Positions 1 to 57,273 of a stretch of DNA of 57,273 bases are shown here, in pieces. The stretch is from NCBI GenBank assembly GCA_015063725.1, contig SVTP01000010.1:1-57273 (forward strand), in the 5' to 3' direction. How positions within the stretch are numbered: position 1 is the first letter of the stretch; each line of letters begins with the position of its first letter. Under the pieces are notes generated by a model. That model saw nothing but the letters and a program-made list of their open reading frames with translations. It was not told the DNA's origin and did not search any database. The DNA comes from Oscillospiraceae bacterium (GTDB lineage Bacteria; Bacillota; Clostridia; Oscillospirales; CAG-272). The position numbers were made by a program, and so were the translations under genes.

Positions 1-233
1 GCTCGCTCTACGTTTGGCACGAGGGAGATACTCCTCTGCCCGTCCTCGCCGACGGCAGTGCCCACTATATCAGCTGTGCTATGCCCATTATCAGCGAGGG
101 CGACATCGCCGGTTGCGTGGCATCCGTTTGCGACACCCCCGGCGCCGACCGCCGCGATCTTCCCGCCGCCGAGGTAGAGACCAAGCTCATCCTCACCGCT
201 GCAGGTTTTCTTGGGAGACAACTGGAAGGATAA
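1..233 (+). CDS. spoVT: Stage V sporulation protein T-like regulator, 3' end (partial)
   Basis: Only the C-terminal 76 or so residues are present; the reading frame enters the window open at base 3 and ends at TAA 231-233. The peptide has the shape of the SpoVT C-terminal GAF-like domain: a beta-hairpin with 'PIISEGD', a 'GCVASV' strand and the closing helix 'ETKLILTAAGFLGRQLE', which matches how SpoVT proteins end. SpoVT is an AbrB-type transcription factor of the developing forespore; its N-terminal DNA-binding part lies outside the window. The gene is followed immediately by a copy of the dispersed hairpin repeat that can act as its terminator. The call rests on this C-terminal signature only; another AbrB/GAF regulator is possible but less likely. 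Confidence 0.72.
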   Translation, partial: SLYVWHEGDTPLPVLADGSAHYISCAMPIISEGDIAGCVASVCDTPGADRRDLPAAEVETKLILTAAGFLGRQLEG

Positions 234-242
234 CGGGGCGTT

Positions 243-412
243 TTTAGGGGGAACTTTTTGAAAAAAGTTCCCCCTAACCCCCTCAAAAACTTTTGCACAA
301 AAATGGCTAAATGAATTTGTTAGTTTCCATACGGACGGGCGGCGCGAGGTAAAACCTCGCTTTTGCTGCCGCTAACTCGCAGGGACCACCGAGACCCTGC
401 TCGTTAAGAAAG
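243..412 (+). repeat. Dispersed 3'-end repeat, copy A
   Basis: This begins 10 bases after the spoVT stop with a long hairpin (TTAGGGGGAAC and its complement, 244-277). It continues with an 'ACCCCCTCAAAAAC' box, a 'GTTAGTT...ACGGACGGGCGG' box and a closing 'GAGACCCTGCTCGTTAAGAA' box near 391-411. The same boxes recur in the same order at 14245, 14717 (inverted), 32376 and 35181 (inverted). No reading frame in it looks coding. The hairpin probably terminates spoVT. The 218-base gap between spoVT and the next gene holds only this repeat and the terminator at 415-447. Confidence 0.75.
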
Positions 413-414
413 TA

Positions 415-447
415 GAAAAACGAGATAGCAAATGCTATCTCGTTTTG
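415..447 (-). terminator. Terminator of the YgjV-like gene
   Basis: Perfect 11-bp stem (ACGAGATAGCA, 420-430, with its complement at 433-443) and a two-base loop. On the minus strand it is followed by a run of T. It lies just past the stop of the gene at 452. Confidence 0.85.
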
Positions 448-451
448 TGCT

Positions 452-1015
452 TTATTGTTTTTCTGCTTTGTTTTCTTCCTTTTTTCTATCCAAACGGATG
501 GTGCCGATAATGGCAGAGGAAAGGTTGAGTGTCTCGCCGATGATGCCGCCGAGCGAGAAGAAGATGGCATTATAGGTCAGCCACAGAGGCGAGCTGATGA
601 ACGCCACGCGGCGCAGAATCTTGTCCTCTTTATGACGGAATGCGATGGTTGTAACGGTCATGGCGATGACGGGCAGGACCTCGAGAACGAGGTTCAGAGG
701 CGTTGCTTCTTTGCCAAAAACGGTGAACACCGAAACATAGGAAAGGATGTAAACAGCAGTCAGTCCAATCGTCCACGCGAGGTGGTCGCCGTGAATTTTG
801 TCCTCGTAGATAAAGATGAGAGCACGAACAATGGCAACGACATTGAGGATCGCGCCCGAGAACGCCCCCAAGAGGAAGAAGTTGACCACAAACAGCACCG
901 AGCCAAGCAGCTGGAACATCAGGATACGCGCCTTTCCCTTTTGCTGATAGGAAAGAACGCTGAGGAGCATACCAAATATGCCAACGACTTGTGCAACAAT
1001 TTCAATAGGTTTCAT
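452..1015 (-). CDS. YgjV-like multi-pass inner membrane protein
   Basis: 187 residues. Start chosen at the ATG complementary to 1013-1015 because GGAGG sits 8 bases upstream; the open frame continues 39 codons further into the tRNA gene, which cannot be real coding. The protein is almost entirely hydrophobic helices (five or six), opening with 'VVGIFGMLLSVLSYQQKGKARIL' split over a helix-loop typical of the YgjV / Imp-YgjV family (uncharacterised bacterial membrane proteins of about 180 residues), and ending in a lysine/glutamate-rich tail. Function is unknown in the family. It lies directly downstream of tRNA-Thr, but a good terminator between them suggests separate transcription. The family assignment is by sequence character, not a search. 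Confidence 0.6.
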   Translation of the reverse strand: MKPIEIVAQVVGIFGMLLSVLSYQQKGKARILMFQLLGSVLFVVNFFLLGAFSGAILNVVAIVRALIFIYEDKIHGDHLAWTIGLTAVYILSYVSVFTVFGKEATPLNLVLEVLPVIAMTVTTIAFRHKEDKILRRVAFISSPLWLTYNAIFFSLGGIIGETLNLSSAIIGTIRLDRKKEENKAEKQ

Positions 1016-1049
1016 ATAGGACGCCTCCAAAGAGAAAACAGTATTTCGT

Positions 1050-1076
1050 AAAAAAGTCTCACCTTTCGATGAGACT
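1050..1076 (-). terminator. Terminator of tRNA-Thr
   Basis: AGTCTCA stem (1055-1061 with 1070-1076). The minus strand then runs into TTTTT. It directly follows the encoded CCA end of the tRNA. Confidence 0.85.
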
Positions 1077-1077
1077 T

Positions 1078-1153
1078 TGGAGCTGGTGATGTGACTCGAA
1101 CACACGACCTGCTGATTACGAATCAGCTGCACTACCGACTGTGCTACACCAGC
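1078..1153 (-). tRNA. tRNA-Thr (anticodon CGT)
   Basis: The minus strand folds into a complete cloverleaf: acceptor GCTGGTG/CACCAGC (perfect), D arm GCAC/GTGC, anticodon stem GCTGA/TCAGC around loop TTCGTAA (anticodon CGT, reading ACG threonine codons), five-base variable loop, and T arm with loop TTCGAGT. A discriminator T and CCA are encoded at 1078-1081. It stands alone with its own consensus promoter and terminator, so it is a monocistronic tRNA unit. Confidence 0.95.
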
Positions 1154-1177
1154 ATATTGGATTTTGACAACGTATCT

Positions 1178-1206
1178 ATTATACCCGATTCTTTCGCTTT
1201 TGTCAA
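1178..1206 (-). promoter_or_regulatory. SigA promoter of tRNA-Thr
   Basis: On the minus strand, TTGACA (1201-1206), 17-bp spacer, TATAAT (1178-1183). It matches the consensus perfectly and is correctly placed about 25 bases before the tRNA. Confidence 0.9.
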
Positions 1207-1256
1207 TATCCTTTTTTAAAAAAGGATAACATTTTTTCTTTTTATTTCCGCCGCTC

Positions 1257-1285
1257 TTGATTTTGGCACGAATGTGTGGTAGAAT
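1257..1285 (+). promoter_or_regulatory. Promoter of rsmA
   Basis: TTGATT (1257-1262), 17-bp spacer, TAGAAT (1280-1285), ending 32 bases before the rsmA start codon. Confidence 0.7.
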
Positions 1286-1317
1286 AATGTCAGAAACGTT
1301 TGAATAGGAGTTCCCCT

Positions 1318-2181
1318 ATGAATTTATGTGACATTAAAACTGTAAAACAAGTGATGGGTATGTTCCACCTGACCTTTCGCAAGGAGTTTGGGCAGAACTT
1401 TTTGACCGACCGCTCGGTGGTTGAGGATATTGCCGATGCTTGCTGTCAGGATGCCAACAGCACCATTCTTGAAATCGGTCCCGGGATGGGTACTTTGACC
1501 TATGAGCTGGCGCTGCGCCACAAGAGCGTGGTCGCGCTGGAGATCGACCGCGGTCTCATTCCCGTTCTCGATTACACGCTTGGTGAGTTTGACAACGTCA
1601 CCGTTCACAACGAGGACGTAATGCAAGCCGACCTTGAGGCTCTCCTCGCGCCTGCGTTTGAGGACGGTCCTGTTTCAGTATGTGCAAATCTTCCCTACTA
1701 TATTACATCTCCCATTTTGATGAAGCTCTTGGAGTGCGGTCTCCCCTTTGACTACATCACGGTCATGATTCAAAAAGAGGTTGCCGATCGTCTTTGCTCT
1801 CCTGCGGGCGGCAAGGATTACGGTGCCATTACGGCGGTGCTTTCCTATTACGGCGAGGCGGAAAAGCTCTTTGTGGTGCCTGCCGACAAGTTTATCCCCG
1901 CTCCCAAGGTAGATTCTGCGGTCATTCGCATCCGTCTTTACAAGGAGCGCCCCTATCACCCCAAGGATGAGGCGTTGATGTTCCGCACCATCAAGGCAGC
2001 CTTTGCGCAACGCCGCAAGACGCTCTCCAATGCCCTCTCGGCAGGATTCTCGGAGCTTACAAAAGACCAAATCAACGCAGTCATTGCCGACTGCGGCTTT
2101 GAGCCTACCGTTCGTGGTGAGCGCCTTGACATTGCAGAGTTTATACAGCTTTCCGATAAGATCGGCGAGTTGTTGGCATAA
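1318..2181 (+). CDS. rsmA: 16S rRNA (adenine1518-N6/adenine1519-N6) dimethyltransferase
   Basis: 287 residues, the normal length for RsmA/KsgA. It dimethylates two adjacent adenines in the 3' terminal helix of 16S rRNA late in 30S assembly, using S-adenosylmethionine. Visible signatures are 'KEFGQNFLTD' near residue 22, the SAM-binding motif I 'LEIGPGMGTL' at 51-60, and the catalytic motif IV 'NLPYYIT' at 124-130. The C-terminal small domain carries 'FAQRRKTLSNAL'. Start chosen at ATG 1318 because AGGAG lies 7 bases before it; the in-frame TTG at 1300 has no ribosome site. It has its own promoter and terminator. Confidence 0.96.
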   Translation: MNLCDIKTVKQVMGMFHLTFRKEFGQNFLTDRSVVEDIADACCQDANSTILEIGPGMGTLTYELALRHKSVVALEIDRGLIPVLDYTLGEFDNVTVHNEDVMQADLEALLAPAFEDGPVSVCANLPYYITSPILMKLLECGLPFDYITVMIQKEVADRLCSPAGGKDYGAITAVLSYYGEAEKLFVVPADKFIPAPKVDSAVIRIRLYKERPYHPKDEALMFRTIKAAFAQRRKTLSNALSAGFSELTKDQINAVIADCGFEPTVRGERLDIAEFIQLSDKIGELLA

Positions 2182-2184
2182 CAA

Positions 2185-2222
2185 AAAGAACAAGCACGCG
2201 CCGGCGTGCTTGTTCTTTATTT
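2185..2222. terminator. Bidirectional terminator between rsmA and a convergent gene
   Basis: A 15-bp perfect stem (AAAGAACAAGCACGC, 2185-2199, with 2204-2218) around a GCCG loop, with A and T runs on both sides. It serves rsmA on the plus strand and the gene ending at 2237 on the minus strand. Confidence 0.9.
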
Positions 2223-2236
2223 GATGTAGCTTTTGC

Positions 2237-2590
2237 TTACTTAAACCATTGCATGAACTTTTGAGCAAAGAATGCGCCAATGGTATCACCAAACTTATAG
2301 ATAACAAATGCAACGATTGCAGCGGCAATCAGGCAAATGATGATCTTAAGGCCAATTCTCTTCTTTCTCTTTTTAATTGCCTTTTTGGTTTCGATAGCAG
2401 GTGCACGATAACCGCAGCAAGTGCACAACAACTCGCGAGACGAAGCCTTGGTAACCTCGCCAAGTGCGCGACCGGAAACACTGAGGTCATACTGACACGC
2501 CTCAGGAGTACGGAACGTATTGATTTTTGTCACTTTTACCAGTCTCATTCTTGCACCGCAATTTGCACAGCGACTACCCTTATAAACCAT
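2237..2590 (-). CDS. Small zinc-ribbon membrane protein, unknown function
   Basis: 117 residues; not a family I can name. Two CxxC knuckles (C8/C11 and C56/C59) flank a short beta-rich segment and probably bind one zinc. A lysine/arginine-rich stretch (69-80) then leads into a single transmembrane helix (about 81-99) and a short amphipathic tail. By the positive-inside rule the zinc domain should be cytoplasmic. AGGAGG lies 9 bases before the ATG. A candidate promoter (TTGCAT-17-TATAAT) precedes it. It is monocistronic between terminators. Confidence 0.75.
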   Translation of the reverse strand: MVYKGSRCANCGARMRLVKVTKINTFRTPEACQYDLSVSGRALGEVTKASSRELLCTCCGYRAPAIETKKAIKKRKKRIGLKIIICLIAAAIVAFVIYKFGDTIGAFFAQKFMQWFK

Positions 2591-2635
2591 AATAATTATC
2601 CTCCTGAAATAAGAACAATAGAACTATTCACATTT

Positions 2636-2664
2636 ATTATAATATACTTTTTTGAAAAATGCAA
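2636..2664 (-). promoter_or_regulatory. Promoter of the zinc-ribbon membrane protein gene
   Basis: Minus-strand TTGCAT (2659-2664), 17-bp spacer, TATAAT (2636-2641), about 45 bases before the start codon. Confidence 0.65.
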
Positions 2665-2738
2665 GTACTTTGCAAAAAAAATATACAAAAATGATGCTTT
2701 TTCTTTGCTTTTTATCACTCCCGAGAGCAAATACTGTC

Positions 2739-2779
2739 AAAAAAGAGACACCGAGCAGGATGCTCGGTGTCTCTTTTTT
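2739..2779 (-). terminator. Terminator of the double zinc-ribbon gene
   Basis: A 19-bp perfect stem (2739-2757 with 2761-2779) with a GGA loop, flanked by six A and six T, so it can work in both directions. It follows the gene ending at 2863. Confidence 0.88.
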
Positions 2780-2862
2780 GCGTTTGCTATATGTTCTGAG
2801 AGTTATCAACCTGTTGCAGATTCTATAAAACCAAGAAACGATACAGACAATGGGGTTGTGGA

Positions 2863-3198
2863 TTAGTCCTGAGCCTTTCTTCTTGCCTCGAAGCAAGCGC
2901 TGCAGTAAACAGGACGGTCGGTAGAAGGTTGGAAGGTGATCTTTGCCTCGCCGCCGCAATCTGCGCAAACAGCGGTAAAGTACTCACGGGGAGCCTTGCC
3001 TGCGTTCTTCTTTGCATCGCGGCAAGCCTTGCAAGCCTTGGGCTTATTCAAAAAGCCTTTTTCATCGTAGAATCTCTGCTCGCCTGCGGTGAAAACGAAC
3101 TCGTTACCGCAATCCTTGCAGACCAACGTTTCATCAACGTATTCTTTTTCTACTACTTCTTCTGCTACTACTGCATCGTTGATTTCTTCCTGGAACAT
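2863..3198 (-). CDS. Double zinc-ribbon domain protein
   Basis: 111 residues. After an acidic N-terminus (2-25) come four CxxC knuckles: C27/C30 paired with C56/C59, and C78/C81 paired with C99/C102, so two zinc ribbons. The first repeat has 'LVCKDCGNEFVFTAGEQRFY', the hallmark of the 'probable zinc-ribbon' family common in Clostridia and Bacteroidetes. Function is unknown; nucleic-acid or protein binding is an inference from fold only. It lies 96 bases downstream of the sigma factor gene, on the same strand. Ribosome site AGAGG upstream of ATG. Confidence 0.8.
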   Translation of the reverse strand: MFQEEINDAVVAEEVVEKEYVDETLVCKDCGNEFVFTAGEQRFYDEKGFLNKPKACKACRDAKKNAGKAPREYFTAVCADCGGEAKITFQPSTDRPVYCSACFEARRKAQD

Positions 3199-3294
3199 GT
3201 GTGTAATCCTCTCTTTGTTGTGAAAATGGTGTATTTTTACCCTCGGCGGATTTTCACCGCCATCTTTGGAGTTGCCTCCAACGCTTTGTTTAAG

Positions 3295-3873
3295 CTATTC
3301 GGGCATTGAACTGTTTGGGTGGAGCGCGGCGCGCAACTTTTTGCGGATGCGGTAGATGGCGTTTTGCACGCTTCTTTCATCCTTGCCAAGGCTTGCGGCA
3401 ATGGCGCCTGTGGTCTGCCCCGAGAGATACAGCCACCAAACGTGGCTCTCGTAGGGAGAGAGCACTGCCTCAATGCGACGGTAGAGCTCCATATACGCCT
3501 CCTGGGCAACAACTCCCTCGGTGACGTCCTCTTCTATTTTGATGCGTTCCTCAAGCGGCAACACCGACTCGCGGCGGCGGAGCTTGCGGGTGTAGGAGAT
3601 CAGTCGGTTGCGCACGCAGAGCTTGGCATAAAGCCCAAAGGCGACCTCTGCCTGCTCGCTATCGTAGCTTTGCACTGCCTTATAAAAAGCGATGCAAGCC
3701 TCTTGGCGCAGATCCTCTTGACTTTCGGAATCGTCCTCTACGTTTGCAAAGGCACGACTCATCTTGTCGATGAGGGGCTCGTACGCTTCAAGGAGAGCTT
3801 CAAAAGCACTCTCATCGCCACCCTTGGCGGCACTGATCAGTGCAAGATGTGCAGTTTGCTCGTTCTTGTTCAT
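3295..3873 (-). CDS. SigH-like sigma-70 family RNA polymerase sigma factor
   Basis: 192 residues. Region 2 is recognisable around residues 50-95 ('EDLRQEACIAFYKAVQSYD', then a segment ending 'RNRLISYTRKLRRRES'). Region 4 lies at 136-185 ('LSPYESHVWWLYLSGQTTGAIAASL', with the recognition helix 'DERSVQNAIYRIRKKL'). The length and the region 2-linker-region 4 layout resemble the SigH/SpoIIAC-size sigma factors that start sporulation in Firmicutes, but region 4 is divergent (WW in the first helix), so it could be a lineage-specific relative. It has its own strong promoter and no anti-sigma gene beside it. Sigma factor identity is firm; the SigH assignment is not. Confidence 0.78.
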   Translation of the reverse strand: MNKNEQTAHLALISAAKGGDESAFEALLEAYEPLIDKMSRAFANVEDDSESQEDLRQEACIAFYKAVQSYDSEQAEVAFGLYAKLCVRNRLISYTRKLRRRESVLPLEERIKIEEDVTEGVVAQEAYMELYRRIEAVLSPYESHVWWLYLSGQTTGAIAASLGKDERSVQNAIYRIRKKLRAALHPNSSMPE

Positions 3874-3916
3874 CGGGTAGCCCTTTCCAACGCTTCAAAA
3901 AGTATTCTACACCTTA

Positions 3917-3944
3917 ATTATAACACTTTTTTGTGAAATGTCAA
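3917..3944 (-). promoter_or_regulatory. Promoter of the sigma factor gene
   Basis: Minus-strand TTGACA (3939-3944), 16-bp spacer, TATAAT (3917-3922), about 45 bases before the start. The rest of the 361-base space up to 4235 is AT-rich with no coding frame. It holds this promoter and the candidate sporulation promoter at 4171. Confidence 0.75.
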
Positions 3945-4170
3945 CATATTTTTTTATAAATTTCTACCAACTTTTTTGCACATTGTAGCATCTTGCACCA
4001 ATTTTGATGTTTCAATTTGGGAATTTCGACGGTTTTGGAGATGGAATTTGTCCATTTTTCACATTGTCAAATGTAAAAAATTGTTACTTTTGGTGTTCTC
4101 TTTTTTCTAAAAAAAGTACAAAAAAACGAAAAAACGGCTTTTTTAGATAAATAAATGCTATTTTGAACGC

Positions 4171-4199
4171 TCATATTTGTCCCATCTCCTGCATAGGAT
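4171..4199 (+). promoter_or_regulatory. Candidate mother-cell (SigE/SigK-type) promoter of the SipL-like gene
   Basis: TCATATT (4171-4177), 14-bp spacer, CATAGGAT (4192-4199). Mother-cell sigma factors recognise an ATATT-type -35 and a CATACAAT-type -10 with this short spacing. No good SigA promoter is seen before this gene. The -10 departs from consensus in its middle, so this is a candidate only. Confidence 0.45.
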
Positions 4200-4234
4200 G
4201 TAGCACAAAAACGGATAGAAAAGGAGCAACCTAT

Positions 4235-5788
4235 ATGGACAACTACACGAAAAACGACTCCACCGCTCTGCGCGTGCAAACGCTGCTTTGTGATAAACAG
4301 GAAATGAGCGAGGTAACGGCAGAGGTCTCTCTGCCCGACTATCGCCCCGAGGTCAAGCGCCTTGTGCGTGTCAGCGCAACCGTCTCTCCCCCTGCGCGCT
4401 ACGTAGGAGCTGCTAACACCGAGCTTTCCGGTACGGTGGATTTCTGCATCCTTTATACAGGAAATGACGGCGCGCTTTATTCCACCTCGCACGCGGCGGA
4501 ATACCGCATTGGGATCCCCACGGATCTGCCATCCGATGCCGCTTTGGGCGAGGGATTGGTTTGCGACGCGGACATTTTGCCCGAACCCTGCAACGCGCGC
4601 GTGCTGGCTCCCAGAAAGCTCTCGGTCAAGTGCCGCTTGCGCACAAGGATGCGCCTTTTTGGCATTCGTCTGATCGAGAACGGCGACCTGCTCTCCGGCT
4701 TTGCCGCTGAAAAGCTATACGGCTCTTGCGACGTCTCTGAACTCTTTTCGGGTGTGGGCGAGCCTCTGATGCTTCACGATGAGATCATTTGTGATACGCA
4801 AAGCGAGGATGTGCGTGTGGTATGCGCCGATGGGCAGGTCTTTATTTCGGAAGCGACCGCGGGCAGCGGATGCATCAACTGCCGCGGTGAGGTTGCCCTC
4901 AAGCTGCTTTGTGCACACGATGCTACAGGGCTCCCGCCCTCTCAACTCTTGCGGCGTATTCCTTTTGAGAGCGCGATTGAGGTGGATGGCTGCGAGGTCA
5001 ACTGCGCGGCATCTGCCTTTGGCACCTGCGCCGACACAAGTGTGACCGTTGAGGACGGGCGCATTTTGTGCGATCTTTCCCTCATTCTGCAAGGGCGCGC
5101 ACAACGCGACCGCAACCTAACCTACGTGCGTGATGCTTATGCACTGGAGTCGATAAGCGAGAGCCGAACCGATTTCTTAACGCTTGCACAGTCGCGCAGC
5201 TGCGTGTGCGCAAACTTTTCGCTGGGTCAGACCTTGACCGCCGAGGAAGCGGGACTGAAGGCGGGAATGAGTGTGGTGGATGCACAACTGCTGCCGCTCT
5301 CCCAAGAGCTTGCCGAGGAGAACGGTCGGGACATTCTCACGGGGCGTTGCCGCGTGCACCTGGTGCTTTGCGACGAGGCGGGGGAGATCTCCTCGCAAGA
5401 AGTGGAATTACCCTTCCGCTATGAGGCAGAGGGAAAAGAGGTAGGACTTTCCGATTCCCTTGTGCATATCAGTCCCATCAGCTGTCGCGCTCGTGCGGAT
5501 GGAGAGCGCCTTGGAATTGATGCCGAGATCGCTGTCTCGCTGATGACACGCACGGGGACAAAAATCCAATATCTTTCCCATTGCAACGTGGGCGACAAAT
5601 GTCAAAAGCCCGAGGGAGAATGCACCGTATGCTTCCCCGCCCCCTCTGACACACTTTGGAGCGTTGCCAAGAAATATCACAAGCCGCTCTCGCACTTGAC
5701 GGGGATCAACACCTTGCCACCGCAGGCACAAGCGGCAGCCGCCGACTCGACGGCATCGCTTGCGGGGGTGAACTATTTGTTGGTATAA
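4235..5788 (+). CDS. sipL: SipL-like spore coat morphogenesis protein (SPOCS + LysM)
   Basis: 517 residues, close to the 520 or so of clostridial SipL. The N-terminal and central parts carry SPOCS (DUF3794) repeats, recognisable from 'LPDYRPEVKRLVRVSATVSP' near residue 30 and repeated beta-rich blocks. The C-terminus has a LysM peptidoglycan-binding domain, seen in 'SDTLWSVAKKYHKPLSHLTG' (roughly residues 470-490). In Clostridioides SipL recruits the SpoIVA coat basement layer around the forespore, acting in the mother cell. Start chosen at ATG 4235: AAGGAG ends 8 bases before it, whereas the upstream ATG at 4163 has none and precedes the candidate promoter. Not in an operon. Other SPOCS-LysM coat proteins exist, so orthology is inferred. 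Confidence 0.8.
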   Translation: MDNYTKNDSTALRVQTLLCDKQEMSEVTAEVSLPDYRPEVKRLVRVSATVSPPARYVGAANTELSGTVDFCILYTGNDGALYSTSHAAEYRIGIPTDLPSDAALGEGLVCDADILPEPCNARVLAPRKLSVKCRLRTRMRLFGIRLIENGDLLSGFAAEKLYGSCDVSELFSGVGEPLMLHDEIICDTQSEDVRVVCADGQVFISEATAGSGCINCRGEVALKLLCAHDATGLPPSQLLRRIPFESAIEVDGCEVNCAASAFGTCADTSVTVEDGRILCDLSLILQGRAQRDRNLTYVRDAYALESISESRTDFLTLAQSRSCVCANFSLGQTLTAEEAGLKAGMSVVDAQLLPLSQELAEENGRDILTGRCRVHLVLCDEAGEISSQEVELPFRYEAEGKEVGLSDSLVHISPISCRARADGERLGIDAEIAVSLMTRTGTKIQYLSHCNVGDKCQKPEGECTVCFPAPSDTLWSVAKKYHKPLSHLTGINTLPPQAQAAAADSTASLAGVNYLLV

Positions 5789-5791
5789 TGA

Positions 5792-5822
5792 AAAAGGAGA
5801 GCCAAAATTGGCTCTCCTTTTA
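5792..5822. terminator. Shared terminator of sipL-like gene and convergent DUF4358 gene
   Basis: Stem AAAAGGAGAGCCA (5792-5804) with its complement (5809-5821), followed by TTTTATTTTT. The stop codon of the convergent gene lies inside its right arm. Confidence 0.88.
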
Positions 5823-6344
5823 TTTTTGCTCCTTGAGGAGCTTCTCACACTCCGCAAAGAATGCGGTGCGTTGCTCGGAGGACAGGACTGCATAGACCAC
5901 GCAGTTGCCGTAAATGCGCACCTCGGCATCGCGCAGCTTTGGCGTTTCGGTGGGCATATAGGAGTTGTACCACTCCTGATTTTCGGTATAGCGCTTTTGC
6001 AGATATCCTTGCAGCAAAAGCAGGCGCGTTGCCTTCTCTTTGCCCTCTTCTACCAAAAAGATGCCGAACTCGTCGAGGTCGTTGGTGTTTTTGGCGTAAT
6101 AAATACTGCTCTCCTTGATATAGTCGGGAATATCGACGTATTCTTCAATAAAATATTGGTCCTCGTTGATCCACGCGCTGGCGGTGGGCGTTTTTTGGGA
6201 AAGCGCGGTGGCAATCTCTTGGGTGTTGATCTCCTTTTTGTAGTCTCCTTCTTCCTCTTTTTTGCTACATGCCGCAAGAATGTAAACGGCACTCAAAAGT
6301 GTTAAGATTGCCGCGATTGCGGCGTTTGTTCTTCTGTTTTTCAT
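5820..6344 (-). CDS. DUF4358 family lipoprotein
   Basis: 174 residues. It has a signal peptide with lipobox 'ILAAC' (lipidated Cys26), then a short charged linker and a 120-residue globular domain. The pattern is that of DUF4358: 'VDIPDYIKESSIYYAKN', 'DEFGIFLVEE' and 'VRIYGNCVVYAV' near the end. The protein should sit on the outer face of the membrane. It is the last gene of a three-gene operon after the SGNH hydrolase (18-base gap). DUF4358 genes often sit beside SGNH hydrolases in Clostridia, which points to cell-envelope modification, but no biochemical role is known. Ribosome site AGAGGAG upstream. Confidence 0.75.
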   Translation of the reverse strand: MKNRRTNAAIAAILTLLSAVYILAACSKKEEEGDYKKEINTQEIATALSQKTPTASAWINEDQYFIEEYVDIPDYIKESSIYYAKNTNDLDEFGIFLVEEGKEKATRLLLLQGYLQKRYTENQEWYNSYMPTETPKLRDAEVRIYGNCVVYAVLSSEQRTAFFAECEKLLKEQK

Positions 6345-6362
6345 TGGGTTCTCCTCTTTGGA

Positions 6363-7091
6363 TTATTCGATTTTCTGGATGTGTTGGCTCAAAAAACGCA
6401 AAATAACATCATACGCCTCGTTGGTCAGGTGAATGCCGTCGCCCATGTCATAGGTCGGGGAAAGTGCACCGCTCGCATCCGATAGGAGCGCGGCGGTGTT
6501 GACATAATCGACGGCTTCGTACTCATCTGCGAGTGATGCGATATGGGTGTTGAGATGACAGATCTGTCGGTTCAATTCCTCTTTGGAAAGAGAAAAAATG
6601 GTGTTCTCCCCCACGGGGTAGACCGATTGCAAGAGGATGTGCGTGTCGGACGAGCGCGAACGGATACCCTCGATGAGTGCGCGGTAGTTGCGCAAAAAGG
6701 CATCGGGATCGCGACTCCAGCGCGTGATGCCGTTGAGCCCAAAGGAGAGCACCAACACGCGCGGTTGGGCTCTTTCCACCGCCTCGGCAAAGGAGATCTC
6801 TTTGGGCTTTCCCTCTCCGTAATAAATGACGGGTGAGGACAAAATGCGCATATCCAAATAGCGTGTGCCGCTCTCGTCGCGCAAAACCCTGCCGCGCCCC
6901 TCGGCGGTATCAAGAATGCCACCCGTTCGAGCAAGATGCGCTGTTGTCGATTCCCCAAAAAAGAAGACGCCCGAAAGGGCGTCTTCCTGCGTTTTTGATA
7001 AAACGAAAGGCTCCCTACTTTCGGCTTGGGCAGATACTGTCATGGCACAAAGAAGTGAAAAAACAGTAAGCAATTTTAACCAAGTCTTCAT
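6363..7091 (-). CDS. Secreted SGNH/GDSL-type hydrolase
   Basis: 242 residues with a cleavable signal peptide (about 1-23, ending 'SAQAES'). The SGNH blocks are visible: block I 'FFGESTTAH' near residue 49 with the nucleophile serine, a block III-like 'LSFGLNG' near residue 118 and block V 'DMGDGIHLT' near 222, whose Asp-x-x-His supplies the rest of the triad. Such enzymes remove or transfer acyl (often acetyl) groups on cell-wall sugars or lipids. The substrate cannot be told. It is cotranscribed with an upstream membrane protein and the downstream DUF4358 lipoprotein, so an envelope role is likely. Confidence 0.82.
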   Translation of the reverse strand: MKTWLKLLTVFSLLCAMTVSAQAESREPFVLSKTQEDALSGVFFFGESTTAHLARTGGILDTAEGRGRVLRDESGTRYLDMRILSSPVIYYGEGKPKEISFAEAVERAQPRVLVLSFGLNGITRWSRDPDAFLRNYRALIEGIRSRSSDTHILLQSVYPVGENTIFSLSKEELNRQICHLNTHIASLADEYEAVDYVNTAALLSDASGALSPTYDMGDGIHLTNEAYDVILRFLSQHIQKIE

Positions 7092-7112
7092 GTGGGGAGC
7101 CTTCCTTTTGCA

Positions 7113-7514
7113 TCAATCCTCTTCGACTACGCGCTTCCAACGCGCCGCAAAGATATGTACCAGAGCAAAAAGGATCCAATAGATTACGCTGAGCAATACG
7201 AGCATGAGGAGCACGTAAACGCCTGACGAGGTGCTGCCTGCAGGCAGAAGCATAAAAAGTAAGAAGGATACGATAGAGATGACGTAGTGCGAAAGGATGC
7301 GCGACCAGCGCGGCAATTTACTCTTGTATAACATCCCTGCCCCCGACATTGCAAGTCCAAAGGGAAAAATGAGCAAAAAGGATGTAGAAGAAATGACGTG
7401 CGTGGCATCTTTTTGCGAAATTATCAAGTCGATGATGAGAAATATCAGAGAAATGATTGCATACCACACGCAACCGCCCGTGAACCATTGTTTGATTTTT
7501 TTAAAAGTCTTCAT
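7113..7514 (-). CDS. Four-helix membrane protein (DUF3021-like in layout)
   Basis: 133 residues with four hydrophobic helices (about 18-36, 44-64, 74-92 and 98-121) and basic ends. Size and topology resemble the DUF3021 proteins of Firmicutes, but the sequence alone does not prove membership. It is the first gene of the operon leading to the SGNH hydrolase (21-base gap). AGGAG lies 7 bases before the ATG. No enzyme motif is visible. Confidence 0.62.
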   Translation of the reverse strand: MKTFKKIKQWFTGGCVWYAIISLIFLIIDLIISQKDATHVISSTSFLLIFPFGLAMSGAGMLYKSKLPRWSRILSHYVISIVSFLLFMLLPAGSTSSGVYVLLMLVLLSVIYWILFALVHIFAARWKRVVEED

Positions 7515-7540
7515 AAACGTCTCCTGAGTTCGAGATGCTT

Positions 7541-7556
7541 CTATTATACCACGCTT
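7541..7556 (-). promoter_or_regulatory. Extended -10 promoter of the envelope operon
   Basis: Minus strand TGGTATAAT, an extended -10 element. Upstream, TTGCAA sits at a longer than usual 19-bp distance. Confidence 0.5.
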
Positions 7557-7607
7557 CGACGTCTTTTTTGCAAAAAAACAAAAATGTTTACAAATTTGTT
7601 TGGGAAA

Positions 7608-8213
7608 CTACTCCCCATAAACGATATAGCAGGTTAAGCCTTTGCCGTTTATGTAAACGTCCTGACAAGCGCCGGGCAGATCCAATGTCCAAAAGCTCAC
7701 ACACCACATATCCGAAGCCTTATCATGGGATACGGAAATTGTATCGTATTCAATGGTAAGCTCAAACTTTGCTCTTATGATCGCATCGATTGCACTTATG
7801 TCCTCACGCTCAACATAGGGGTTCTTAAAGTTCTCGTGTATGACACCGGCGTCGCCGATTTTGTATTGCTCAAGAACGTTTGCGTAATCGAATTCGCGTA
7901 TTTCGCTTACAAAAGTAATGGATTCTTCACAACGGGTGCAATCGAAGGTTGTTTTGCCGTCCCCTGTTTCTTCTACCCAACTGTGATGCGGCAAAACCGA
8001 ATTGCCGTGAAGGAATTGCTCCATGCCGCATTTTGAACAAGCCTGGGTCACGGTTGTAGACCAGCAATCGCTTGTTTGACTTTTGAATTTCCAATCATGC
8101 GTGTGCTCTGTGGTATTGTCATTGTTGCCCTTGTCATATTCCAAAAAATTACAGGAAGCCAAGCAGGACACAAGCAAAATGAGCACCAAAGATAAAGCAA
8201 CCGTTTTTTTCAT
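7608..8213 (-). CDS. Lipoprotein of unknown function with Cys/His knuckles
   Basis: 201 residues with lipobox 'SCLASC' (lipidated Cys21). The segment after the signal peptide has 'HTHDWKF', then CxxC pairs (C63/C66 region and 'CTRC' near 100) spaced by His and Trp. This resembles the 'HTH..W...CxC' modules that precede repeats in many surface lipoproteins of gut Clostridia, including the BspA-like protein at 32769. The remaining half is a mixed alpha/beta domain I cannot assign. Good AAGGAGG ribosome site and a consensus-like promoter; monocistronic. Confidence 0.7.
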   Translation of the reverse strand: MKKTVALSLVLILLVSCLASCNFLEYDKGNNDNTTEHTHDWKFKSQTSDCWSTTVTQACSKCGMEQFLHGNSVLPHHSWVEETGDGKTTFDCTRCEESITFVSEIREFDYANVLEQYKIGDAGVIHENFKNPYVEREDISAIDAIIRAKFELTIEYDTISVSHDKASDMWCVSFWTLDLPGACQDVYINGKGLTCYIVYGE

Positions 8214-8264
8214 ACAAATAACCTCCTTGTGTAATTTTTATTGATTAGAGATCTAACCAATTTT

Positions 8265-8293
8265 ATGATACCATAATTTGGCGCAAATGTCAA
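8265..8293 (-). promoter_or_regulatory. Promoter of the 7608-8213 lipoprotein gene
   Basis: Minus-strand TTGACA (8288-8293), 17-bp spacer, TATCAT (8265-8270). Confidence 0.72.
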
Positions 8294-8300
8294 TACTATT

Positions 8301-8337
8301 AAGATAACCACGGCTCGTTTTGAGTCGTGGTTATCTT
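8301..8337 (-). terminator. Terminator after the 8372-9287 gene pair
   Basis: A long, nearly perfect stem (AAGATAACCACG and complement) around a GTTTT-type loop, 35 bases past the stop at 8372. Confidence 0.78.
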
Positions 8338-8371
8338 CCTTGGATTGTTTGTTTTGTCATTTTTGAGTCAT

Positions 8372-8827
8372 TTACCGTATTACCGTTAAGCAATAAAAGG
8401 ACGGTCGGTTGGGATACATTTTGTCTGGCGTATTCCAAATGATAGCACTGTCAATTTCTTTGATATGCTCTATCTCCAATTCGTCTATGGAAATCGTTTT
8501 TTTGTGAACAAACGGTCTTTCCTCAAACTCATAGCAGTCCATTAACCACACAAGCCAAAATTCGACACTATCCACTTCTAACAAGGCGGTTTTGATGTAT
8601 TCAATGATTTGCTTTGCTCTGCCATCTGTATATTGCCATTCCAGACTAACACCGTATTTCTTTTTGGTATACCCCTGAACATTTGCAAAAGTGTTTAGGA
8701 AGTAATTGTCATCTGCGCCACCATCGTATATTGTGCCTTTATCAACGTTTATTTCAAGAGGATAATTTTGCGACGGCGCAAACTCTGCCAAAGGCATATC
8801 CGAGGCAATGATTCTGCAAACACTCAT
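8372..8827 (-). CDS. Hypothetical protein, AT-rich gene
   Basis: 151 residues, no family recognised. It is soluble with no signal peptide, and rich in aromatic and acidic residues in the second half ('DSVEFWLVWLMDCYEFEERP'). It ends in 'RPSFYCLTVIR', a compact beta-strand end often seen in small single-domain immunity-like proteins, but that is only an impression. AAAGGAG lies 9 bases before the ATG. The gene is AT-richer than its neighbours, follows another AT-rich gene by 28 bases and shares its terminator, so the two form a probable acquired pair. Confidence 0.65.
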   Translation of the reverse strand: MSVCRIIASDMPLAEFAPSQNYPLEINVDKGTIYDGGADDNYFLNTFANVQGYTKKKYGVSLEWQYTDGRAKQIIEYIKTALLEVDSVEFWLVWLMDCYEFEERPFVHKKTISIDELEIEHIKEIDSAIIWNTPDKMYPNRPSFYCLTVIR

Positions 8828-8855
8828 GTCATCACACTCCTTTACTATTTTGGAT

Positions 8856-9287
8856 TTATTTATCTATCGCTATACTAAAATCTTCTTCCGTATATTCTCT
8901 CATTACATTTTGGAAAAAGGCAATATCCTCGTCAGACACACCTATTAAATATATCTCCGTTCCATAATGTGCACTACAGAATTTGCATCCTTTATGCTCG
9001 ACATTAATCGTGAAATATTTTGTCATTTTATTGTAGATGCTTTTATCTGTTGGATCTTCTGACAACAGCTCCAAAATAAATTGCTTGGAAACAACTCCCT
9101 TTATGGAGACCTCGTAATTATCGTTGATGGGATTTCCATATATTGATGCTTTCTGAATTTCAGCAGCTTCTTCCTTCCAACATCTGATCTCCAAGCTATC
9201 ACCTACTTGCACGAAGTATTTGACAAGCTTTTTCCACCAGTCTGAAGATACACGACGATTTATCATTTGTAAACTAATTTCTCTCAT
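8856..9287 (-). CDS. Hypothetical protein, AT-rich gene
   Basis: 143 residues from the chosen ATG at 9287, which has GAGGA about 5 bases upstream; the longer frame from 9308 has no ribosome site. It is soluble, with no signal peptide. It contains 'KGCKFCSAHYGTEIYLIGVSDEDIAFFQNVM' (split here only to quote its start: 'KGCKFCSAHYG'), with a CxxC/His cluster that could bind metal. Family unknown. It is the first gene of a two-gene unit with the hypothetical gene at 8372; both are AT-rich against a higher-GC background. Confidence 0.62.
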   Translation of the reverse strand: MREISLQMINRRVSSDWWKKLVKYFVQVGDSLEIRCWKEEAAEIQKASIYGNPINDNYEVSIKGVVSKQFILELLSEDPTDKSIYNKMTKYFTINVEHKGCKFCSAHYGTEIYLIGVSDEDIAFFQNVMREYTEEDFSIAIDK

Positions 9288-9337
9288 AAAAATCCTCGAC
9301 ACATTCAAATTTATTTAACCGTTTTCAGTCTTGCTTT

Positions 9338-10297
9338 TTAGTTTTCGTGTTTCTTCCCCTGCCAAGAATCTCTTGCAAAAAGGAGTTTATCAATATCGTT
9401 GATAACCGTTGTTTTTTTGCGGCTCCAGAGGGGGGCGAGCAGGTCATCTGCCATGCCGTCGCCCGTCAGGCGCGCGATGACGACATCGGGTGGTAGAAGC
9501 TCCAGTGCATCGGCGACCAAGCGAATGTAGTGTTCCCTTTCCATGGGCGTGTATTCGCCGCTCTCGTAGAGCTCGGCAAGGCGCGTGTATTTAAGGACGT
9601 GCAACAGGTGTATTTTGATCTGATTGGGGTGCAGCTTGGCTACCTCGCGCACGGTTGTCAACATGGTTTCGTCGTCCTCTTCGGGGAGACCGAGGATGAT
9701 ATGCACACAAATGCCAATCTTGGCGCTTGCGGCGCGCAGCTTTGCAAATCCGCGGCAAAAGGTTGCAAAATCGTGCCCACGGTTGATGCGCGCGGCACTC
9801 TCATCGTTTGAGGTTTGCAATCCAAGCTCCACCGTCAGCGTGGTGCGCTCGGCAAGAGATGCAAGGTATTTCACAACGTCATCCTCCAAGCAGTCGGCGC
9901 GCGTGGCGATGTTCAGCCCTACGATGCCGTCTTGCGCCAAAGCTTCTTCGAATTTTTCTTTGAGGAATGGCAGCGGCGCGTAGGTGTTGGTGTGCGCTTG
10001 AAAGTAGGCAATGCAGTTTTTGACGTCCCACTTGTGGGCGTAGTTTTCTTTTTGCTTTTGAATTTGCTCAGCAACAGACAAGGTCGCCTCGGGGGCAAAG
10101 TCACCGCTCCCCCGCCCCGAGCAATAAATGCAGCCGCCCGTAGCGCAACGCCCGTCGATGTTGGGGCAAGAAAGACCTATATCAAGTGGGAGCTTGGCAC
10201 ATTTTGCGCCGAGCGTATGGCGCAGATAGTAGTCATATGTATAATACCGCTTGTTGCTATCACTGTGCGGAAACGGATTGCGCGATGCCTGCGTCAT
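9338..10297 (-). CDS. TIGR01212-type radical SAM protein (YhcC/YtqA family)
   Basis: 319 residues, the usual family length. The cysteine cluster 'CPNIDGRCATGGCIYC' (C44, C51, C56 and C59) provides the three ligands of the [4Fe-4S] radical SAM cluster. It is followed by 'AYFQAHTNTYAPL', 'GLNIATRADCL', 'VELGLQTSNDE' and 'GICVHIILGLPEE', the conserved core of YhcC/YtqA proteins. The substrate is not established; a role in tRNA or sulfur chemistry has been proposed for relatives. AAAGGAG precedes the ATG. It is downstream of the aminotransferase gene, separated by a terminator. Confidence 0.88.
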   Translation of the reverse strand: MTQASRNPFPHSDSNKRYYTYDYYLRHTLGAKCAKLPLDIGLSCPNIDGRCATGGCIYCSGRGSGDFAPEATLSVAEQIQKQKENYAHKWDVKNCIAYFQAHTNTYAPLPFLKEKFEEALAQDGIVGLNIATRADCLEDDVVKYLASLAERTTLTVELGLQTSNDESAARINRGHDFATFCRGFAKLRAASAKIGICVHIILGLPEEDDETMLTTVREVAKLHPNQIKIHLLHVLKYTRLAELYESGEYTPMEREHYIRLVADALELLPPDVVIARLTGDGMADDLLAPLWSRKKTTVINDIDKLLFARDSWQGKKHEN

Positions 10298-10326
10298 AGG
10301 GCGGCTCCTTTCTGTGAGATAAAAGC

Positions 10327-10357
10327 GCGGACCGCTCTTTTTTGAGGAGCGATCCGC
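10327..10357 (-). terminator. Terminator of the aminotransferase gene
   Basis: Stem GCGGACCGCTC with its complement (one mismatch) around a T/A loop, immediately after the stop at 10364. Confidence 0.7.
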
Positions 10358-10363
10358 ACTGTT

Positions 10364-11656
10364 TTACGCTTCTGCTTCTCCCGTCAGCTTTTCGAGGGCG
10401 GCGATACGTGCACAAAGGGTGAGAATGCACATAGCCGACTCGAGATTTTCCAGGCTGGGATAGGTAGGCGCGATTCGAATATTGCTGTCATCGGGGTCGA
10501 GGCGATACGGATAGGTCGCGCCGACGTTGGTCATGGTGACACCTGCCTCGCGGCAAAGTGTCCATGTGCGCTTTGCCGTTCCCGGAAGAACGAACAAGCT
10601 GATAAAATATCCGCCCAAGGGGCGCGTCCAATGTGCGATGCCTGCAGGAACAAGGTCGCGCTCAAGGATCTCGTGTGTGAGGTCAAACTTGGGGCGCAGC
10701 TTTTCTGCCAGCTTGCGCATGTGGGCGTGAATGTTCTCTGCATTTTTGAAATAGCGGACGTGGCGGAGCTGATTGAGCTTATCAAAGCCGATGGTCTGCG
10801 CGGAAATGATGGGCAGGATCTGCTTCAGGTTCTCGTTGGATGCCGCCATCACTGCTACACCTGCACCCGGGAAGGTGATCTTTGAGGTGGACGCAAAGAA
10901 GAAGGGGCGGTTGGGGTTGCCTGCCGCCGTGCAAGCCTCGAAAATATCGGCAAGCGTATCGTGGCGGTCGGGATAAAGATCGTGCACCGCATAGGCGTTA
11001 TCCCAAAAGATGCGGAAGTCGGGTGCGGCGGTCTTCATCGAAGCCAAGCGCGCAACTGTCTCGTCGGAATAGGTGATGCCGTCGGGGTTGGAGTACTTCG
11101 GAATACACCACATCCCCTTGATGGAAGCATCGTTTGCCACGAGCTTTTCAACGGTATCCATATCGGGGCCTGTGGGAGTCATTCTGACCATGATCATTTT
11201 GATGCCGATGGACTCGCAAATGCCAAAATGGCGGTCATAGCCGGGAGAGGGACAGAGGAATTTGATCTCTTCCTCACGGCACCACGGGCGAGGACTATCG
11301 CAAACGCCGTAGATCATGGCACGCATGACCTGGTCATACATCAGATTGAGTGAGGAGTTTCCTGCAACGATGAGGTTCTTCTCGGGGACATTTAAGAGGT
11401 CGGAGAACAGTCTCTTTGCCTCGGGAATGCCGCTGAGCAGACCGTAGTTACGGCAGTCAACGCCATCCTCTGTGTAGCAATCCACACTCGAATCCATACT
11501 GTCGAACAGATCGTTCATCAAATCGAGCTGGTCGGGGCTGGGCTTGCCACGGGAGAGGTCAAGGGAAAGTCCTTTTGCCTTTTGCTTTTGGTATTCGGTT
11601 CTGAGTTCTTGCAGTCGCGCCAGCTGTTCGGCGCGACTCATTTGTGAGAAAATCAT
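10364..11656 (-). CDS. Class I/II aminotransferase, type Ic aspartate aminotransferase-like
   Basis: 430 residues. This PLP-dependent enzyme probably exchanges the amino group between aspartate and 2-oxoglutarate. The N-terminal half has '[12 protein letters not shown]' and '[18 protein letters not shown]'. The PLP lysine lies in '[17 protein letters not shown]', and the C-terminal domain has '[18 protein letters not shown]' and '[19 protein letters not shown]'. These features fit the aspartate aminotransferase group once annotated as alanine-glyoxylate enzymes (PF12897), rather than AspC. AAGGAG precedes the start. It has its own promoter. Confidence 0.87.
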
Positions 11657-11692
11657 CTTAGGTCTCCTTGCACGCTTTTAGTCATCTGCTAC

Positions 11693-11721
11693 AGTATATC
11701 ACACACGCGCGCAAAATGCAA
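11693..11721 (-). promoter_or_regulatory. Promoter of the aminotransferase gene
   Basis: Minus-strand TTGCAT (11716-11721), 17-bp spacer, TATACT (11693-11698). Confidence 0.65.
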
Positions 11722-11766
11722 TAGGTTTTTGCAAGATTTTTGATTATTTTTTGCAAAAATTTTCGA

Positions 11767-14211
11767 TTATTTGATTTTTTTCCAAAAAATTCGCAATATT
11801 TCTGCAAGTTCAGAGGCGCTTCTTGCAATTGTTGCAGGTTTGGACCAGTGAGCGTCCCACTCATCGTTCCCTTTTTCACTTCCCCAGGAATCGTCAACAA
11901 GAACCACCACGCCGAAGTCATCGTCGCGGCGGATGACGCGCCCTGCCGCCTGCAAAACGCGGCTGTAGCCCGGGTAGCGGTAGGCGTAATCAAAGCCCGA
12001 GCCGCGCGTGTTCTCGTAGTATTCGGAAAGAATGTTGCCCTCGTTTGAAATGCCCGGAAATCCCATGCCCACCACGATAGCACCGATGAGCTGTCTGCCG
12101 GGCAGGTCGACACCCTCGGAGAAGGAGCCGCCAAGCACGCAAAAGCCGATGCGCAAATTGGCATCATCCTTGAAGGCCTCCAAAAACTGCTCGCGCTCGG
12201 GGGCGGTCATGCCCCTTTTTTGCACTACGGTTGTGACCTTGGGGTACTTTTTGGAGAACAGCTCCTGCACGTGGTTCATATAGTCGTATGACGGAAAATA
12301 AACGATGTAGTTGCCTGGCTTTGCCGATGCCGTAGCAGCAATGACGTCCACCAGCTTTTTGTAGGAGCGCGGACGGTCCTCAAGCTTTGTGCTTATGGTA
12401 TTGACGGTGCAAAGCGCAAAGTTCTCGGGATCGAATGGAGACTTCAGATGCAGGATGGTGGAGTGCTTGGAAGAGCCACCCTTGCCACCGCCAAGAACAT
12501 CGGCGTAGTAGGACATGGGCACCATGGTTGCCGAGAAAAAGACACATCCATGCAATTTGCGCAACCGCTCGTCAAGTGCTTGCGAGGGGTCAAGGCAAAT
12601 AAGGCGAACAGTCAGCTCTTCCCCTTCGACCTCAACAAAGGTAACATGGGTTTTATCGTAGATTTCAGCAATCGTTTCTACGCGGCGGAGCGCACCCGAA
12701 AGCGTCCAGACCTCGCTCTCACCGATCTCGCCGCAGTGGGTTCGCATCCACGCATCCAGGATGGGGCGCAGCTTGCGTACGGCGGTATGGAAGGATTCCA
12801 TCGCTCCGTGGTTGAGGTCGTATCCGCGCTCAATGCCTTCCCCATCGGTTTGCAGGGTGTCGCGGCAAAGGTTGCGGTAGCTTTGCATAAGTCCCAAAAG
12901 ATTGTGAAGATGGTCGCGCAATCTGCTCTCGGGCGGCAACGTCTCAAGCGCGGGGGCAAGATCACTGCATTTGAGGGATGCGGAAAACATTGCGCGAGCG
13001 CGGTCGGGCAGGTTGTGTGCCTCGTCCACAAGCACGGCGTATCTTCCGCTCGGTACATCCTCGCCAAAGTAGCGGTGCAGATGCACTTGGGGATCAAAAA
13101 CGTAGTTATAGTCGCAAATAATGACATCGCAGAACTCCGAAAGCTCGAGTTGCAACTCATAAGGACAGATATTGTATTTTGCCGCGATCTCTTCCACCAC
13201 GGCACGGCTGTATCCGCTCTGTCGCCCTAAAATCTCGCAAATGGCAAGGGGGGCGCGCTCGTAAAAGTCGCGTGCGCGCGGACAATCCTGTGGATTGCAA
13301 TGGCGAGAGATGCCTGCGGCATCTTCTTTGGCTTCTTTATTCACGCAGACCTGCTCGCGTGCGGTGAGCACCACGGTGCGGTGGCGCGAGCCTGCCGCAA
13401 ACAGCTGCGCAGATGCAGAGTACGCCTCGCGGCGCGTTGCCGCCTTAGCGGTCAGATAAAAGACCTTTTCGCACTTCCCTTCGCCAAGAGCGCGCAATGC
13501 GGGATAGAGCGTGGAGACGGTCTTGCCGATTCCCGTAGGGGCATCAACAAACAGTCGCTTGCCCGTGCTGATGGCGCGGTAGCAGGCGCGGATGAGGTCA
13601 TCCTGCCCCACTCTGACAGAGGAAAACGGAAATCTGCCGCCTGCGATAGCAGGAAGCAACACCGTTTGGCGCTCTTCAAGGATCCTTGCGCGATATTCCA
13701 CGCGTGCAAGAAGATCGGCATAAAACTCCGCCAACTCATCGGCGGTGTGTTCTTCTTCGATGTATCGGATCTCGCCGTCGTCTACGCGATAGTAGGTCAG
13801 GCGAATTTGAATGCTTTGCAAGTCTTTTGCGCGGCACAAAAAGTGCGCGTAACACTTGACCTGCGCAAAGTGAATTTGCGCGGGTGATTGCGAGAAGGCA
13901 AAGCCGCTGACGGTCTTGATCTCGTCCACAACGTAAGGATCGCTCGCAATCACGCCGTCTGCACGTCCCTCGACCTCGAAGGTAAGACCGTGAAATTGCT
14001 CGGCGTGCGTCATTGTCACCTCGGCTTGATACCCCGCTCCCGCGGCTGCTTGCAGCTTGCGGTGTATCTTTGCCCCCAGAACCGCGCGCAAAAAAGAAGG
14101 CCTGCCGCCACCCGTCCCAGGTCGCAGATCCAAGTCTCCGCCCGAGTACGCCATCTCACACAATTCGCGCACCGACATCTCAATGCACGCGCGTTCAATA
14201 TTATATTTCAT
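11767..14211 (-). CDS. DinG/XPD-type Fe-S helicase with N-terminal PD-(D/E)XK nuclease domain
   Basis: 814 residues. The N-terminal 170 residues show a Cas4/RecB-like nuclease pattern: H50, 'GRADG' (D85) and 'DEIKT' (E97 and K99). A superfamily 2 helicase follows: Walker A 'APTGIGKT' (224-231), four cysteines C289, C305, C310 and C349 spaced as in XPD/DinG [4Fe-4S] clusters, 'DEAH' (396-399), and C-terminal motifs 'VLGGSFSEGVDLPG' and 'QAAGRVIRR'. It should unwind and possibly cut damaged or branched DNA. Start chosen at 14211 (AAGGAG 8 bases upstream); the longer frame runs into the repeat island. Helicase identity is firm, nuclease activity is inferred from the residues. Confidence 0.9.
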   Translation of the reverse strand: MKYNIERACIEMSVRELCEMAYSGGDLDLRPGTGGGRPSFLRAVLGAKIHRKLQAAAGAGYQAEVTMTHAEQFHGLTFEVEGRADGVIASDPYVVDEIKTVSGFAFSQSPAQIHFAQVKCYAHFLCRAKDLQSIQIRLTYYRVDDGEIRYIEEEHTADELAEFYADLLARVEYRARILEERQTVLLPAIAGGRFPFSSVRVGQDDLIRACYRAISTGKRLFVDAPTGIGKTVSTLYPALRALGEGKCEKVFYLTAKAATRREAYSASAQLFAAGSRHRTVVLTAREQVCVNKEAKEDAAGISRHCNPQDCPRARDFYERAPLAICEILGRQSGYSRAVVEEIAAKYNICPYELQLELSEFCDVIICDYNYVFDPQVHLHRYFGEDVPSGRYAVLVDEAHNLPDRARAMFSASLKCSDLAPALETLPPESRLRDHLHNLLGLMQSYRNLCRDTLQTDGEGIERGYDLNHGAMESFHTAVRKLRPILDAWMRTHCGEIGESEVWTLSGALRRVETIAEIYDKTHVTFVEVEGEELTVRLICLDPSQALDERLRKLHGCVFFSATMVPMSYYADVLGGGKGGSSKHSTILHLKSPFDPENFALCTVNTISTKLEDRPRSYKKLVDVIAATASAKPGNYIVYFPSYDYMNHVQELFSKKYPKVTTVVQKRGMTAPEREQFLEAFKDDANLRIGFCVLGGSFSEGVDLPGRQLIGAIVVGMGFPGISNEGNILSEYYENTRGSGFDYAYRYPGYSRVLQAAGRVIRRDDDFGVVVLVDDSWGSEKGNDEWDAHWSKPATIARSASELAEILRIFWKKIK

Positions 14212-14244
14212 TGGCAGGTCTCCTTTCGTAAGGGATGCGGTTTC

Positions 14245-14415
14245 GTGGGGGAACTTCTTTCGAGAAGTTCCCCCACACCCCCTCAAGAACTTGCTGACAA
14301 GGGGTTAAAGAAAATAAATCGTTTCACACGGATAGACAGTCGGCGCAAGCGTTCCGCTTGCTTTTGCTGTCGCGAGCGCGTGGGCGCCACCAAGACCCCG
14401 CGCGCTAAGAAAGTT
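14245..14415 (+). repeat. Dispersed 3'-end repeat, copy B
   Basis: This starts with a perfect 14-bp hairpin (GTGGGGGAACTTCT, 14245-14258, TTCG loop). 'ACCCCCTCAAGAAC', 'ACAGTCGGCGC' and 'ACCAAGACCCCGCGCGCTAAGAAAG' follow in the family order (last box near 14390-14413). Unlike other copies it does not follow a gene end; it lies upstream of the helicase start, facing away. Together with inverted copy C it brackets the noncoding island 14212-14908. Confidence 0.75.
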
Positions 14416-14427
14416 CATTTGCGGTGG

Positions 14428-14716
14428 TTCGGGAGCACCAAAGCACTCCCCTACCGGTTGATTTTTCATTTTTATAAATCCCCAAAAGCGGACCGTCGGG
14501 GACGCCGATCCCTACAAGAAATTTAATATACACCGTAGGGGCGAACGGTGTTCGCCCGTTTTTATTTACGATAACCGTTCATTTTCGGGAGCACCAAGGC
14601 ACTCCCCTACCGGTTGATTTGGGGCAAGCGGAAATTTGTTCGTTTTTGGGATGTCGAGGCGCCGTCCCCTACCGGTTGTTTTTTGATTTTTATAAATCCC
14701 CAAAAGCGGACCGCCA
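14428..14716 (+). repeat. Internal repeat block of GTAGGGG / CCCCTACCGG type
   Basis: No gene. The phrase 'GCACTCCCCTACCGGTTG' occurs at 14444-14461 and again at 14600-14617, with a third 'CCCCTACCGGTTG' at 14667-14679. An identical 28-bp stretch occurs at 14468-14495 and 14686-14713. In the middle, 'ACACCGTAGGGGCGAACGG' with 'TTCGCCCG' (14530-14559) forms a hairpin, and it is related to a block near 37862. 'GGGATGTCGAGGCGCCGTC' (14648-14666) recurs at 35147 next to copy E. The block is a mosaic of short dispersed modules. Confidence 0.7.
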
Positions 14717-14894
14717 AACAACTCTCTTAGCGGATAGGGTTAGTGGTCCCTAGCCGCTCGCGAGAGCAAAAGCGAGGTTTACCTCGCGCCGCCCGTCCGT
14801 TAGTGAATTAAAAATTCCATTTTTGTATTTTTGTGCGAGTGCTTTTTGGAGGGGGTGCGGGGGAACACTTTTTCGCGAAAAAGGTTCCCCCGCA
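14717..14894 (-). repeat. Dispersed 3'-end repeat, copy C
   Basis: Inverted relative to copy B. On the minus strand, similarity starts at the polA stop codon: TGATTTT, then the TGCGGGGGAAC hairpin (14856-14894). It passes through the 'ACGGACGGGCGGCGCGAGG' box and ends with 'CGCTAAGAGAGTTGTTT' (14717-14733). It is placed to terminate polA. Confidence 0.78.
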
Positions 14895-14908
14895 TTCACC
14901 TTCTAAAA

Positions 14909-17413
14909 TCACTTCGCCTCGTACCAACTGTTGCCGATGTGAATGTCCACGTCGAGGGGGACGGAATAGGAAACAGCGTTTTCCATTTCATGCTTGAGGA
15001 TTTCAAGGGCGCGGTCGGCAACGGAGCGATGAGCCTCGATGAGGAGTTCATCGTGCACCTGCAGGATGAGTCTGGCGTCGATGCCCTCTTCTTTGAGGCG
15101 GTTGTGAACGCGCACCATTGCGAGCTTGATGATGTCAGCGGCAGTGCCCTGAATGGGGCTGTTCATTGCCACGCGCTCGCCAAACTTGCGCTGCATACCG
15201 TTGCTTGCCTTCAGCTCGGGAATATAGCGACGGCGACCGAAGAGCGTGGTCACGTAACCGTCCTCGTATGCCTCTTTGATGGTCTCTTTGAGGTAGGCAT
15301 CAATGCCGGGGTATCCGGCAAGGTATTGGTCGATATAGGCTTGCGCCTCGGCGCGAGAAACGCCAATGTCATCTGAGAGCGAGAACGCGCCAATGCCGTA
15401 CATAATGCCAAAGTTGACCGCTTTTGCGCGTTTGCGAAGCTCGGACGTGACCGCAGACTCGGCAACACCAAATACGGTTGCGGCGGTTGAGGTGTGAACG
15501 TCCACGCCCTCGCGGAAGGCTCTGATCATATTGGTATCGTTTGAAATATGCGCCAAGAGTCGCAACTCGATTTGCGAATAGTCGGCGTCGATAATTACAT
15601 AATCTTGGTTCTCGGGCAGGAAAAAACGGCGCAGTTCTCTGCCAAGCTCGGTTCTGACGGGAATGTTTTGCAGATTGGGCTCGGTTGAGGAAAGTCTGCC
15701 TGTGGCAGTGCCCGTCTGCTTGAAGTGTGTATGCACACGACCGTTTTCGTCGGCAACCTTGAGCAGTCCTTCAACATAGGTGCTGCGGAGCTTTGTCACT
15801 TGGCGGTAGTCGAGAATATCCTGCACGATGGGGTGTGCGGGGCGGAGCTTTTCCAAAATTTCGGCGTTGGTCGAGTATCCCGTTTTGGTCTTTTTGGCGT
15901 GCGGAAGCCCGAGAACGTCAAACAAAATTTCGCCGAGCTGCTTGGGAGAATTGATATTGAATTCTTGCCCTGCGTGGAAATAGATCTGTGCCTCAAGCGC
16001 CTCGGCAACTGCCGTGAGCTGCTCGCCGTATTTGGAAATGCCCTCGCGGTCAATGCGGAAGCCCGCCATCTCCATATCGGCAAGCACGAGTGCGAGCGGC
16101 ATTTCAAGATCGCCAAGAAGATCGGCTTGTCCGCTCTCCTCAACCGCCTTCGAAATAAGCGGATAAAGGCGCGCCAGATACGCCGCGCGCGGAACTTCCC
16201 CTGACATCACCTCACCGAGATAGTCGGAAACGAGAGTGGAAAGGTCAAAATTGCTTTTGGACGAGTTGGCAAGATATGCGCCAAGCATCAAATCATATAC
16301 ACGGCACTCGCGCAAAAATGCGAGCGCGGGAATTTTATAAAGCGATTTGCAATCGTAGCAAACAACGGTTTTGCCCGAAAGGTGCTCGCGCACTTCCCCA
16401 TCGGTACAGTTCCAAACACTTGTGCCGTCGGAGAGTGTGAGAGAGGTGCTGTCCCAATCAAGGGCAAGAACGTCAAGCGTTGAAAGCTTTTCGCCGTCCA
16501 GCTCTGCGACCTGCACGGGGACGGCAACCGTCTCCTCGGCGGCAGGCTCGGCATCCAAGCCAAAGCGCTTGATGAACACCGAGAACTCAAGAGAAAGAAG
16601 CAAGCGGCGCAGCTCTGCACGGTCAATACCGCGATTTTCCAAGGACTTCAAGGGCTCCTCAAGCGGAACGGTTTGGCAGATGCGCGCAAGCGTTTGCGAA
16701 AGATACGCGCTCTCTTTGCCGTTTTCCAGTTTTGCTTTCACCGAGGGCGTGAGCTTTGCCTCGGGCAGGTGCTCGTAGATGCCGTCAAGGGAACCAAACT
16801 CCGAGATGAGCTTGATGGCGGTCTTCTCCCCAATGCCGGGCACACCGGGAATGTTATCCGAGCTATCCCCCATCAGTGCCTTGACGTCAACAAAGGTAGA
16901 GGAAGGAACGGTGTATTTTTCAAGGAATTTTGCCTCGTCCATATCGATGGTCTCGCTATTGGTGGCAAGCAGGACGTGCACGCTCGGGCCGATGAGCTGG
17001 AGCGCATCACGGTCTCCCGTCATCAGGTACGCCTCGCAATCTGCCTCGGCGCCCATGCGTGCAAGTGTGCCGAGAATATCGTCTGCCTCGTACCCCTCCA
17101 GCGAGAGAACGTGGTAGCCCAAAGCCTTGAGCACCTCCTTTGCCACGGGGAACTGTTGCAAAAGCTCCTCGGGCGTGGCGTGTCTGCCTGCCTTGTAGGC
17201 ATCATACATTTTGTGACGGAAGGTGGGGGCTTTGAGGTCAAAAGCCACCGCACAGTAGTCGGGCGCGAGTGCCTCTGCCTGACGGGTGATCATATTGATC
17301 ATGCCGTACAGTGCGTTGGTGGGAAAGCCATCCTTTGTGGTGAGAGGGCGCACGCCATAAAACGCGCGGTTGAGGATGCTATTGCCGTCGATTGCGAGTA
17401 ATTTTTTCTTCAT
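14909..17413 (-). CDS. polA: DNA polymerase I
   Basis: 834 residues. It fills gaps and removes RNA primers during replication and repair. The N-terminal 5'-3' exonuclease/FEN domain (1-280) has 'LLAIDGNSILNRAFYG' and 'MGDSSDNIPGVPGIGEKTA'. The middle domain is a degenerate 3'-5' exonuclease lacking the usual DxE and YxxxD residues ('LALDWDSTS' is all that remains). The polymerase domain carries motif A 'DADYSQIELRLLAHIS', motif B 'RKRAKAVNFGIMYG' and motif C 'LQVHDELLIEA'. So it should lack proofreading, as in Taq and Bacillus enzymes. Start at ATG 17413 with GGAGG 5 bases upstream. It has its own TTGACA/TACAAT promoter. Confidence 0.97.
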   Translation of the reverse strand: MKKKLLAIDGNSILNRAFYGVRPLTTKDGFPTNALYGMINMITRQAEALAPDYCAVAFDLKAPTFRHKMYDAYKAGRHATPEELLQQFPVAKEVLKALGYHVLSLEGYEADDILGTLARMGAEADCEAYLMTGDRDALQLIGPSVHVLLATNSETIDMDEAKFLEKYTVPSSTFVDVKALMGDSSDNIPGVPGIGEKTAIKLISEFGSLDGIYEHLPEAKLTPSVKAKLENGKESAYLSQTLARICQTVPLEEPLKSLENRGIDRAELRRLLLSLEFSVFIKRFGLDAEPAAEETVAVPVQVAELDGEKLSTLDVLALDWDSTSLTLSDGTSVWNCTDGEVREHLSGKTVVCYDCKSLYKIPALAFLRECRVYDLMLGAYLANSSKSNFDLSTLVSDYLGEVMSGEVPRAAYLARLYPLISKAVEESGQADLLGDLEMPLALVLADMEMAGFRIDREGISKYGEQLTAVAEALEAQIYFHAGQEFNINSPKQLGEILFDVLGLPHAKKTKTGYSTNAEILEKLRPAHPIVQDILDYRQVTKLRSTYVEGLLKVADENGRVHTHFKQTGTATGRLSSTEPNLQNIPVRTELGRELRRFFLPENQDYVIIDADYSQIELRLLAHISNDTNMIRAFREGVDVHTSTAATVFGVAESAVTSELRKRAKAVNFGIMYGIGAFSLSDDIGVSRAEAQAYIDQYLAGYPGIDAYLKETIKEAYEDGYVTTLFGRRRYIPELKASNGMQRKFGERVAMNSPIQGTAADIIKLAMVRVHNRLKEEGIDARLILQVHDELLIEAHRSVADRALEILKHEMENAVSYSVPLDVDIHIGNSWYEAK

Positions 17414-17461
17414 TCGTTCCTCCAAAGACACTTTGTGTCTTTCTTTTCATTCTTCCCTTTT

Positions 17462-17490
17462 ATTGTACCACAATTCCCCCCTATTGTCAA
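17462..17490 (-). promoter_or_regulatory. Promoter of polA
   Basis: Minus-strand TTGACA (17485-17490), 17-bp spacer, TACAAT (17462-17467). Confidence 0.82.
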
Positions 17491-17497
17491 GGAAAGA

Positions 17498-17528
17498 GAA
17501 AGAAAAAGAGGGCGACCGACGGTCGCCC
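17498..17528 (-). terminator. Terminator upstream of polA (for the 17542 gene)
   Basis: GGGCGACCG/CGGTCGCCC stem with a one-base centre (17510-17528), then TCTTTTTCTTT on the minus strand. Confidence 0.88.
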
Positions 17529-17541
17529 AAACAAAATGGAA

Positions 17542-17934
17542 TTACAAGGCGTTTATAGTATTGCAATTTCTTTGCTCCAAAAGCAATCCTGCAGAAAGGA
17601 GTGCGCGGTTCCACAGGCGGTAGGCGGTGCGACGGGAAAGCCCCAAAAGGCTTGCGGCGCGCTCAACGCTCTCGCCCTTGACGTAGCGGTAATACAGAAG
17701 CATTTTCTCTCTCCCGTTTTTCATTTTGCCCAAAAAGGCGGCAATCTCATAAATGCGCGCCTTCCAATATGCCTCGTCGCCTGCCAGAATGTCCTCGCAA
17801 TCACAAAGCTCGTCGAATTTTGCGGCTCTCCTTCTTTCATACTTTCGCAGCTTGAGCATATCCAAACACAGCTGATATCCGCACAAATAATTCCGCGCCG
17901 CCTCCCGTATCTTCATTTCTTCCTCTTGCGTCAT
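17542..17934 (-). CDS. Small helix-turn-helix protein, sigma region 4-like
   Basis: 130 residues. The N-terminal two thirds is helical and charged. The last 45 residues have 'LLYYRYVKGESVERAASLLGLSRRTAYRLWNRAL', here quoted in part: 'ASLLGLSRRTAYRLWNRAL', a sigma-70 region 4-type helix-turn-helix with the recognition helix at about 100-112. The layout (helical N-part plus HTH, about 130 residues) is like DUF1492/ArpU-type regulators found in mobile elements and elsewhere, but no region 2 is present, so it is not a full sigma factor. AAAGGAAG precedes the start. It is divergent from the XRE-S24 repressor gene; the shared 255-base intergenic space carries the repressor's operators, so co-regulation is plausible. 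Confidence 0.68.
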   Translation of the reverse strand: MTQEEEMKIREAARNYLCGYQLCLDMLKLRKYERRRAAKFDELCDCEDILAGDEAYWKARIYEIAAFLGKMKNGREKMLLYYRYVKGESVERAASLLGLSRRTAYRLWNRALLSAGLLLEQRNCNTINAL

Positions 17935-18025
17935 TTTTTCACTTCCTTTCTATTTCGCTTTTCCGTAATGTTTTAACTGTTTTTTTAGGATTTTCAAATT
18001 TTTTATCGAAATTTCTGCATTTCTA

Positions 18026-18054
18026 TTGACAAGACTTCGGAAATCCGTTATAAT
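18026..18054 (+). promoter_or_regulatory. Promoter of the XRE-S24 repressor operon
   Basis: TTGACA (18026-18031), 17-bp spacer, TATAAT (18049-18054): a perfect consensus. The spacer contains a palindromic operator-like site (18038-18047). The transcript leader would be about 130 bases. Confidence 0.88.
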
Positions 18055-18109
18055 ATTTGTAGCACACACATTATATCGGAAAACCGAAATATTGTCAAGT
18101 AGTATTTCG
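18037..18109 (+). promoter_or_regulatory. Candidate operators of the XRE-S24 repressor
   Basis: Two palindromes sharing the core TCGGAAA.CCG: CGGAAATCCG at 18038-18047, between -35 and -10, and TCGGAAAACCGA at 18076-18087, with centres 39 bp apart. A further inverted pair CGAAAT...ATTTCG lies at 18085-18109, and a half-site CGAAAT at 18007-18012. This arrangement is typical of an autoregulated phage-type repressor. Assignment to this repressor is inferred from position. Confidence 0.6.
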
Positions 18110-18189
18110 CATTTTCTTGATATTCTATGCTTTACACAAAACGAATGATAACAAATTGTATCATTTTGCTAAATCAAGGAGAAAAAGGA

Positions 18190-18816
18190 ATGGAATACTC
18201 GATTTTTGAGCGTCTCCTGCACGAAAAGGGCACAACGGTTTATCAGGTCTCCAAGGCGACGCGCATTGCCGCCTCGACCTTTACCGATTGGAAGAACGGC
18301 CGCTCCACCCCCAAGGTGGATAAGCTTGCCCGCATTGCCGAATATTTTTCGCTCACGCTCGACGAGCTGATGGGCACCTCCAGCGGTACGCGCGACACCG
18401 AGTCGGCTTACCGCCATTTGCGCGCGCGCAAGATGGTTCCCGTCATTGGCGTGATCCGCGCAGGTCGCCCGATCGTAACCGACGAGACCATGCTCGGGCA
18501 CGAGTTTGCAGACGTGGATGATGTAGAGGAATATTTCTATTTGGAAGTTTGCGGTGACAGTATGAAAAACTGCGGCATTGTGGATGGCACTTACGTTCTT
18601 TTTCACAAGCAGCAGTACGCCGAGAACGGCGACATCGTTGCCTGCCTTGTAGACGGAGAGAGCGCAACGGTCAAGCGTTTTTCCAAGGAGAACCGTCGCA
18701 TTGTCCTCTCCCCCGAGAACGAGGACTACTCCCCTATTCTGCTCGCTCCCGAGGATTTTGAAATCGGCAGAGCGCGCATCCTTGGCGTCGCCATAGAAGC
18801 AAAAACCAAATTTTAA
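18190..18816 (+). CDS. XRE-family repressor with S24 self-cleavage domain (CI/LexA-like)
   Basis: 208 residues. An N-terminal XRE helix-turn-helix (about 5-61, 'TVYQVSKATRIAASTFTDWK') is joined to a C-terminal S24 peptidase fold. The self-cleavage apparatus is complete: Ala91-Gly92 scissile bond ('VIRAGRPI'), Ser124 in 'CGDSMK' and Lys162 in 'ATVKRF'. Such repressors inactivate themselves when RecA filaments form on damaged DNA, or respond to other stress. Start at ATG 18190 with AAGGAG 8 bases upstream. It has a perfect promoter overlapped by its probable own operators. It heads a forward run: the ABC-F gene begins 24 bases downstream. It is not LexA itself, whose DNA-binding domain is a winged helix. 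Confidence 0.88.
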   Translation: MEYSIFERLLHEKGTTVYQVSKATRIAASTFTDWKNGRSTPKVDKLARIAEYFSLTLDELMGTSSGTRDTESAYRHLRARKMVPVIGVIRAGRPIVTDETMLGHEFADVDDVEEYFYLEVCGDSMKNCGIVDGTYVLFHKQQYAENGDIVACLVDGESATVKRFSKENRRIVLSPENEDYSPILLAPEDFEIGRARILGVAIEAKTKF

Positions 18817-18840
18817 CCCCGGCAAAGGAAGTTTCATTTT

Positions 18841-20775
18841 ATGATTGCAATCAGCACAAACGATCTCTCCTTTTCGGTGGGGACGACCGTTATATTAGAT
18901 AAGGTAACCTTTTCGCTTGAGGAGAATGACAAGCTCGGCATCATCGGTGTCAACGGTTGCGGCAAGTCCACGCTCTTGCGCCTGCTTACAGGTGAAGCTG
19001 AGCCGACCTCGGGCGAGGTTTATCTCTCGCGCGGCAAGACGATGGGCATCCTGACGCAGGACGGCGCATTTGACTGCGAGGACGAGGGACAAACCGTGAT
19101 CGAGCGGATGTACCGCTCCTTCCCTCGCCTGCTCCAAATGGAAGAACGCTTAGCAATGCTTGAAAAATCCCTTTCGGGTGGCGACGCGCGCATCATTGGC
19201 GAGTACACTGACCTCAACGAAAAATTTGTGGAAGAGGGCGGACTGGAGTTCCGCTCCAGATGCGCGTCTATTCTCGCGCGTCTGGGCTTTGATAAGCTTG
19301 CGGCAAGCCAACCCGTGTCAACGCTTTCGGGCGGTCAGCGCACACGCCTCGCCCTTGCGGTTGAGCTTGCACGCGAGCCTGACGTTCTGCTCCTCGACGA
19401 GCCGACAAACCATTTGGATATTGAAACGCTGGCGTGGCTTGAGAGCTTTCTTGTCTCCTACCCCAAGTGCGTGATGATCGTCTCTCACGACCGTTACTTT
19501 TTGGATAAGGTGACAAACAAAACGCTCTCTATTGAGCATCACCGCGCAAAGCTCTATCGCGGAAATTATTCCAAGAGCATGGAGCAACGCCGCATCGACC
19601 GCGAAATTGCCGAAAAACATTGGAAAAATCAGCAAAAGGAGATCGCGCGTCAGGAGGCGTATATTGCACAGCAACGCGCGTGGAACCGCGAGCGCAACAT
19701 CATTGCGGCAGAGAGCCGCCAGAAGCTGCTTGACAAAATGGAGCGTGTGGAGCGTCCGCAAAACGATCCCCGTGCCATTCGCATGCGCTTTGACGAGGCA
19801 AGCACCTCGGGCAATGACGTGCTGGAGGCAAGAGGTCTTTCGATGGCGTTTGGTGAGAGAAAACTCTTTGAGGATATTTCCTTCCTCATCAAGCGGCAGG
19901 AGCGCGTGATGATCATCGGCCCCAACGGCTGCGGCAAATCCACGCTCATCAAAATCATTTTGCACAAGCTTGCCCCCGTTGCGGGAAGCTTGACCGAGGG
20001 CTACAACGTTCACGTAGGCTACTACGATCAGGAAAACCAAAACCTCACCCCCGAGAACACCGTTCTCGACGAGCTTTGGAACGCCTACCCCACTCGAACC
20101 GAGACCGAGATCCGCAACACGTTGGGGCTCTTCCGCTTTACCGGCGAGGATGTCTTTAAAACCGTATCGGTGCTCAGCGGCGGTGAGAGAGCAAGATTGA
20201 CGCTCTCCAAGCTGATGCTCTCGCAAATGAACCTTTTGGTGCTTGACGAGCCGACAAACCACCTTGACATAGACTCGCGCGAGGCGTTGGAATCTGCTCT
20301 TGAGCAGTTTGACGGCACGATTGTAACCGTCTCCCACGACCGTTATCTGATCGAAAAGCTGGCAACGCGCATTTTGCAACTCAAGCCCGGTCGCGCCTTT
20401 GCGGGTGACCTTTTGGACTATCGCGTTGACCACGCAGGACAGGCGTTCAGCGAATTTGAAGCCTATAAAAACGCGCGCATTGCCGAGTTTGAGGAAGGCA
20501 GCGGTGCGGTCGCATCGATGACAGTGCAAAGCTCCAACAAGGAGCAGTACCTCAAAAACAAGCAAGCGTCTGCTGATGCGCGCAAGCGCAAAAATTATCT
20601 TGACAAGCTCCGCCGCGAGTGCGAAAGCATTGAGGGTGAGCTTGCCGTCATTGAAGAAGAACTTTTTGGCTCTGCCGCCGCCGACTACGTGCGTGCCGCC
20701 GAGCTTGACGAAAAGAAAAACGCTCTTGAGGAACGTCTTATGGAAATTTATGAAGAATTGGAGGCCTCTGAATGA
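18841..20775 (+). CDS. ABC-F family ATPase
   Basis: 644 residues. Two ATP-binding cassettes sit in one chain with no membrane segments. The first has Walker A 'GVNGCGKST' (36-44) and signature 'LSGGQRTRLALAV'. The second has 'GPNGCGKST' near 360 and 'LSGGERARLTLSKL'. Both carry 'LLDEPTNHLDI'-type Walker B regions. The linker (about 240-310) is charged and helical, and the C-terminus (565-644) is a coiled coil, as in YdiF/Uup-like members. ABC-F proteins act at the ribosome, as translation factors or antibiotic protectors. The next gene overlaps by 4 bases, so translation is coupled. Which subfamily it is cannot be decided by eye. Confidence 0.93.
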   Translation: MIAISTNDLSFSVGTTVILDKVTFSLEENDKLGIIGVNGCGKSTLLRLLTGEAEPTSGEVYLSRGKTMGILTQDGAFDCEDEGQTVIERMYRSFPRLLQMEERLAMLEKSLSGGDARIIGEYTDLNEKFVEEGGLEFRSRCASILARLGFDKLAASQPVSTLSGGQRTRLALAVELAREPDVLLLDEPTNHLDIETLAWLESFLVSYPKCVMIVSHDRYFLDKVTNKTLSIEHHRAKLYRGNYSKSMEQRRIDREIAEKHWKNQQKEIARQEAYIAQQRAWNRERNIIAAESRQKLLDKMERVERPQNDPRAIRMRFDEASTSGNDVLEARGLSMAFGERKLFEDISFLIKRQERVMIIGPNGCGKSTLIKIILHKLAPVAGSLTEGYNVHVGYYDQENQNLTPENTVLDELWNAYPTRTETEIRNTLGLFRFTGEDVFKTVSVLSGGERARLTLSKLMLSQMNLLVLDEPTNHLDIDSREALESALEQFDGTIVTVSHDRYLIEKLATRILQLKPGRAFAGDLLDYRVDHAGQAFSEFEAYKNARIAEFEEGSGAVASMTVQSSNKEQYLKNKQASADARKRKNYLDKLRRECESIEGELAVIEEELFGSAAADYVRAAELDEKKNALEERLMEIYEELEASE

Positions 20776-22544
20776 GACGTAAGAAAAATAGAAGCGTAGG
20801 GCTCATTGGTAAGTTTTTGCCCTACTACAAGCCCTATTGCGGCATTATGGCATTTGACCTCTTTTGCGCCGCACTCACCACCGTTTGCGAGCTGGTGCTC
20901 CCCATGGTGGTGCGCACCATTACCGATGCGGCATCCTCCGAGAATCTTGCCGAACTCACTCCAACACTCATTTTTGGCATTGGCGGTGCGTATATTCTGT
21001 TGCGCATCATCGATACTGCCGCCAACTATTTTATGACCTCGATCGGTCATATTATGGGAACCAAGATCGAGACCGATATGCGCCGCGACCTGTTCTCGCA
21101 CCTGCAAAAGCTTTCCTTCTCTTATTACGACAACACCAAGGTGGGCACACTGATGTCGCGCATTACAACCGACCTGTTTGACGTAACCGAGTTTGCACAC
21201 CACTGCCCCGAGGAGTTTTTTATTGCGGGCGTTAAGATCATCGGTGCGTTCATTCTGCTCTGCACCATCAACGTTCCTCTCACACTCATCATCTTCTCGG
21301 TCATCCCCATTATTCTGGCACTCTCTATCTTCTTCCGTCGCCGTATGCGTTCCAACTTCCGCGAGTCACGCAAGCAGATCGGCGAGCTCAATTCGCAAAT
21401 TGAGGATAGTCTGCTCGGCGTTCGCGTGACACGTTCCTTTGCGCGCGAGGACGAGGAGCAAAGAAAATTTGGCGAGGGCAACAGCGATTACTTACGCATT
21501 AAAAGCGAGCGCTACCGCATTATGGGCGCGTTCCACTCCTCTACCCGTCTCTTTGACGGCTTGATGTACATTCTCGTTGTCATCGCAGGTGCACTCTTTA
21601 TGATGGGCGTTGGTAACCTGCCCACCATTACTCCCCCCGACTACATTGCTTATTTGATGTTTGTTTCGACCCTTCTCACCTCGATCCGCCGCATTGTGGA
21701 GTTCTCCGAGCAATTCCAGCAAGGCATTTCGGGCATTGAGCGTTTCCAAGAGATTATGGAGACCGAGCCCGAGATCCAAGATGCCCCCGGCGCGAGCGTT
21801 CTTTCCGATGTGAAAGGTCGCGTAGAGTTCTGCGACGTTTCCTTCCGTTATGAGACCGAGACCAAAAACGTTTTGACACATCTTGACTTAACGGTACAAC
21901 CCGGTGAGAACATTGCTCTCGTTGGCCCCTCGGGCGGCGGCAAGACCACGCTCTGCTCGCTCATTCCCCGTTTTTATGAGGTCTCCTCGGGCAAGATCTT
22001 GGTTGACGGCAAGGACATTCGCGAGGTCACCATGCACTCTCTGCGAGACTGCATTGGCGTGGTAGCGCAGGACGTTTACCTGTTCTCGGGCAGTGTGCGC
22101 GAGAACATTGCCTACGGCAAGGTGGATGCCACCGACGAGGAGATCCAAGCTGCCGCAAAAATGGCGGGTGCACACGAGTTTATCGTCGCTCTGCCCGATG
22201 GATACGACACCTACGTTGGTGAGCGTGGCGTCAAGCTCTCGGGCGGTCAAAAGCAACGCATCTCCATTGCCCGTTTGTTCCTCAAAAATCCCCCCATCCT
22301 CATTCTTGACGAAGCAACCAGCGCGCTTGATAATGAAAGCGAGCGACTTGTGCAACAGTCGCTTGAAAAGCTTGCCCAAGGTCGCACGACCTTTACCATT
22401 GCGCATCGCCTGACCACCATTCGCAACGCCGACCGCATTTTGGTCCTGACCGAGAACGGCATTGAGGAATCGGGCACGCATCAGGAATTGATGCAAAAGG
22501 GCGGTATTTACAGCGAATTATACGCGCTTTATTCCAATCTTTGA
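20772..22544 (+). CDS. ABC exporter (fused permease and ATPase, MsbA/BmrA-type)
   Basis: 590 residues. The N-terminal 310 residues contain six transmembrane helices of the exporter fold. The C-terminal ATPase has Walker A 'GPSGGGKTT' near 385, signature 'LSGGQKQRISIARL' near 490 and Walker B 'PPILILDEATSALD'. It should work as a homodimer or with a half-transporter partner, exporting lipids, drugs or peptides. The ATG overlaps the ABC-F stop codon (ATGA), so the two are translated together. No partner half-transporter follows, which favours a homodimer. The substrate is unknown. Confidence 0.93.
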   Translation: MRRKKNRSVGLIGKFLPYYKPYCGIMAFDLFCAALTTVCELVLPMVVRTITDAASSENLAELTPTLIFGIGGAYILLRIIDTAANYFMTSIGHIMGTKIETDMRRDLFSHLQKLSFSYYDNTKVGTLMSRITTDLFDVTEFAHHCPEEFFIAGVKIIGAFILLCTINVPLTLIIFSVIPIILALSIFFRRRMRSNFRESRKQIGELNSQIEDSLLGVRVTRSFAREDEEQRKFGEGNSDYLRIKSERYRIMGAFHSSTRLFDGLMYILVVIAGALFMMGVGNLPTITPPDYIAYLMFVSTLLTSIRRIVEFSEQFQQGISGIERFQEIMETEPEIQDAPGASVLSDVKGRVEFCDVSFRYETETKNVLTHLDLTVQPGENIALVGPSGGGKTTLCSLIPRFYEVSSGKILVDGKDIREVTMHSLRDCIGVVAQDVYLFSGSVRENIAYGKVDATDEEIQAAAKMAGAHEFIVALPDGYDTYVGERGVKLSGGQKQRISIARLFLKNPPILILDEATSALDNESERLVQQSLEKLAQGRTTFTIAHRLTTIRNADRILVLTENGIEESGTHQELMQKGGIYSELYALYSNL

Positions 22545-22579
22545 TTTTTATTGCATCCAAACGAAAGGAAGAAAATATT

Positions 22580-24016
22580 ATGTATGACGTTGCCATTATA
22601 GGCGGCGGTGTTGTGGGCGGCATGATCGCACGCACCCTCGCTTCTTATCAACTGAATATCTGCATCCTTGAAAAAGCACACGACGTTGCCACGGGTGCAA
22701 GCGCGGCAAACTCCGCGATCGTGCACGCAGGCTATGATGCAAAAGAGGGCTCTCTCAAAGCCAAGCTCAACGTGCGCGGCTCGCAGCTGATGCCCACCGT
22801 TTGCGGGGAGCTCGGCGTCAAATACAAAAACAACGGCTCGCTTGTTATCGGCTTTAGTGAAGAGGATCGCACCGCCCTCGAGGCGCTCCTCGTGCGCGGA
22901 CAAAAGAACGGCGTTTCAGGGCTGCGCATCCTGGAAAAAGAGGAGTTGCATGCACTGGAGCCCAACCTCTCCGCGGACGTTCTCTACGCACTCCACGCGC
23001 CCACGGGTGCCATCGTTTGCCCTTATGAGCTCACCATTGCCGCTATCGGTAACGCAATGGACAACGGTGCTGACCTGAAATTGGATTTTGCCGTTTCTTC
23101 TATTTGCAATCTTGGCACTCATTATGAAATTTCCTCTGCCAACGAGACTGTTTCGGCACGTTACGTCATCAACGCCGCAGGCGTGTTTGCCGACGAGATT
23201 GCCAAAATGGCAGGAGACGACAGCTTTTCCATTCATCCGCGCCGCGGCGAATACGTGCTCCTTGACAAGGAATGCGGCTCGATCGTTGCGCACACCATCT
23301 TCCGCACCCCCGGCAAAATGGGCAAAGGCATTCTCGTCTCCCCCACCGTTGACGGCAACCTGATCACAGGTCCTACCGGTGTAGACATCGAAGATAAGCT
23401 TGACAAATCCACCACCGCCGAAGGACTCTCCTTTGTTATGCAGCAAAGCAACGAGAACACCACGGGCATTCCCTTTGGCAAGAGCATCACATCCTTCTGC
23501 GGTCTGCGTGCGGTCGGTTCGACAGGTGACTTTATCATCAACAACACACTGCCCCGTTTTGTCAACGTAGCAGGCATCGAGTCGCCCGGTCTTTCTTCTG
23601 CTCCTGCCATTGCCGAAATGGTCGTTGAGCTTTTAGGTGATGCCGGTCTCGTACTTGAAAAGAAGACCGACTTCAATCCCATCCGCCCCGCAACCCACGC
23701 CTTCCGCGAGGGCACGATAGAAGAAAAGAACGCGATGATCGCAAAAGATCCCGCCTACGGTCACATCATTTGCCGTTGCGAGGGTGTCAGCGAAGGGGAA
23801 ATTCTCGCGGCGATCCGTCAAAATCCCCGTCCGCGTGACCTTGACGGTGTCAAACGCCGCACACGCGCACAAATGGGACGTTGCCAAGGCGGCTTCTGCT
23901 CCCCTTATATCGTTGAACTTCTGGCACAGGAAATGAACATCCCCTACGAGGATGTAACCAAGTGCGGCGGCAAGTCGCGCATCAACGTACAAAAAACCAA
24001 AGGAGGTGCACTGTAA
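22580..24016 (+). CDS. FAD-dependent glycerol-3-phosphate dehydrogenase-type oxidoreductase with [2Fe-2S] domain
   Basis: 478 residues. The dinucleotide-binding motif 'AIIGGGVVGG' starts at residue 5; the DAO/GlpA-like FAD domain continues to about 370. The C-terminus has a BFD-like domain with cysteines in 'ICRCEGVSEGE' and 'GRCQGGFCSP', ligands for a [2Fe-2S] cluster. With the next two genes it matches the clostridial set COG0579, COG0446 and DUF1667, thought to oxidise glycerol-3-phosphate in the cytoplasm or at the membrane. Start at ATG 22580 with AAAGGAAG upstream. The stop overlaps the next start by one base. No glycerol kinase or facilitator gene is nearby. Confidence 0.86.
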   Translation: MYDVAIIGGGVVGGMIARTLASYQLNICILEKAHDVATGASAANSAIVHAGYDAKEGSLKAKLNVRGSQLMPTVCGELGVKYKNNGSLVIGFSEEDRTALEALLVRGQKNGVSGLRILEKEELHALEPNLSADVLYALHAPTGAIVCPYELTIAAIGNAMDNGADLKLDFAVSSICNLGTHYEISSANETVSARYVINAAGVFADEIAKMAGDDSFSIHPRRGEYVLLDKECGSIVAHTIFRTPGKMGKGILVSPTVDGNLITGPTGVDIEDKLDKSTTAEGLSFVMQQSNENTTGIPFGKSITSFCGLRAVGSTGDFIINNTLPRFVNVAGIESPGLSSAPAIAEMVVELLGDAGLVLEKKTDFNPIRPATHAFREGTIEEKNAMIAKDPAYGHIICRCEGVSEGEILAAIRQNPRPRDLDGVKRRTRAQMGRCQGGFCSPYIVELLAQEMNIPYEDVTKCGGKSRINVQKTKGGAL

Positions 24017-25257
24017 TGAGAGAGATCGATCTTGTCATCATTGGCGGCGGCCCTGCCGGCATGAGTGCAGCTCTGGCGGCTCACGAGGCAGGCATTCGCG
24101 ACCTTTTGATTTTGGAGCGCGACGAAAAGCTCGGCGGCATTTTGCAACAATGCATTCACAACGGCTTCGGCCTCCACCGCTTTGGTGAGGAGCTGACAGG
24201 CCCCGAATACGCTTGGCGTTATGAAAAAGAAGTACACGAAAAGAACATCCCCTTCCTGCTTGGCACCATGGTGCTTGACATCACTCCCGACCGCGTAGTC
24301 ACTGCTACCAACACCGAAAGCGGTGTATTCCAGCTCAAGGCAAAAGCCATCATTTTGGCAATGGGATGCCGTGAGCGCTCCCGCGGAGCGCTCAACATTG
24401 CAGGCACACGTCCTGCAGGCATTTACAGCGCGGGCACAGCGCAAAAGTACGTCAACCTCAAAGGATATCTCCCCGGCAAAGAAGTTGTCATTCTCGGCTC
24501 GGGCGACATTGGTTTGATCATGGCGCGCCGTATGACACTGGAGGGCGCAAAGGTGCACGCCGTTTGCGAGCTGATGCCCTATTCGGGCGGTCTTGCGCGC
24601 AACATTGAGCAATGTCTCAATGATTTCAACATTCCTCTGCGTCTGAGCCACACCGTAGTGGAGATCCACGGTCGCGAGCGCCTTGAGGGCGTTACCATTG
24701 CAAAGGTGGATGAGCGTCGCCGTCCCATTCCCGAGACGCGCGAGTATATCCCATGCGATACCCTGCTCCTCTCGGTTGGTCTCATTCCCGAAAACGAGCT
24801 TTCCAAAACCGCTGACGTCACCCTTGACCGCGTAACAAACGGTGCGGTGGTCGACCAGGACAGACAAACCGCTACCGAGGGTATTTTTGCCTGCGGCAAC
24901 GTGCTCCACGTGCATGACCTTGTCGACTTCGTCTCCGAGGAGGCAGAGGTTGCCGGCAAGAGCGCGGCGGCTTATATTCTCGGAAGAACTGAAAAGAAGC
25001 TTCACATTCCCCTCTCGACCGACGGGCGCGTGCGCTACACCGTTCCGCAGGTCATTACGGCTGAGAAGGACGTTACCGTCTACTTCCGCGTAGCCGACGT
25101 TTACAGAAACGTCACCCTCAAGGTCTTTGACGGTGAGCGCGTAGTCGCGCAAAAGAAAAAGAGCCGTATGGCTCCCGGTGAGATGGAAAGCATCACCCTC
25201 AAGTCCTCTGCTTTTGCAGATGCAAAGGACCTCAAATTTGTTTTGGAGGTGCGCTGA
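24016..25257 (+). CDS. NAD(P)/FAD-dependent oxidoreductase (GlpB-like subunit of the set)
   Basis: 413 residues. It is a pyridine-nucleotide-disulfide-type flavoprotein with an N-terminal FAD motif 'IIGGGPAGMSAALAA' (8-22) and an internal NAD(P) motif 'VVILGSGDIGLIMARRM' near 160. The C-terminal 'GIFACGNVLHVHDLVDFV' is typical of FAD/NAD reductases. There is no CxxC redox pair, so it is not a thioredoxin reductase. Start ATG overlaps the previous TAA (TAATG) with AGGAGG 9 bases upstream. The last 80 residues ('VTVYFRVADVYRNVTLKVF') form an added beta domain found in this gene set. It probably passes electrons between the glycerol-3-phosphate oxidase subunit and NAD. Confidence 0.85.
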   Translation: MREIDLVIIGGGPAGMSAALAAHEAGIRDLLILERDEKLGGILQQCIHNGFGLHRFGEELTGPEYAWRYEKEVHEKNIPFLLGTMVLDITPDRVVTATNTESGVFQLKAKAIILAMGCRERSRGALNIAGTRPAGIYSAGTAQKYVNLKGYLPGKEVVILGSGDIGLIMARRMTLEGAKVHAVCELMPYSGGLARNIEQCLNDFNIPLRLSHTVVEIHGRERLEGVTIAKVDERRRPIPETREYIPCDTLLLSVGLIPENELSKTADVTLDRVTNGAVVDQDRQTATEGIFACGNVLHVHDLVDFVSEEAEVAGKSAAAYILGRTEKKLHIPLSTDGRVRYTVPQVITAEKDVTVYFRVADVYRNVTLKVFDGERVVAQKKKSRMAPGEMESITLKSSAFADAKDLKFVLEVR

Positions 25258-25258
25258 T

Positions 25259-25609
25259 ATGAAAAGAAATCTGACTTGCATCGTTTGCCCTATTGGTTGT
25301 CAATTGAGCGTCACCCTTGAAGATGGCGTCGTTACCGAGGTCACGGGCAACACCTGCCCGCGCGGCAAGCAATATGCCATTGACGAGTGCACAAACCCCG
25401 TTCGTACCGTTACCAGCACCGTTCGCACGGTGGGGGGCGGCGTGATCCCTGTTAAGACCGATCGCCCGATCCCCAAGAAGCTGATGTTTGACTGCATGGA
25501 CGAGATCGATCGCGCTGTCGCAGCTCTGCCTGCACACATCGGTGACGTTGTCATCGAAAACCTTTTGGGCACGGGCGCAAATGTCATCATCACCGCCAAC
25601 ATGGAATAA
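25259..25609 (+). CDS. DUF1667 protein
   Basis: 116 residues. It opens 'LTCIVCPIGCQLSV', with Cys residues at 6, 9 and 13 that recall the Fe-S box of molybdopterin oxidoreductases, and has a fourth Cys in 'TGNTCPRGKQYA' near 37. A probable iron-sulfur or zinc site is therefore likely. DUF1667 proteins nearly always follow the two flavoproteins seen here, and are considered the third part of the glycerol-3-phosphate dehydrogenase-like complex. GGAGG about 10 bases upstream. A strong terminator follows, closing the forward run that began at 18190. Confidence 0.85.
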   Translation: MKRNLTCIVCPIGCQLSVTLEDGVVTEVTGNTCPRGKQYAIDECTNPVRTVTSTVRTVGGGVIPVKTDRPIPKKLMFDCMDEIDRAVAALPAHIGDVVIENLLGTGANVIITANME

Positions 25610-25616
25610 CAGACAA

Positions 25617-25656
25617 CAAAAAGGAAGCCGTTCCAAAGAACGGCTTCCTTTTTTAT
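25617..25656. terminator. Terminator between the DUF1667 gene and convergent trkH
   Basis: AAGGAAGCCGTTC stem (25621-25633) with its complement (25638-25650), then TTTTTT; A run on the other side. Confidence 0.9.
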
Positions 25657-25658
25657 GA

Positions 25659-27134
25659 TCAGTTCTTTTTCCAGCTACCCGGAGCAAAGAACAAAAGGAT
25701 CGGGAAAATTTCAAGTCTGCCTGCCAGCATATCAAAGGTGAGCACAAGCTTGGACAGAATATTGAAATTGCCAAAGTTCATCGTCGGTCCTACTGCCTCA
25801 AAGCCGGGACCGACATTGTTAAAGCATGCCAGAACTGCCGAAAAGTTTGTGCCGATACCCGAAAAATTCGGATCAGACGGAAATTGATCGAAGCAAAGAA
25901 CAGCAAAACTGAGGAACAGAATAAGCACGTATGCCGAAAGGTAACCGTTAACACCGGACATAACCTTTTCATCTACGGCACGGCCGTTTACACGTACGAC
26001 CTCAACGCGGTTGGGGTGAACCATTTGGCGAATATTACGACGCAAGCCCTTGAACAAAAGCAGAACGCGCGCACACTTCATGCCGCCGCAGGTACTTCCC
26101 GCACAGGCACCTGTAACCATTAAAACGGTCAAAATCCCCTTTGAAAAGGTGGGCCACATGTCAAAATCAACGGTGGAATATCCCGTGGTTGAAATAATGC
26201 TTGCCACTTGGAATGCCGCATGGCGAAGTCCCTCACCAATAGTATCGTACATTCCGGCAATGTTCCAAGTAATGAGGGCAATACTAATGGCAACAATGCA
26301 GAAATACAGTCGTAATTCTTCATCGCGGATAACCGAACGGAATTGACCAAGAAGGATAAGATAGTAACAGCTAAAGTTGACACCAAAGAGCAACATAAAC
26401 ACCGTGGTTACGTTTTGAATGTAAGGACTGAAGCTACCCAGGCTATCGCCCCTGACACCAAAGCCACCCGTGCCTGCAGTGCCGAACATTGTGCACAATG
26501 CCTCAAACCAGTTCATGTCGCCAAACATCAAAAAAGCAAAGTTAAGCAGGCTGAGTGCAATATACGTTCCGTAAAGCCAAAGAGCCGTTTGACGGAGCTT
26601 AGGAACAAGCTTGCCAACCTCAGGCCCCGGGCTCTCTGCGCGGAACAGGTGCATGGTAAAGCCATCACTCTTCTTTCCCCCGGGCACAATCGCCAAAAGG
26701 AATACGAGTACACCCATACCACCTACCCAGTGGCTGAAGCTACGCCAATAGAGCATACCTCGCGAAAGTGCTTCTATATCAGCAAGAATAGATGCGCCCG
26801 TTGTGGTAAAGCCCGAAACGATCTCAAAAAGTGCATCCACAAAATGCGGAATTTCCCCCGAGATAACAAAGGGCAACGAGCCCACGAGACTCATCAAAAT
26901 CCAGCTTGCCGCGGTGCAAACAAAGCCTTCCTTTGCGGTCAGGCGGTTGGCGCAGTTGCGCGACAAAAGCTTGAGTATGACGTACAGAACTGCCGCAATA
27001 CCAATGGTGATGGCGAATGCTATGGCGGCTCTCCCTTGTCCGTCATAAAGACTGATTGCAAGCGCCGGCAGCATAAACACCGCCTCTGCCATGCAGATCA
27101 GGGAGAGAAAGCGAGACATCATTTTATAGTTCAT
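25659..27134 (-). CDS. trkH: Trk/Ktr potassium transporter, channel subunit
   Basis: 491 residues. It is a polytopic membrane protein with four repeated membrane-pore-membrane units. The selectivity-filter segments are visible as 'SGFTTTGAS' (near 109), 'FGTAGTGGFGVR' (near 220), 'IISTTGYSTVDF' (near 316) and 'NNVGPGFEAVGP' near 440, the usual TrkH filter series. It conducts K+ inward, gated by the cytoplasmic ring of TrkA, encoded 12 bases upstream in the same operon. AAGGGG precedes the start. Confidence 0.95.
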   Translation of the reverse strand: MNYKMMSRFLSLICMAEAVFMLPALAISLYDGQGRAAIAFAITIGIAAVLYVILKLLSRNCANRLTAKEGFVCTAASWILMSLVGSLPFVISGEIPHFVDALFEIVSGFTTTGASILADIEALSRGMLYWRSFSHWVGGMGVLVFLLAIVPGGKKSDGFTMHLFRAESPGPEVGKLVPKLRQTALWLYGTYIALSLLNFAFLMFGDMNWFEALCTMFGTAGTGGFGVRGDSLGSFSPYIQNVTTVFMLLFGVNFSCYYLILLGQFRSVIRDEELRLYFCIVAISIALITWNIAGMYDTIGEGLRHAAFQVASIISTTGYSTVDFDMWPTFSKGILTVLMVTGACAGSTCGGMKCARVLLLFKGLRRNIRQMVHPNRVEVVRVNGRAVDEKVMSGVNGYLSAYVLILFLSFAVLCFDQFPSDPNFSGIGTNFSAVLACFNNVGPGFEAVGPTMNFGNFNILSKLVLTFDMLAGRLEIFPILLFFAPGSWKKN

Positions 27135-27146
27135 AACGGCATCCCC

Positions 27147-28508
27147 TTACTCAAAAATGTCATTGAGCTCAAGCACAGTGCTCTCGCCGTTTACCACAAC
27201 CACTACGTTGTCTCCCTCTTGGAAGTAATCGTCACCGCCGGGAATGATGATCTCATTACCGCGTGCAATGCAAGCAATACGGACGTTCTTTTTGATCTTG
27301 ATCTTTTTCAAAGGATCGTTGCAATGGAAGGTGTCGGGATCTACCAAAAACTCGATTGCCTCGGCTTGTCCGTCTGCAATGTGGTGAATGGCAGCGGCGG
27401 CACCGTCGCGGTTCTTCATTGCGCGCACGTAGCGCACAATGGTGTTGCAGCACAGCTTGCCCGGGGAAACAACACTACCGATAGAAAGCTGGTCGATAAA
27501 CGCCGAGTTATCCAGTCTTCCAAGACGGGTAATGACCTGCGGCACGCCCAAGCTCTCGGCATAAAGAGAAACGATGACGTTTTGCTCGTCGGTGTCGGTC
27601 AGGGAAAGAAGCGCATCGGCTTGTGCCAAGCCCTCTTTTTCAAGGAAGGTCAAGCTTCCGTCATCCCCATGTACGATTGCCGCACGGGGTAAAAGCTCGC
27701 TGAGCTCCAGACAACGCTCGGCATCGCTCTCAAAGATAGTAATATCAATGGAGCGGCTGTTTTTGAGCTTTTTGGCAAGATAGTAGGACATTGCCCCACC
27801 GCCAACAACCATTACGCGGCGTGCCTTGTGCTTGACGATGTCAAGGCTCTTGAGCATGATGGCAAGGTCATCGGGAGCGGCGGTAACAAAGATGCGGTCG
27901 CCCTCGCGCAAAACGAATTGACCGTCGGGAATGATGGCTTCCCCATCGCGCAAAACAACGCAAACAAGCACTCTTGTGCGTACGATGCTATCCAGGTGAG
28001 AGAGTGCCACGTTGCACATGCGGCTCCCCTCTTCTACGCGCAGCTCTGCCAGCTCGGCACGTCCGCCCATAAAGGACTCACGTGTCAAAAAGCCGGGATA
28101 TTTGATCAGTCTTTCCAGCTCGGTTGCGGCATCCTGCTCGGGGTTAAAGGTCAAGGAAATGCCAAACGCATCACGCATAGCGTATGCTTGCTCGAGATAT
28201 TCGGGATCGCGGATGCGTGCAATGGTATGGATGCGCGGATTGAGACTGCGCGCCGTCATGCAGCAAAGCAGGTTGAGCTCGTCACTGCCCGTGCAGGCAA
28301 TGAGGAGCTTGCTCTTTTTGACGCCTGCACGTTGGAGAGCATCCATAGATGCGCAGTTGCCCTGGATCGCCATAACGTCATATCGGTTGATACCGCTCTC
28401 AAGCACTTGCGGATTGGAGTCCATCAATGTCAGGTCATAGCCTGCCGCACTCAATTCACGTGCCAGAGTTTCTCCAATGTCACCGCAACCGCATATCAAA
28501 ATCTTCAT
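27147..28508 (-). CDS. trkA: Trk potassium uptake regulatory subunit
   Basis: 453 residues, two tandem RCK (KTN plus TrkA_C) units. The first nucleotide-binding motif is 'ILICGCGDIGETLARELS' at the N-terminus, and the second is 'VMVVGGGAMSYYLAKKL' near 230, each followed by an acidic residue at the end of the second strand for NAD(H) or ATP binding. It binds the cytoplasmic face of TrkH and gates K+ uptake. Start at 28508 rather than two codons earlier: AAGGAG is 9 bases from this ATG but only 3 from the upstream one. trkA precedes trkH and trxB lies upstream in the same direction. Confidence 0.94.
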   Translation of the reverse strand: MKILICGCGDIGETLARELSAAGYDLTLMDSNPQVLESGINRYDVMAIQGNCASMDALQRAGVKKSKLLIACTGSDELNLLCCMTARSLNPRIHTIARIRDPEYLEQAYAMRDAFGISLTFNPEQDAATELERLIKYPGFLTRESFMGGRAELAELRVEEGSRMCNVALSHLDSIVRTRVLVCVVLRDGEAIIPDGQFVLREGDRIFVTAAPDDLAIMLKSLDIVKHKARRVMVVGGGAMSYYLAKKLKNSRSIDITIFESDAERCLELSELLPRAAIVHGDDGSLTFLEKEGLAQADALLSLTDTDEQNVIVSLYAESLGVPQVITRLGRLDNSAFIDQLSIGSVVSPGKLCCNTIVRYVRAMKNRDGAAAAIHHIADGQAEAIEFLVDPDTFHCNDPLKKIKIKKNVRIACIARGNEIIIPGGDDYFQEGDNVVVVVNGESTVLELNDIFE

Positions 28509-28559
28509 TGTCATAGTCTCCTTTCTAAAGGAATACTTCTGTGGAAAATACGTTCTTCT

Positions 28560-29465
28560 TTAGCGCAGATACTCCACCGCCGAAAGCGCGGCAACCGTTC
28601 CGTCGGATACCGCCGTGGTCAACTGACGCACGGTCTTGCGGCAGGCATCTCCTGCGGCAAAAATGCCGGGGCAAGAGGTTCTGCATTCGTTGTCTGTGAT
28701 AAAGTAGCCATCCTCATCAAGCGCAACAAGACCTGAGAACGCCGCGTTTTGCGGAAGCTGCCCGATCGCCTCAAAGAGTGCCGCTACAGGCAAATATTGC
28801 ACCGCGCCCGTTGTAACGTTGCGCAGTGTGAGTGATTGCAAGGCTTCCTCGCCCTCGAGCTCTTCGATCACAGTTTCACCGATAAACTCGATGTTCTCTT
28901 TTGCGCGCATCTGTTCTGCCAAATTCTTTTCAGCGCGCAATTCATTTCTGCGATGAATGAGATAAACACGCGAGCAATACTCAGCAAGTACCAAGGCATC
29001 CTGCACGGCGGTGTTGCCGCCGCCAACCACTGCGACCTCGCGACGGCGGAAGAACATACCGTCACAGGTTGCGCAAAAGGAAACGCCGCGCCCGATAAGC
29101 GCATCCTCACCTGCAAGCCCCAGCTTGCGGTGCTTGAGTCCCGTCGCGAGAATAACAGCTTTTGCTTCATACCCTTCCCCACTTGTCAAAAGCGAAAATC
29201 CCTCGTCGGTCTTTTCCACCTTGGTAACTGTGGCATAGACGGTCGACACCCCCAGTGCCGTGATCTGTTTGGTCAGCCCGTCGGCAAAGGTGTAACCATC
29301 CACATCGGGGAGAGCGGGATAATTTTCAATTTTTCTCGTTGGCAAAATCTGTCCGCCAAGCATTTCCCCCTCAAAAAGGACAACGCTTTTGCCTGCACGC
29401 GCTGCATAAAGTGCAGCCGTCATGCCGGCAGGACCGCCGCCAACAATGGCAATATCGTATTTCAT
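28560..29465 (-). CDS. trxB: Thioredoxin reductase
   Basis: 301 residues, the normal length. FAD motif 'AIVGGGPAGMTAALYAARAG' at 6-25, redox-active pair C131-A-T-C134, NADP motif 'VAVVGGGNTAVQDAL' at about 144-158 and C-terminal 'GIFAAGDACRK'. It reduces thioredoxin with NADPH (or ferredoxin in some Clostridia). Start at the ATG of 'MKYDIAIVGG' with GGAGG 6 bases upstream; the longer frame starts in a hairpin. The upstream space has unusual RNA structure (see 29481-29616). No thioredoxin gene is adjacent. Confidence 0.94.
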   Translation of the reverse strand: MKYDIAIVGGGPAGMTAALYAARAGKSVVLFEGEMLGGQILPTRKIENYPALPDVDGYTFADGLTKQITALGVSTVYATVTKVEKTDEGFSLLTSGEGYEAKAVILATGLKHRKLGLAGEDALIGRGVSFCATCDGMFFRRREVAVVGGGNTAVQDALVLAEYCSRVYLIHRRNELRAEKNLAEQMRAKENIEFIGETVIEELEGEEALQSLTLRNVTTGAVQYLPVAALFEAIGQLPQNAAFSGLVALDEDGYFITDNECRTSCPGIFAAGDACRKTVRQLTTAVSDGTVAALSAVEYLR

Positions 29466-29510
29466 AATAATCCTCCATTCTGCCGCTGTGCGGCAGCACA
29501 AAATGGTGAT

Positions 29511-29567
29511 GAAATTCCCGTGTCGCCTGAGACAAAAATGGGTTGATCCCCATTTTTAGGGAATTTC
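29511..29567 (-). terminator. Nested hairpin between rqcH and trxB
   Basis: An outer stem GAAATTCCC/GGGAATTTC (29511-29519 with 29559-29567) encloses an inner stem AAAAATGGG/CCCATTTTT (29534-29542 with 29549-29557). The inner stem could terminate rqcH (minus strand T run). The outer stem would make a larger structured leader for trxB. Confidence 0.55.
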
Positions 29568-29633
29568 ACGCGTGAAAGAGGTGCATTGGAGATTTTTGCT
29601 TGCGTAACTTTCACGCTAACCTCGTGAGTGTGC

Positions 29634-31400
29634 TTATTTGACACGCATCGCCTTGATGCGCTCGGCATTGGGCGTGACCACGCAGGACCAGTTGGTATGA
29701 TAGATGACCAAGCCCGGTTTGCCGCCTGCAGGCTTTTTGACGTTGCGAACAAGGGTGTAATCGACCTCAACGTTCTCACCCTCTGCTCCCTTGGAGTAGA
29801 AAGCGGCGATCTCGGCAGCCTCGGTAAAGTTCTCGGCTGGGGGATCGTCCCCATTCGTCAGCATGACGGTGTGAGAGCCTGGCATGCCCTTAACGTGAAA
29901 CCAAAAGTCATTTTTGCCTGCGACCTTATGGGTGATATATTCGTTTTGCAGATTGTTCTTACCGCAAAGCACGCGATAGCCGCCTGACGTGCGGAACTCG
30001 GCAACCGTGGGCGTGGGCATCTTTTTGGCAAGCGCGTAATTCTTCATGCGCGACGCATAGCCCGAGCGGTAGAGCTCCTCGCGGATCTCTGTCAGATCTG
30101 CCGCCGTTTCGGCGTGGGTGAGTGCATCAAAAACCGTGTCGATGTAACGAAGCTCTGCTTCGCCAATGGCGATCTGCTTGGTCAGCTCGATGCGAGCGGT
30201 TTTGGATTTGTTATACTTTTTGTAATAGAGTTGCGCATTTGCCGAGGGAGAAAGACGGTTATTCAGTGCCACTGTGCAAGTACCAAAGGTGCCGTCCTCG
30301 CGGTAGTCCTCATAGTCGGTGAGGGTTGCCTCCTTCATGCCGCGTGAAAGCTGATACAGGTTTGCCGTAATGAGGTCGGCATACTTTTTGTATTCCTCTC
30401 CCCTCTCGCAGTCGGCAAGCTCTCCGCGCTGCAGCTCCATCTTTTTGCGCAAACGCGCATCGGCGTTGGTCAGAATACGCAGAATATCAGCCGCGCGTTG
30501 ACGGATGTGATTTTCTCTGTCGCGCGTGTGGAAGAAGTCGTCCAGCATTTGCCCCGCACTCTCATAAGGACGGAGTTCAAAATCACTGCCGTAATGGCGA
30601 AGCTCGCAAAACGCATATTCAACGGGCTTACTGCCGGACAGAACCATTGTGGGGGTGTAGCTCGACGAGCGGATCATTTCAACAATCGCGCCAAAGTTCT
30701 CCCAGAGCTTATCCACGCGGCAAAAGCTGACGGGGGTGTCGGTCTCGCCCGAGGCGCGCCAAACGATCTCGCGTGCAACTGCTGCGGAGATGCCGAGAAA
30801 GGTGGTACTGATCCACTTATCGGCAGGACGCTCGGGGGCGGCTTCTTTCCAAAGTGCCCAAAAGCGCTCGCTTGTGATGGTGAGCGGATCGGTCTTTTCC
30901 TGCGGTGGGGGAAGCTCATAGGTCATTCCCGGCAAAACCTGACGGAGTGCCGATGTGGAGAAATCGACGGGGTGCAGTACCGCCATGACGCGACGCTCGT
31001 CGCCGAGAAGCATCAGGTTGCTGTGCTTGCCCATAATTTCGCAAACGAGATAACGGCGGCAATCAAAGCCCATTTCGTCGCGTGTTTCAAACTCCAGCGT
31101 GACCACGCGATCAAAGCCCTCTTGTCGAACGTCCGCAAGCTTTGCTCCCTGCAAATGCTTGCGCAAAAGCATGCAAAGCATGGGGGGAGACTGGGGATTT
31201 TCTTTTTGCTCGTTGGTAAAACCGAAACGGGGGTTGGACGAGCCTGCATTGATCAGAAGGCGCTTTCCGCCCTCAAGGCTGCGCATCTGCAAAACGATCT
31301 CGTCGCGCTCCGGCTGAAAGACCTTTTCAATGCGCGCGCCGAGTGCTACTGCCTTCACTTCGGCGATCATGCACGCAAGCATTCCTGCATCAAATGCCAT
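29634..31400 (-). CDS. rqcH: Ribosome-associated quality control factor RqcH (NFACT protein)
   Basis: 588 residues. The N-terminal NFACT-N domain opens 'AFDAGMLACMIAEVKA' and has 'SSNPRFGFTNEQKENPQSPPMLCMLLRKHL', quoted in part: 'PPMLCMLLRKHLQGAKL'. A helical coiled-coil middle (about 280-440) is followed by the NFACT-R domain with 'DFWFHVKGMPGSHTVM' near 505. RqcH binds stalled 50S subunits and adds alanine tails that mark the nascent chain for degradation. Older names are fibronectin-binding protein or FbpA. Start at 31400 with GGGGGAG about 5 bases upstream. Its promoter lies back-to-back with that of coaW. Confidence 0.94.
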   Translation of the reverse strand: MAFDAGMLACMIAEVKAVALGARIEKVFQPERDEIVLQMRSLEGGKRLLINAGSSNPRFGFTNEQKENPQSPPMLCMLLRKHLQGAKLADVRQEGFDRVVTLEFETRDEMGFDCRRYLVCEIMGKHSNLMLLGDERRVMAVLHPVDFSTSALRQVLPGMTYELPPPQEKTDPLTITSERFWALWKEAAPERPADKWISTTFLGISAAVAREIVWRASGETDTPVSFCRVDKLWENFGAIVEMIRSSSYTPTMVLSGSKPVEYAFCELRHYGSDFELRPYESAGQMLDDFFHTRDRENHIRQRAADILRILTNADARLRKKMELQRGELADCERGEEYKKYADLITANLYQLSRGMKEATLTDYEDYREDGTFGTCTVALNNRLSPSANAQLYYKKYNKSKTARIELTKQIAIGEAELRYIDTVFDALTHAETAADLTEIREELYRSGYASRMKNYALAKKMPTPTVAEFRTSGGYRVLCGKNNLQNEYITHKVAGKNDFWFHVKGMPGSHTVMLTNGDDPPAENFTEAAEIAAFYSKGAEGENVEVDYTLVRNVKKPAGGKPGLVIYHTNWSCVVTPNAERIKAMRVK

Positions 31401-31434
31401 TTTTTCTCCCCCTTTCAAAAAATCTTTCTAAAAT

Positions 31435-31477
31435 ATTATAACATATCCTTGCAATTTTTACAAGTAGATGTTATAAT
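31435..31477. promoter_or_regulatory. Overlapping divergent promoters of rqcH (-) and coaW (+)
   Basis: Plus strand: TTGCAA (31449-31454), 17 bp, TATAAT (31472-31477). Minus strand: TTGTAA (complement of 31458-31463), 17 bp, TATAAT (complement of 31435-31440). The two -35 boxes are only 3 bp apart, so both promoters cannot be occupied by polymerase at once. Confidence 0.82.
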
Positions 31478-31514
31478 AAATCCAGAAAAGTTTGGAAAGG
31501 ACTGTTTGAAAACT

Positions 31515-32363
31515 ATGAACAGAACCGTAATTGGCATTGACGTAGGCGGAACCACCACCAAAATTGTGGGCTTTCGCCAGAAGAAAAACGGAAAACAGGA
31601 GCTGATCGCTCCGCAGTTCGTGCGTGCGACCGATCCCTTGACCTCGATCTACGGCGCGTTTGGCAAATTCACCGCCGAAAACGGGCTTACCCTCTCGGAT
31701 ATTGACCGCATCATGATGACGGGTGCCGGCTCGGTTTACGTAAAGGATTCGATCTACAATCTGCCCTGCACTCCCGTTCCCGAGTTCACCAGCAGCGGTG
31801 TGGGCGGTCTTTACCTCTCAGGGCTTGAGGAAGCCATCGTTGTCAGCATGGGCACGGGTACTGCCATCAACCACGCCAAGCGCACAGGTGACGGACACGA
31901 GATCAAGTATCTTGGCGGCACGGGTGTTGGCGGCGGAACGCTGATCGGGCTTTCCCGCAAGCTCATTGGTGTGGACACCATCGAGCACATTGAAAAGCTC
32001 GCCACCGAGGGCAACCTCGACAACGTGGACCTGCGCATCAAGGACATTGCACAAAACCGCTCCTATCACGGCATTAACGAGAACCTCACCGCCGCTAACT
32101 TTGGTAAGGTCTCGGATATCGCGACCAACGCCGACCTCGCCCTCGGCATCTCTAACCTCGTTGCCGAAACGGTTGCAATGCTTTCCATTTTTGCCGCACG
32201 TAGCTACAATCTCCGTGACATCGTCCTCATTGGCAACCTGACGACTATTGAGCCCATTCGTAACGTTTTCGAGTCTCTTGGCGATAGCTTCGGCGTCCGC
32301 TTCGTTATCCCCGAAAACGCACAGTTCGGCACCGTAATCGGCGCGGCTTTGCATAAAGATTGA
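31515..32363 (+). CDS. coaW: Type II pantothenate kinase
   Basis: 282 residues. It phosphorylates pantothenate, the first step of coenzyme A synthesis. The actin-like ATPase fold is marked by phosphate-1 'VIGIDVGGTTTK' (5-16), 'MMTGAGSVYV' and phosphate-2 'VVSMGTGTAIN' near 111, and 'GGTGVGGGTLIGLS', as in the staphylococcal/eukaryotic-type PanK. The C-terminal half has 'IVLIGNLTT'. ATG 31515 is 13 bases from AAAGGA; an in-frame TTG at 31506 is closer (4 bases) and might be the true start, adding three residues. The protein ends exactly where repeat copy D begins. Confidence 0.9.
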   Translation: MNRTVIGIDVGGTTTKIVGFRQKKNGKQELIAPQFVRATDPLTSIYGAFGKFTAENGLTLSDIDRIMMTGAGSVYVKDSIYNLPCTPVPEFTSSGVGGLYLSGLEEAIVVSMGTGTAINHAKRTGDGHEIKYLGGTGVGGGTLIGLSRKLIGVDTIEHIEKLATEGNLDNVDLRIKDIAQNRSYHGINENLTAANFGKVSDIATNADLALGISNLVAETVAMLSIFAARSYNLRDIVLIGNLTTIEPIRNVFESLGDSFGVRFVIPENAQFGTVIGAALHKD

Positions 32364-32656
32364 TTTTTGAATGATTGCGGGGGAACCTTTTTCAGCGAAA
32401 AAGAGTTCCCCCGCACCCCTTCCAAAAAGCACTCTCACAAAGGATCAAAAAATAAATTTATTAGTTCACTAACAGACAGTCGGCGCGAGCGCACCGCTCG
32501 CTTTGGCTGCCGCGAGCGGCTGGGTAGCGAAGCGGCGCGAGCATAATGAATGACAGTCCGGTGGACTGTCAGAACGTTAAGTTGCCGCAGGCAACTTTTG
32601 TGACACGAGCCGCAGCGAGACCCTCCAAGCCCCCATCCGCTAAGAGAGTTGTTTTG
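32361..32656 (+). repeat. Dispersed 3'-end repeat, copy D
   Basis: Similarity with copy E begins at the coaW stop codon (GATTGATTTTT then AATGATTGCGGGGG). It continues through the hairpin TGCGGGGGAAC...GTTCCCCCGCA (32376-32415), 'ACAGTCGGCGCGAG' and the end box GCTAAGAGAGTTGTTTTG (32639-32656). A 100-base insert (about 32523-32620) carries two extra perfect hairpins, GACAGTCC/GGACTGTC and AAGTTGCC/GGCAACTT. The 405-base gap before the next gene holds no coding frame. Confidence 0.82.
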
Positions 32657-32768
32657 TCTTTTCTATTGAGATTATGAAAATATTTTGTAAGTTCCTGTAA
32701 TATCTTCGCTTTTTTCTCGTTTATTATAGTGAGAAGGCTTTTGAAAAGCTCTTTGAAAGGAGATTTTT

Positions 32769-35087
32769 ATGAAAAACACGTTTGTAAAGGCTTTATTGGT
32801 ATTTCTTTTGGCTCTGTCGCTCATTGGATTGGCATCCTGCAAAAACGATTCCGAAACCAACAACGACACCCAACCGCAAACCTCGCACACGCACGCCTTT
32901 GGCGAGTGGAAGCTCGTCAAAGAGGCTACCCTGAATGAAGAGGGCGCCGAGGAGCGCACCTGCTCCTGCGGTGAGGTGGAAACCAGAACGGTTGCCACCA
33001 CTCCTTCCTCTGTCGGTTTGAAATATGCCGTCAACCCTGATGGCGAAACCTGCACGATCAGAGGCATTGGCACTTGTACCGACACAAAAATCATTATTGG
33101 ACAAACCATTGACGGCTACCGCGTAACGGCAATTGGATTGGATGCCTTTTTTAACTGCACCACCATTACCGACGTTGTAATTGCCGACAGTGTAACAAGC
33201 ATTGGCACCTCTGCCTTTGCACATTGCGAAAAGCTTACAAGCATCACGCTCCCAAAGAATTTGGACGCTATTAAAAAGTCCACCTTTAGCGATTGCACGT
33301 CGCTGAAGCAGATCTCCATTCCCGTCGGTGTCACCACCATTGAAAATCGCGCGTTTTTCGGTTGTAAGGCTTTAGAGAGTGTAGAGCTCCCCGAAGGGCT
33401 GACCACCATTGAAAACCTGGCTTTCCGCAACTGCACAGAGCTCAAAAACGTGGACATTCCGAACACGGTAACCCTTGTGGGGAACACTTCTTTTTCCGGC
33501 TGCGATAACGCATTGGATGTTGAGGGTGGCATTACTTACATCGACACGTGGGCGATGGATTACGACAAAAAGACCTCGTACGTCATCATTCGCGACGGCA
33601 CCAAGGGCTTGGTAGACGGACTGTTTTCAGGCTCTGCAGAGCTCACCGGCGTCAGCCTGCCCGATACCCTGACCTACATTGGCGATGACGTATTCAACTC
33701 TTGCAAGGGGCTGACAAGCCTGATCATCCCCAACAGCGTTACCCACATGGGCAAGCTCTCCTTTAAGGAATGCTATGAGCTACAAAGCATCATTCTGCCC
33801 GATTGCATCACCACCATTGGCGAGGAGATGTTTGCTTACTGTGAATCTCTTGAGCGTGTAAACATTCCCAAAAATGTAGAAAGCATTGGCGAATCTGCCT
33901 TTTTGGCTTGCAATTCCCTAACGCAGGTCATCATTCCCGACAATGTTAAGAGCATTGGCGTTTGCGCATTTTTCAACTGTCTCTCACTTAACAAGGTACA
34001 TTTTGGAAAAGGGCTTGAAACACTTGAGCCCGATGCGTTCAGCGGCTGCTACATTTCCCGTATTTCAATAAATCCGGACAATCCCACCTACCACGTACAA
34101 AACAACTGCCTGATTGATACGCAAGCCAAAAAATTGGTAATGGGCTGCAGCACCAGTATCATTCCCGATGACGGAAGCGTAACAACCATTGGCAAAATGG
34201 CTTTCGCGTGCTATGGTATAACCACCATCACCATTCCCAACACCATCACCACCCTTGAGGATTACGCCTTTATCGGATGCAATGATTTGGTACACATCAC
34301 TATTCCCGAAAGCGTAACAACCTTTGGAAAAGGCATATTCAGCAGTTGCCACAATTTGACAAGTGTTCAATTCCCCGAGAATCTCACTGTTATTCCCGAC
34401 GAAATGTTAGCCGGTTGTAATGCACTCGTACGAATTGAAATTCCCGAAGGCATTACACACATCGGTGCCAGCGTATTCAGCAACTGCGACAATCTGGAAG
34501 AGGTCATTCTTCCCTCAACTTTGCAAGAAATCGGACGGAGTGCATTCTTTTATTGCATATACCTCAAAAACATTGTAATTCCCGAGGGAGTGACCTACAT
34601 CGGCGATAATGCATTTAATACTTGCTTTTTTCTTGAGCAAATCACTTTGCCAAGCAAATTGACCTATTTGGGTTCCGGTGCTTTTGAAAACTGTGCATCC
34701 CTGCTCAAAATCACTGTGCCGGGTTCTGTTGAAACCATCGGGGATCACACATTCGCAAACAACAGCTCCCTCGAAGAGGTGGTTATAGAGGATGGTGTTA
34801 CCAGCATTGGTGCATATGTATTTTTGAATTGCACTTGCATTGAAGAAATCTATATTCCCGCAAGTGTTACAAGCATTGGCGAGCAGGCGTTTTATAATTG
34901 CTTTGACGTTTCCTATATTTACTTTGACGGAAAAATGAAGCAATGGGATGCCATTGAAAAAGGAACCCTTTGGAACGGCAATCTGGGATGGAACGATTAT
35001 AATATCTTTAATTCGGGCGTGTTCCTCATTTGTCAGGATCAAGGAGCCGAAATATGGGGAGATATGCAGGATGACATTTTTTCCTGA
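32769..35087 (+). CDS. BspA-family leucine-rich repeat lipoprotein
   Basis: 772 residues. A signal peptide with lipobox 'LIGLASC' (lipidated Cys24) is followed by an 'HTHAFGEWKLV...CSCGEVETR' spacer. About 25 tandem LRR_5 (BspA-type) repeats of 22-24 residues follow, with the periodic pattern 'IP..V..IG..AF..C..L..I'. No anchoring signal other than the lipid is seen. Such proteins are surface-exposed and bind host or bacterial ligands in some species; the ligand here is unknown. AAAGGAG lies 6 bases before the ATG. The gene sits alone between inverted repeat copies D and E. Its repeats make it prone to recombination. Confidence 0.9.
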   Translation: MKNTFVKALLVFLLALSLIGLASCKNDSETNNDTQPQTSHTHAFGEWKLVKEATLNEEGAEERTCSCGEVETRTVATTPSSVGLKYAVNPDGETCTIRGIGTCTDTKIIIGQTIDGYRVTAIGLDAFFNCTTITDVVIADSVTSIGTSAFAHCEKLTSITLPKNLDAIKKSTFSDCTSLKQISIPVGVTTIENRAFFGCKALESVELPEGLTTIENLAFRNCTELKNVDIPNTVTLVGNTSFSGCDNALDVEGGITYIDTWAMDYDKKTSYVIIRDGTKGLVDGLFSGSAELTGVSLPDTLTYIGDDVFNSCKGLTSLIIPNSVTHMGKLSFKECYELQSIILPDCITTIGEEMFAYCESLERVNIPKNVESIGESAFLACNSLTQVIIPDNVKSIGVCAFFNCLSLNKVHFGKGLETLEPDAFSGCYISRISINPDNPTYHVQNNCLIDTQAKKLVMGCSTSIIPDDGSVTTIGKMAFACYGITTITIPNTITTLEDYAFIGCNDLVHITIPESVTTFGKGIFSSCHNLTSVQFPENLTVIPDEMLAGCNALVRIEIPEGITHIGASVFSNCDNLEEVILPSTLQEIGRSAFFYCIYLKNIVIPEGVTYIGDNAFNTCFFLEQITLPSKLTYLGSGAFENCASLLKITVPGSVETIGDHTFANNSSLEEVVIEDGVTSIGAYVFLNCTCIEEIYIPASVTSIGEQAFYNCFDVSYIYFDGKMKQWDAIEKGTLWNGNLGWNDYNIFNSGVFLICQDQGAEIWGDMQDDIFS

Positions 35088-35104
35088 TGGTCAATACATT
35101 TTAA

Positions 35105-35142
35105 ACACAAAAAGGATAGCATTCGTGCTATCCTTTTTGTGT
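35105..35142 (+). terminator. Terminator of the BspA-like gene
   Basis: A 17-bp perfect stem (ACACAAAAAGGATAGCA and complement) with TTCG loop, immediately after the stop. Confidence 0.9.
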
Positions 35143-35180
35143 TGCGGGACGTCGAGGGCGCCGTCACCTACCATATTGAG

Positions 35181-35343
35181 CAAAACAACTCTCTTAGCGA
35201 GCAGGGTCTCGGTGGTACCCAAGCGCCATCCGTCCATTCGTGAACTAACGACTTCCCTTTTTGACCTTTTTTGAGAGAGTTTTTTGGAAGGGGTGCGGGG
35301 GAACCTCTTTTTGCAAAAAAGGTTCCCCCGCAATCATTCATAA
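35181..35343 (-). repeat. Dispersed 3'-end repeat, copy E
   Basis: Inverted relative to copy D. It runs on the minus strand from the asd stop codon (GATTGATTTTTTATGAATGA) through the hairpin TGCGGGGGAAC...(35294-35332) to CAAAACAACTCTCTTAGC (35181-35198), which is the exact complement of the end of copy D. The hairpin is placed to terminate asd. A short neighbouring block (35147-35165) repeats a module seen at 14648. Confidence 0.82.
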
Positions 35344-35347
35344 AAAA

Positions 35348-36424
35348 TCAATCAAAATATCCCTCTCTATATAGCAGCTCTGCAATGAGGACTGCACCGC
35401 CTGCGGCGCCGCGCAGGGTATTGTGGGAGAGGCCCACAAATTTGTAATCAAAGAGAGTATCCTCGCGCAAGCGACCAACGGTCACGCCCATACCGTCATA
35501 GATGTCGCGGTCGAGCTTAGCTTGCGGACGGTTGTCTTCTTCAAAATAGGTGATGAACTGCTCGGGAGCGTGAGGGAGCTTCAGCTCCTGCGGCTTGCCC
35601 GCAAAGTTCTTCCATGCATCAAGGATATCCTCCTTGGTGGGCTTGTTTTCAAAGCGCACGAACACAGCGGCGGTGTGACCGTCGGTGACAGGTACGCGGA
35701 TGCACTGCGTGGTGATGAGGGGAGCGTCAGCCTTGACGATCTCACCGTTCTCCACCTTGCCCCAAACGCGCAGGGGCTCTTGCTCGCTCTTCTCTTCCTC
35801 GCCACCGATGTAAGGAATGACGTTGTCAATCATCTCGGGCCACTCGCGGAAGGTTTTGCCTGCACCCGAAATTGCCTGATAGGTGGTGGCAACAACCTCT
35901 TTGATTCCGTACTTGCGCAGAGGTGTGAGGGCGGGAACATAGGACTGGATGGAGCAGTTGGGCTTTACGGCAATAAAGCCACGCTTGGTGCCAAGTCGCG
36001 CTCTTTGCGCGGCAATGACCTCGAGGTGCTCGTCGTTGATCTCGGGAATGACCATCGGCACGTCGGGCGTCCAACGGTGCGCGGAGTTGTTGGAAACAAC
36101 GGGGATCTCTGCCTTTGCATATGCTTCCTCAAGGGCGCGGATGTCCTCTTTTTTCATGTCGACCGCGCAGAAAACAAAGGAGCATTTTTCCCCTACTGCG
36201 GCGATCTCGGCGGCATCCAGCACCACCATCTTTTTGTATTGCTCGGGCATGGGCGTTGTCATCTTCCAACGCTCGCCAACGGCTTCTTCATAGGTCTTGC
36301 CTGCGGAGCGCGCAGATGCCGCAAGAACAGAAACTTCAAAATAAGGGTGATCGGCAAGGAGCGTCAAAAAGCGCTGTCCAACCATACCCGTGGCGCCAAT
36401 AACGCCAACCTTCATTTTACTCAT
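35348..36424 (-). CDS. asd: Aspartate-semialdehyde dehydrogenase
   Basis: 358 residues. It reduces aspartyl phosphate to aspartate semialdehyde, at the branch to lysine/diaminopimelate, threonine and methionine. NADP motif 'VGVIGATGMVGQRFL' (6-20), active-site Cys157 in 'VKPNCSIQS', 'SGAGKTFREWPEM' and the base-carrying 'VPVTDGHTAAVFV'. The sequence is of the longer archaeal/fungal-like type ('LRGAAGGAVLIAELL' at the end). Start at 36424 with AAAGGA 7 bases upstream; the frame extends far upstream but crosses the promoter and an opposing gene. Confidence 0.95.
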   Translation of the reverse strand: MSKMKVGVIGATGMVGQRFLTLLADHPYFEVSVLAASARSAGKTYEEAVGERWKMTTPMPEQYKKMVVLDAAEIAAVGEKCSFVFCAVDMKKEDIRALEEAYAKAEIPVVSNNSAHRWTPDVPMVIPEINDEHLEVIAAQRARLGTKRGFIAVKPNCSIQSYVPALTPLRKYGIKEVVATTYQAISGAGKTFREWPEMIDNVIPYIGGEEEKSEQEPLRVWGKVENGEIVKADAPLITTQCIRVPVTDGHTAAVFVRFENKPTKEDILDAWKNFAGKPQELKLPHAPEQFITYFEEDNRPQAKLDRDIYDGMGVTVGRLREDTLFDYKFVGLSHNTLRGAAGGAVLIAELLYREGYFD

Positions 36425-36478
36425 AGTAAAATCCTTTCTCGCAAGCCCGCGGCTCGCGGATGATTTATCGTTTACTAT

Positions 36479-36507
36479 ATTATACACGATTTGTGCCCCG
36501 ATTGCAA
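36479..36507 (-). promoter_or_regulatory. Promoter of asd
   Basis: Minus-strand TTGCAA (36502-36507), 17-bp spacer, TATAAT (36479-36484). Confidence 0.82.
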
Positions 36508-36551
36508 GAGAATTGCGCATTTTTATCTTTGTGGAAATATAGAAAAATCGA

Positions 36552-36580
36552 TTGCAAAAGCGTGCGGTTTGTGTTATAAT
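36552..36580 (+). promoter_or_regulatory. Promoter of the RlmL-like methyltransferase gene
   Basis: TTGCAA (36552-36557), 17-bp spacer, TATAAT (36575-36580), 50 bases before the start codon. Confidence 0.82.
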
Positions 36581-36629
36581 AGATAAAAAACAGGGCGCTC
36601 CACACTTGCGCCCACCCAAAGGAGTATTT

Positions 36630-37760
36630 ATGAAACTGCAATTGGTTGCAACCTGCCTGTTTGGCTTGGAAAAGCTACTGGGCGAAGAAATAGACGCGCT
36701 TGGGCTGCATCGCATTGACACGATGGACGGACGCGTGACATTTGAGGGCGACCTCGCGGATATTGCGCGCGCAAACATCGGCTTGCGTTGTGCGGAGCAC
36801 GTGTTTATCAAGCTCGCATCTTTCCCTGCTACGTCCTTTGACGAGTTGTTTGAGGGCACCAAGCGCATCGCTTGGGAGGATTGGATCGGCAAGCTTGATG
36901 CTTTCCCCGTAAAGGGACACGCCATTAAGAGTAAACTCTTCTCTGTTCCCGATTGCCAAAGCATCGTCAAAAAAGCAATCGTTGACCGCCTTTCGGCAAG
37001 ATACGGCACCAAGTGGTTCTCAGAGACTGAAACGAAATATCAAATCGAGTTTTTCATCTTCAAAGATATTGCAACGCTGATGATCGATACATCCGGCGTA
37101 CCGCTCCACAAGCGCGGATACCGCCCCGCGGCAGGCCCTGCACCCTTGCGCGAAACCTTGGCGGCAGCTCTGGCTTTGACATCCCGTCCGCGCGAGGACG
37201 TCCTCTTTTGGGACCCGATGTGCGGCTCGGGCACGATTGCCATTGAGGCGGCACTGATCCTCTCCAATCGCGCGCCCGGTCTTGGACGCAGCTTTGCGGC
37301 AGAGAGCTTTGCACAGCTCTCCCCCACCCTTTGGAAGGATGCGCGCGAAGCGGCAGAGGCGGCTATCAAAAAAGATAGTGAGTTTGAGGTCTACGCCTCG
37401 GACATTGACGAGGATATCCTCGATACGGTGTACGAAAACGCTCTGCGCGCCGGCGTTGAGGAGCATATGAACATCTTTTGCGCAGACGTGCGCAAGATGC
37501 AAAAAATTGAGGGACGTCGCGGCACAGTCGTGTGCAATCCCCCTTACGGTGAGCGTTTGATGACACCTGCCGAGGCGGAGCAGCTCTACCGCGATATGGG
37601 ACGCGCATTTGCCAATCTCTCTCCATGGCAGATCTACATCATCACCTCGCACCCACAATTCGAACGCTTTTACGGCATGCGCGCCGATAAGATCCGCAAG
37701 CTCTATAACGGTATGATCCCCTGCAATTTGTATCAGTATTTTAAGCCTAAAAATAAGTAA
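36630..37760 (+). CDS. THUMP-domain RNA methyltransferase (RlmL/YpsC-like)
   Basis: 376 residues. The N-terminal THUMP RNA-binding part (1-165) is followed by a Rossmann methyltransferase with 'LFWDPMCGSGTIAIEAAL' near 192-209, 'YASDIDEDIL' near 256 and the N6-adenine/N2-guanine-type catalytic motif 'VVCNPPYGERL' near 295. This layout is that of the N2-guanosine 23S rRNA methyltransferase half of RlmL and of Bacillus YpsC. The target base is probably in 23S rRNA but unproven. AAAGGAG is 5 bases before ATG 36630. A strong hairpin follows the stop. Confidence 0.88.
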   Translation: MKLQLVATCLFGLEKLLGEEIDALGLHRIDTMDGRVTFEGDLADIARANIGLRCAEHVFIKLASFPATSFDELFEGTKRIAWEDWIGKLDAFPVKGHAIKSKLFSVPDCQSIVKKAIVDRLSARYGTKWFSETETKYQIEFFIFKDIATLMIDTSGVPLHKRGYRPAAGPAPLRETLAAALALTSRPREDVLFWDPMCGSGTIAIEAALILSNRAPGLGRSFAAESFAQLSPTLWKDAREAAEAAIKKDSEFEVYASDIDEDILDTVYENALRAGVEEHMNIFCADVRKMQKIEGRRGTVVCNPPYGERLMTPAEAEQLYRDMGRAFANLSPWQIYIITSHPQFERFYGMRADKIRKLYNGMIPCNLYQYFKPKNK

Positions 37761-37775
37761 AAAACGTGTTATCAC

Positions 37776-37850
37776 GTAGGGCGGGGGCTTGCTCCCGCCG
37801 TTTTTATACCTAAAGGGTTCCTTGGCGGCGGGAGCAAGCCCCCGCCCTAC
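37776..37850 (+). repeat. Perfect 25-bp inverted repeat; left arm doubles as terminator
   Basis: The arm 37776-37800 (GTAGGGCGGGGGCTTGCTCC onward) is exactly complementary to 37826-37850, across a 25-base loop. The left arm alone folds as GGCGGG/CCCGCC and is followed by TTTTT, so it can terminate the methyltransferase gene. It is a GTAGGG-type dispersed palindrome. Confidence 0.8.
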
Positions 37851-37857
37851 TATCAAA

Positions 37858-37956
37858 ATTCACATACACCGTAGGGAGCGATCGGAGATTGCTTGCAATC
37901 TCGTGGCGGCTTACCGCCTTCCATTAGGTCGCCCGCTTTTATTTGCGATTACAACA
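37858..37956 (+). repeat. GTAGGG-type dispersed repeat, second copy
   Basis: 'ACACCGTAGGG' ... 'TCGCCCGCTTTTATTTGCGAT' parallels the block at 14530-14572 ('ACACCGTAGGGG' ... 'TCGCCCGTTTTTATTTACGAT'). Between the two ends this copy has its own hairpins (GATTGCTTGCAATC; GGCGGCTTACCGCC). Noncoding. Confidence 0.6.
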
Positions 37957-38272
37957 AAACGAACAATCAGCTTGTCATCCTGAGCGGAGAAAATCGCGAA
38001 GCGTTTTTCGCAGTCGAAGTTTTGTTGAGGGAGTGAGCCGTAGGCGACGATCCGATACAAAACCGAGGAGCGACAGCGACGATGGGATCTCTAAACGAGT
38101 TTGGGTGGCTTGCCAAAGTGGATGTTACTTCCCATTGGTTACTTCCCATTGGTAAGCCACCAAAATTTTATCGGAGATCCCGCTTCGGCTAACGCCTCGC
38201 GCTTCTGCCTCGCTCCTCGCTCAGCAGAAGTTCGACTCCGCTCAGGATGACACGCTGACGGGATGTTCGTTT
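37957..38272. mobile_element. MITE-like element with terminal inverted repeats
   Basis: TGTCATCCTGAGCGGAG (37973-37989) and its exact complement (38236-38252) bound 280 bp; weaker complementarity continues outward (ACGAACA at both sides). Each half carries a related block ending in GGGATCTC. The halves flank a core with GGTGGCTT(A/G)CCA-type inverted repeats around 38104-38160 and a tandem CTTCCCATTGGTTA duplication. No transposase is encoded. The 575-base gap 37761-38335 is entirely repeats and a terminator. Confidence 0.7.
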
Positions 38273-38287
38273 TTTAAAATTAGAAAG

Positions 38288-38330
38288 CCCGCCCACCGCA
38301 TTTGTGTAATGCGGTGGGCGGTTTATTTTT
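38288..38330. terminator. Terminator at the end of the nucleoside operon
   Basis: CGCCCACCGCATT (38290-38302) with its complement (38308-38320) and a five-base loop. A T-rich tail lies on the plus side, and the hairpin is just past the minus-strand gene stop at 38336. It is likely bidirectional. Confidence 0.75.
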
Positions 38331-38335
38331 AGGTA

Positions 38336-39022
38336 TCAAGTAAACTGCTCTATAATACGCTGCTCACCTGTTTTAACATCCTCAAACAAAAATTCGGTGT
38401 GAAGCATTGTTTGGTATGCTTTCCCTTTTTTTGCTTTTTGGGAAATAAATTTCATGGGAACACCATCTTCACCTACGGGCCATTCCGGATGTTGAATCCA
38501 TTTCGGATACTTACCTTGTTCAATATGAAATTGCTCGCGCAATTTTTCTTTGCAAAGCTTGGCTCGTGCAGTTTGAGACAAATGTTGAGGAACAGAATCA
38601 ATTATATCATCTATGATACTTGCAACTTCTTTTCCACCGATATACTCCGGAATAGCAGTAAGGATAAAATTGAAAGTTTCTTCTATTTCCTCGCTAACTT
38701 CTATATCCTCGTTAGGGAAAGCGGCTTCCAACAGTTCCGAAATTTCAGAATGTATATTGAGGTATGTTCCCCAACGATCATTTGAAAGATCGTTTAATAG
38801 GTCTATCATCACAACTTTAATATCATACGGTATTTCTATAGAAACAGGTTCTTCCTCTCCGAATCGATCCAGAACCATACGATTTTCATAACATGTCAAT
38901 CCTTCGGGAACGATAGATTGTAACCAGTCGTAGATTTCAGGACATTGCTCCAAAGTCTCTATAAACACTTTAGGATGAACCACTCCTGCCACAAAATCAA
39001 ATACAAATTGTTTAATATCCAT
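38336..39022 (-). CDS. Hypothetical protein, AT-rich, attached to the nucleoside operon
   Basis: 228 residues, soluble and acidic, with no signal peptide. No family is recognised with confidence. The C-terminal 'GKYPKWIQHPEWPVGEDGVP' followed by 'MKFISQ' has the look of a small protein-binding domain seen in immunity-type or SMI1-like proteins, but I cannot prove this. The ribosome site is weak (AAAGAAAG). It begins only 15 bases after pdp, so it is probably cotranscribed. Its base composition is clearly AT-richer than the operon, and it abuts the MITE-like repeat block, suggesting recent acquisition. Confidence 0.65.
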   Translation of the reverse strand: MDIKQFVFDFVAGVVHPKVFIETLEQCPEIYDWLQSIVPEGLTCYENRMVLDRFGEEEPVSIEIPYDIKVVMIDLLNDLSNDRWGTYLNIHSEISELLEAAFPNEDIEVSEEIEETFNFILTAIPEYIGGKEVASIIDDIIDSVPQHLSQTARAKLCKEKLREQFHIEQGKYPKWIQHPEWPVGEDGVPMKFISQKAKKGKAYQTMLHTEFLFEDVKTGEQRIIEQFT

Positions 39023-39037
39023 AACTTTCTTTTTTCA

Positions 39038-40336
39038 TCAAATCGTCTCAAAAATCAACGGTCTTTTCTCGGGGGCATCTGCCGTGATGGTGGTGGCATT
39101 CAGGAGAGTGCGCTCGGCGGCATCGAAGAGGTCTTCACGTGATGCGTAAAGGACAGCAAGGGTGTCGCCTGCCTTGACTGCGTCGCCTGTCTTCTTTTTG
39201 AGCAGGTAACCCGCGGAGAGGTCGATCTCGTCCTCTTTGGTGTTGCGTCCCGCGCCGAGGAGCAGACTTGCAAGTCCGTATTTTTCGGTGTCAACACTTG
39301 CAATGTAGCCGCTTTCGGTTACCTTTACCTCACGTGTATAAGGCGCTTTGGCAAAGTTTTCGGGATGATAGATAAAGTCCGCATTTCCGCCTTGTGCCGC
39401 AACCATTCGCGCAAAGGTGTCAAGTGCCTTGCCCGAGGTGATGGCATCTTGCGCCATCGCGCGGCATTCCTCAAGCGTGCCCTTATCGGCAAGGAAGAGA
39501 ATTTGCGCCGCGAGTGCCAAGGAAAGCTCCAAAAGATCCTCGGGGCCCTTACCCTGCAAGGTCTCAATGGCTTCCACCACCTCAAGGGAGTTGCCTACGG
39601 CATAACCGAGAGGTCTATCCATATCGGTGATCAGTGCGCTGATGCGCTTTCCCGCTCTCTTGCCGATGGCTACCATCAACTTTGCCAGCGTGCGGCTATC
39701 TTCTACACTCTTCATAAACGAGCCGCTACCCGTCTTGACGTCAAGGACGATGCAATCATCGTCAGCGGCAAGCTTTTTGCCCATAATGCTGGAGGCGATC
39801 AGGGGCATGCTGTCAACCGTTGCGGTGACATCGCGCAGAGCGTAGAGCTTTTTGTCGGCAGGGGCGAGGGTTGCGCTCTGCCCTACAATGGCAATGCCTG
39901 TTTCGTTGACAATGCGCTCAAACTCGCTCACCGCAAGGTCGGTGCAAAAACCTGGGATGGCTTCGAGCTTATCCACCGTTCCGCCTGTGTGACCAAGTCC
40001 GCGACCGCTCATTTTGGCAACGGTGAGACCGAGAGACGCCACGATGGGAGCGACCACAAGGCTGGTCTTGTCACCAACACCGCCCGTGGAGTGCTTATCC
40101 ACGCGCAAGCCTTTGATGCCCGAAACATCGAGCTTTTCGCCCGAATCGCGGACAGCCAAGGTCAGCTCGGTGGTCTCCTCGTCGTTCATACCGCGAAAAT
40201 AGATCGCCATACAAAGCGCGGCGGCTTGATAATCGGGGATGCTACCGTCAGTGTACCCTTCTACAAAAGCGCGGATCTCCTCGGATGACAAAACACCGCC
40301 GTCGCGCTTCTTTTTAATTACGTCATACATTCTCAT
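39038..40336 (-). CDS. pdp: Pyrimidine-nucleoside phosphorylase
   Basis: 432 residues. It splits uridine, thymidine or deoxyuridine with phosphate to the base and (deoxy)ribose-1-phosphate. The family signature is 'KHSTGGVGDK' (81-90), with 'GRGLGHTGGTVDKLEAIPGF' (about 110-129) and 'MDRPLGYAVGNSLEVVEA'; the C-terminal domain has 'YIASVDTEKYG'. Single phosphorylase for both uridine and thymidine is usual in Firmicutes. AAAGGAG 9 bases upstream; the cdd stop codon lies within the leader (4-base gap), so translation is coupled. Confidence 0.95.
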   Translation of the reverse strand: MRMYDVIKKKRDGGVLSSEEIRAFVEGYTDGSIPDYQAAALCMAIYFRGMNDEETTELTLAVRDSGEKLDVSGIKGLRVDKHSTGGVGDKTSLVVAPIVASLGLTVAKMSGRGLGHTGGTVDKLEAIPGFCTDLAVSEFERIVNETGIAIVGQSATLAPADKKLYALRDVTATVDSMPLIASSIMGKKLAADDDCIVLDVKTGSGSFMKSVEDSRTLAKLMVAIGKRAGKRISALITDMDRPLGYAVGNSLEVVEAIETLQGKGPEDLLELSLALAAQILFLADKGTLEECRAMAQDAITSGKALDTFARMVAAQGGNADFIYHPENFAKAPYTREVKVTESGYIASVDTEKYGLASLLLGAGRNTKEDEIDLSAGYLLKKKTGDAVKAGDTLAVLYASREDLFDAAERTLLNATTITADAPEKRPLIFETI

Positions 40337-40340
40337 AGGT

Positions 40341-40751
40341 TCATTCTCCTTTCAGGTCAAGGGGACCAAAGGATGTGGGAAGAAGCTCACCCAAGGTGTA
40401 TGCTTGCACCTTGTCGACACTTCCCAAAAGGATGCGGAAATCAAGCTCGCAGAACTCGCGCAAAACCTGACGGCAGACGCCGCAGGGAGCGCAAAATCTG
40501 CCCTTCTCGCCCGCAGGGCCGCCAATGATAGCGATAGCCGCAAATTCCTTTTCCCCCTCGCTGACCGCCTTAAAAACGGCTGTCCGTTCGGCGCAGACGG
40601 TGGGGGTGTAGGATGCGTTCTCGATGTTGCAGCCCGTGTAGACCTTGCCGCTCTTTGTCAGGAGCGCAGCTCCCACGGCAAATCCCGAATAGGGGGTGTA
40701 GGAATAGGCGCGTGCATCCTCTGCAAGGCGCATCAGTTCCAGATCTGTCAT
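40341..40751 (-). CDS. cdd: Cytidine deaminase
   Basis: 136 residues, the tetrameric type. Zinc ligands Cys53, Cys90 and Cys93, with catalytic Glu55, lie in 'TVCAERTA' and 'APCGVCRQVL'; 'GCNIENASY' (40-48) binds substrate. It turns (deoxy)cytidine into (deoxy)uridine, feeding pdp, which cannot use cytidine. Gap to deoB is 3 bases and to pdp 4 bases: a tight operon. Confidence 0.96.
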   Translation of the reverse strand: MTDLELMRLAEDARAYSYTPYSGFAVGAALLTKSGKVYTGCNIENASYTPTVCAERTAVFKAVSEGEKEFAAIAIIGGPAGEKGRFCAPCGVCRQVLREFCELDFRILLGSVDKVQAYTLGELLPTSFGPLDLKGE

Positions 40752-40754
40752 ATC

Positions 40755-41924
40755 TTATTCCCCTTTCAACACGTCCTGATAAAAGCTCTTGCCCGCAATG
40801 CCACCGTCCTCAATGCCAAAGGCGGAGAGGATAGTTGCGCCAATATCGGCAAAGGACACTCTCGTGCCAAGGTCGACGCCCTCTTTGATGCTCTTGCCAA
40901 AGATGAGCATGGGTGTGTGCTCGCGCGAGTGGTCGGTAGAAGGAGTTGCAGGATCACAACCGTGGTCGGCGGTGATGATACAAATGTCATCCTCACCCAT
41001 TCTTTCTCTGAAGCCACCGATCCAAGCATCAAACTCGGTCAGCGCTTGCGCGTAACCTGCAATGTTGTTGCGGTGACCGAACACCATATCAAAGTCAACG
41101 AGGTTGGTAAAGCACAGACCTGTAAAGTCGCGCGCGGCGATCTCGTCGGTCTTTGCCATACCGCCTGCGTTGTTGGGGGTGGGGTTGCTTTCGCTAAAGC
41201 CCTTGCCTGCAAAGATGTCATAGATCTTGCCGACGGAAATGGTGGCAAAGCCGCGAGCGGAGAGAACATCAGCTACGGTGTCTGCCGGGGGAATGAGCGA
41301 ATAGTCGTGGCGGCGAGGGGTGCGTGCATAGGGATGCTCGCCCGTAAAGGGACGCGCAATGACACGTCCTACCGCGTGCTCACCTGTGAGAAGCTCGCGT
41401 GCGATCTCGCAATAGCGGTAGAGCTCGGGAACGGGGACAACATCCTCGTGTGCGGCGATCTGGAACACGCTATCGGCAGAGGTATAGACGATAAGCGCGC
41501 CAGTTTTGCAATGCTCGTCGCCGTAGTCGCGAATGACGTCGGTGCCGGAATACGGTAGATTGCAAATGGTCTTTCTGCCCGTTCTTTTCTCAAACTCGGC
41601 GATCAGGTCAGCGGGAAAACCGTTTGGGTAGGTGGGGAGCGGTTGGGGCGAGACGATGCCCGCGATCTCCCAGTGCCCAATGGTGGTATCCTTGCCCATC
41701 GACATCTCGCGCATACGCGCAAAGGATGCCTTGGGAGCGGGAACGCCGCCACTTACGCCCTCAATGTTGAAAAGTCCCAACGCCTCGAGGTTCGGGCAGT
41801 GAAAATTGGGGTGGTTGCGGATAGCGCCCAGTGTGTTGCTGCCTGCATCGCCAAAGTTGGCGGCATCGGGAAGCTCACCGATACCGACGCTATCCAATAC
41901 GATTAAAAATACTCTTTTTGTCAT
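40755..41924 (-). CDS. deoB: Phosphopentomutase
   Basis: 389 residues. This alkaline-phosphatase-superfamily enzyme converts (deoxy)ribose-1-phosphate to the 5-phosphate. Metal and catalytic residues: 'LIVLDSVGIGELPDA' (Asp11), phosphothreonine site 'MGKDTTIGHWEIAG', 'ITADHGCDPATPSTDHSREHTP' (quoted start 'ITADHGCDP'). Start at 41924; the ribosome site is weak (AAGAGAG) but the upstream stop is 11 bases away, so re-initiation is likely. It links the phosphorylases to DeoC. Confidence 0.95.
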   Translation of the reverse strand: MTKRVFLIVLDSVGIGELPDAANFGDAGSNTLGAIRNHPNFHCPNLEALGLFNIEGVSGGVPAPKASFARMREMSMGKDTTIGHWEIAGIVSPQPLPTYPNGFPADLIAEFEKRTGRKTICNLPYSGTDVIRDYGDEHCKTGALIVYTSADSVFQIAAHEDVVPVPELYRYCEIARELLTGEHAVGRVIARPFTGEHPYARTPRRHDYSLIPPADTVADVLSARGFATISVGKIYDIFAGKGFSESNPTPNNAGGMAKTDEIAARDFTGLCFTNLVDFDMVFGHRNNIAGYAQALTEFDAWIGGFRERMGEDDICIITADHGCDPATPSTDHSREHTPMLIFGKSIKEGVDLGTRVSFADIGATILSAFGIEDGGIAGKSFYQDVLKGE

Positions 41925-41935
41925 AGTTTTCTCTC

Positions 41936-42643
41936 TTACGCCAGATTGAGCGCGATCTTCATCATAGCGGTGAAGGAATTTTGACGCTCCTCGGCGGTTG
42001 TGTTCTCCTCGGGATAAATAAAGGAATCGGAAACGGTGCAAATGCAAAGTGCCTTCTTGCCTGCTCTTGCTGCGTTGCAGTAGAGAGCGGCGGATTCCAT
42101 TTCAACACCCAGCACGCCCATCTTTGCCCAGTCCATACCGGAGTTGGCATCATCGTAAAAGGTATCGGACGAGAAGATGTTGCCTACCTTGTAGTTGACG
42201 CCTGCTTTTTCGCATTCTTCTACCGCACGGCGAACAAGGTCGAAATCGGCAATAGGCGCAAAGGTGCCGGGGAGCTTGTATTGCATAGCATAATTGCCGT
42301 TGGTGCAAGCACCCATAGCAACGATAATGTCACGCGCGTGCAGGTCGGGATGGAAGGAGCCACAGGTGCCTACGCGAATGATAGCATCTACATCATAGAA
42401 ATTGTAAAGCTCATAGGAATAGATGCCGATAGAGGGCTGTCCCATGCCGGAAGCCATAACGGTTACCTTTTTGCCGTTGTATTCGCCCGTGTAGCCGTGA
42501 ACGCCGCGAACGTCGTTAACGAGTACGGGGTTTTTCAAAAAGTTCTTTGCAATAAATTCGGAACGCAAAGGGTCACCGGGCATGAGCACGGTCTTTGCGA
42601 TGTCTTCTTTTTTAGCGGAAATGTGGGGGGTCGGAATAGCCAT
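41936..42643 (-). CDS. deoD: Purine-nucleoside phosphorylase, DeoD type
   Basis: 235 residues, the hexameric type. 'TPHISAKKEDIAKTVLMPGD' (5-24, His7 and the phosphate-binding 'MPGDPLR'), 'TVMASGMGQPSIGIYSYEL', 'RVGTCGS' (phosphate site) and 'GVLGVEMESAALY' (ribose-binding Glu) are all present, and 'VSDSF' supplies the Asp that protonates the base. It frees purine bases and (deoxy)ribose-1-phosphate. AAAAGGAG upstream. Confidence 0.96.
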   Translation of the reverse strand: MAIPTPHISAKKEDIAKTVLMPGDPLRSEFIAKNFLKNPVLVNDVRGVHGYTGEYNGKKVTVMASGMGQPSIGIYSYELYNFYDVDAIIRVGTCGSFHPDLHARDIIVAMGACTNGNYAMQYKLPGTFAPIADFDLVRRAVEECEKAGVNYKVGNIFSSDTFYDDANSGMDWAKMGVLGVEMESAALYCNAARAGKKALCICTVSDSFIYPEENTTAEERQNSFTAMMKIALNLA

Positions 42644-42665
42644 GATTCTGTCTCCTTTTCAAATA

Positions 42666-43331
42666 TTAGTATCCACCGTTGTCGGTGTTTTTGATGATCT
42701 TTACTACGCGGCTGGTGCCAAGACGGTCGGCACCGAGATTGATGAAGTCCTCGGCATCCTGAAGGCTTGCAATGCCGCCTGCGGCTTTGACCTTGACGTG
42801 CTCGCCTACGTTGACGCGCATCAGGGCTACGTCTTCGCGCGTTGCACCACCGGTGGAGAAGCCTGTTGATGTTTTGATGTAGTCAGCACCCGACTCGGTA
42901 ACGATGCGGCACATACGCAGCTTTTCGTCCTCGGTGAGCAAACACGTTTCGATAATGACCTTGAGGATCTTATCGCCGCAAACCTTTTTGATGGCGCGGA
43001 TCTCCTCGAGGATCTTTTCGTCGTTGCCTGCCTTAAGATCGCCTACATGAATGACCATGTCGATCTCGTCTGCGCCCTCGCGCAAAGCCTCGGCAGTCTC
43101 AAAGCACTTCACAGCGGTGGTGCTGTCTCCGTTTGGGAAGCCGATAACGGTGCAGATGACAAGACGGTCACCTACGTATTCTTTTGCCTCTCTTACGTAG
43201 CAAGGGGGGATGCAAACGGATGCGGTATGATACTTCATACCGTCGTCGCAAATAGCGCGGATTTCCTCCCAGGTTGCAGTTTGCAAAAGCAGCGTGTGAT
43301 CGCAACGTGCTAAAATTTCGGTTATATTCAT
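42666..43331 (-). CDS. deoC: Deoxyribose-phosphate aldolase
   Basis: 221 residues. It cleaves deoxyribose-5-phosphate to glyceraldehyde-3-phosphate and acetaldehyde. Schiff-base Lys153 in '[16 protein letters not shown]', the proton-relay Lys182 in 'HVKVKAAGG', 'GFPNGDSTT' near 64 and '[14 protein letters not shown]' near 89. It is the promoter-proximal gene of the operon deoC-deoD-deoB-cdd-pdp. AGGAGG upstream of the ATG. No regulator gene is linked. Confidence 0.96.
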
Positions 43332-43364
43332 GATATAAGCCTCCTGTTATCTTTTTTCATCTTT

Positions 43365-43393
43365 ATTGTACCATTTTTATACAGAAATTGCAA
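43365..43393 (-). promoter_or_regulatory. Promoter of the deoC-deoD-deoB-cdd-pdp operon
   Basis: Minus-strand TTGCAA (43388-43393), 17-bp spacer, TACAAT (43365-43370), 33 bases before deoC. Confidence 0.75.
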
Positions 43394-43439
43394 TACCTTT
43401 ATCCAAAAAAGCCATGCAAAGCCGCATATTGGGGGCAAC

Positions 43440-43472
43440 AGAGGGAGACCTGTGCAGGTCTCCCTCTTTTTT
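43440..43472. terminator. Hairpin downstream of the 958-residue protein gene
   Basis: A 12-bp perfect stem GAGGGAGACCTG (43441-43452) with its complement (43455-43466). The T run is on the plus strand (43467-43472) although the gene ending nearby (43505) is on the minus strand, where the hairpin is preceded by A and followed by CTGTTG. Confidence 0.6.
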
Positions 43473-43504
43473 ATTTGTTTTTGATTTTGAACGGTTTGAT
43501 CGGA

Positions 43505-46381
43505 TTATTCGCCAAGAATATCCTTCATATCGTCTGCTGTGAAGCCGAACAGCTTACCAAGGTTGGTCAAGGATTCCTTATCGTTTTCCTTGTCCTCGGA
43601 CTTCTCATAGTAGTCGCTCATTGCGTTCTTGAGGTCCTCGGTCTCGGCGTTGTTTTCGTCATTGACCAACATACCGCCCATGCCGAAGGGGTCATCATCG
43701 AGAGTGCCGTTTTCGCTGTTCTTATTCAAGGAGTGCTTGAGAGCCTCGGAGGACATAAAGGTTTCAACGGTTTCGTCTGCGGACTTACCAAGTACGCTAT
43801 CCTCACCGCCGAATACGCTCTTGCTGGATTCGCCGCTGTTTGCCTTGTCACTTGCGGAGGTAACGAGGTTCATAACGTCGTTGAGTGCTTCAGCTTCCTT
43901 CTTGCTTTCTTCTTCAGTCATCTTTTCTGCAACGCCGGGCTCATTCCAGTAACCGAATACGTCGGAAATCAGGGGAGCTGCAGTTTCGGATTGTTCTTCG
44001 TTCAAACCATAATCTTCAGCAAGTCTATCCTCGGTGATGTAGGTTTCCATCATGCCGGCGGTTTGAGGATTGAGATCCTTGAGCACTGTGGTGAGTGCTT
44101 CGGTGTCCATGCCCTCTTCGGTGCTGCTGTTCATATTTTGGAGAACGTCCATCGCGTTGGAAATGGTCTTAAAGGTTTGTGCATAGTCAACGTTGTCGCC
44201 GGAAGAGCCCTTCATACCCAGTTCGGTTGCGGTAGCAATATCCATGTTTGCGGCATCTCTTACAACACCGGATTGAACGATTGCTACAAAGAGGCTTGCG
44301 GTGCGCTCTTTACCGACACAAACGGAATCTTGCAGGGAGTTGAGAACTGCGCCTACGGCTCCTGCCATTTCACCGATTTTGATCTCGTCGCCGGAAACGT
44401 TGTTGAGCAAGCTGCCTGCCTCGGCAAATACGCCGCCAATAGCCTTAGCTTCAATTTCAACAGTAGCATCGTTGAGCTTTCCATTCGCTTCATCAACATT
44501 GATTACAAGCTTATCCATGAATACCGACAGAGTAACCTCTTCAAAGGTCTCTACGCTTGCCAGAGCCGCGGTGTTGGTAATAATCTCTGCGGAGGGTGCC
44601 TTTTTGAGCTTGAGGTTTACCATCGTTTGATAAAGTGCGCCGCCGTTGTTCTCGAGCATCTGGTTAGCACCTGCTTCGAGGATAGCGGTAACGTCATTGC
44701 CAAAGCTTGCGTTATCATTGTTCAACTCGGAAAGGCTGCTAAGGGTTCTTGCCAGAACTGCAGCTGCACTTGTACCCTTTGCGTCTGCATAATCTGCAAA
44801 GAAGCCTTGAACATCTGTAGCGGTAATATCGCCATTATCTTGGTTAACAAGATCCTTGATCATAGCAATGGAATAGAGGTCGATAACCTTCTTATCCACA
44901 ACGATACCTGCATGGTCAAATGCGCTGCTGAGCTTGGGAGAAAGTGTAACGAGCTTGAATTCATCATCAAGATCCTTTACACTGTTCAGGTCAGCTGCAA
45001 TGGTATCCAACAAATTGTTATAGGCTTCATTTGCATCAGCCTTGATCTCTACAAAGGATCCGATCGCGTTGATACCAACATTGGTAATCTCGGGAATGAG
45101 GCACTTCATGTTGGGGTTCTTACCCAAAGCTTTGATAGAAGCGGTAATGGGATTCTTGTTCGGATCTCCTGCAAAACTGTTGAACAGCTCGTCGGTGTTA
45201 TCCATGTTTGCCAAAACGCCGCCTCTGATGAAAGAGCATGCCATTTCAACAACTGTTTTAAGGTCTTTGCCAAATTGATCGGAGCTCTTGGCATCATTAT
45301 GTACAATGGTAATCGCCTTGCCAACCAGATCGCCAAACAGATCGTTGTCTGCCATGGGCATGGACTTATCGCCGTTTACCATATCATCGGTGAGCATATA
45401 AACTACCTCGGCACCGACAGCGGTAAGGAACTTGGAATCAGCAAAAGAGTCTGCAACAGCTTCGATCTTTTCAGCTTCGGCATCGCCAAAGTTTTCAAAG
45501 TTACCTTCCCTGATAAGAGGCAGAGCATTGTCTGCAAGATCGGTAACAGCGTCAATCTCTTCTGCGAGATACATCGTCTCGCCCTTGAAGGTGAAGGAAG
45601 TAACGCCATTGATCATTGCGTCACCGCCAAATACGCGGAAGATTTGAACGAGGGGGCTCTTTGCAAGGGGAGCTACGTATTTTTCGGAAATGTTGGAAGC
45701 TACCTTGCCCATCTCGGCACCCATTACTTCAGCTTCTACAACAACGTCTACAACATCGGTAGCAACTCCGCTATAGAAAGCAACGGGGAGCAGGATAACA
45801 ACAAGTGCAAGCAGAGAAGATCCCAAGGACCATGCAAGCGCTCTTGCCTTTGCATAAGGAATGTCTGCGTCTTTGCCGCGCTTAGCTGCAGGCTCACCGT
45901 CATCCTCTTCATCCTCTTCGTCCTCTTCGTCAAATACCAATTCATCTACATCGTCATCCTCATCGTCGTCGGAAGCGATGCTCTTAACGGACTTGGTCTT
46001 TTTGCCAACGGTGGCATAAAGGATCAGGCATACAATACCTGCAAGAATAGACAAAACGATGTAAAGAAGGAGGAATACGAGGGGGGCAACAAGTGCTACG
46101 GGCATACCGACGACTACTTCAGTCAGAACGGGGGATGCCTTAATAAAATCCATTGCCTCGCCGGGAAGAAAGCCTGCGATCAGGGGGAGCAATACTTTAT
46201 TGAAAAAGCTCGGTCCTGTAACCACATTTTTTGCAATCAGGGTTCCGACAAATGCCAGAACGACACATACAATACGAGAGATGCTCTTAATTCTTGTTTT
46301 CACCAGTCTGCGAACGGTTACCGACCACAGAACGCTGAGAGCAACAAACAAAAGCAATACGATGGTAAAGATAGTACCCAT
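43505..46381 (-). CDS. Large acidic membrane protein of unknown function (CvpA-like N-terminus)
   Basis: 958 residues. The N-terminus (1-125) has three or four hydrophobic helices with 'LVKTRIKSISRIVCVVLAF' between the first two, a pattern like CvpA/colicin V production proteins. A run of Asp and Glu (138-163) follows, then a lysine-rich patch, another membrane helix (about 181-203) and some 750 residues of helical, Ala/Asp/Asn-rich sequence without recognisable domains. The C-terminal 100 residues are very acidic. The soluble part would be extracytoplasmic if the last helix exports it. Start at 46381 with AAAGGAG 10 bases upstream. Monocistronic. I do not recognise a named family. Confidence 0.75.
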   Translation of the reverse strand: MGTIFTIVLLLFVALSVLWSVTVRRLVKTRIKSISRIVCVVLAFVGTLIAKNVVTGPSFFNKVLLPLIAGFLPGEAMDFIKASPVLTEVVVGMPVALVAPLVFLLLYIVLSILAGIVCLILYATVGKKTKSVKSIASDDDEDDDVDELVFDEEDEEDEEDDGEPAAKRGKDADIPYAKARALAWSLGSSLLALVVILLPVAFYSGVATDVVDVVVEAEVMGAEMGKVASNISEKYVAPLAKSPLVQIFRVFGGDAMINGVTSFTFKGETMYLAEEIDAVTDLADNALPLIREGNFENFGDAEAEKIEAVADSFADSKFLTAVGAEVVYMLTDDMVNGDKSMPMADNDLFGDLVGKAITIVHNDAKSSDQFGKDLKTVVEMACSFIRGGVLANMDNTDELFNSFAGDPNKNPITASIKALGKNPNMKCLIPEITNVGINAIGSFVEIKADANEAYNNLLDTIAADLNSVKDLDDEFKLVTLSPKLSSAFDHAGIVVDKKVIDLYSIAMIKDLVNQDNGDITATDVQGFFADYADAKGTSAAAVLARTLSSLSELNNDNASFGNDVTAILEAGANQMLENNGGALYQTMVNLKLKKAPSAEIITNTAALASVETFEEVTLSVFMDKLVINVDEANGKLNDATVEIEAKAIGGVFAEAGSLLNNVSGDEIKIGEMAGAVGAVLNSLQDSVCVGKERTASLFVAIVQSGVVRDAANMDIATATELGMKGSSGDNVDYAQTFKTISNAMDVLQNMNSSTEEGMDTEALTTVLKDLNPQTAGMMETYITEDRLAEDYGLNEEQSETAAPLISDVFGYWNEPGVAEKMTEEESKKEAEALNDVMNLVTSASDKANSGESSKSVFGGEDSVLGKSADETVETFMSSEALKHSLNKNSENGTLDDDPFGMGGMLVNDENNAETEDLKNAMSDYYEKSEDKENDKESLTNLGKLFGFTADDMKDILGE

Positions 46382-46416
46382 AATGATTTTTCTCCTTTTG
46401 CTTTGGAAAATCTGTG

Positions 46417-46469
46417 TAGTATTGGATAATACTATATACATCATATCACATTCGGGTACTGTTTGTCAA
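46417..46469 (-). promoter_or_regulatory. Promoter and operator-like palindrome of the 958-residue protein gene
   Basis: Minus-strand TTGACA (46464-46469), 18-bp spacer, TATGAT (46440-46445). A perfect palindrome TAGTATT-GGAT-AATACTA (46417-46434) lies just downstream, over the expected transcription start, where a repressor could bind. Confidence 0.6.
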
Positions 46470-46472
46470 GCG

Positions 46473-46509
46473 AAAAAAGGAAAATTGCCAAAACAATCTT
46501 CCTTTTTCT
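46473..46509 (-). terminator. Terminator of the TagO/WecA-like gene
   Basis: AAAAAGGAA.ATTG stem with complement (one mismatch), followed by T runs; 37 bases past the stop at 46546. Confidence 0.7.
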
Positions 46510-46545
46510 TTTATTTTATAACCATAAAATGGTAAGGCGGCTCTT

Positions 46546-47511
46546 TTAGTGATGAGAAAACAAAATATAGCGCTTTACCGATACCAAAAACCATGCCGCT
46601 AAGGGACATAGAATACCAGCAAAAAGCCACAAGCTCTCTGTGCTGATCAGGACGCCCAACACCCCCGACACCGCGCAAAGGCTCGTTAAAATATCGGTAC
46701 TTTCAGCGTGTGAAAGCCCTGCCGCAAAAACGCGGTGATGCAGGTGTGCCCTATCGGCACGAAAAGGACTGTACCCATGCAAAATACGTCTTGCCACCGT
46801 GCTGACAAGATCAATGATAGGATAGGCGAAAATAAAGAACGGCGCGAGCGAGGAAAGATGGATGCCCACTTCAAAAAGCGGAAGGGATAGCATACCAAGC
46901 GCAAAACCCAACGCCTCGGAGCCACAGTCACCCGCAAATACGTGTGCGGGATAACGATTGTAAACACGAAATGCAAGACATGCCGCCATTAAATACAGAG
47001 ATGCAATGCCCAAGATCCCCTGCCCTGCTATAAAAAAGCAGGCTCCCAGCATTAAACATTCAACAGCACCGCAACCGCACAAAAGCCCATCCATACCGTC
47101 AATAAAGTTGTGGGCATTGGTCAGCAGCACCACCCAAAAAACAGCGCCGAACGTCCAGATCCCTTCGGTCCTTCCAATCCCCAAAACCGCCGCCGTTGCA
47201 ACTGCTATCTGGAAGAAGAGCTTTGCCCATGCACCAAGCCCGAAAATATCGTCGGCAAGACCAACCAAAACCATAATACCACTGCCAAAAGCAAGACAGG
47301 TCAAAAAAATATCCCACTCATTCAAAACAGCAAGACCGATAAGAAAGGCGGCAAAGATTGCCACTCCCCCATCGCGCGGAATGCTCCTGCGGTGCATACG
47401 GCGACCATCCAAGGGAACGTCTACCGCACCGATCTTCCAAGCAAGGCGCGCCACAACGGGAGTGAGAACATAGCACAAAAGAAAAACAAATAAACCGATT
47501 ACAACGTACAT
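46546..47511 (-). CDS. Undecaprenyl-phosphate N-acetylglucosaminyl 1-phosphate transferase (TagO/WecA-like)
   Basis: 321 residues with about ten transmembrane helices. It transfers a sugar-1-phosphate from a UDP-sugar to undecaprenyl phosphate, the first step of teichoic acid or polysaccharide synthesis. Diagnostic motifs: 'DGGVAIF' near 47, Asp87-Asp88 in 'VGLADDIFG', 'NFIDGMDGL' (135-143), 'FAGDCGSEALGF' and 'RAHLHHRVF' near 265. MraY-type 'MGG' features are absent, so WecA/TagO is preferred over MraY. Start at 47511 (AGGAG 7 bases upstream), not the earlier ATG at 47535. It is followed by its own terminator; trpS lies upstream. Confidence 0.88.
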   Translation of the reverse strand: MYVVIGLFVFLLCYVLTPVVARLAWKIGAVDVPLDGRRMHRRSIPRDGGVAIFAAFLIGLAVLNEWDIFLTCLAFGSGIMVLVGLADDIFGLGAWAKLFFQIAVATAAVLGIGRTEGIWTFGAVFWVVLLTNAHNFIDGMDGLLCGCGAVECLMLGACFFIAGQGILGIASLYLMAACLAFRVYNRYPAHVFAGDCGSEALGFALGMLSLPLFEVGIHLSSLAPFFIFAYPIIDLVSTVARRILHGYSPFRADRAHLHHRVFAAGLSHAESTDILTSLCAVSGVLGVLISTESLWLFAGILCPLAAWFLVSVKRYILFSHH

Positions 47512-47533
47512 ACAAACGCTCCTATCTGTATTC

Positions 47534-47570
47534 AAAAAGATAAGGGAAAACCCATACGGATTTTCCCCTT
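47534..47570 (-). terminator. Terminator of trpS
   Basis: AAGGGGAAAATCC/GGGTTTTCCCTT stem on the minus strand followed by ATCTTTTT. Confidence 0.78.
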
Positions 47571-47603
47571 CTTTTGGATGCGTTATGCAGCAAACGGCAT
47601 TTT

Positions 47604-48605
47604 TTACCGAATTTGCACAAAGCCAAGCTTCTTTTGGAATTTGGAAAGCGTGCGACGTGCGTAGTAGGATGCTTCCTCTGCCCCACGCTTCATTTGTGCC
47701 TCAAGTGCAGCTTTATCTGCCATCAGCTCGGCAAAACGAGCCTGAACAGGTGCCAGTGAATCGGCGGTAGCCTCGCCTACGGCAAGCTTAAAGTCTCCAT
47801 AGCCCTTGCCGGCAAACTCACGCTCGATCTCATCGTAGTTCTTGCCCGTAAAGCAAGAGTAGATGGTCATCAGGTTGCTCACGCCGGGCTTGTCCTCCGA
47901 GAAACGGATCTCCGCCTCGGAATCGGTTACGGCTCTTTTGAATTTGCGAATAATGGTGTCCTTATCATCCAAAATGTAAACCACTGCGTTGGCGTTTTCA
48001 TCGGATTTGCTCATCTTTTTGGTGGGCTCTGCCAAGGACATGATCTTCTTGCCGCTCTTTGCCATCATCGGTTCGGGAACGGTGAACATATCGGGATAGA
48101 TCTGATTGATGCGGTTGGCGATGTCGCGGCAAAGCTCAACGTGTTGCTTTTGGTCAATGCCTACGGGAACAACATCAGTTTGGAACAAAAGAATGTCCGC
48201 CGCCATCAGGACGGGATAGGTAAACAGGCCCGCATTGATATTGTCTGCGTGCTTGGCACTCTTATCCTTGAATTGCGTCATGCGAGAGAGCTCGCCAAAC
48301 ATGGTAAAGCAGTTGAGCAGCCATGCAAGCTCGGCGTGCTCGTGCACCATAGACTGCACGTAAAGGGTGTTCTTTTCGGGATCAAGACCGCAAGCCATAT
48401 AAAGCGCCAGCGTCTCGTAGGTGCGACGGCGAAGATCTGCGGGATTTTGACGGACTGTGATAGCATGCTCGTCAACAACGCAGTAAAACGTCTTATATTT
48501 TTCCGAATACTCGGCAAAATTTTTAATCGCACCAAGATAGTTTCCAATGGTCAGGTTGCCGCTGGGCTGTACGCCCGAAAAGCAGACCTTTTGTTCTCCA
48601 AACAT
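47604..48605 (-). CDS. trpS: Tryptophan--tRNA ligase
   Basis: 333 residues. It charges tRNA-Trp. HIGH-like motif 'PSGNLTIGNYLGA' (14-26), 'GIDQKQHVELCRDIANR' (149-165) and 'KMSKS' (197-201) show a class Ic synthetase of bacterial length. Start at 48605 with GAAAGGAAG about 7 bases upstream. No T-box leader fits in the short space to its promoter. It has its own promoter. Confidence 0.96.
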   Translation of the reverse strand: MFGEQKVCFSGVQPSGNLTIGNYLGAIKNFAEYSEKYKTFYCVVDEHAITVRQNPADLRRRTYETLALYMACGLDPEKNTLYVQSMVHEHAELAWLLNCFTMFGELSRMTQFKDKSAKHADNINAGLFTYPVLMAADILLFQTDVVPVGIDQKQHVELCRDIANRINQIYPDMFTVPEPMMAKSGKKIMSLAEPTKKMSKSDENANAVVYILDDKDTIIRKFKRAVTDSEAEIRFSEDKPGVSNLMTIYSCFTGKNYDEIEREFAGKGYGDFKLAVGEATADSLAPVQARFAELMADKAALEAQMKRGAEEASYYARRTLSKFQKKLGFVQIR

Positions 48606-48639
48606 AGTAAATCTTCCTTTCAAGGGTTCTCTTTCTACC

Positions 48640-48668
48640 ATTTTATCATACCCTTTGCAATTTTACAA
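48640..48668 (-). promoter_or_regulatory. Promoter of trpS
   Basis: Minus-strand TTGTAA (48663-48668), 17-bp spacer, TAAAAT (48640-48645). Confidence 0.7.
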
Positions 48669-48697
48669 GTACCATTTGCAAAAAAAATTGGGTTTTG

Positions 48698-48734
48698 CAA
48701 AAAAATCGGCGCAGACAAAACTGTCTGCGCCGAA
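48698..48734 (-). terminator. Terminator of the solute-binding-like lipoprotein gene
   Basis: TCGGCGCAGAC stem (48706-48716) with complement (48723-48733), then TTTTT on the minus strand. Confidence 0.9.
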
Positions 48735-48742
48735 GAAAATCT

Positions 48743-51700
48743 TTATTCGGTAGGTTGCATATCTGCAGGGAGATACTGATATGCTTCCATCCACAAATAG
48801 TAAATTCCAAAGGGAGAGTAAGCAAGCGAACGGAATTCATTGTATTGGTAGATAGCCATTTGGGAAATCGCCGAGGGAGTTCCAAGGACCTCTTCCGTGG
48901 TTCCGTAATTTGTAATGTGCGTAAGCTGATAGAAGAGCTCACCAAAATTCTTTTCGTAAACAATCGAGTTGGGATCGTTTGTAACCGCAACAAAGTTTTT
49001 GTCTACATTATCGGCATCGTTCATTTTGCTTACGTCTATGCCGTAGCTCGAATACAAGTTTACAAGCTTTTCTTCCGTGTTGAACAACAAGCCCAAATGC
49101 CCTACCATCTTTTTGAGTTCTTCATTCGTTTTACAACTGTTCAAAAGACTCAGTGCAATGTCATTGAGCTCTGCCATATACTTTACAAGCTCGGTGTTCA
49201 AAAAACCGTGTATATCAAAATCAACATAATCGATCTTGATCAGATCATTAGAATCCGTATCCTCGCCAAACTGGTGAACCAGAGGACCGTTTTGAAGTTC
49301 CTCTGAGGTTGTTTGAGAGAGATTGTAGAAGATAGCTGCTTGCTCCTCACCTTCCTCTGTCAGGTAAGTATCCAGTTCAAGATCCTTATCTGTTTCAAGA
49401 GTCAGATAATGCAGCAAATATCTCTTACCGGGTCTCGTAATGCTAGACAGTGTTTTATATTCGCTCGGGTCTGTTATCGTGTTGGCTGTGTACTCGGTGT
49501 AATTGACAGACAGGCTGATTTTGTTGCCGGAAATTGTGGGCACTACATCAAAGGTTGTAGCAACCGACGTATTTGCACGGTAAAGGATGATGTTGTAGTA
49601 ATTTTTGGTCTCGCTGGAGGTTTCATCCTTCCAGAAGAAGCCGACGTTTGTCTTTTTCCCTGTTCTGCCTGCATCGACCGGCTTTTTCACAAGCTCGTCG
49701 TAGAAAGCAGACAGCTGACCGAAGATTTCCTTGTTATCATAGAAATCACCCAGATAAAGGTCGCCGTATACGTTCAACTTGTAGGATTGGGTATCGTAAA
49801 TATCGAAATTGTAGGTCTTTTCGGTGTACTTGAAGGTCTCGATGTGAGGTTGCTCTGCACCATTTTGAAGAACCTTGTAGCTACCCTCATATCTGGTCAT
49901 GCAAACGTCATAAACCATTGTCAGGGTGTATTTCTTTTCCTTTTCATACTCGGAGAGTGTCTCATCCTCAACATAGGTGTAGGTATTGTTGCGGTAGTAA
50001 CCGCTGCCGCCCTCTTTGGGGACCTCATCGGACTGAACACCAAAGCGATATGCACCGGTGTTGTTGTAGAAATACAGGACCTCTACATACTCGTTGTTGA
50101 GTGTCTTTTCGCGGCTGCGGAAGACGTAAACACCGGGTGCTTGGGCTGCCTCAAGCCAAGCCTTGAGCTCAGCATCCTCAGAGAGGACCTCTTTGCTCAA
50201 GCCTGAGAGGAAGGTTGTTTGATAGGTTTTGGCGTTGGTAACAACAACCGGTGTGCCAAACGAGGTAGCAGACTCAGCATACTCTACAAGGTCGAAGCCA
50301 AGCATGGGAGCGACCAAGGAGTCTCTGTTTTGGTTCTTGCCGTTTTCCCAAATGGATGCATTGGTGCCGGGCTCGCGGTGTGCAATAAATGCATTACCCG
50401 TTACTTCAAGATCCATCATGTAGTAATTGTTGTTCTTATCAGCAGCACGCTTAACCACGCCGTTTTCGATGGTGTAGTGCTGACCTTGGATACCGTATTG
50501 CAGCAGGTTGCGGATTTCTGCGTTGGTGTTGAGGTAGGTAATGATCTGCATGCTGCGCTCAACATCAAGAGTTGTTTTTGCAACAGCAAACATATTGCCG
50601 TAAATATCTTCGGCAGTAGCGGTCGGATAAGAAACAGGAACCGCGTAATATTCTACACCGTTTTCATCCACGTAGTTACCCTTGGAATTCAGCTCTGCAA
50701 GGCTACCCTTGACAAATTTGACGCCGTAAGAGCCGAAGGTCTTATCTTTGTTGTCTTTGTTTCTAAAGAAAACCACGGGATTCTCTTCGTCGGTGTCCAG
50801 GTAGTGATACATTTTGCCAAGACGGTATTCGTTGATGGCGAGATAATGCTCTGCAAATTCTTCATTCTCAAGCAAGCTTTGAACGCCAACGGCATTTTGA
50901 CCGCGGTTAGGATGTGTGGAGAACAAGGGAGTTCCGAAAATGGAGAATTGATCGCTGTTGATGGAATAATCCTTGGGGTTAATGTTCCAGTAGTACGCCA
51001 GTTGAGCCAAGCACTCCTCATAGGTTGCATCTATGGGAAGGATGTCGGTCTCATAACGTGCGATCTGATCGATGAACTGATAAACGTATTGGTTTGCAAA
51101 GCTCTTAATGGAGCCTCTGGTCAGGTGTCCCTGCAGGGAGTAGCGCTCCATCAAGGTCTTGTTCAGACACATAAAGGTGTATTCGCCAATGACGTTGTTG
51201 TTGGGGATTGCATATGTAACGCCCTTTTCCTGAACAGCAGAAAGCAGTGTGGGAGAAACAAACTCCTTCAGCTTTTTGGCATCACCCTTAATGGTTTCGT
51301 CAAGAGCGGCAAGCCAGTCGCCTGCGCGGAGCTCGTTATACATTTCCTGACCGGACATCAGAAGGTTGCCCTCTCCGTCCTCTACATCACCGATGTAAAT
51401 GATGTCTACCTGATTTTTCAGTACAACCGGGTAGTTGTCACGGTACATGCCGTGCTCGTCGGTAATGATTTCTTCAGCGGTAGTACCTGCTTCTTCGGCT
51501 TTGGTGGTCTCGCTTTGGGCAGGCTTGCCTGCGTTTTGCTGCTTTTTAGCTGCAGAGAACGCTTCCATTGCCTCTGTAATCTTGCCGAAGTACTCCGCTT
51601 CGCTGAGGTAGTAAATCTCAAGCTGGGTCTTATATTTTGCTCTGGTCAAAGCATTGATTGCTTTGGTGACGTCGTTGCGGATGCTATCGGACACAGGGGA

Positions 51701-51859
51701 CTCGGAAACGATCCACATCGTCAGCGTCATGTTACTTGCAACCTTTGCTTGCTCCAATTCTTCCTTTGCATCCTCTTCCGTACTGTCGGCACAGCTTGCC
51801 AGACCAACAGAAAGCAGCATTACGAGGCAAAGAAATAAAGCGATCAGTCTCTTGTTCAT
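48743..51859 (-). CDS. Very large extracellular solute-binding-like lipoprotein
   Basis: 1038 residues. Signal peptide with lipobox 'VGLASC' (lipidated Cys23). The first 600 residues resemble type 1 (carbohydrate) ABC substrate-binding proteins: 'MTLTMWIVSESPV', 'AEYFGKITEAMEAFSAAKK', 'VDIIYIGD', 'GVTYAIPNNNVIGEYTFMCL', quoted here as separate short pieces, and 'RSMQIITYLNT' further on. A Lys/Glu/Thr-rich linker (about 104-131) is inserted early. The last 400 residues are additional and unassigned. The usual family length is 400-550, so this is about double. No permease or ATPase gene is adjacent, so it is an orphan receptor or has another surface role. Confidence 0.75.
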   Translation of the reverse strand: MNKRLIALFLCLVMLLSVGLASCADSTEEDAKEELEQAKVASNMTLTMWIVSESPVSDSIRNDVTKAINALTRAKYKTQLEIYYLSEAEYFGKITEAMEAFSAAKKQQNAGKPAQSETTKAEEAGTTAEEIITDEHGMYRDNYPVVLKNQVDIIYIGDVEDGEGNLLMSGQEMYNELRAGDWLAALDETIKGDAKKLKEFVSPTLLSAVQEKGVTYAIPNNNVIGEYTFMCLNKTLMERYSLQGHLTRGSIKSFANQYVYQFIDQIARYETDILPIDATYEECLAQLAYYWNINPKDYSINSDQFSIFGTPLFSTHPNRGQNAVGVQSLLENEEFAEHYLAINEYRLGKMYHYLDTDEENPVVFFRNKDNKDKTFGSYGVKFVKGSLAELNSKGNYVDENGVEYYAVPVSYPTATAEDIYGNMFAVAKTTLDVERSMQIITYLNTNAEIRNLLQYGIQGQHYTIENGVVKRAADKNNNYYMMDLEVTGNAFIAHREPGTNASIWENGKNQNRDSLVAPMLGFDLVEYAESATSFGTPVVVTNAKTYQTTFLSGLSKEVLSEDAELKAWLEAAQAPGVYVFRSREKTLNNEYVEVLYFYNNTGAYRFGVQSDEVPKEGGSGYYRNNTYTYVEDETLSEYEKEKKYTLTMVYDVCMTRYEGSYKVLQNGAEQPHIETFKYTEKTYNFDIYDTQSYKLNVYGDLYLGDFYDNKEIFGQLSAFYDELVKKPVDAGRTGKKTNVGFFWKDETSSETKNYYNIILYRANTSVATTFDVVPTISGNKISLSVNYTEYTANTITDPSEYKTLSSITRPGKRYLLHYLTLETDKDLELDTYLTEEGEEQAAIFYNLSQTTSEELQNGPLVHQFGEDTDSNDLIKIDYVDFDIHGFLNTELVKYMAELNDIALSLLNSCKTNEELKKMVGHLGLLFNTEEKLVNLYSSYGIDVSKMNDADNVDKNFVAVTNDPNSIVYEKNFGELFYQLTHITNYGTTEEVLGTPSAISQMAIYQYNEFRSLAYSPFGIYYLWMEAYQYLPADMQPTE

Positions 51860-51937
51860 GGTTTATTCCTCCCAAAATCATGGCGCCGCCTCTCGCGTAC
51901 GCGCGAGCGCGGTAATAAAAATGCATCTATACGCTAT

Positions 51938-51966
51938 ATTTTACACCTTTTTCATCTTTCTGTCAA
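51938..51966 (-). promoter_or_regulatory. Promoter of the solute-binding-like lipoprotein gene
   Basis: Minus-strand TTGACA (51961-51966), 17-bp spacer, TAAAAT (51938-51943). A GC-rich near-palindrome CTCGCGTACGCGCGAG (51892-51907) follows in the leader. Confidence 0.78.
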
Positions 51967-52073
51967 GTGAATTTTTTGTTACGAAAATCGCAACGCGACA
52001 TATCCCTCTCTCATTGGACACGGGGTGTTCATAAATGAATGGGACTATGCACAAATATACACTTGCAGTTTTT

Positions 52074-52105
52074 TGCACATTGCTTATGTGTTATGCCAAT
52101 GTGCA
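52074..52105. repeat. Inverted repeat between rpoD and the lipoprotein gene
   Basis: TGCACATTG (52074-52082) and its exact complement CAATGTGCA (52097-52105) with a 14-base spacer. A further TGCACA lies at 52048-52053. There is no T run, so it is not a standard terminator. It may be an operator or a weak rpoD 3' hairpin. Confidence 0.5.
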
Positions 52106-52143
52106 CAATTTGGGTGTTTTGTTTTTGTTACAGTGAACCAAAA

Positions 52144-53298
52144 TCACTCCATAAAGCCCTTGAGGTGTCTGGCACGGCTGGGATGACGGAGTTTGCGCAG
52201 CGCCTTGGCTTCAATTTGGCGGATACGCTCTCTGGTAATATCAAACTCCTTACCGACTTCCTCAAGTGTACGGGTGCGGCCGTCATAGAGACCGAAACGG
52301 AGCTTGATAACGTGCTCCTCACGGGGTGTGAGGGTGTGCAGCTGACGCTCCAGTTCCTCGCGCAAAATGCTGGTGGAGGTTGCTTCTGCGGGAGAAGGTG
52401 TGTCATCATCGGGAATAAAATCGCCAAGGTGACTATCCTCTTCTTCACCGATGGGGGTTTCGAGGGATACGGGATCCTGTGCGATCTTCATGATCTCACG
52501 CACCTTTTCGGGGCTCATAGAAATGCGCTCACCGATCTCATCGGCGGTAGGCTCTCTGCCGTTTTCCTGCAACAGCTGACGGGAGATGCGAGATACCTTG
52601 TGGATCGTTTCGACCATGTGGACAGGAATACGAATGGTTCTTGCCTGATCGGCAATAGCACGGGTGATTGCCTGACGGATCCACCACGTGGCGTATGTGG
52701 AGAACTTATAGCCCTTGGTGTAGTCAAATTTATCAACCGCTTTCATCAAGCCCATGTTGCCCTCTTGGATGAGGTCAAGGAAGAACATGCCGCGGCCAAC
52801 GTAACGCTTTGCAATACTAACGACCAAACGCAGGTTTGCTTCTACCAGCTCAACCTTTGCATCCTCGTCGCCAACCATCATACGCTCGGCGAGCTCCTTT
52901 TCGCGATCTGCGGTAAGCAGCGGTACGCGACCGATCTCTTTAAGATAAAGACGTACAGGGTCATCGATAGCAAGTCCTTCCTGCTCGAGGATGCGCTCCA
53001 TGTTCTCGGCTGCACTGAATGCTTCAACCTCGTTTTCAATTGCGCTCATTTCCTCGTTGGAAAGGTCGCCATCAAAGGAGATTCCGTTATCCTCAAGGGT
53101 TTCGTAAAGCTTATCAAGACTTTCTGCATCAAAATTCATCTCTTCGAGAGCCTCGTCAAGATCGGATGCGGAAAGCTTACCCTTTTTGCCCTTTTCAATC
53201 AGGGCATTTACATCTATCTTTTTTTCGTTGCCAATGATGGTTGCAGAAGTTTCCGATGCAACTTCGGTTTCTACTTCTTTGGTTTCAACTTCTTTCAT
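52144..53298 (-). CDS. rpoD: Primary sigma factor RpoD/SigA
   Basis: 384 residues, typical for Firmicutes SigA. Region 1.1 is represented by the first 90 residues. Region 1.2 follows ('[16 protein letters not shown]', near 113), then region 2 ('[21 protein letters not shown]', near 156, and '[19 protein letters not shown]', near 198). Region 3 lies at about 230-300, and region 4 at 325-375 ('[15 protein letters not shown]', '[20 protein letters not shown]'). It directs RNA polymerase to the TTGACA/TATAAT promoters seen throughout. It follows dnaG by 18 bases on the same strand, the classic dnaG-rpoD arrangement. AAAGG is 10 bases before ATG. Confidence 0.97.
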
Positions 53299-53316
53299 TC
53301 TCGTTCAGCCTTTCTT

Positions 53317-55119
53317 TTATGTATTGGTATCGTTTTTCATTTTTTCGGCAAATTCTTTTCTACGCTTTTTTTCACGCAGAAATTCCAGATGAACATCCAG
53401 TGCTTCCTCATTGAAATGCAGTCGCAGGTGTTCGTTTTTGAGTGCCTCGACCGCGGAGCGGAAGACCTCGGGACCGCTTTGTGAGAGCTGTCGGCGCGAG
53501 ACCTCGGCTTTCTCTATCCGTCCCATCTCGTCGGGAGTAAACTCCGCCCCAAGCGCAGGCAGGAAAAGCCCTTGCTCGGTAAGGTGGTGCTTCATGACGG
53601 ACACAAACACGCGGCGGTAGAAATCAGTGACAAAATGCTTGGCGCTCAGTTCTACTGTTCCGTCTTGCACGGCATTGCGGTATTCCTCGTAGATGAGCAA
53701 AAGACCGATAACGGCTTCCTCTGCCGCTGCAGCGCGCGGATGCTGTGCCGCCTCGGGATTGACACGGTCGCCAAAATTCTTTACGGTTGCCTGCGCCTCG
53801 CGTGTGTCGCGTGCGGCTTGCTCGCGGCGGTTGCGGCGGCGATATTGCTCAACACTGTTGCGCAAAACCTCGATGGGGAGCTCCAGTTTGGAGCTGATAT
53901 ATGTCAGATACACCTCACGCTCAATGGGTGAGGTGTATTCCGCCACCGTGGCACAAAGCTCATTCGATGCGCGGATCTTGTCGCTTCCCTCACTCAAATC
54001 GTAGCGAGTAAGAATGCGATCGGCTTTGTGTTCAAATCCCGTTTTGCTTTCTTCCAGCACGCGGCGGAAGCGGTCGGGACCGAATTTTTGAATGTACTCG
54101 TCAGGGTCCTTGGCGCCATTCAATTTGAGCACACGCACGTCCATTCCTACCTCACCAAGCATACGCATTGCCTTGTTGGCTGCGTTTTGCCCTGCCTCGT
54201 CGGCATCGTAGGAAATCACAACACGTTGCGTGTATTTGGAAAGGATACGTGCGTGGTCGGCGGTAATGGCGGTGCCAAGCGTTGCCACGGCGTTCTCAAA
54301 ACCTGCGGCGTGCAGGGCGATGACGTCCATATACCCTTCGCAAAGGATCACGCGCTCGGAGCAGCAGTTCTTTGCATAGTTGAGCGCGAACAGATGTCTG
54401 CTCTTTTTGAATGCAGGAGTATCGGATGAATTGAGATACTTGGGCTTGGAGTCATCCATCACGCGTCCGCCAAAGGCGACCACGTTGCCCGAGGTATCAA
54501 TAATGGGAAACATGACGCGGTTGCGGAAAAGGTCATACACATTGCCCTTTTGACTGCGCGCGCACAGATATGCGGCGATCAGCTCGTCATCGGTATATCC
54601 CTTTTGATGCATATGTCTGCGCAACGCACCAAAATCGTTGGGGGCAAAGCCCAGACCAAAATGCTTGATGGTCGCCTCGCTCAATCGGCGTTGGCGTTTG
54701 AAATAATCCATGCCGACAGCACCGATTCGAGGATCGAACAGACAAGCGCGGAAGAAGCGCGCGGCTTCCAGGTTCATTTCCAGTACACGCTTGCGAGGAA
54801 CGCCCTTTTCCTCAGGTGCTCCACTCTCGCGTGGGAGCGGCAGTCCTGCACGGGTTGCAAGGTGCTCGACCGCTTCGGCAAAATCCATATTTTCGATCTT
54901 TTGCACAAAGGTCAGCGCCGAGCCGCCCGCCTGACAACCAAAGCAATAAAACATACGCTTGGCAGGCGTAACGGTAAACGAGGGAGTTTTTTCACTGTGG
55001 AAGGGACACCGTCCAACCAGATTGGCACCCGTACGCTTGAGCGTGACGTAGCGACCGATCAGCTCTTCGATGTCGGTTCTGTCGATGACCTCTTGTATGA
55101 AATTTTCGGGAAATCTCAC
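53317..55119 (-). CDS. dnaG: DNA primase
   Basis: 600 residues. It makes RNA primers at the replication fork. The N-terminal CHC2 zinc finger has Cys38, His41, Cys59 and Cys62 ('GRCPFHSEKTPSF', 'MFYCFGC'). The RNA-polymerase basic domain and TOPRIM follow, with Glu in 'VILCEGYMDVIALH' (near 259) and Asp pair in 'VVISYDADEAGQ' (near 308). The C-terminal helical domain binds DnaB. The start codon is GTG (complement of 55117-55119), chosen because GGGAGG lies 7 bases upstream and the protein then starts like other DnaG proteins. Confidence 0.97.
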   Translation of the reverse strand: MRFPENFIQEVIDRTDIEELIGRYVTLKRTGANLVGRCPFHSEKTPSFTVTPAKRMFYCFGCQAGGSALTFVQKIENMDFAEAVEHLATRAGLPLPRESGAPEEKGVPRKRVLEMNLEAARFFRACLFDPRIGAVGMDYFKRQRRLSEATIKHFGLGFAPNDFGALRRHMHQKGYTDDELIAAYLCARSQKGNVYDLFRNRVMFPIIDTSGNVVAFGGRVMDDSKPKYLNSSDTPAFKKSRHLFALNYAKNCCSERVILCEGYMDVIALHAAGFENAVATLGTAITADHARILSKYTQRVVISYDADEAGQNAANKAMRMLGEVGMDVRVLKLNGAKDPDEYIQKFGPDRFRRVLEESKTGFEHKADRILTRYDLSEGSDKIRASNELCATVAEYTSPIEREVYLTYISSKLELPIEVLRNSVEQYRRRNRREQAARDTREAQATVKNFGDRVNPEAAQHPRAAAAEEAVIGLLLIYEEYRNAVQDGTVELSAKHFVTDFYRRVFVSVMKHHLTEQGLFLPALGAEFTPDEMGRIEKAEVSRRQLSQSGPEVFRSAVEALKNEHLRLHFNEEALDVHLEFLREKKRRKEFAEKMKNDTNT

Positions 55120-55176
55120 AGACGTTCCTCCCTTCTTCGTCGGTTTCGGTCAAAAAATTGACGCTTTATAAATAAG

Positions 55177-55217
55177 ATACGCAAAAAAAAGAAGATATAC
55201 TTTTTTTCTTTGCGTAT
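55177..55217 (-). terminator. AT-rich hairpin after yigZ
   Basis: ATACGCAAA (55177-55185) with its complement (55209-55217), extended by A and T runs; lies 30 bases past the yigZ stop and before dnaG. Confidence 0.55.
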
Positions 55218-55246
55218 TTTTTATATTTTATTTGAAAAATGTACTT

Positions 55247-55876
55247 TTATCGGTAATCAAAGCGCTTTCCGCGCACGGTGGGAAGCGTCGCGCCGTTGCT
55301 GATCTCGCGCACACGCGCAAAAACATCCTCAACGACGGGATCCTTGACAGAAAACAGGAGTGTGACACGATCGGCAAATTGCGTGTCGTCGATGACTGAC
55401 CCAAAGCGCGGCAGCTCTGCCTGATACTTTTGGTAGTCCGAATAAGAGCACACCAATTCAAGCTCGGTGTACTGCTCGTATGTGATGATGTGCGCCGCAT
55501 CGAGTGCCAGACGTGCGGTGTGTGAATAAGCACGCACAAGTCCGCCCGCGCCCAAGAGGATGCCGCCAAAATAGCGCGTGACCACCACAACGGCATCGCT
55601 GACACCGCTCTTGCGAATGGTATCAAGTACGGGAACGCCTGCCGTTCCCTGCGGTTCGCCGTCATCGGAATAGCGCGCAACGATCTCTCCCTTTTGCAGA
55701 TACGCCCAAACGTTGTGGCGTGCATCGGCATATTCACTTTTCTTCTTTTTGACGTACGCCAACGCTTCTTCCTCGCTCGATACGGGGCAAGCGTGACCAA
55801 TAAATACCGATTTCTTTTCCACAAACTCGGCAACACCTTCATGCTCGAGCGTGGTGTGGAATACCGATTCTGCCAT
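55247..55876 (-). CDS. yigZ: YigZ/IMPACT family protein
   Basis: 209 residues. The N-terminal IMPACT domain has 'KKSVFIGHACPVSSEEEAL', 'DARHNVWAYL', 'DDGEPQGTAGVPVLDTI' and 'VVVVTRYFGGILLGAGGLVRAY', split across residues 20-115; the C-terminal domain is DUF1949-like ('ELVCSYSDYQKYQAEL'). The family is widespread and its exact role is unsettled; a link to translation or stress is proposed from the eukaryotic IMPACT protein. It lies 33 bases downstream of hflX. Confidence 0.93.
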   Translation of the reverse strand: MAESVFHTTLEHEGVAEFVEKKSVFIGHACPVSSEEEALAYVKKKKSEYADARHNVWAYLQKGEIVARYSDDGEPQGTAGVPVLDTIRKSGVSDAVVVVTRYFGGILLGAGGLVRAYSHTARLALDAAHIITYEQYTELELVCSYSDYQKYQAELPRFGSVIDDTQFADRVTLLFSVKDPVVEDVFARVREISNGATLPTVRGKRFDYR

Positions 55877-55909
55877 AGGTCTCTCCTTTAAAAACAGTCT
55901 TTTGAGGTG

Positions 55910-57193
55910 TTATTCTTCCTCTTTTTCTTGCCACGTGGGGTCAAATTCGCGTAGCATGCCGTGCGCTTTGGAGTCAACAACGGCGGTGGCAACGATCTCG
56001 TCGACGCCGTATTCTACGTCCTCAACGGTCGCATAGGTGTAGAGCGTGTTGAGCGCGCCTGCGCGACTGTTGGGAATGTGAAAAGTAACGCGCTTTTTGC
56101 CCTCGTGAAGAATGGATTGCATCTCTTCAAGAAGTCTCTCTATCCCCTGCCCGGTTTTTGCCGAAACGGCAACCGTATGCACGTTCTCGGCAGTTTTTCC
56201 CGGCATCCACGGATCGCTGATGCCAAGGTCGCATTTGTTAAAGACGTAAAGCGTGGGCTTGCCTGCGGCGCCCAATTCCTCAAGAAGCTCCTCGGTCACC
56301 TTGACCTGCTCGGGATGCTCGGGGTCGGAGACGTCGATGACGATCATGAGCGCATCGGCATAGACCGCCTCGTCGAGGGTGGACTTGAATGCGTGAATAA
56401 GATGGTGCGGCAGCTTGCGGATAAAGCCGACGGTGTCGGTAAGCAGCACACTGTCACCGCTGGGGAGCTCATACTTGCGCGTGGTGGGATCAAGCGTTGC
56501 AAAAAGCTTATCCTCGGCAAGAATGCCCGCATCGGTCAGGCGGTTGAGAAGCGTCGACTTGCCCGCGTTTGTGTAACCTACGATTGCGATTTTGGGGATG
56601 CCGCTGCGGTCGCGTGCGGCACGCATGGTCTTGCGGTTGCCTTCCAGCTCGCGCAGCTCTTCTTCAAGAGCAACAACGCGACGGTGCATGTGACGGCGGT
56701 CGGTTTCGAGCTTGCTCTCACCGGGGCCTCTCGTGCCGATGCCACCGCCAAGACGGGACATTTCAACACCGTGACCTGTCAGGCGCGGTGCGGTATATTT
56801 GAGCTGTGCCAGTTCGACCTGCAATTTACCCTCGCGGCTGACCGCGTGGAGCGCGAAAATATCGAGAATGAGCATGGAGCGGTCGATAACGCGCACGTTG
56901 TCGCCAAGCTCTTCTTCAAGATTGCGGATCTGCGAGGGCGCGAGTTCTTCGTCAAAGACAACGAGTTCGACCTCATTATCGGCGCAGAGCGCGGCAATCT
57001 CCTCAACCTTGCCCGAACCGATGAAGGTGCGGGGGTTGGGTTTATCCATATTTTGTATCACCTTTGCAAAGCAAACACCGCCTGCCGTATCGAGCAGACG
57101 CTCAAGCTCACAAAGACTTTTTTCGAGTTCTTCCGCCTCTCTTTGGTTGGTGCAAACACCGACCAAAAGCGCGCGAATTGCTTGATATTCCAT
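55910..57193 (-). CDS. hflX: GTPase HflX
   Basis: 427 residues. It splits stalled or hibernating 70S ribosomes, especially under heat stress. An N-terminal glycine-rich HflX domain has 'KPNPRTFIGSGKVEEIA' and 'ELAQLKYTAPRLTGHG', followed by 'LGGGIGTRGPGESKLETDRR', at about 150-169. The G domain has 'IVGYTNAGKSTLLNRL' (near 203), 'DTVGFIRKLP' and 'FNKCD'. GGAGG is 9 bases before the ATG. It forms a short operon with yigZ. A terminator of the next upstream gene lies immediately before it. Confidence 0.96.
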   Translation of the reverse strand: MEYQAIRALLVGVCTNQREAEELEKSLCELERLLDTAGGVCFAKVIQNMDKPNPRTFIGSGKVEEIAALCADNEVELVVFDEELAPSQIRNLEEELGDNVRVIDRSMLILDIFALHAVSREGKLQVELAQLKYTAPRLTGHGVEMSRLGGGIGTRGPGESKLETDRRHMHRRVVALEEELRELEGNRKTMRAARDRSGIPKIAIVGYTNAGKSTLLNRLTDAGILAEDKLFATLDPTTRKYELPSGDSVLLTDTVGFIRKLPHHLIHAFKSTLDEAVYADALMIVIDVSDPEHPEQVKVTEELLEELGAAGKPTLYVFNKCDLGISDPWMPGKTAENVHTVAVSAKTGQGIERLLEEMQSILHEGKKRVTFHIPNSRAGALNTLYTYATVEDVEYGVDEIVATAVVDSKAHGMLREFDPTWQEKEEE

Positions 57194-57213
57194 AAAAAAC
57201 GACCTCCAATGGA

Positions 57214-57252
57214 AAGAAAAATGGGCAAGCTGACACGCAGCCTGCCCTTTTT
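57214..57252 (-). terminator. Terminator of a gene beyond the window edge
   Basis: GGGCAGGCTG/CAGCTTGCCC stem (one mismatch) followed by ATTTTTC on the minus strand; it lies upstream of hflX, so it belongs to the gene before it. The last 20 bases of the window show nothing else. Confidence 0.75.
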
Positions 57253-57273
57253 GTACAGAACCGACCCTTGCAG

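Follow-up and report, generated by a model that had tools for sequence, protein, structure and literature searches.

The window analysed here, a stretch of 57,273 nucleotides forming part of the draft genome of an Oscillospiraceae bacterium (contig SVTP01000010.1), holds five copies, A to E, of a dispersed element comprised of a hairpin (H1), a box directly downstream of it, and a 3' module bearing two further hairpins, H2 and H3 (Table 1). Genes were predicted after training a gene finder on the DNA under study. The gene upstream of copy D encodes a type II pantothenate kinase (coaW-type) and that upstream of copy E is asd, both assigned by NCBIfam, and copy C follows polA. The ORF preceding copy A has no NCBIfam match, and the spoVT identity given to it in an earlier, sequence-only reading of this DNA was not confirmed. 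Copy B stands apart from any stop codon, and its H1, within 14220-14307, lies directly behind the ribosome binding site of an opposite-strand gene. A leucine-rich-repeat surface protein (HupY/LrrG-like by NCBIfam, below cut-off) is encoded between copies D and E at 32769-35087, and REP-like palindromes (GTAGGGGCGAACGGTGTTCGCCC, GTAGGGCGGGGGCTTGCTCCCGCCG) are present between genes at 14428-14713 and 37776-37850.

Table 1. Parts of copies A to E in the window, with the position of each H1 relative to the neighbouring gene.
Feature	Position	Strand	Remarks
Copy A, H1	247..274	+	13 nt past an ORF with its stop at 231-233
Copy A, box (CCCCCTCAAAAA)	278..289	+	
Copy A, 3' module (H2+H3)	312..425	+	
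Copy B, H1 with TTCTT tract	14247..14274	+	35 nt ahead of the start of a helicase-like gene on the other strand
Copy B, box (CCCCCTCAAGAA)	14278..14289	+	AAGAA mirrors TTCTT
Copy B, 3' module (H2+H3)	14313..14426	+	
Copy C, 3' module (H2+H3)	14709..14819	-	
Copy C, box (CCCCCTCCAAAAA)	14843..14855	-	
Copy C, H1	14859..14891	-	17 nt past the polA stop; one-base bulge in 3' arm
Copy D, H1 (GGGGGAACCTTTTT...AAAAAGAGTTCCCCC)	32379..32412	+	15 nt past the coaW-type stop TGA (32361-32363)
Copy D, box (CCCCTTCCAAAAA)	32416..32428	+	complementary in parallel to the 5' arm of H1; putative third strand
Copy D, 3' module (H2, H3, AAGAGAGTTGTTTT end)	32453..32656	+	
Copy E, shortened 3' module	35176..35256	-	
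Copy E, box (CCCCTTCCAAAAAA)	35280..35293	-	predicted third strand
Copy E, H1	35297..35329	-	18 nt past the asd stop (35348-35350)

All five copies named in the sequence-only reading are present, and they align as members of one larger genome-wide family. The boxes it described as shared fared unevenly: the H1 hairpin followed by the ACCCC.TC box occurs in every copy, whereas the GTTAGTTCAC..ACGGACGG and GCTAAGA.AGTTGTTTT boxes are clear in some of the five only. The 3' end of copy A reads ...TTAAGAAAGTAGAAA, and copy B carries GTTTCACACGGATAGACAG and ends in ...GCTAAGAAAGTTCATTT.

The covariance-model search that the same reading had called for was run on the window's own genome (1.85 Mb, 38 contigs, 80% complete) with two models, R1, covering the leader, H1 and the box downstream (built from 37 sequences), and R2, covering H2, H3 and the 3' end (built from 17 sequences). 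R1 returned 150 rows, from which opposite-strand duplicates were removed, mostly by eye, to leave 97 unique sites of H1 and box; this figure is to be taken as at least 97, since the search scored 150 of 1160 candidates and weak sites may be missing. R2 returned 65 sites of the 3' module, two of its 67 rows being left out (one an opposite-strand duplicate, the other the second half of copy D). The similarity of copy E to other DNA of the genome is far beyond chance, given 73 BLAST matches with a best non-self E value of 6e-29. The stems are conserved as stems: 12 of 15 pairs in H1 and 10 of 20 in H2/H3 are changed on both sides, and for each the count of such pairs and the covariation score exceed every one of 500 shuffles. 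A less clear signal comes from the number of pair types, which is reached by 6 of 500 shuffles for H1 and by 111 of 500 for H2/H3. The repeat family is thus real. An Rfam search of the window found a tRNA as the sole match, with no family matching the element at gathering score, and copy E searched at E<=1 gave microRNA models only, far under the gathering score.

The placement of the family is narrowly defined. A same-strand gene lies upstream at 76 of the 97 sites, and 71 of these begin 7-25 nt past its stop codon; an opposite-strand gene lies upstream at 20 sites, with one further site at a contig edge. The suspected preference for gene 3' ends is therefore strong, and placement in the 3' UTR is borne out by the same sites. 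Similarity does start at the stop codon in copies D, E and C, each beginning TGATTTT, but genome-wide this holds at only 6 of the 71 sites, and the stops themselves vary (TAA 44, TGA 18, TAG 9), so the stop codon lies outside the element. The expectation that copies always begin at stops fails genome-wide, where stop codon and leader vary and where copy B sits elsewhere. The related proposal that the element is fused to coding ends was rejected on the same variability and on a comparison of asd C-termini: orthologues without the element had been expected to end differently, and yet REGYFD is kept both with it (own genome, L131) and without it (L128, L146). At eight of the 20 sites with an opposite-strand gene upstream, H1 is 16-35 nt away from the start codon of that gene, near its ribosome binding site. 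Along the genome, the sites are unevenly spread, with contigs C9, C16, C25, C35 and C38 rich in H1 and three 20-kb control stretches holding none; the long contigs C8 (176 kb), C30 (110 kb) and C31 (103 kb) carry two, one and two H1 sites, near contig ends.

The suggestion that the element provides a terminator stands as far as its terminator-like position goes, but the alignment has no U-tract behind H1 on either strand, and a canonical terminator at H1 was rejected for this reason. A U-tract terminator is found within 90 nt at 0 of 71 element ends compared to 34 of 95 control ends (the 71 ends of this comparison being a selection of its own, largely but not necessarily the 71 positioned sites), and the control-end terminators mostly start 1-25 nt past the stop, where H1 sits at element ends. 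When the distance is extended to 400 nt, such terminators appear at 29 of the 71 element ends and 48 of the 95 controls, and with an ordinary terminator farther downstream at those 29 the element may not terminate at all. Element ends are convergent in 40 of 69 cases versus 42 of 137 (Fisher p 0.0003), in regions picked for element hits.

The main feature of the element, absent from the sequence-only reading, is a mirror-complementary, predicted third strand. The box behind H1 is the parallel (mirror) complement of the 5' arm of the hairpin, as expected of a third strand: the arm consists, in order, of a G/A tract, a C junction and a T tract, and the box of a C/T tract, a C junction and an A tract, the box usually being one base shorter. 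Third-strand pairing is the only relation known to join two stretches of one strand in parallel. Arm and box read GGGGGAACCTTTTT / CCCCTTCCAAAAA in copy D, GGGGGAAACTTCTT / CCCCTTTCAAGAA in another example, and GGGGAAACTCTTTTTT / CCCTTTCAGAAAAAA at locus L174, and in copy E an arm with T6 is answered by a box with A6. The mirror relation extends to non-palindromic arms, as in C23:17731 (GGGGGAAGAGGAAAAC / CCCCCATCTCCTTTC), in a second such arm (GGGAGGAAC / CCCTCTTC), and in the long C25:20512 (GGAGAGGGGGAAAC / CCTCTCCCCTTTC), which R1 had missed.

This relation was quantified on 151 parsed sites, 93 from the own genome and 58 from nine relatives, with six of 157 giving no parsed hairpin. The block pattern fits 141 of the 151; among these, the arm exceeds the box by exactly one base in 109 and the number of junction Cs is equal in 125. 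In 20,000 permutations within species and background, to which 140 sites were given (one misparsed site being left out), none reached the observed agreement in the T/A tract (68 of 85 informative sites; 37.7 expected), the junction (44 of 46; 21.0 expected), the length (81 of 94; 57.9 expected) or the base after the tract (81 of 99; 54.6 expected). The coupling of A count to T count at fixed length is weak (31 of 82 against 25.1, reached by 504 of 20,000 permutations). Over all 151 sites, the box matches the parallel complement at 10.28 of 13 bases, compared to 5.88 for shuffled boxes. Antiparallel pairing of box and arm, as in a switch hairpin, was rejected, scoring 5.00 against 5.93 for shuffled boxes. 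A simpler account, in which H1 alone matters as a plain hairpin terminator or 3'-end stabiliser and the box is a spacer, would accommodate the gene-end position and the covarying H1 stem (12 of 15 pairs), but it leaves the coupling of box to arm without a part to play and is at odds with the missing U-tract, and it is accordingly very improbable.

A scan for the architecture alone recovers most of the family, passing 78 of the 86 family hairpins that give a stem of 10 (out of the 97 sites) and 0 of 86 on the opposite strand. Among controls, it passes 7 of 4660 hairpins with swapped downstream sequence and 1 of 466 other hairpins, the one being C25:20512, itself a missed member. These results were obtained with a rule whose stem limit and treatment of C over C were changed after seeing the data; the first version did not separate family from other hairpins (10 of 88 and 73 of 998, respectively, at 0.75) because stems ran through the TGC/GCA base and C-over-C was disallowed. 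Four R2 hits have no R1 hit: C25:20512 and C11:202 display a mirrored hairpin by eye, an insert interrupts that of C14:38275, and C16:859 lacks one. One-base bulges occur in the 3' arm of 17 hairpins and in the 5' arm of one, and all 17 of the former lie in or beside the Gs opposite the C junction, as exemplified by the bulge of copy D at the C junction.

The coupling of arm to box must be weighed against descent by copying, because orthologous ends seem to exchange entire elements and a coupling can be inherited in this way. The motif might then be read by a protein, as RNA or DNA, with no triplex at all, and its mirror look would come from a few low-complexity subfamilies spread by copying. 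A few common X/Y types do dominate, and a box taken from another site in the same species fits on average nearly as closely as the site's own (9.50 and 10.28 mean matches, respectively), since most copies share a few tract types. Such an account is unlikely, as the coupling persists within species, within the purine part and within the junction class (0 of 20,000), and recurs in rare non-palindromic arms, in C25:20512, found by architecture alone, and in further phyla, where tract lengths differ.

Orthologous gene ends differ in whether they carry the element. In same-genus relatives, H1 and box stand at the asd end in G021 and G010 and about 60 nt past the stop in G022, and at least six others (L122, L124, L125, L126, L128, L133; by eye) bear a hairpin and T-run there; behind coaW, H1 is found in G009, G021 and G010, with other sequences elsewhere. 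In a comparison of the own genome with G024, both sides of which were chosen for element hits, the two versions of the element at a shared gene end differ where the genes are up to 99% identical. At three ends (L038|6, L067|1, L077|2), H1 in the own genome is matched by an ordinary terminator in G024, and at L054|2 the reverse is seen. Among the 33 orthologous pairs parsed with a strict pattern (an earlier, lax pattern for version swaps having miscalled a few pairs), the junction differs in 17, with both boxes following in 16, and the T tract differs in 16, with both boxes following in 11.

The 3' module is far more restricted than H1 and box. In the own genome, 61 of the 65 R2 sites follow a same-strand R1 site, and in 57 cases 3-8 nt separate the two. 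Under the stricter filters used for relatives, and with the own genome counted in the search tallies, R1 has hits in 32 of the 34 relatives from the same genus and in 2 of the 25 others, and R2 in 11 of 34 and 0 of 25, respectively. The H2/H3 module is an addition made by some species of the genus, and the core does not depend on it. At the thresholds applied, the same-genus genome G029 has seven R2 matches and no R1 match, and may represent a species whose 3' module comes without this type of H1. A second repeat (GTAGCGAAGCGGCGCGAGC..AATGAATGACAGTCCGGTGGACTGTCAGAACG..GAGCCGCAGCGAGACC) occurs at about 32524-32622 in copy D of the window and also at L005, L008, L016 and L080; in several copies it lies inside the H3 loop, and at L016 it follows a copy without H3.

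These features raise the prospect of a terminator-associated mobile repeat, MITE-like, in which a unit of H1, box, H2 and H3 inserts behind stops, a notion compatible with a triplex. The copies are numerous and dispersed (97 sites, 61 of them joined to a 3' module), the element is missing from certain orthologous positions in relatives and differs in version at others, repeats are nested, and the 3' module is lineage-restricted. The candidate terminal inverted repeats AACTCTCT / AGAGAGTT, however, were not supported as a covarying stem, with a score of 5.08 against 4.92 when swapped and with 176 of 1000 swaps reaching the observed score (52 of 61 sites parsed), and R1 occurs in nearly all same-genus relatives where the 3' module occurs in 11 only, so that mobility of this kind is quite unlikely.

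The core is not confined to the genus. A pattern scan of GTDB genomes found at least 115 stretches; among the 80 matches listed, 59 are Clostridia-type, 13 are from Verrucomicrobiota JPAS_metabat.76, three are from Desulfobacterales DeMMO6_21 and five are single others, and among 27 of the listed stretches that were inspected, those of Marivirga and Akkermansiaceae are without the H1 hairpin. R1 matches, counted on both strands, number 138 in the Verrucomicrobiota genome, 82 in Desulfobacterales, 74 in Auribacterota, 36 in Desulfovibrio and two in Hydrogenedentota. The distant Clostridiales genome Gx485_bin36 (G065; L282, L301) has 147, compared to 150 in the own genome on the same count. Outside the genus, 46 loci are high-scoring and 44 have a hairpin, and under the changed scan rule 36 of the 44 pass the mirror score, compared to 1 of 94 other hairpins there. 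The share is 29 of 32 in other phyla (Verrucomicrobiota 19/20, Desulfobacterales 5/6, Auribacterota 3/4, Desulfovibrio 1/1, Hydrogenedentota 1/1) and 7 of 12 in Clostridiales Gx485, and several of the eight misses have stems extended past the linker. Boxes swapped between groups still score 9.49 against 10.61, so the element sequences are largely alike across groups. At 29 of the 44 loci (Verrucomicrobiota 15/20, Desulfobacterales 1/6), an ORF of 90 aa or longer terminates no more than 70 nt upstream, compared to 339 of 1800 random positions. Recurrence across phyla may reflect either common descent or convergence.

Taken at the level of sequence, H1 and its box probably fold into a strand-switching intrastrand triplex that would end or protect the transcript. 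In the lower half, the third strand would run in parallel with the 5' arm, there the purine one, placing C over G-C and T/U over A-T/U; in the upper half, it would run antiparallel to the 3' arm, there the purine one, placing A over T-A and G over C-G. The third strand would switch partner at the C junction, where C over C-G is not a standard triad. Strand-switching triplexes formed with synthetic oligonucleotides exist. Were the triplex to form in the transcript, it would lock the 3' hairpin against read-through by RNA polymerase and against 3'-5' exonucleases, and could thereby stand in for a U-tract terminator. In copy E, the U-rich terminus of the 3' module offers the A tract of the box another sequence with which it can pair. 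At loci L178-L217 of G010 and G021, which have no 3' module, a short hairpin and U-tract often follow the A tract of the box (e.g. AAAAACCTTT..AAAGGTTTTT), by which the tract may have a second pairing partner.

Whether RNA or DNA would carry the triplex is weighed by opposing evidence. The gene-end position, the orientation, the exchanges with terminators and an excess of G.T over A.C pairs on the element strand (21 to 6, weak because hairpin parsing tolerated G.T) favour the transcript. The lower half corresponds to the pyrimidine motif (class III) and the upper half to the purine motif (class II), and purine-motif triplexes cannot form in RNA according to the available text of PMC4666352, which makes the upper half hard to explain in a transcript and favours DNA; the C-rich form is described there as stabler in acid. 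The non-template strand, displaced as the DNA is transcribed or replicated, might fold into the triplex as single-stranded DNA and stall polymerases or mark gene ends, its place behind genes reflecting tolerance or transcription-coupled opening. Apart from the junction, every triad is a standard one in DNA, 20 of the 97 sites lie behind an opposite-strand gene, and BoxC/PIT elements are precedents in DNA that block DNA polymerase in vitro (PMC4666352, available text). Such a fold in DNA is nonetheless somewhat unlikely in view of the strong sense orientation, the 7-25 nt distance and the interchange with U-tract terminators, along with the weak G.T excess.

With a triplex in the transcript as the preferred reading, a broader and more tentative possibility is that these elements represent a cross-phylum class of gene ends in which a strand-switching triple helix, not a U-tract, would end or seal transcripts, that is, a second intrinsic kind of 3' end whose third-strand pairing is seen as mirror covariation. 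A third strand that covaries with its stem, has a defined place relative to genes, and occurs in dozens of copies in one genome and in several phyla makes the cellular role of triplex motifs directly testable, and provides a rule for finding more: a parallel complement, one base short, with the C junction kept.

Among known systems, intrinsic (Rho-independent) terminators share with the element a G+C-rich hairpin, the same distance from the stop and mutual replacement at some orthologous ends, but the element has a mirror-complementary box, and no U-tract, right behind H1. In the 3' RNA triple helices of MALAT1 and the viral ENE, found in eukaryotes and viruses, U-rich loops are closed by an A-rich tail. 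There, as would be the case here, a triple helix protects the RNA 3' end (PMC11411715, available text), whereas the bacterial element has a hairpin arm matched base by base by its box. Together with the box, the arm's purine tract makes up a polypurine mirror repeat like those of H-DNA; H-DNA requires only a mirror repeat in duplex DNA, as far as the text of PMC4666352 available describes it, while in the element the inverted repeat is conserved too, as folding of a single strand needs. An archaeal G-rich/C-rich repeat also combines a hairpin with a third strand near gene ends or starts and forms an antiparallel triplex in vitro, but, in the portion of PMC8044849 available, it is G-quadruplex forming, has a G-rich third strand, belongs to Methanomicrobiaceae and lies about 300 nt from genes on average. 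No description of this gene-end motif was found among the matches listed in the open-access literature on triplexes, terminators and intergenic repeats.

The closest relatives in form are the intrastrand triplex motifs catalogued as ITxF classes I-IV, typified by TM_ECO (BoxC/PIT) with 23 intergenic copies in E. coli; these too have a hairpin and third strand on one strand and many intergenic copies (PMC4666352, available text). The Hoogsteen rule for a hairpin and contiguous third strand on one strand is followed by the present element, judged by base order. The classes need a homopurine-homopyrimidine stem (6-15, loops 1-6), which is not what is found here, the arm switching from purine to pyrimidine and the third strand switching partner at the C junction, and an ITxF-like finder, written from the description in the available text of PMC4666352, detected 1 of the 97 sites. 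For TM_ECO, the same text, as available, reports no trend in orientation or distance, no regulatory role found in E. coli and, citing earlier work on BoxC/PIT, no terminator activity; the present element, by contrast, lies mostly 7-25 nt past stops, and displays the covariation of arm and third strand that the available text does not report for TM_ECO. The element is filed here as a new intrastrand-triplex variant at gene ends, outside classes I-IV and distinct from the U-tract terminator.
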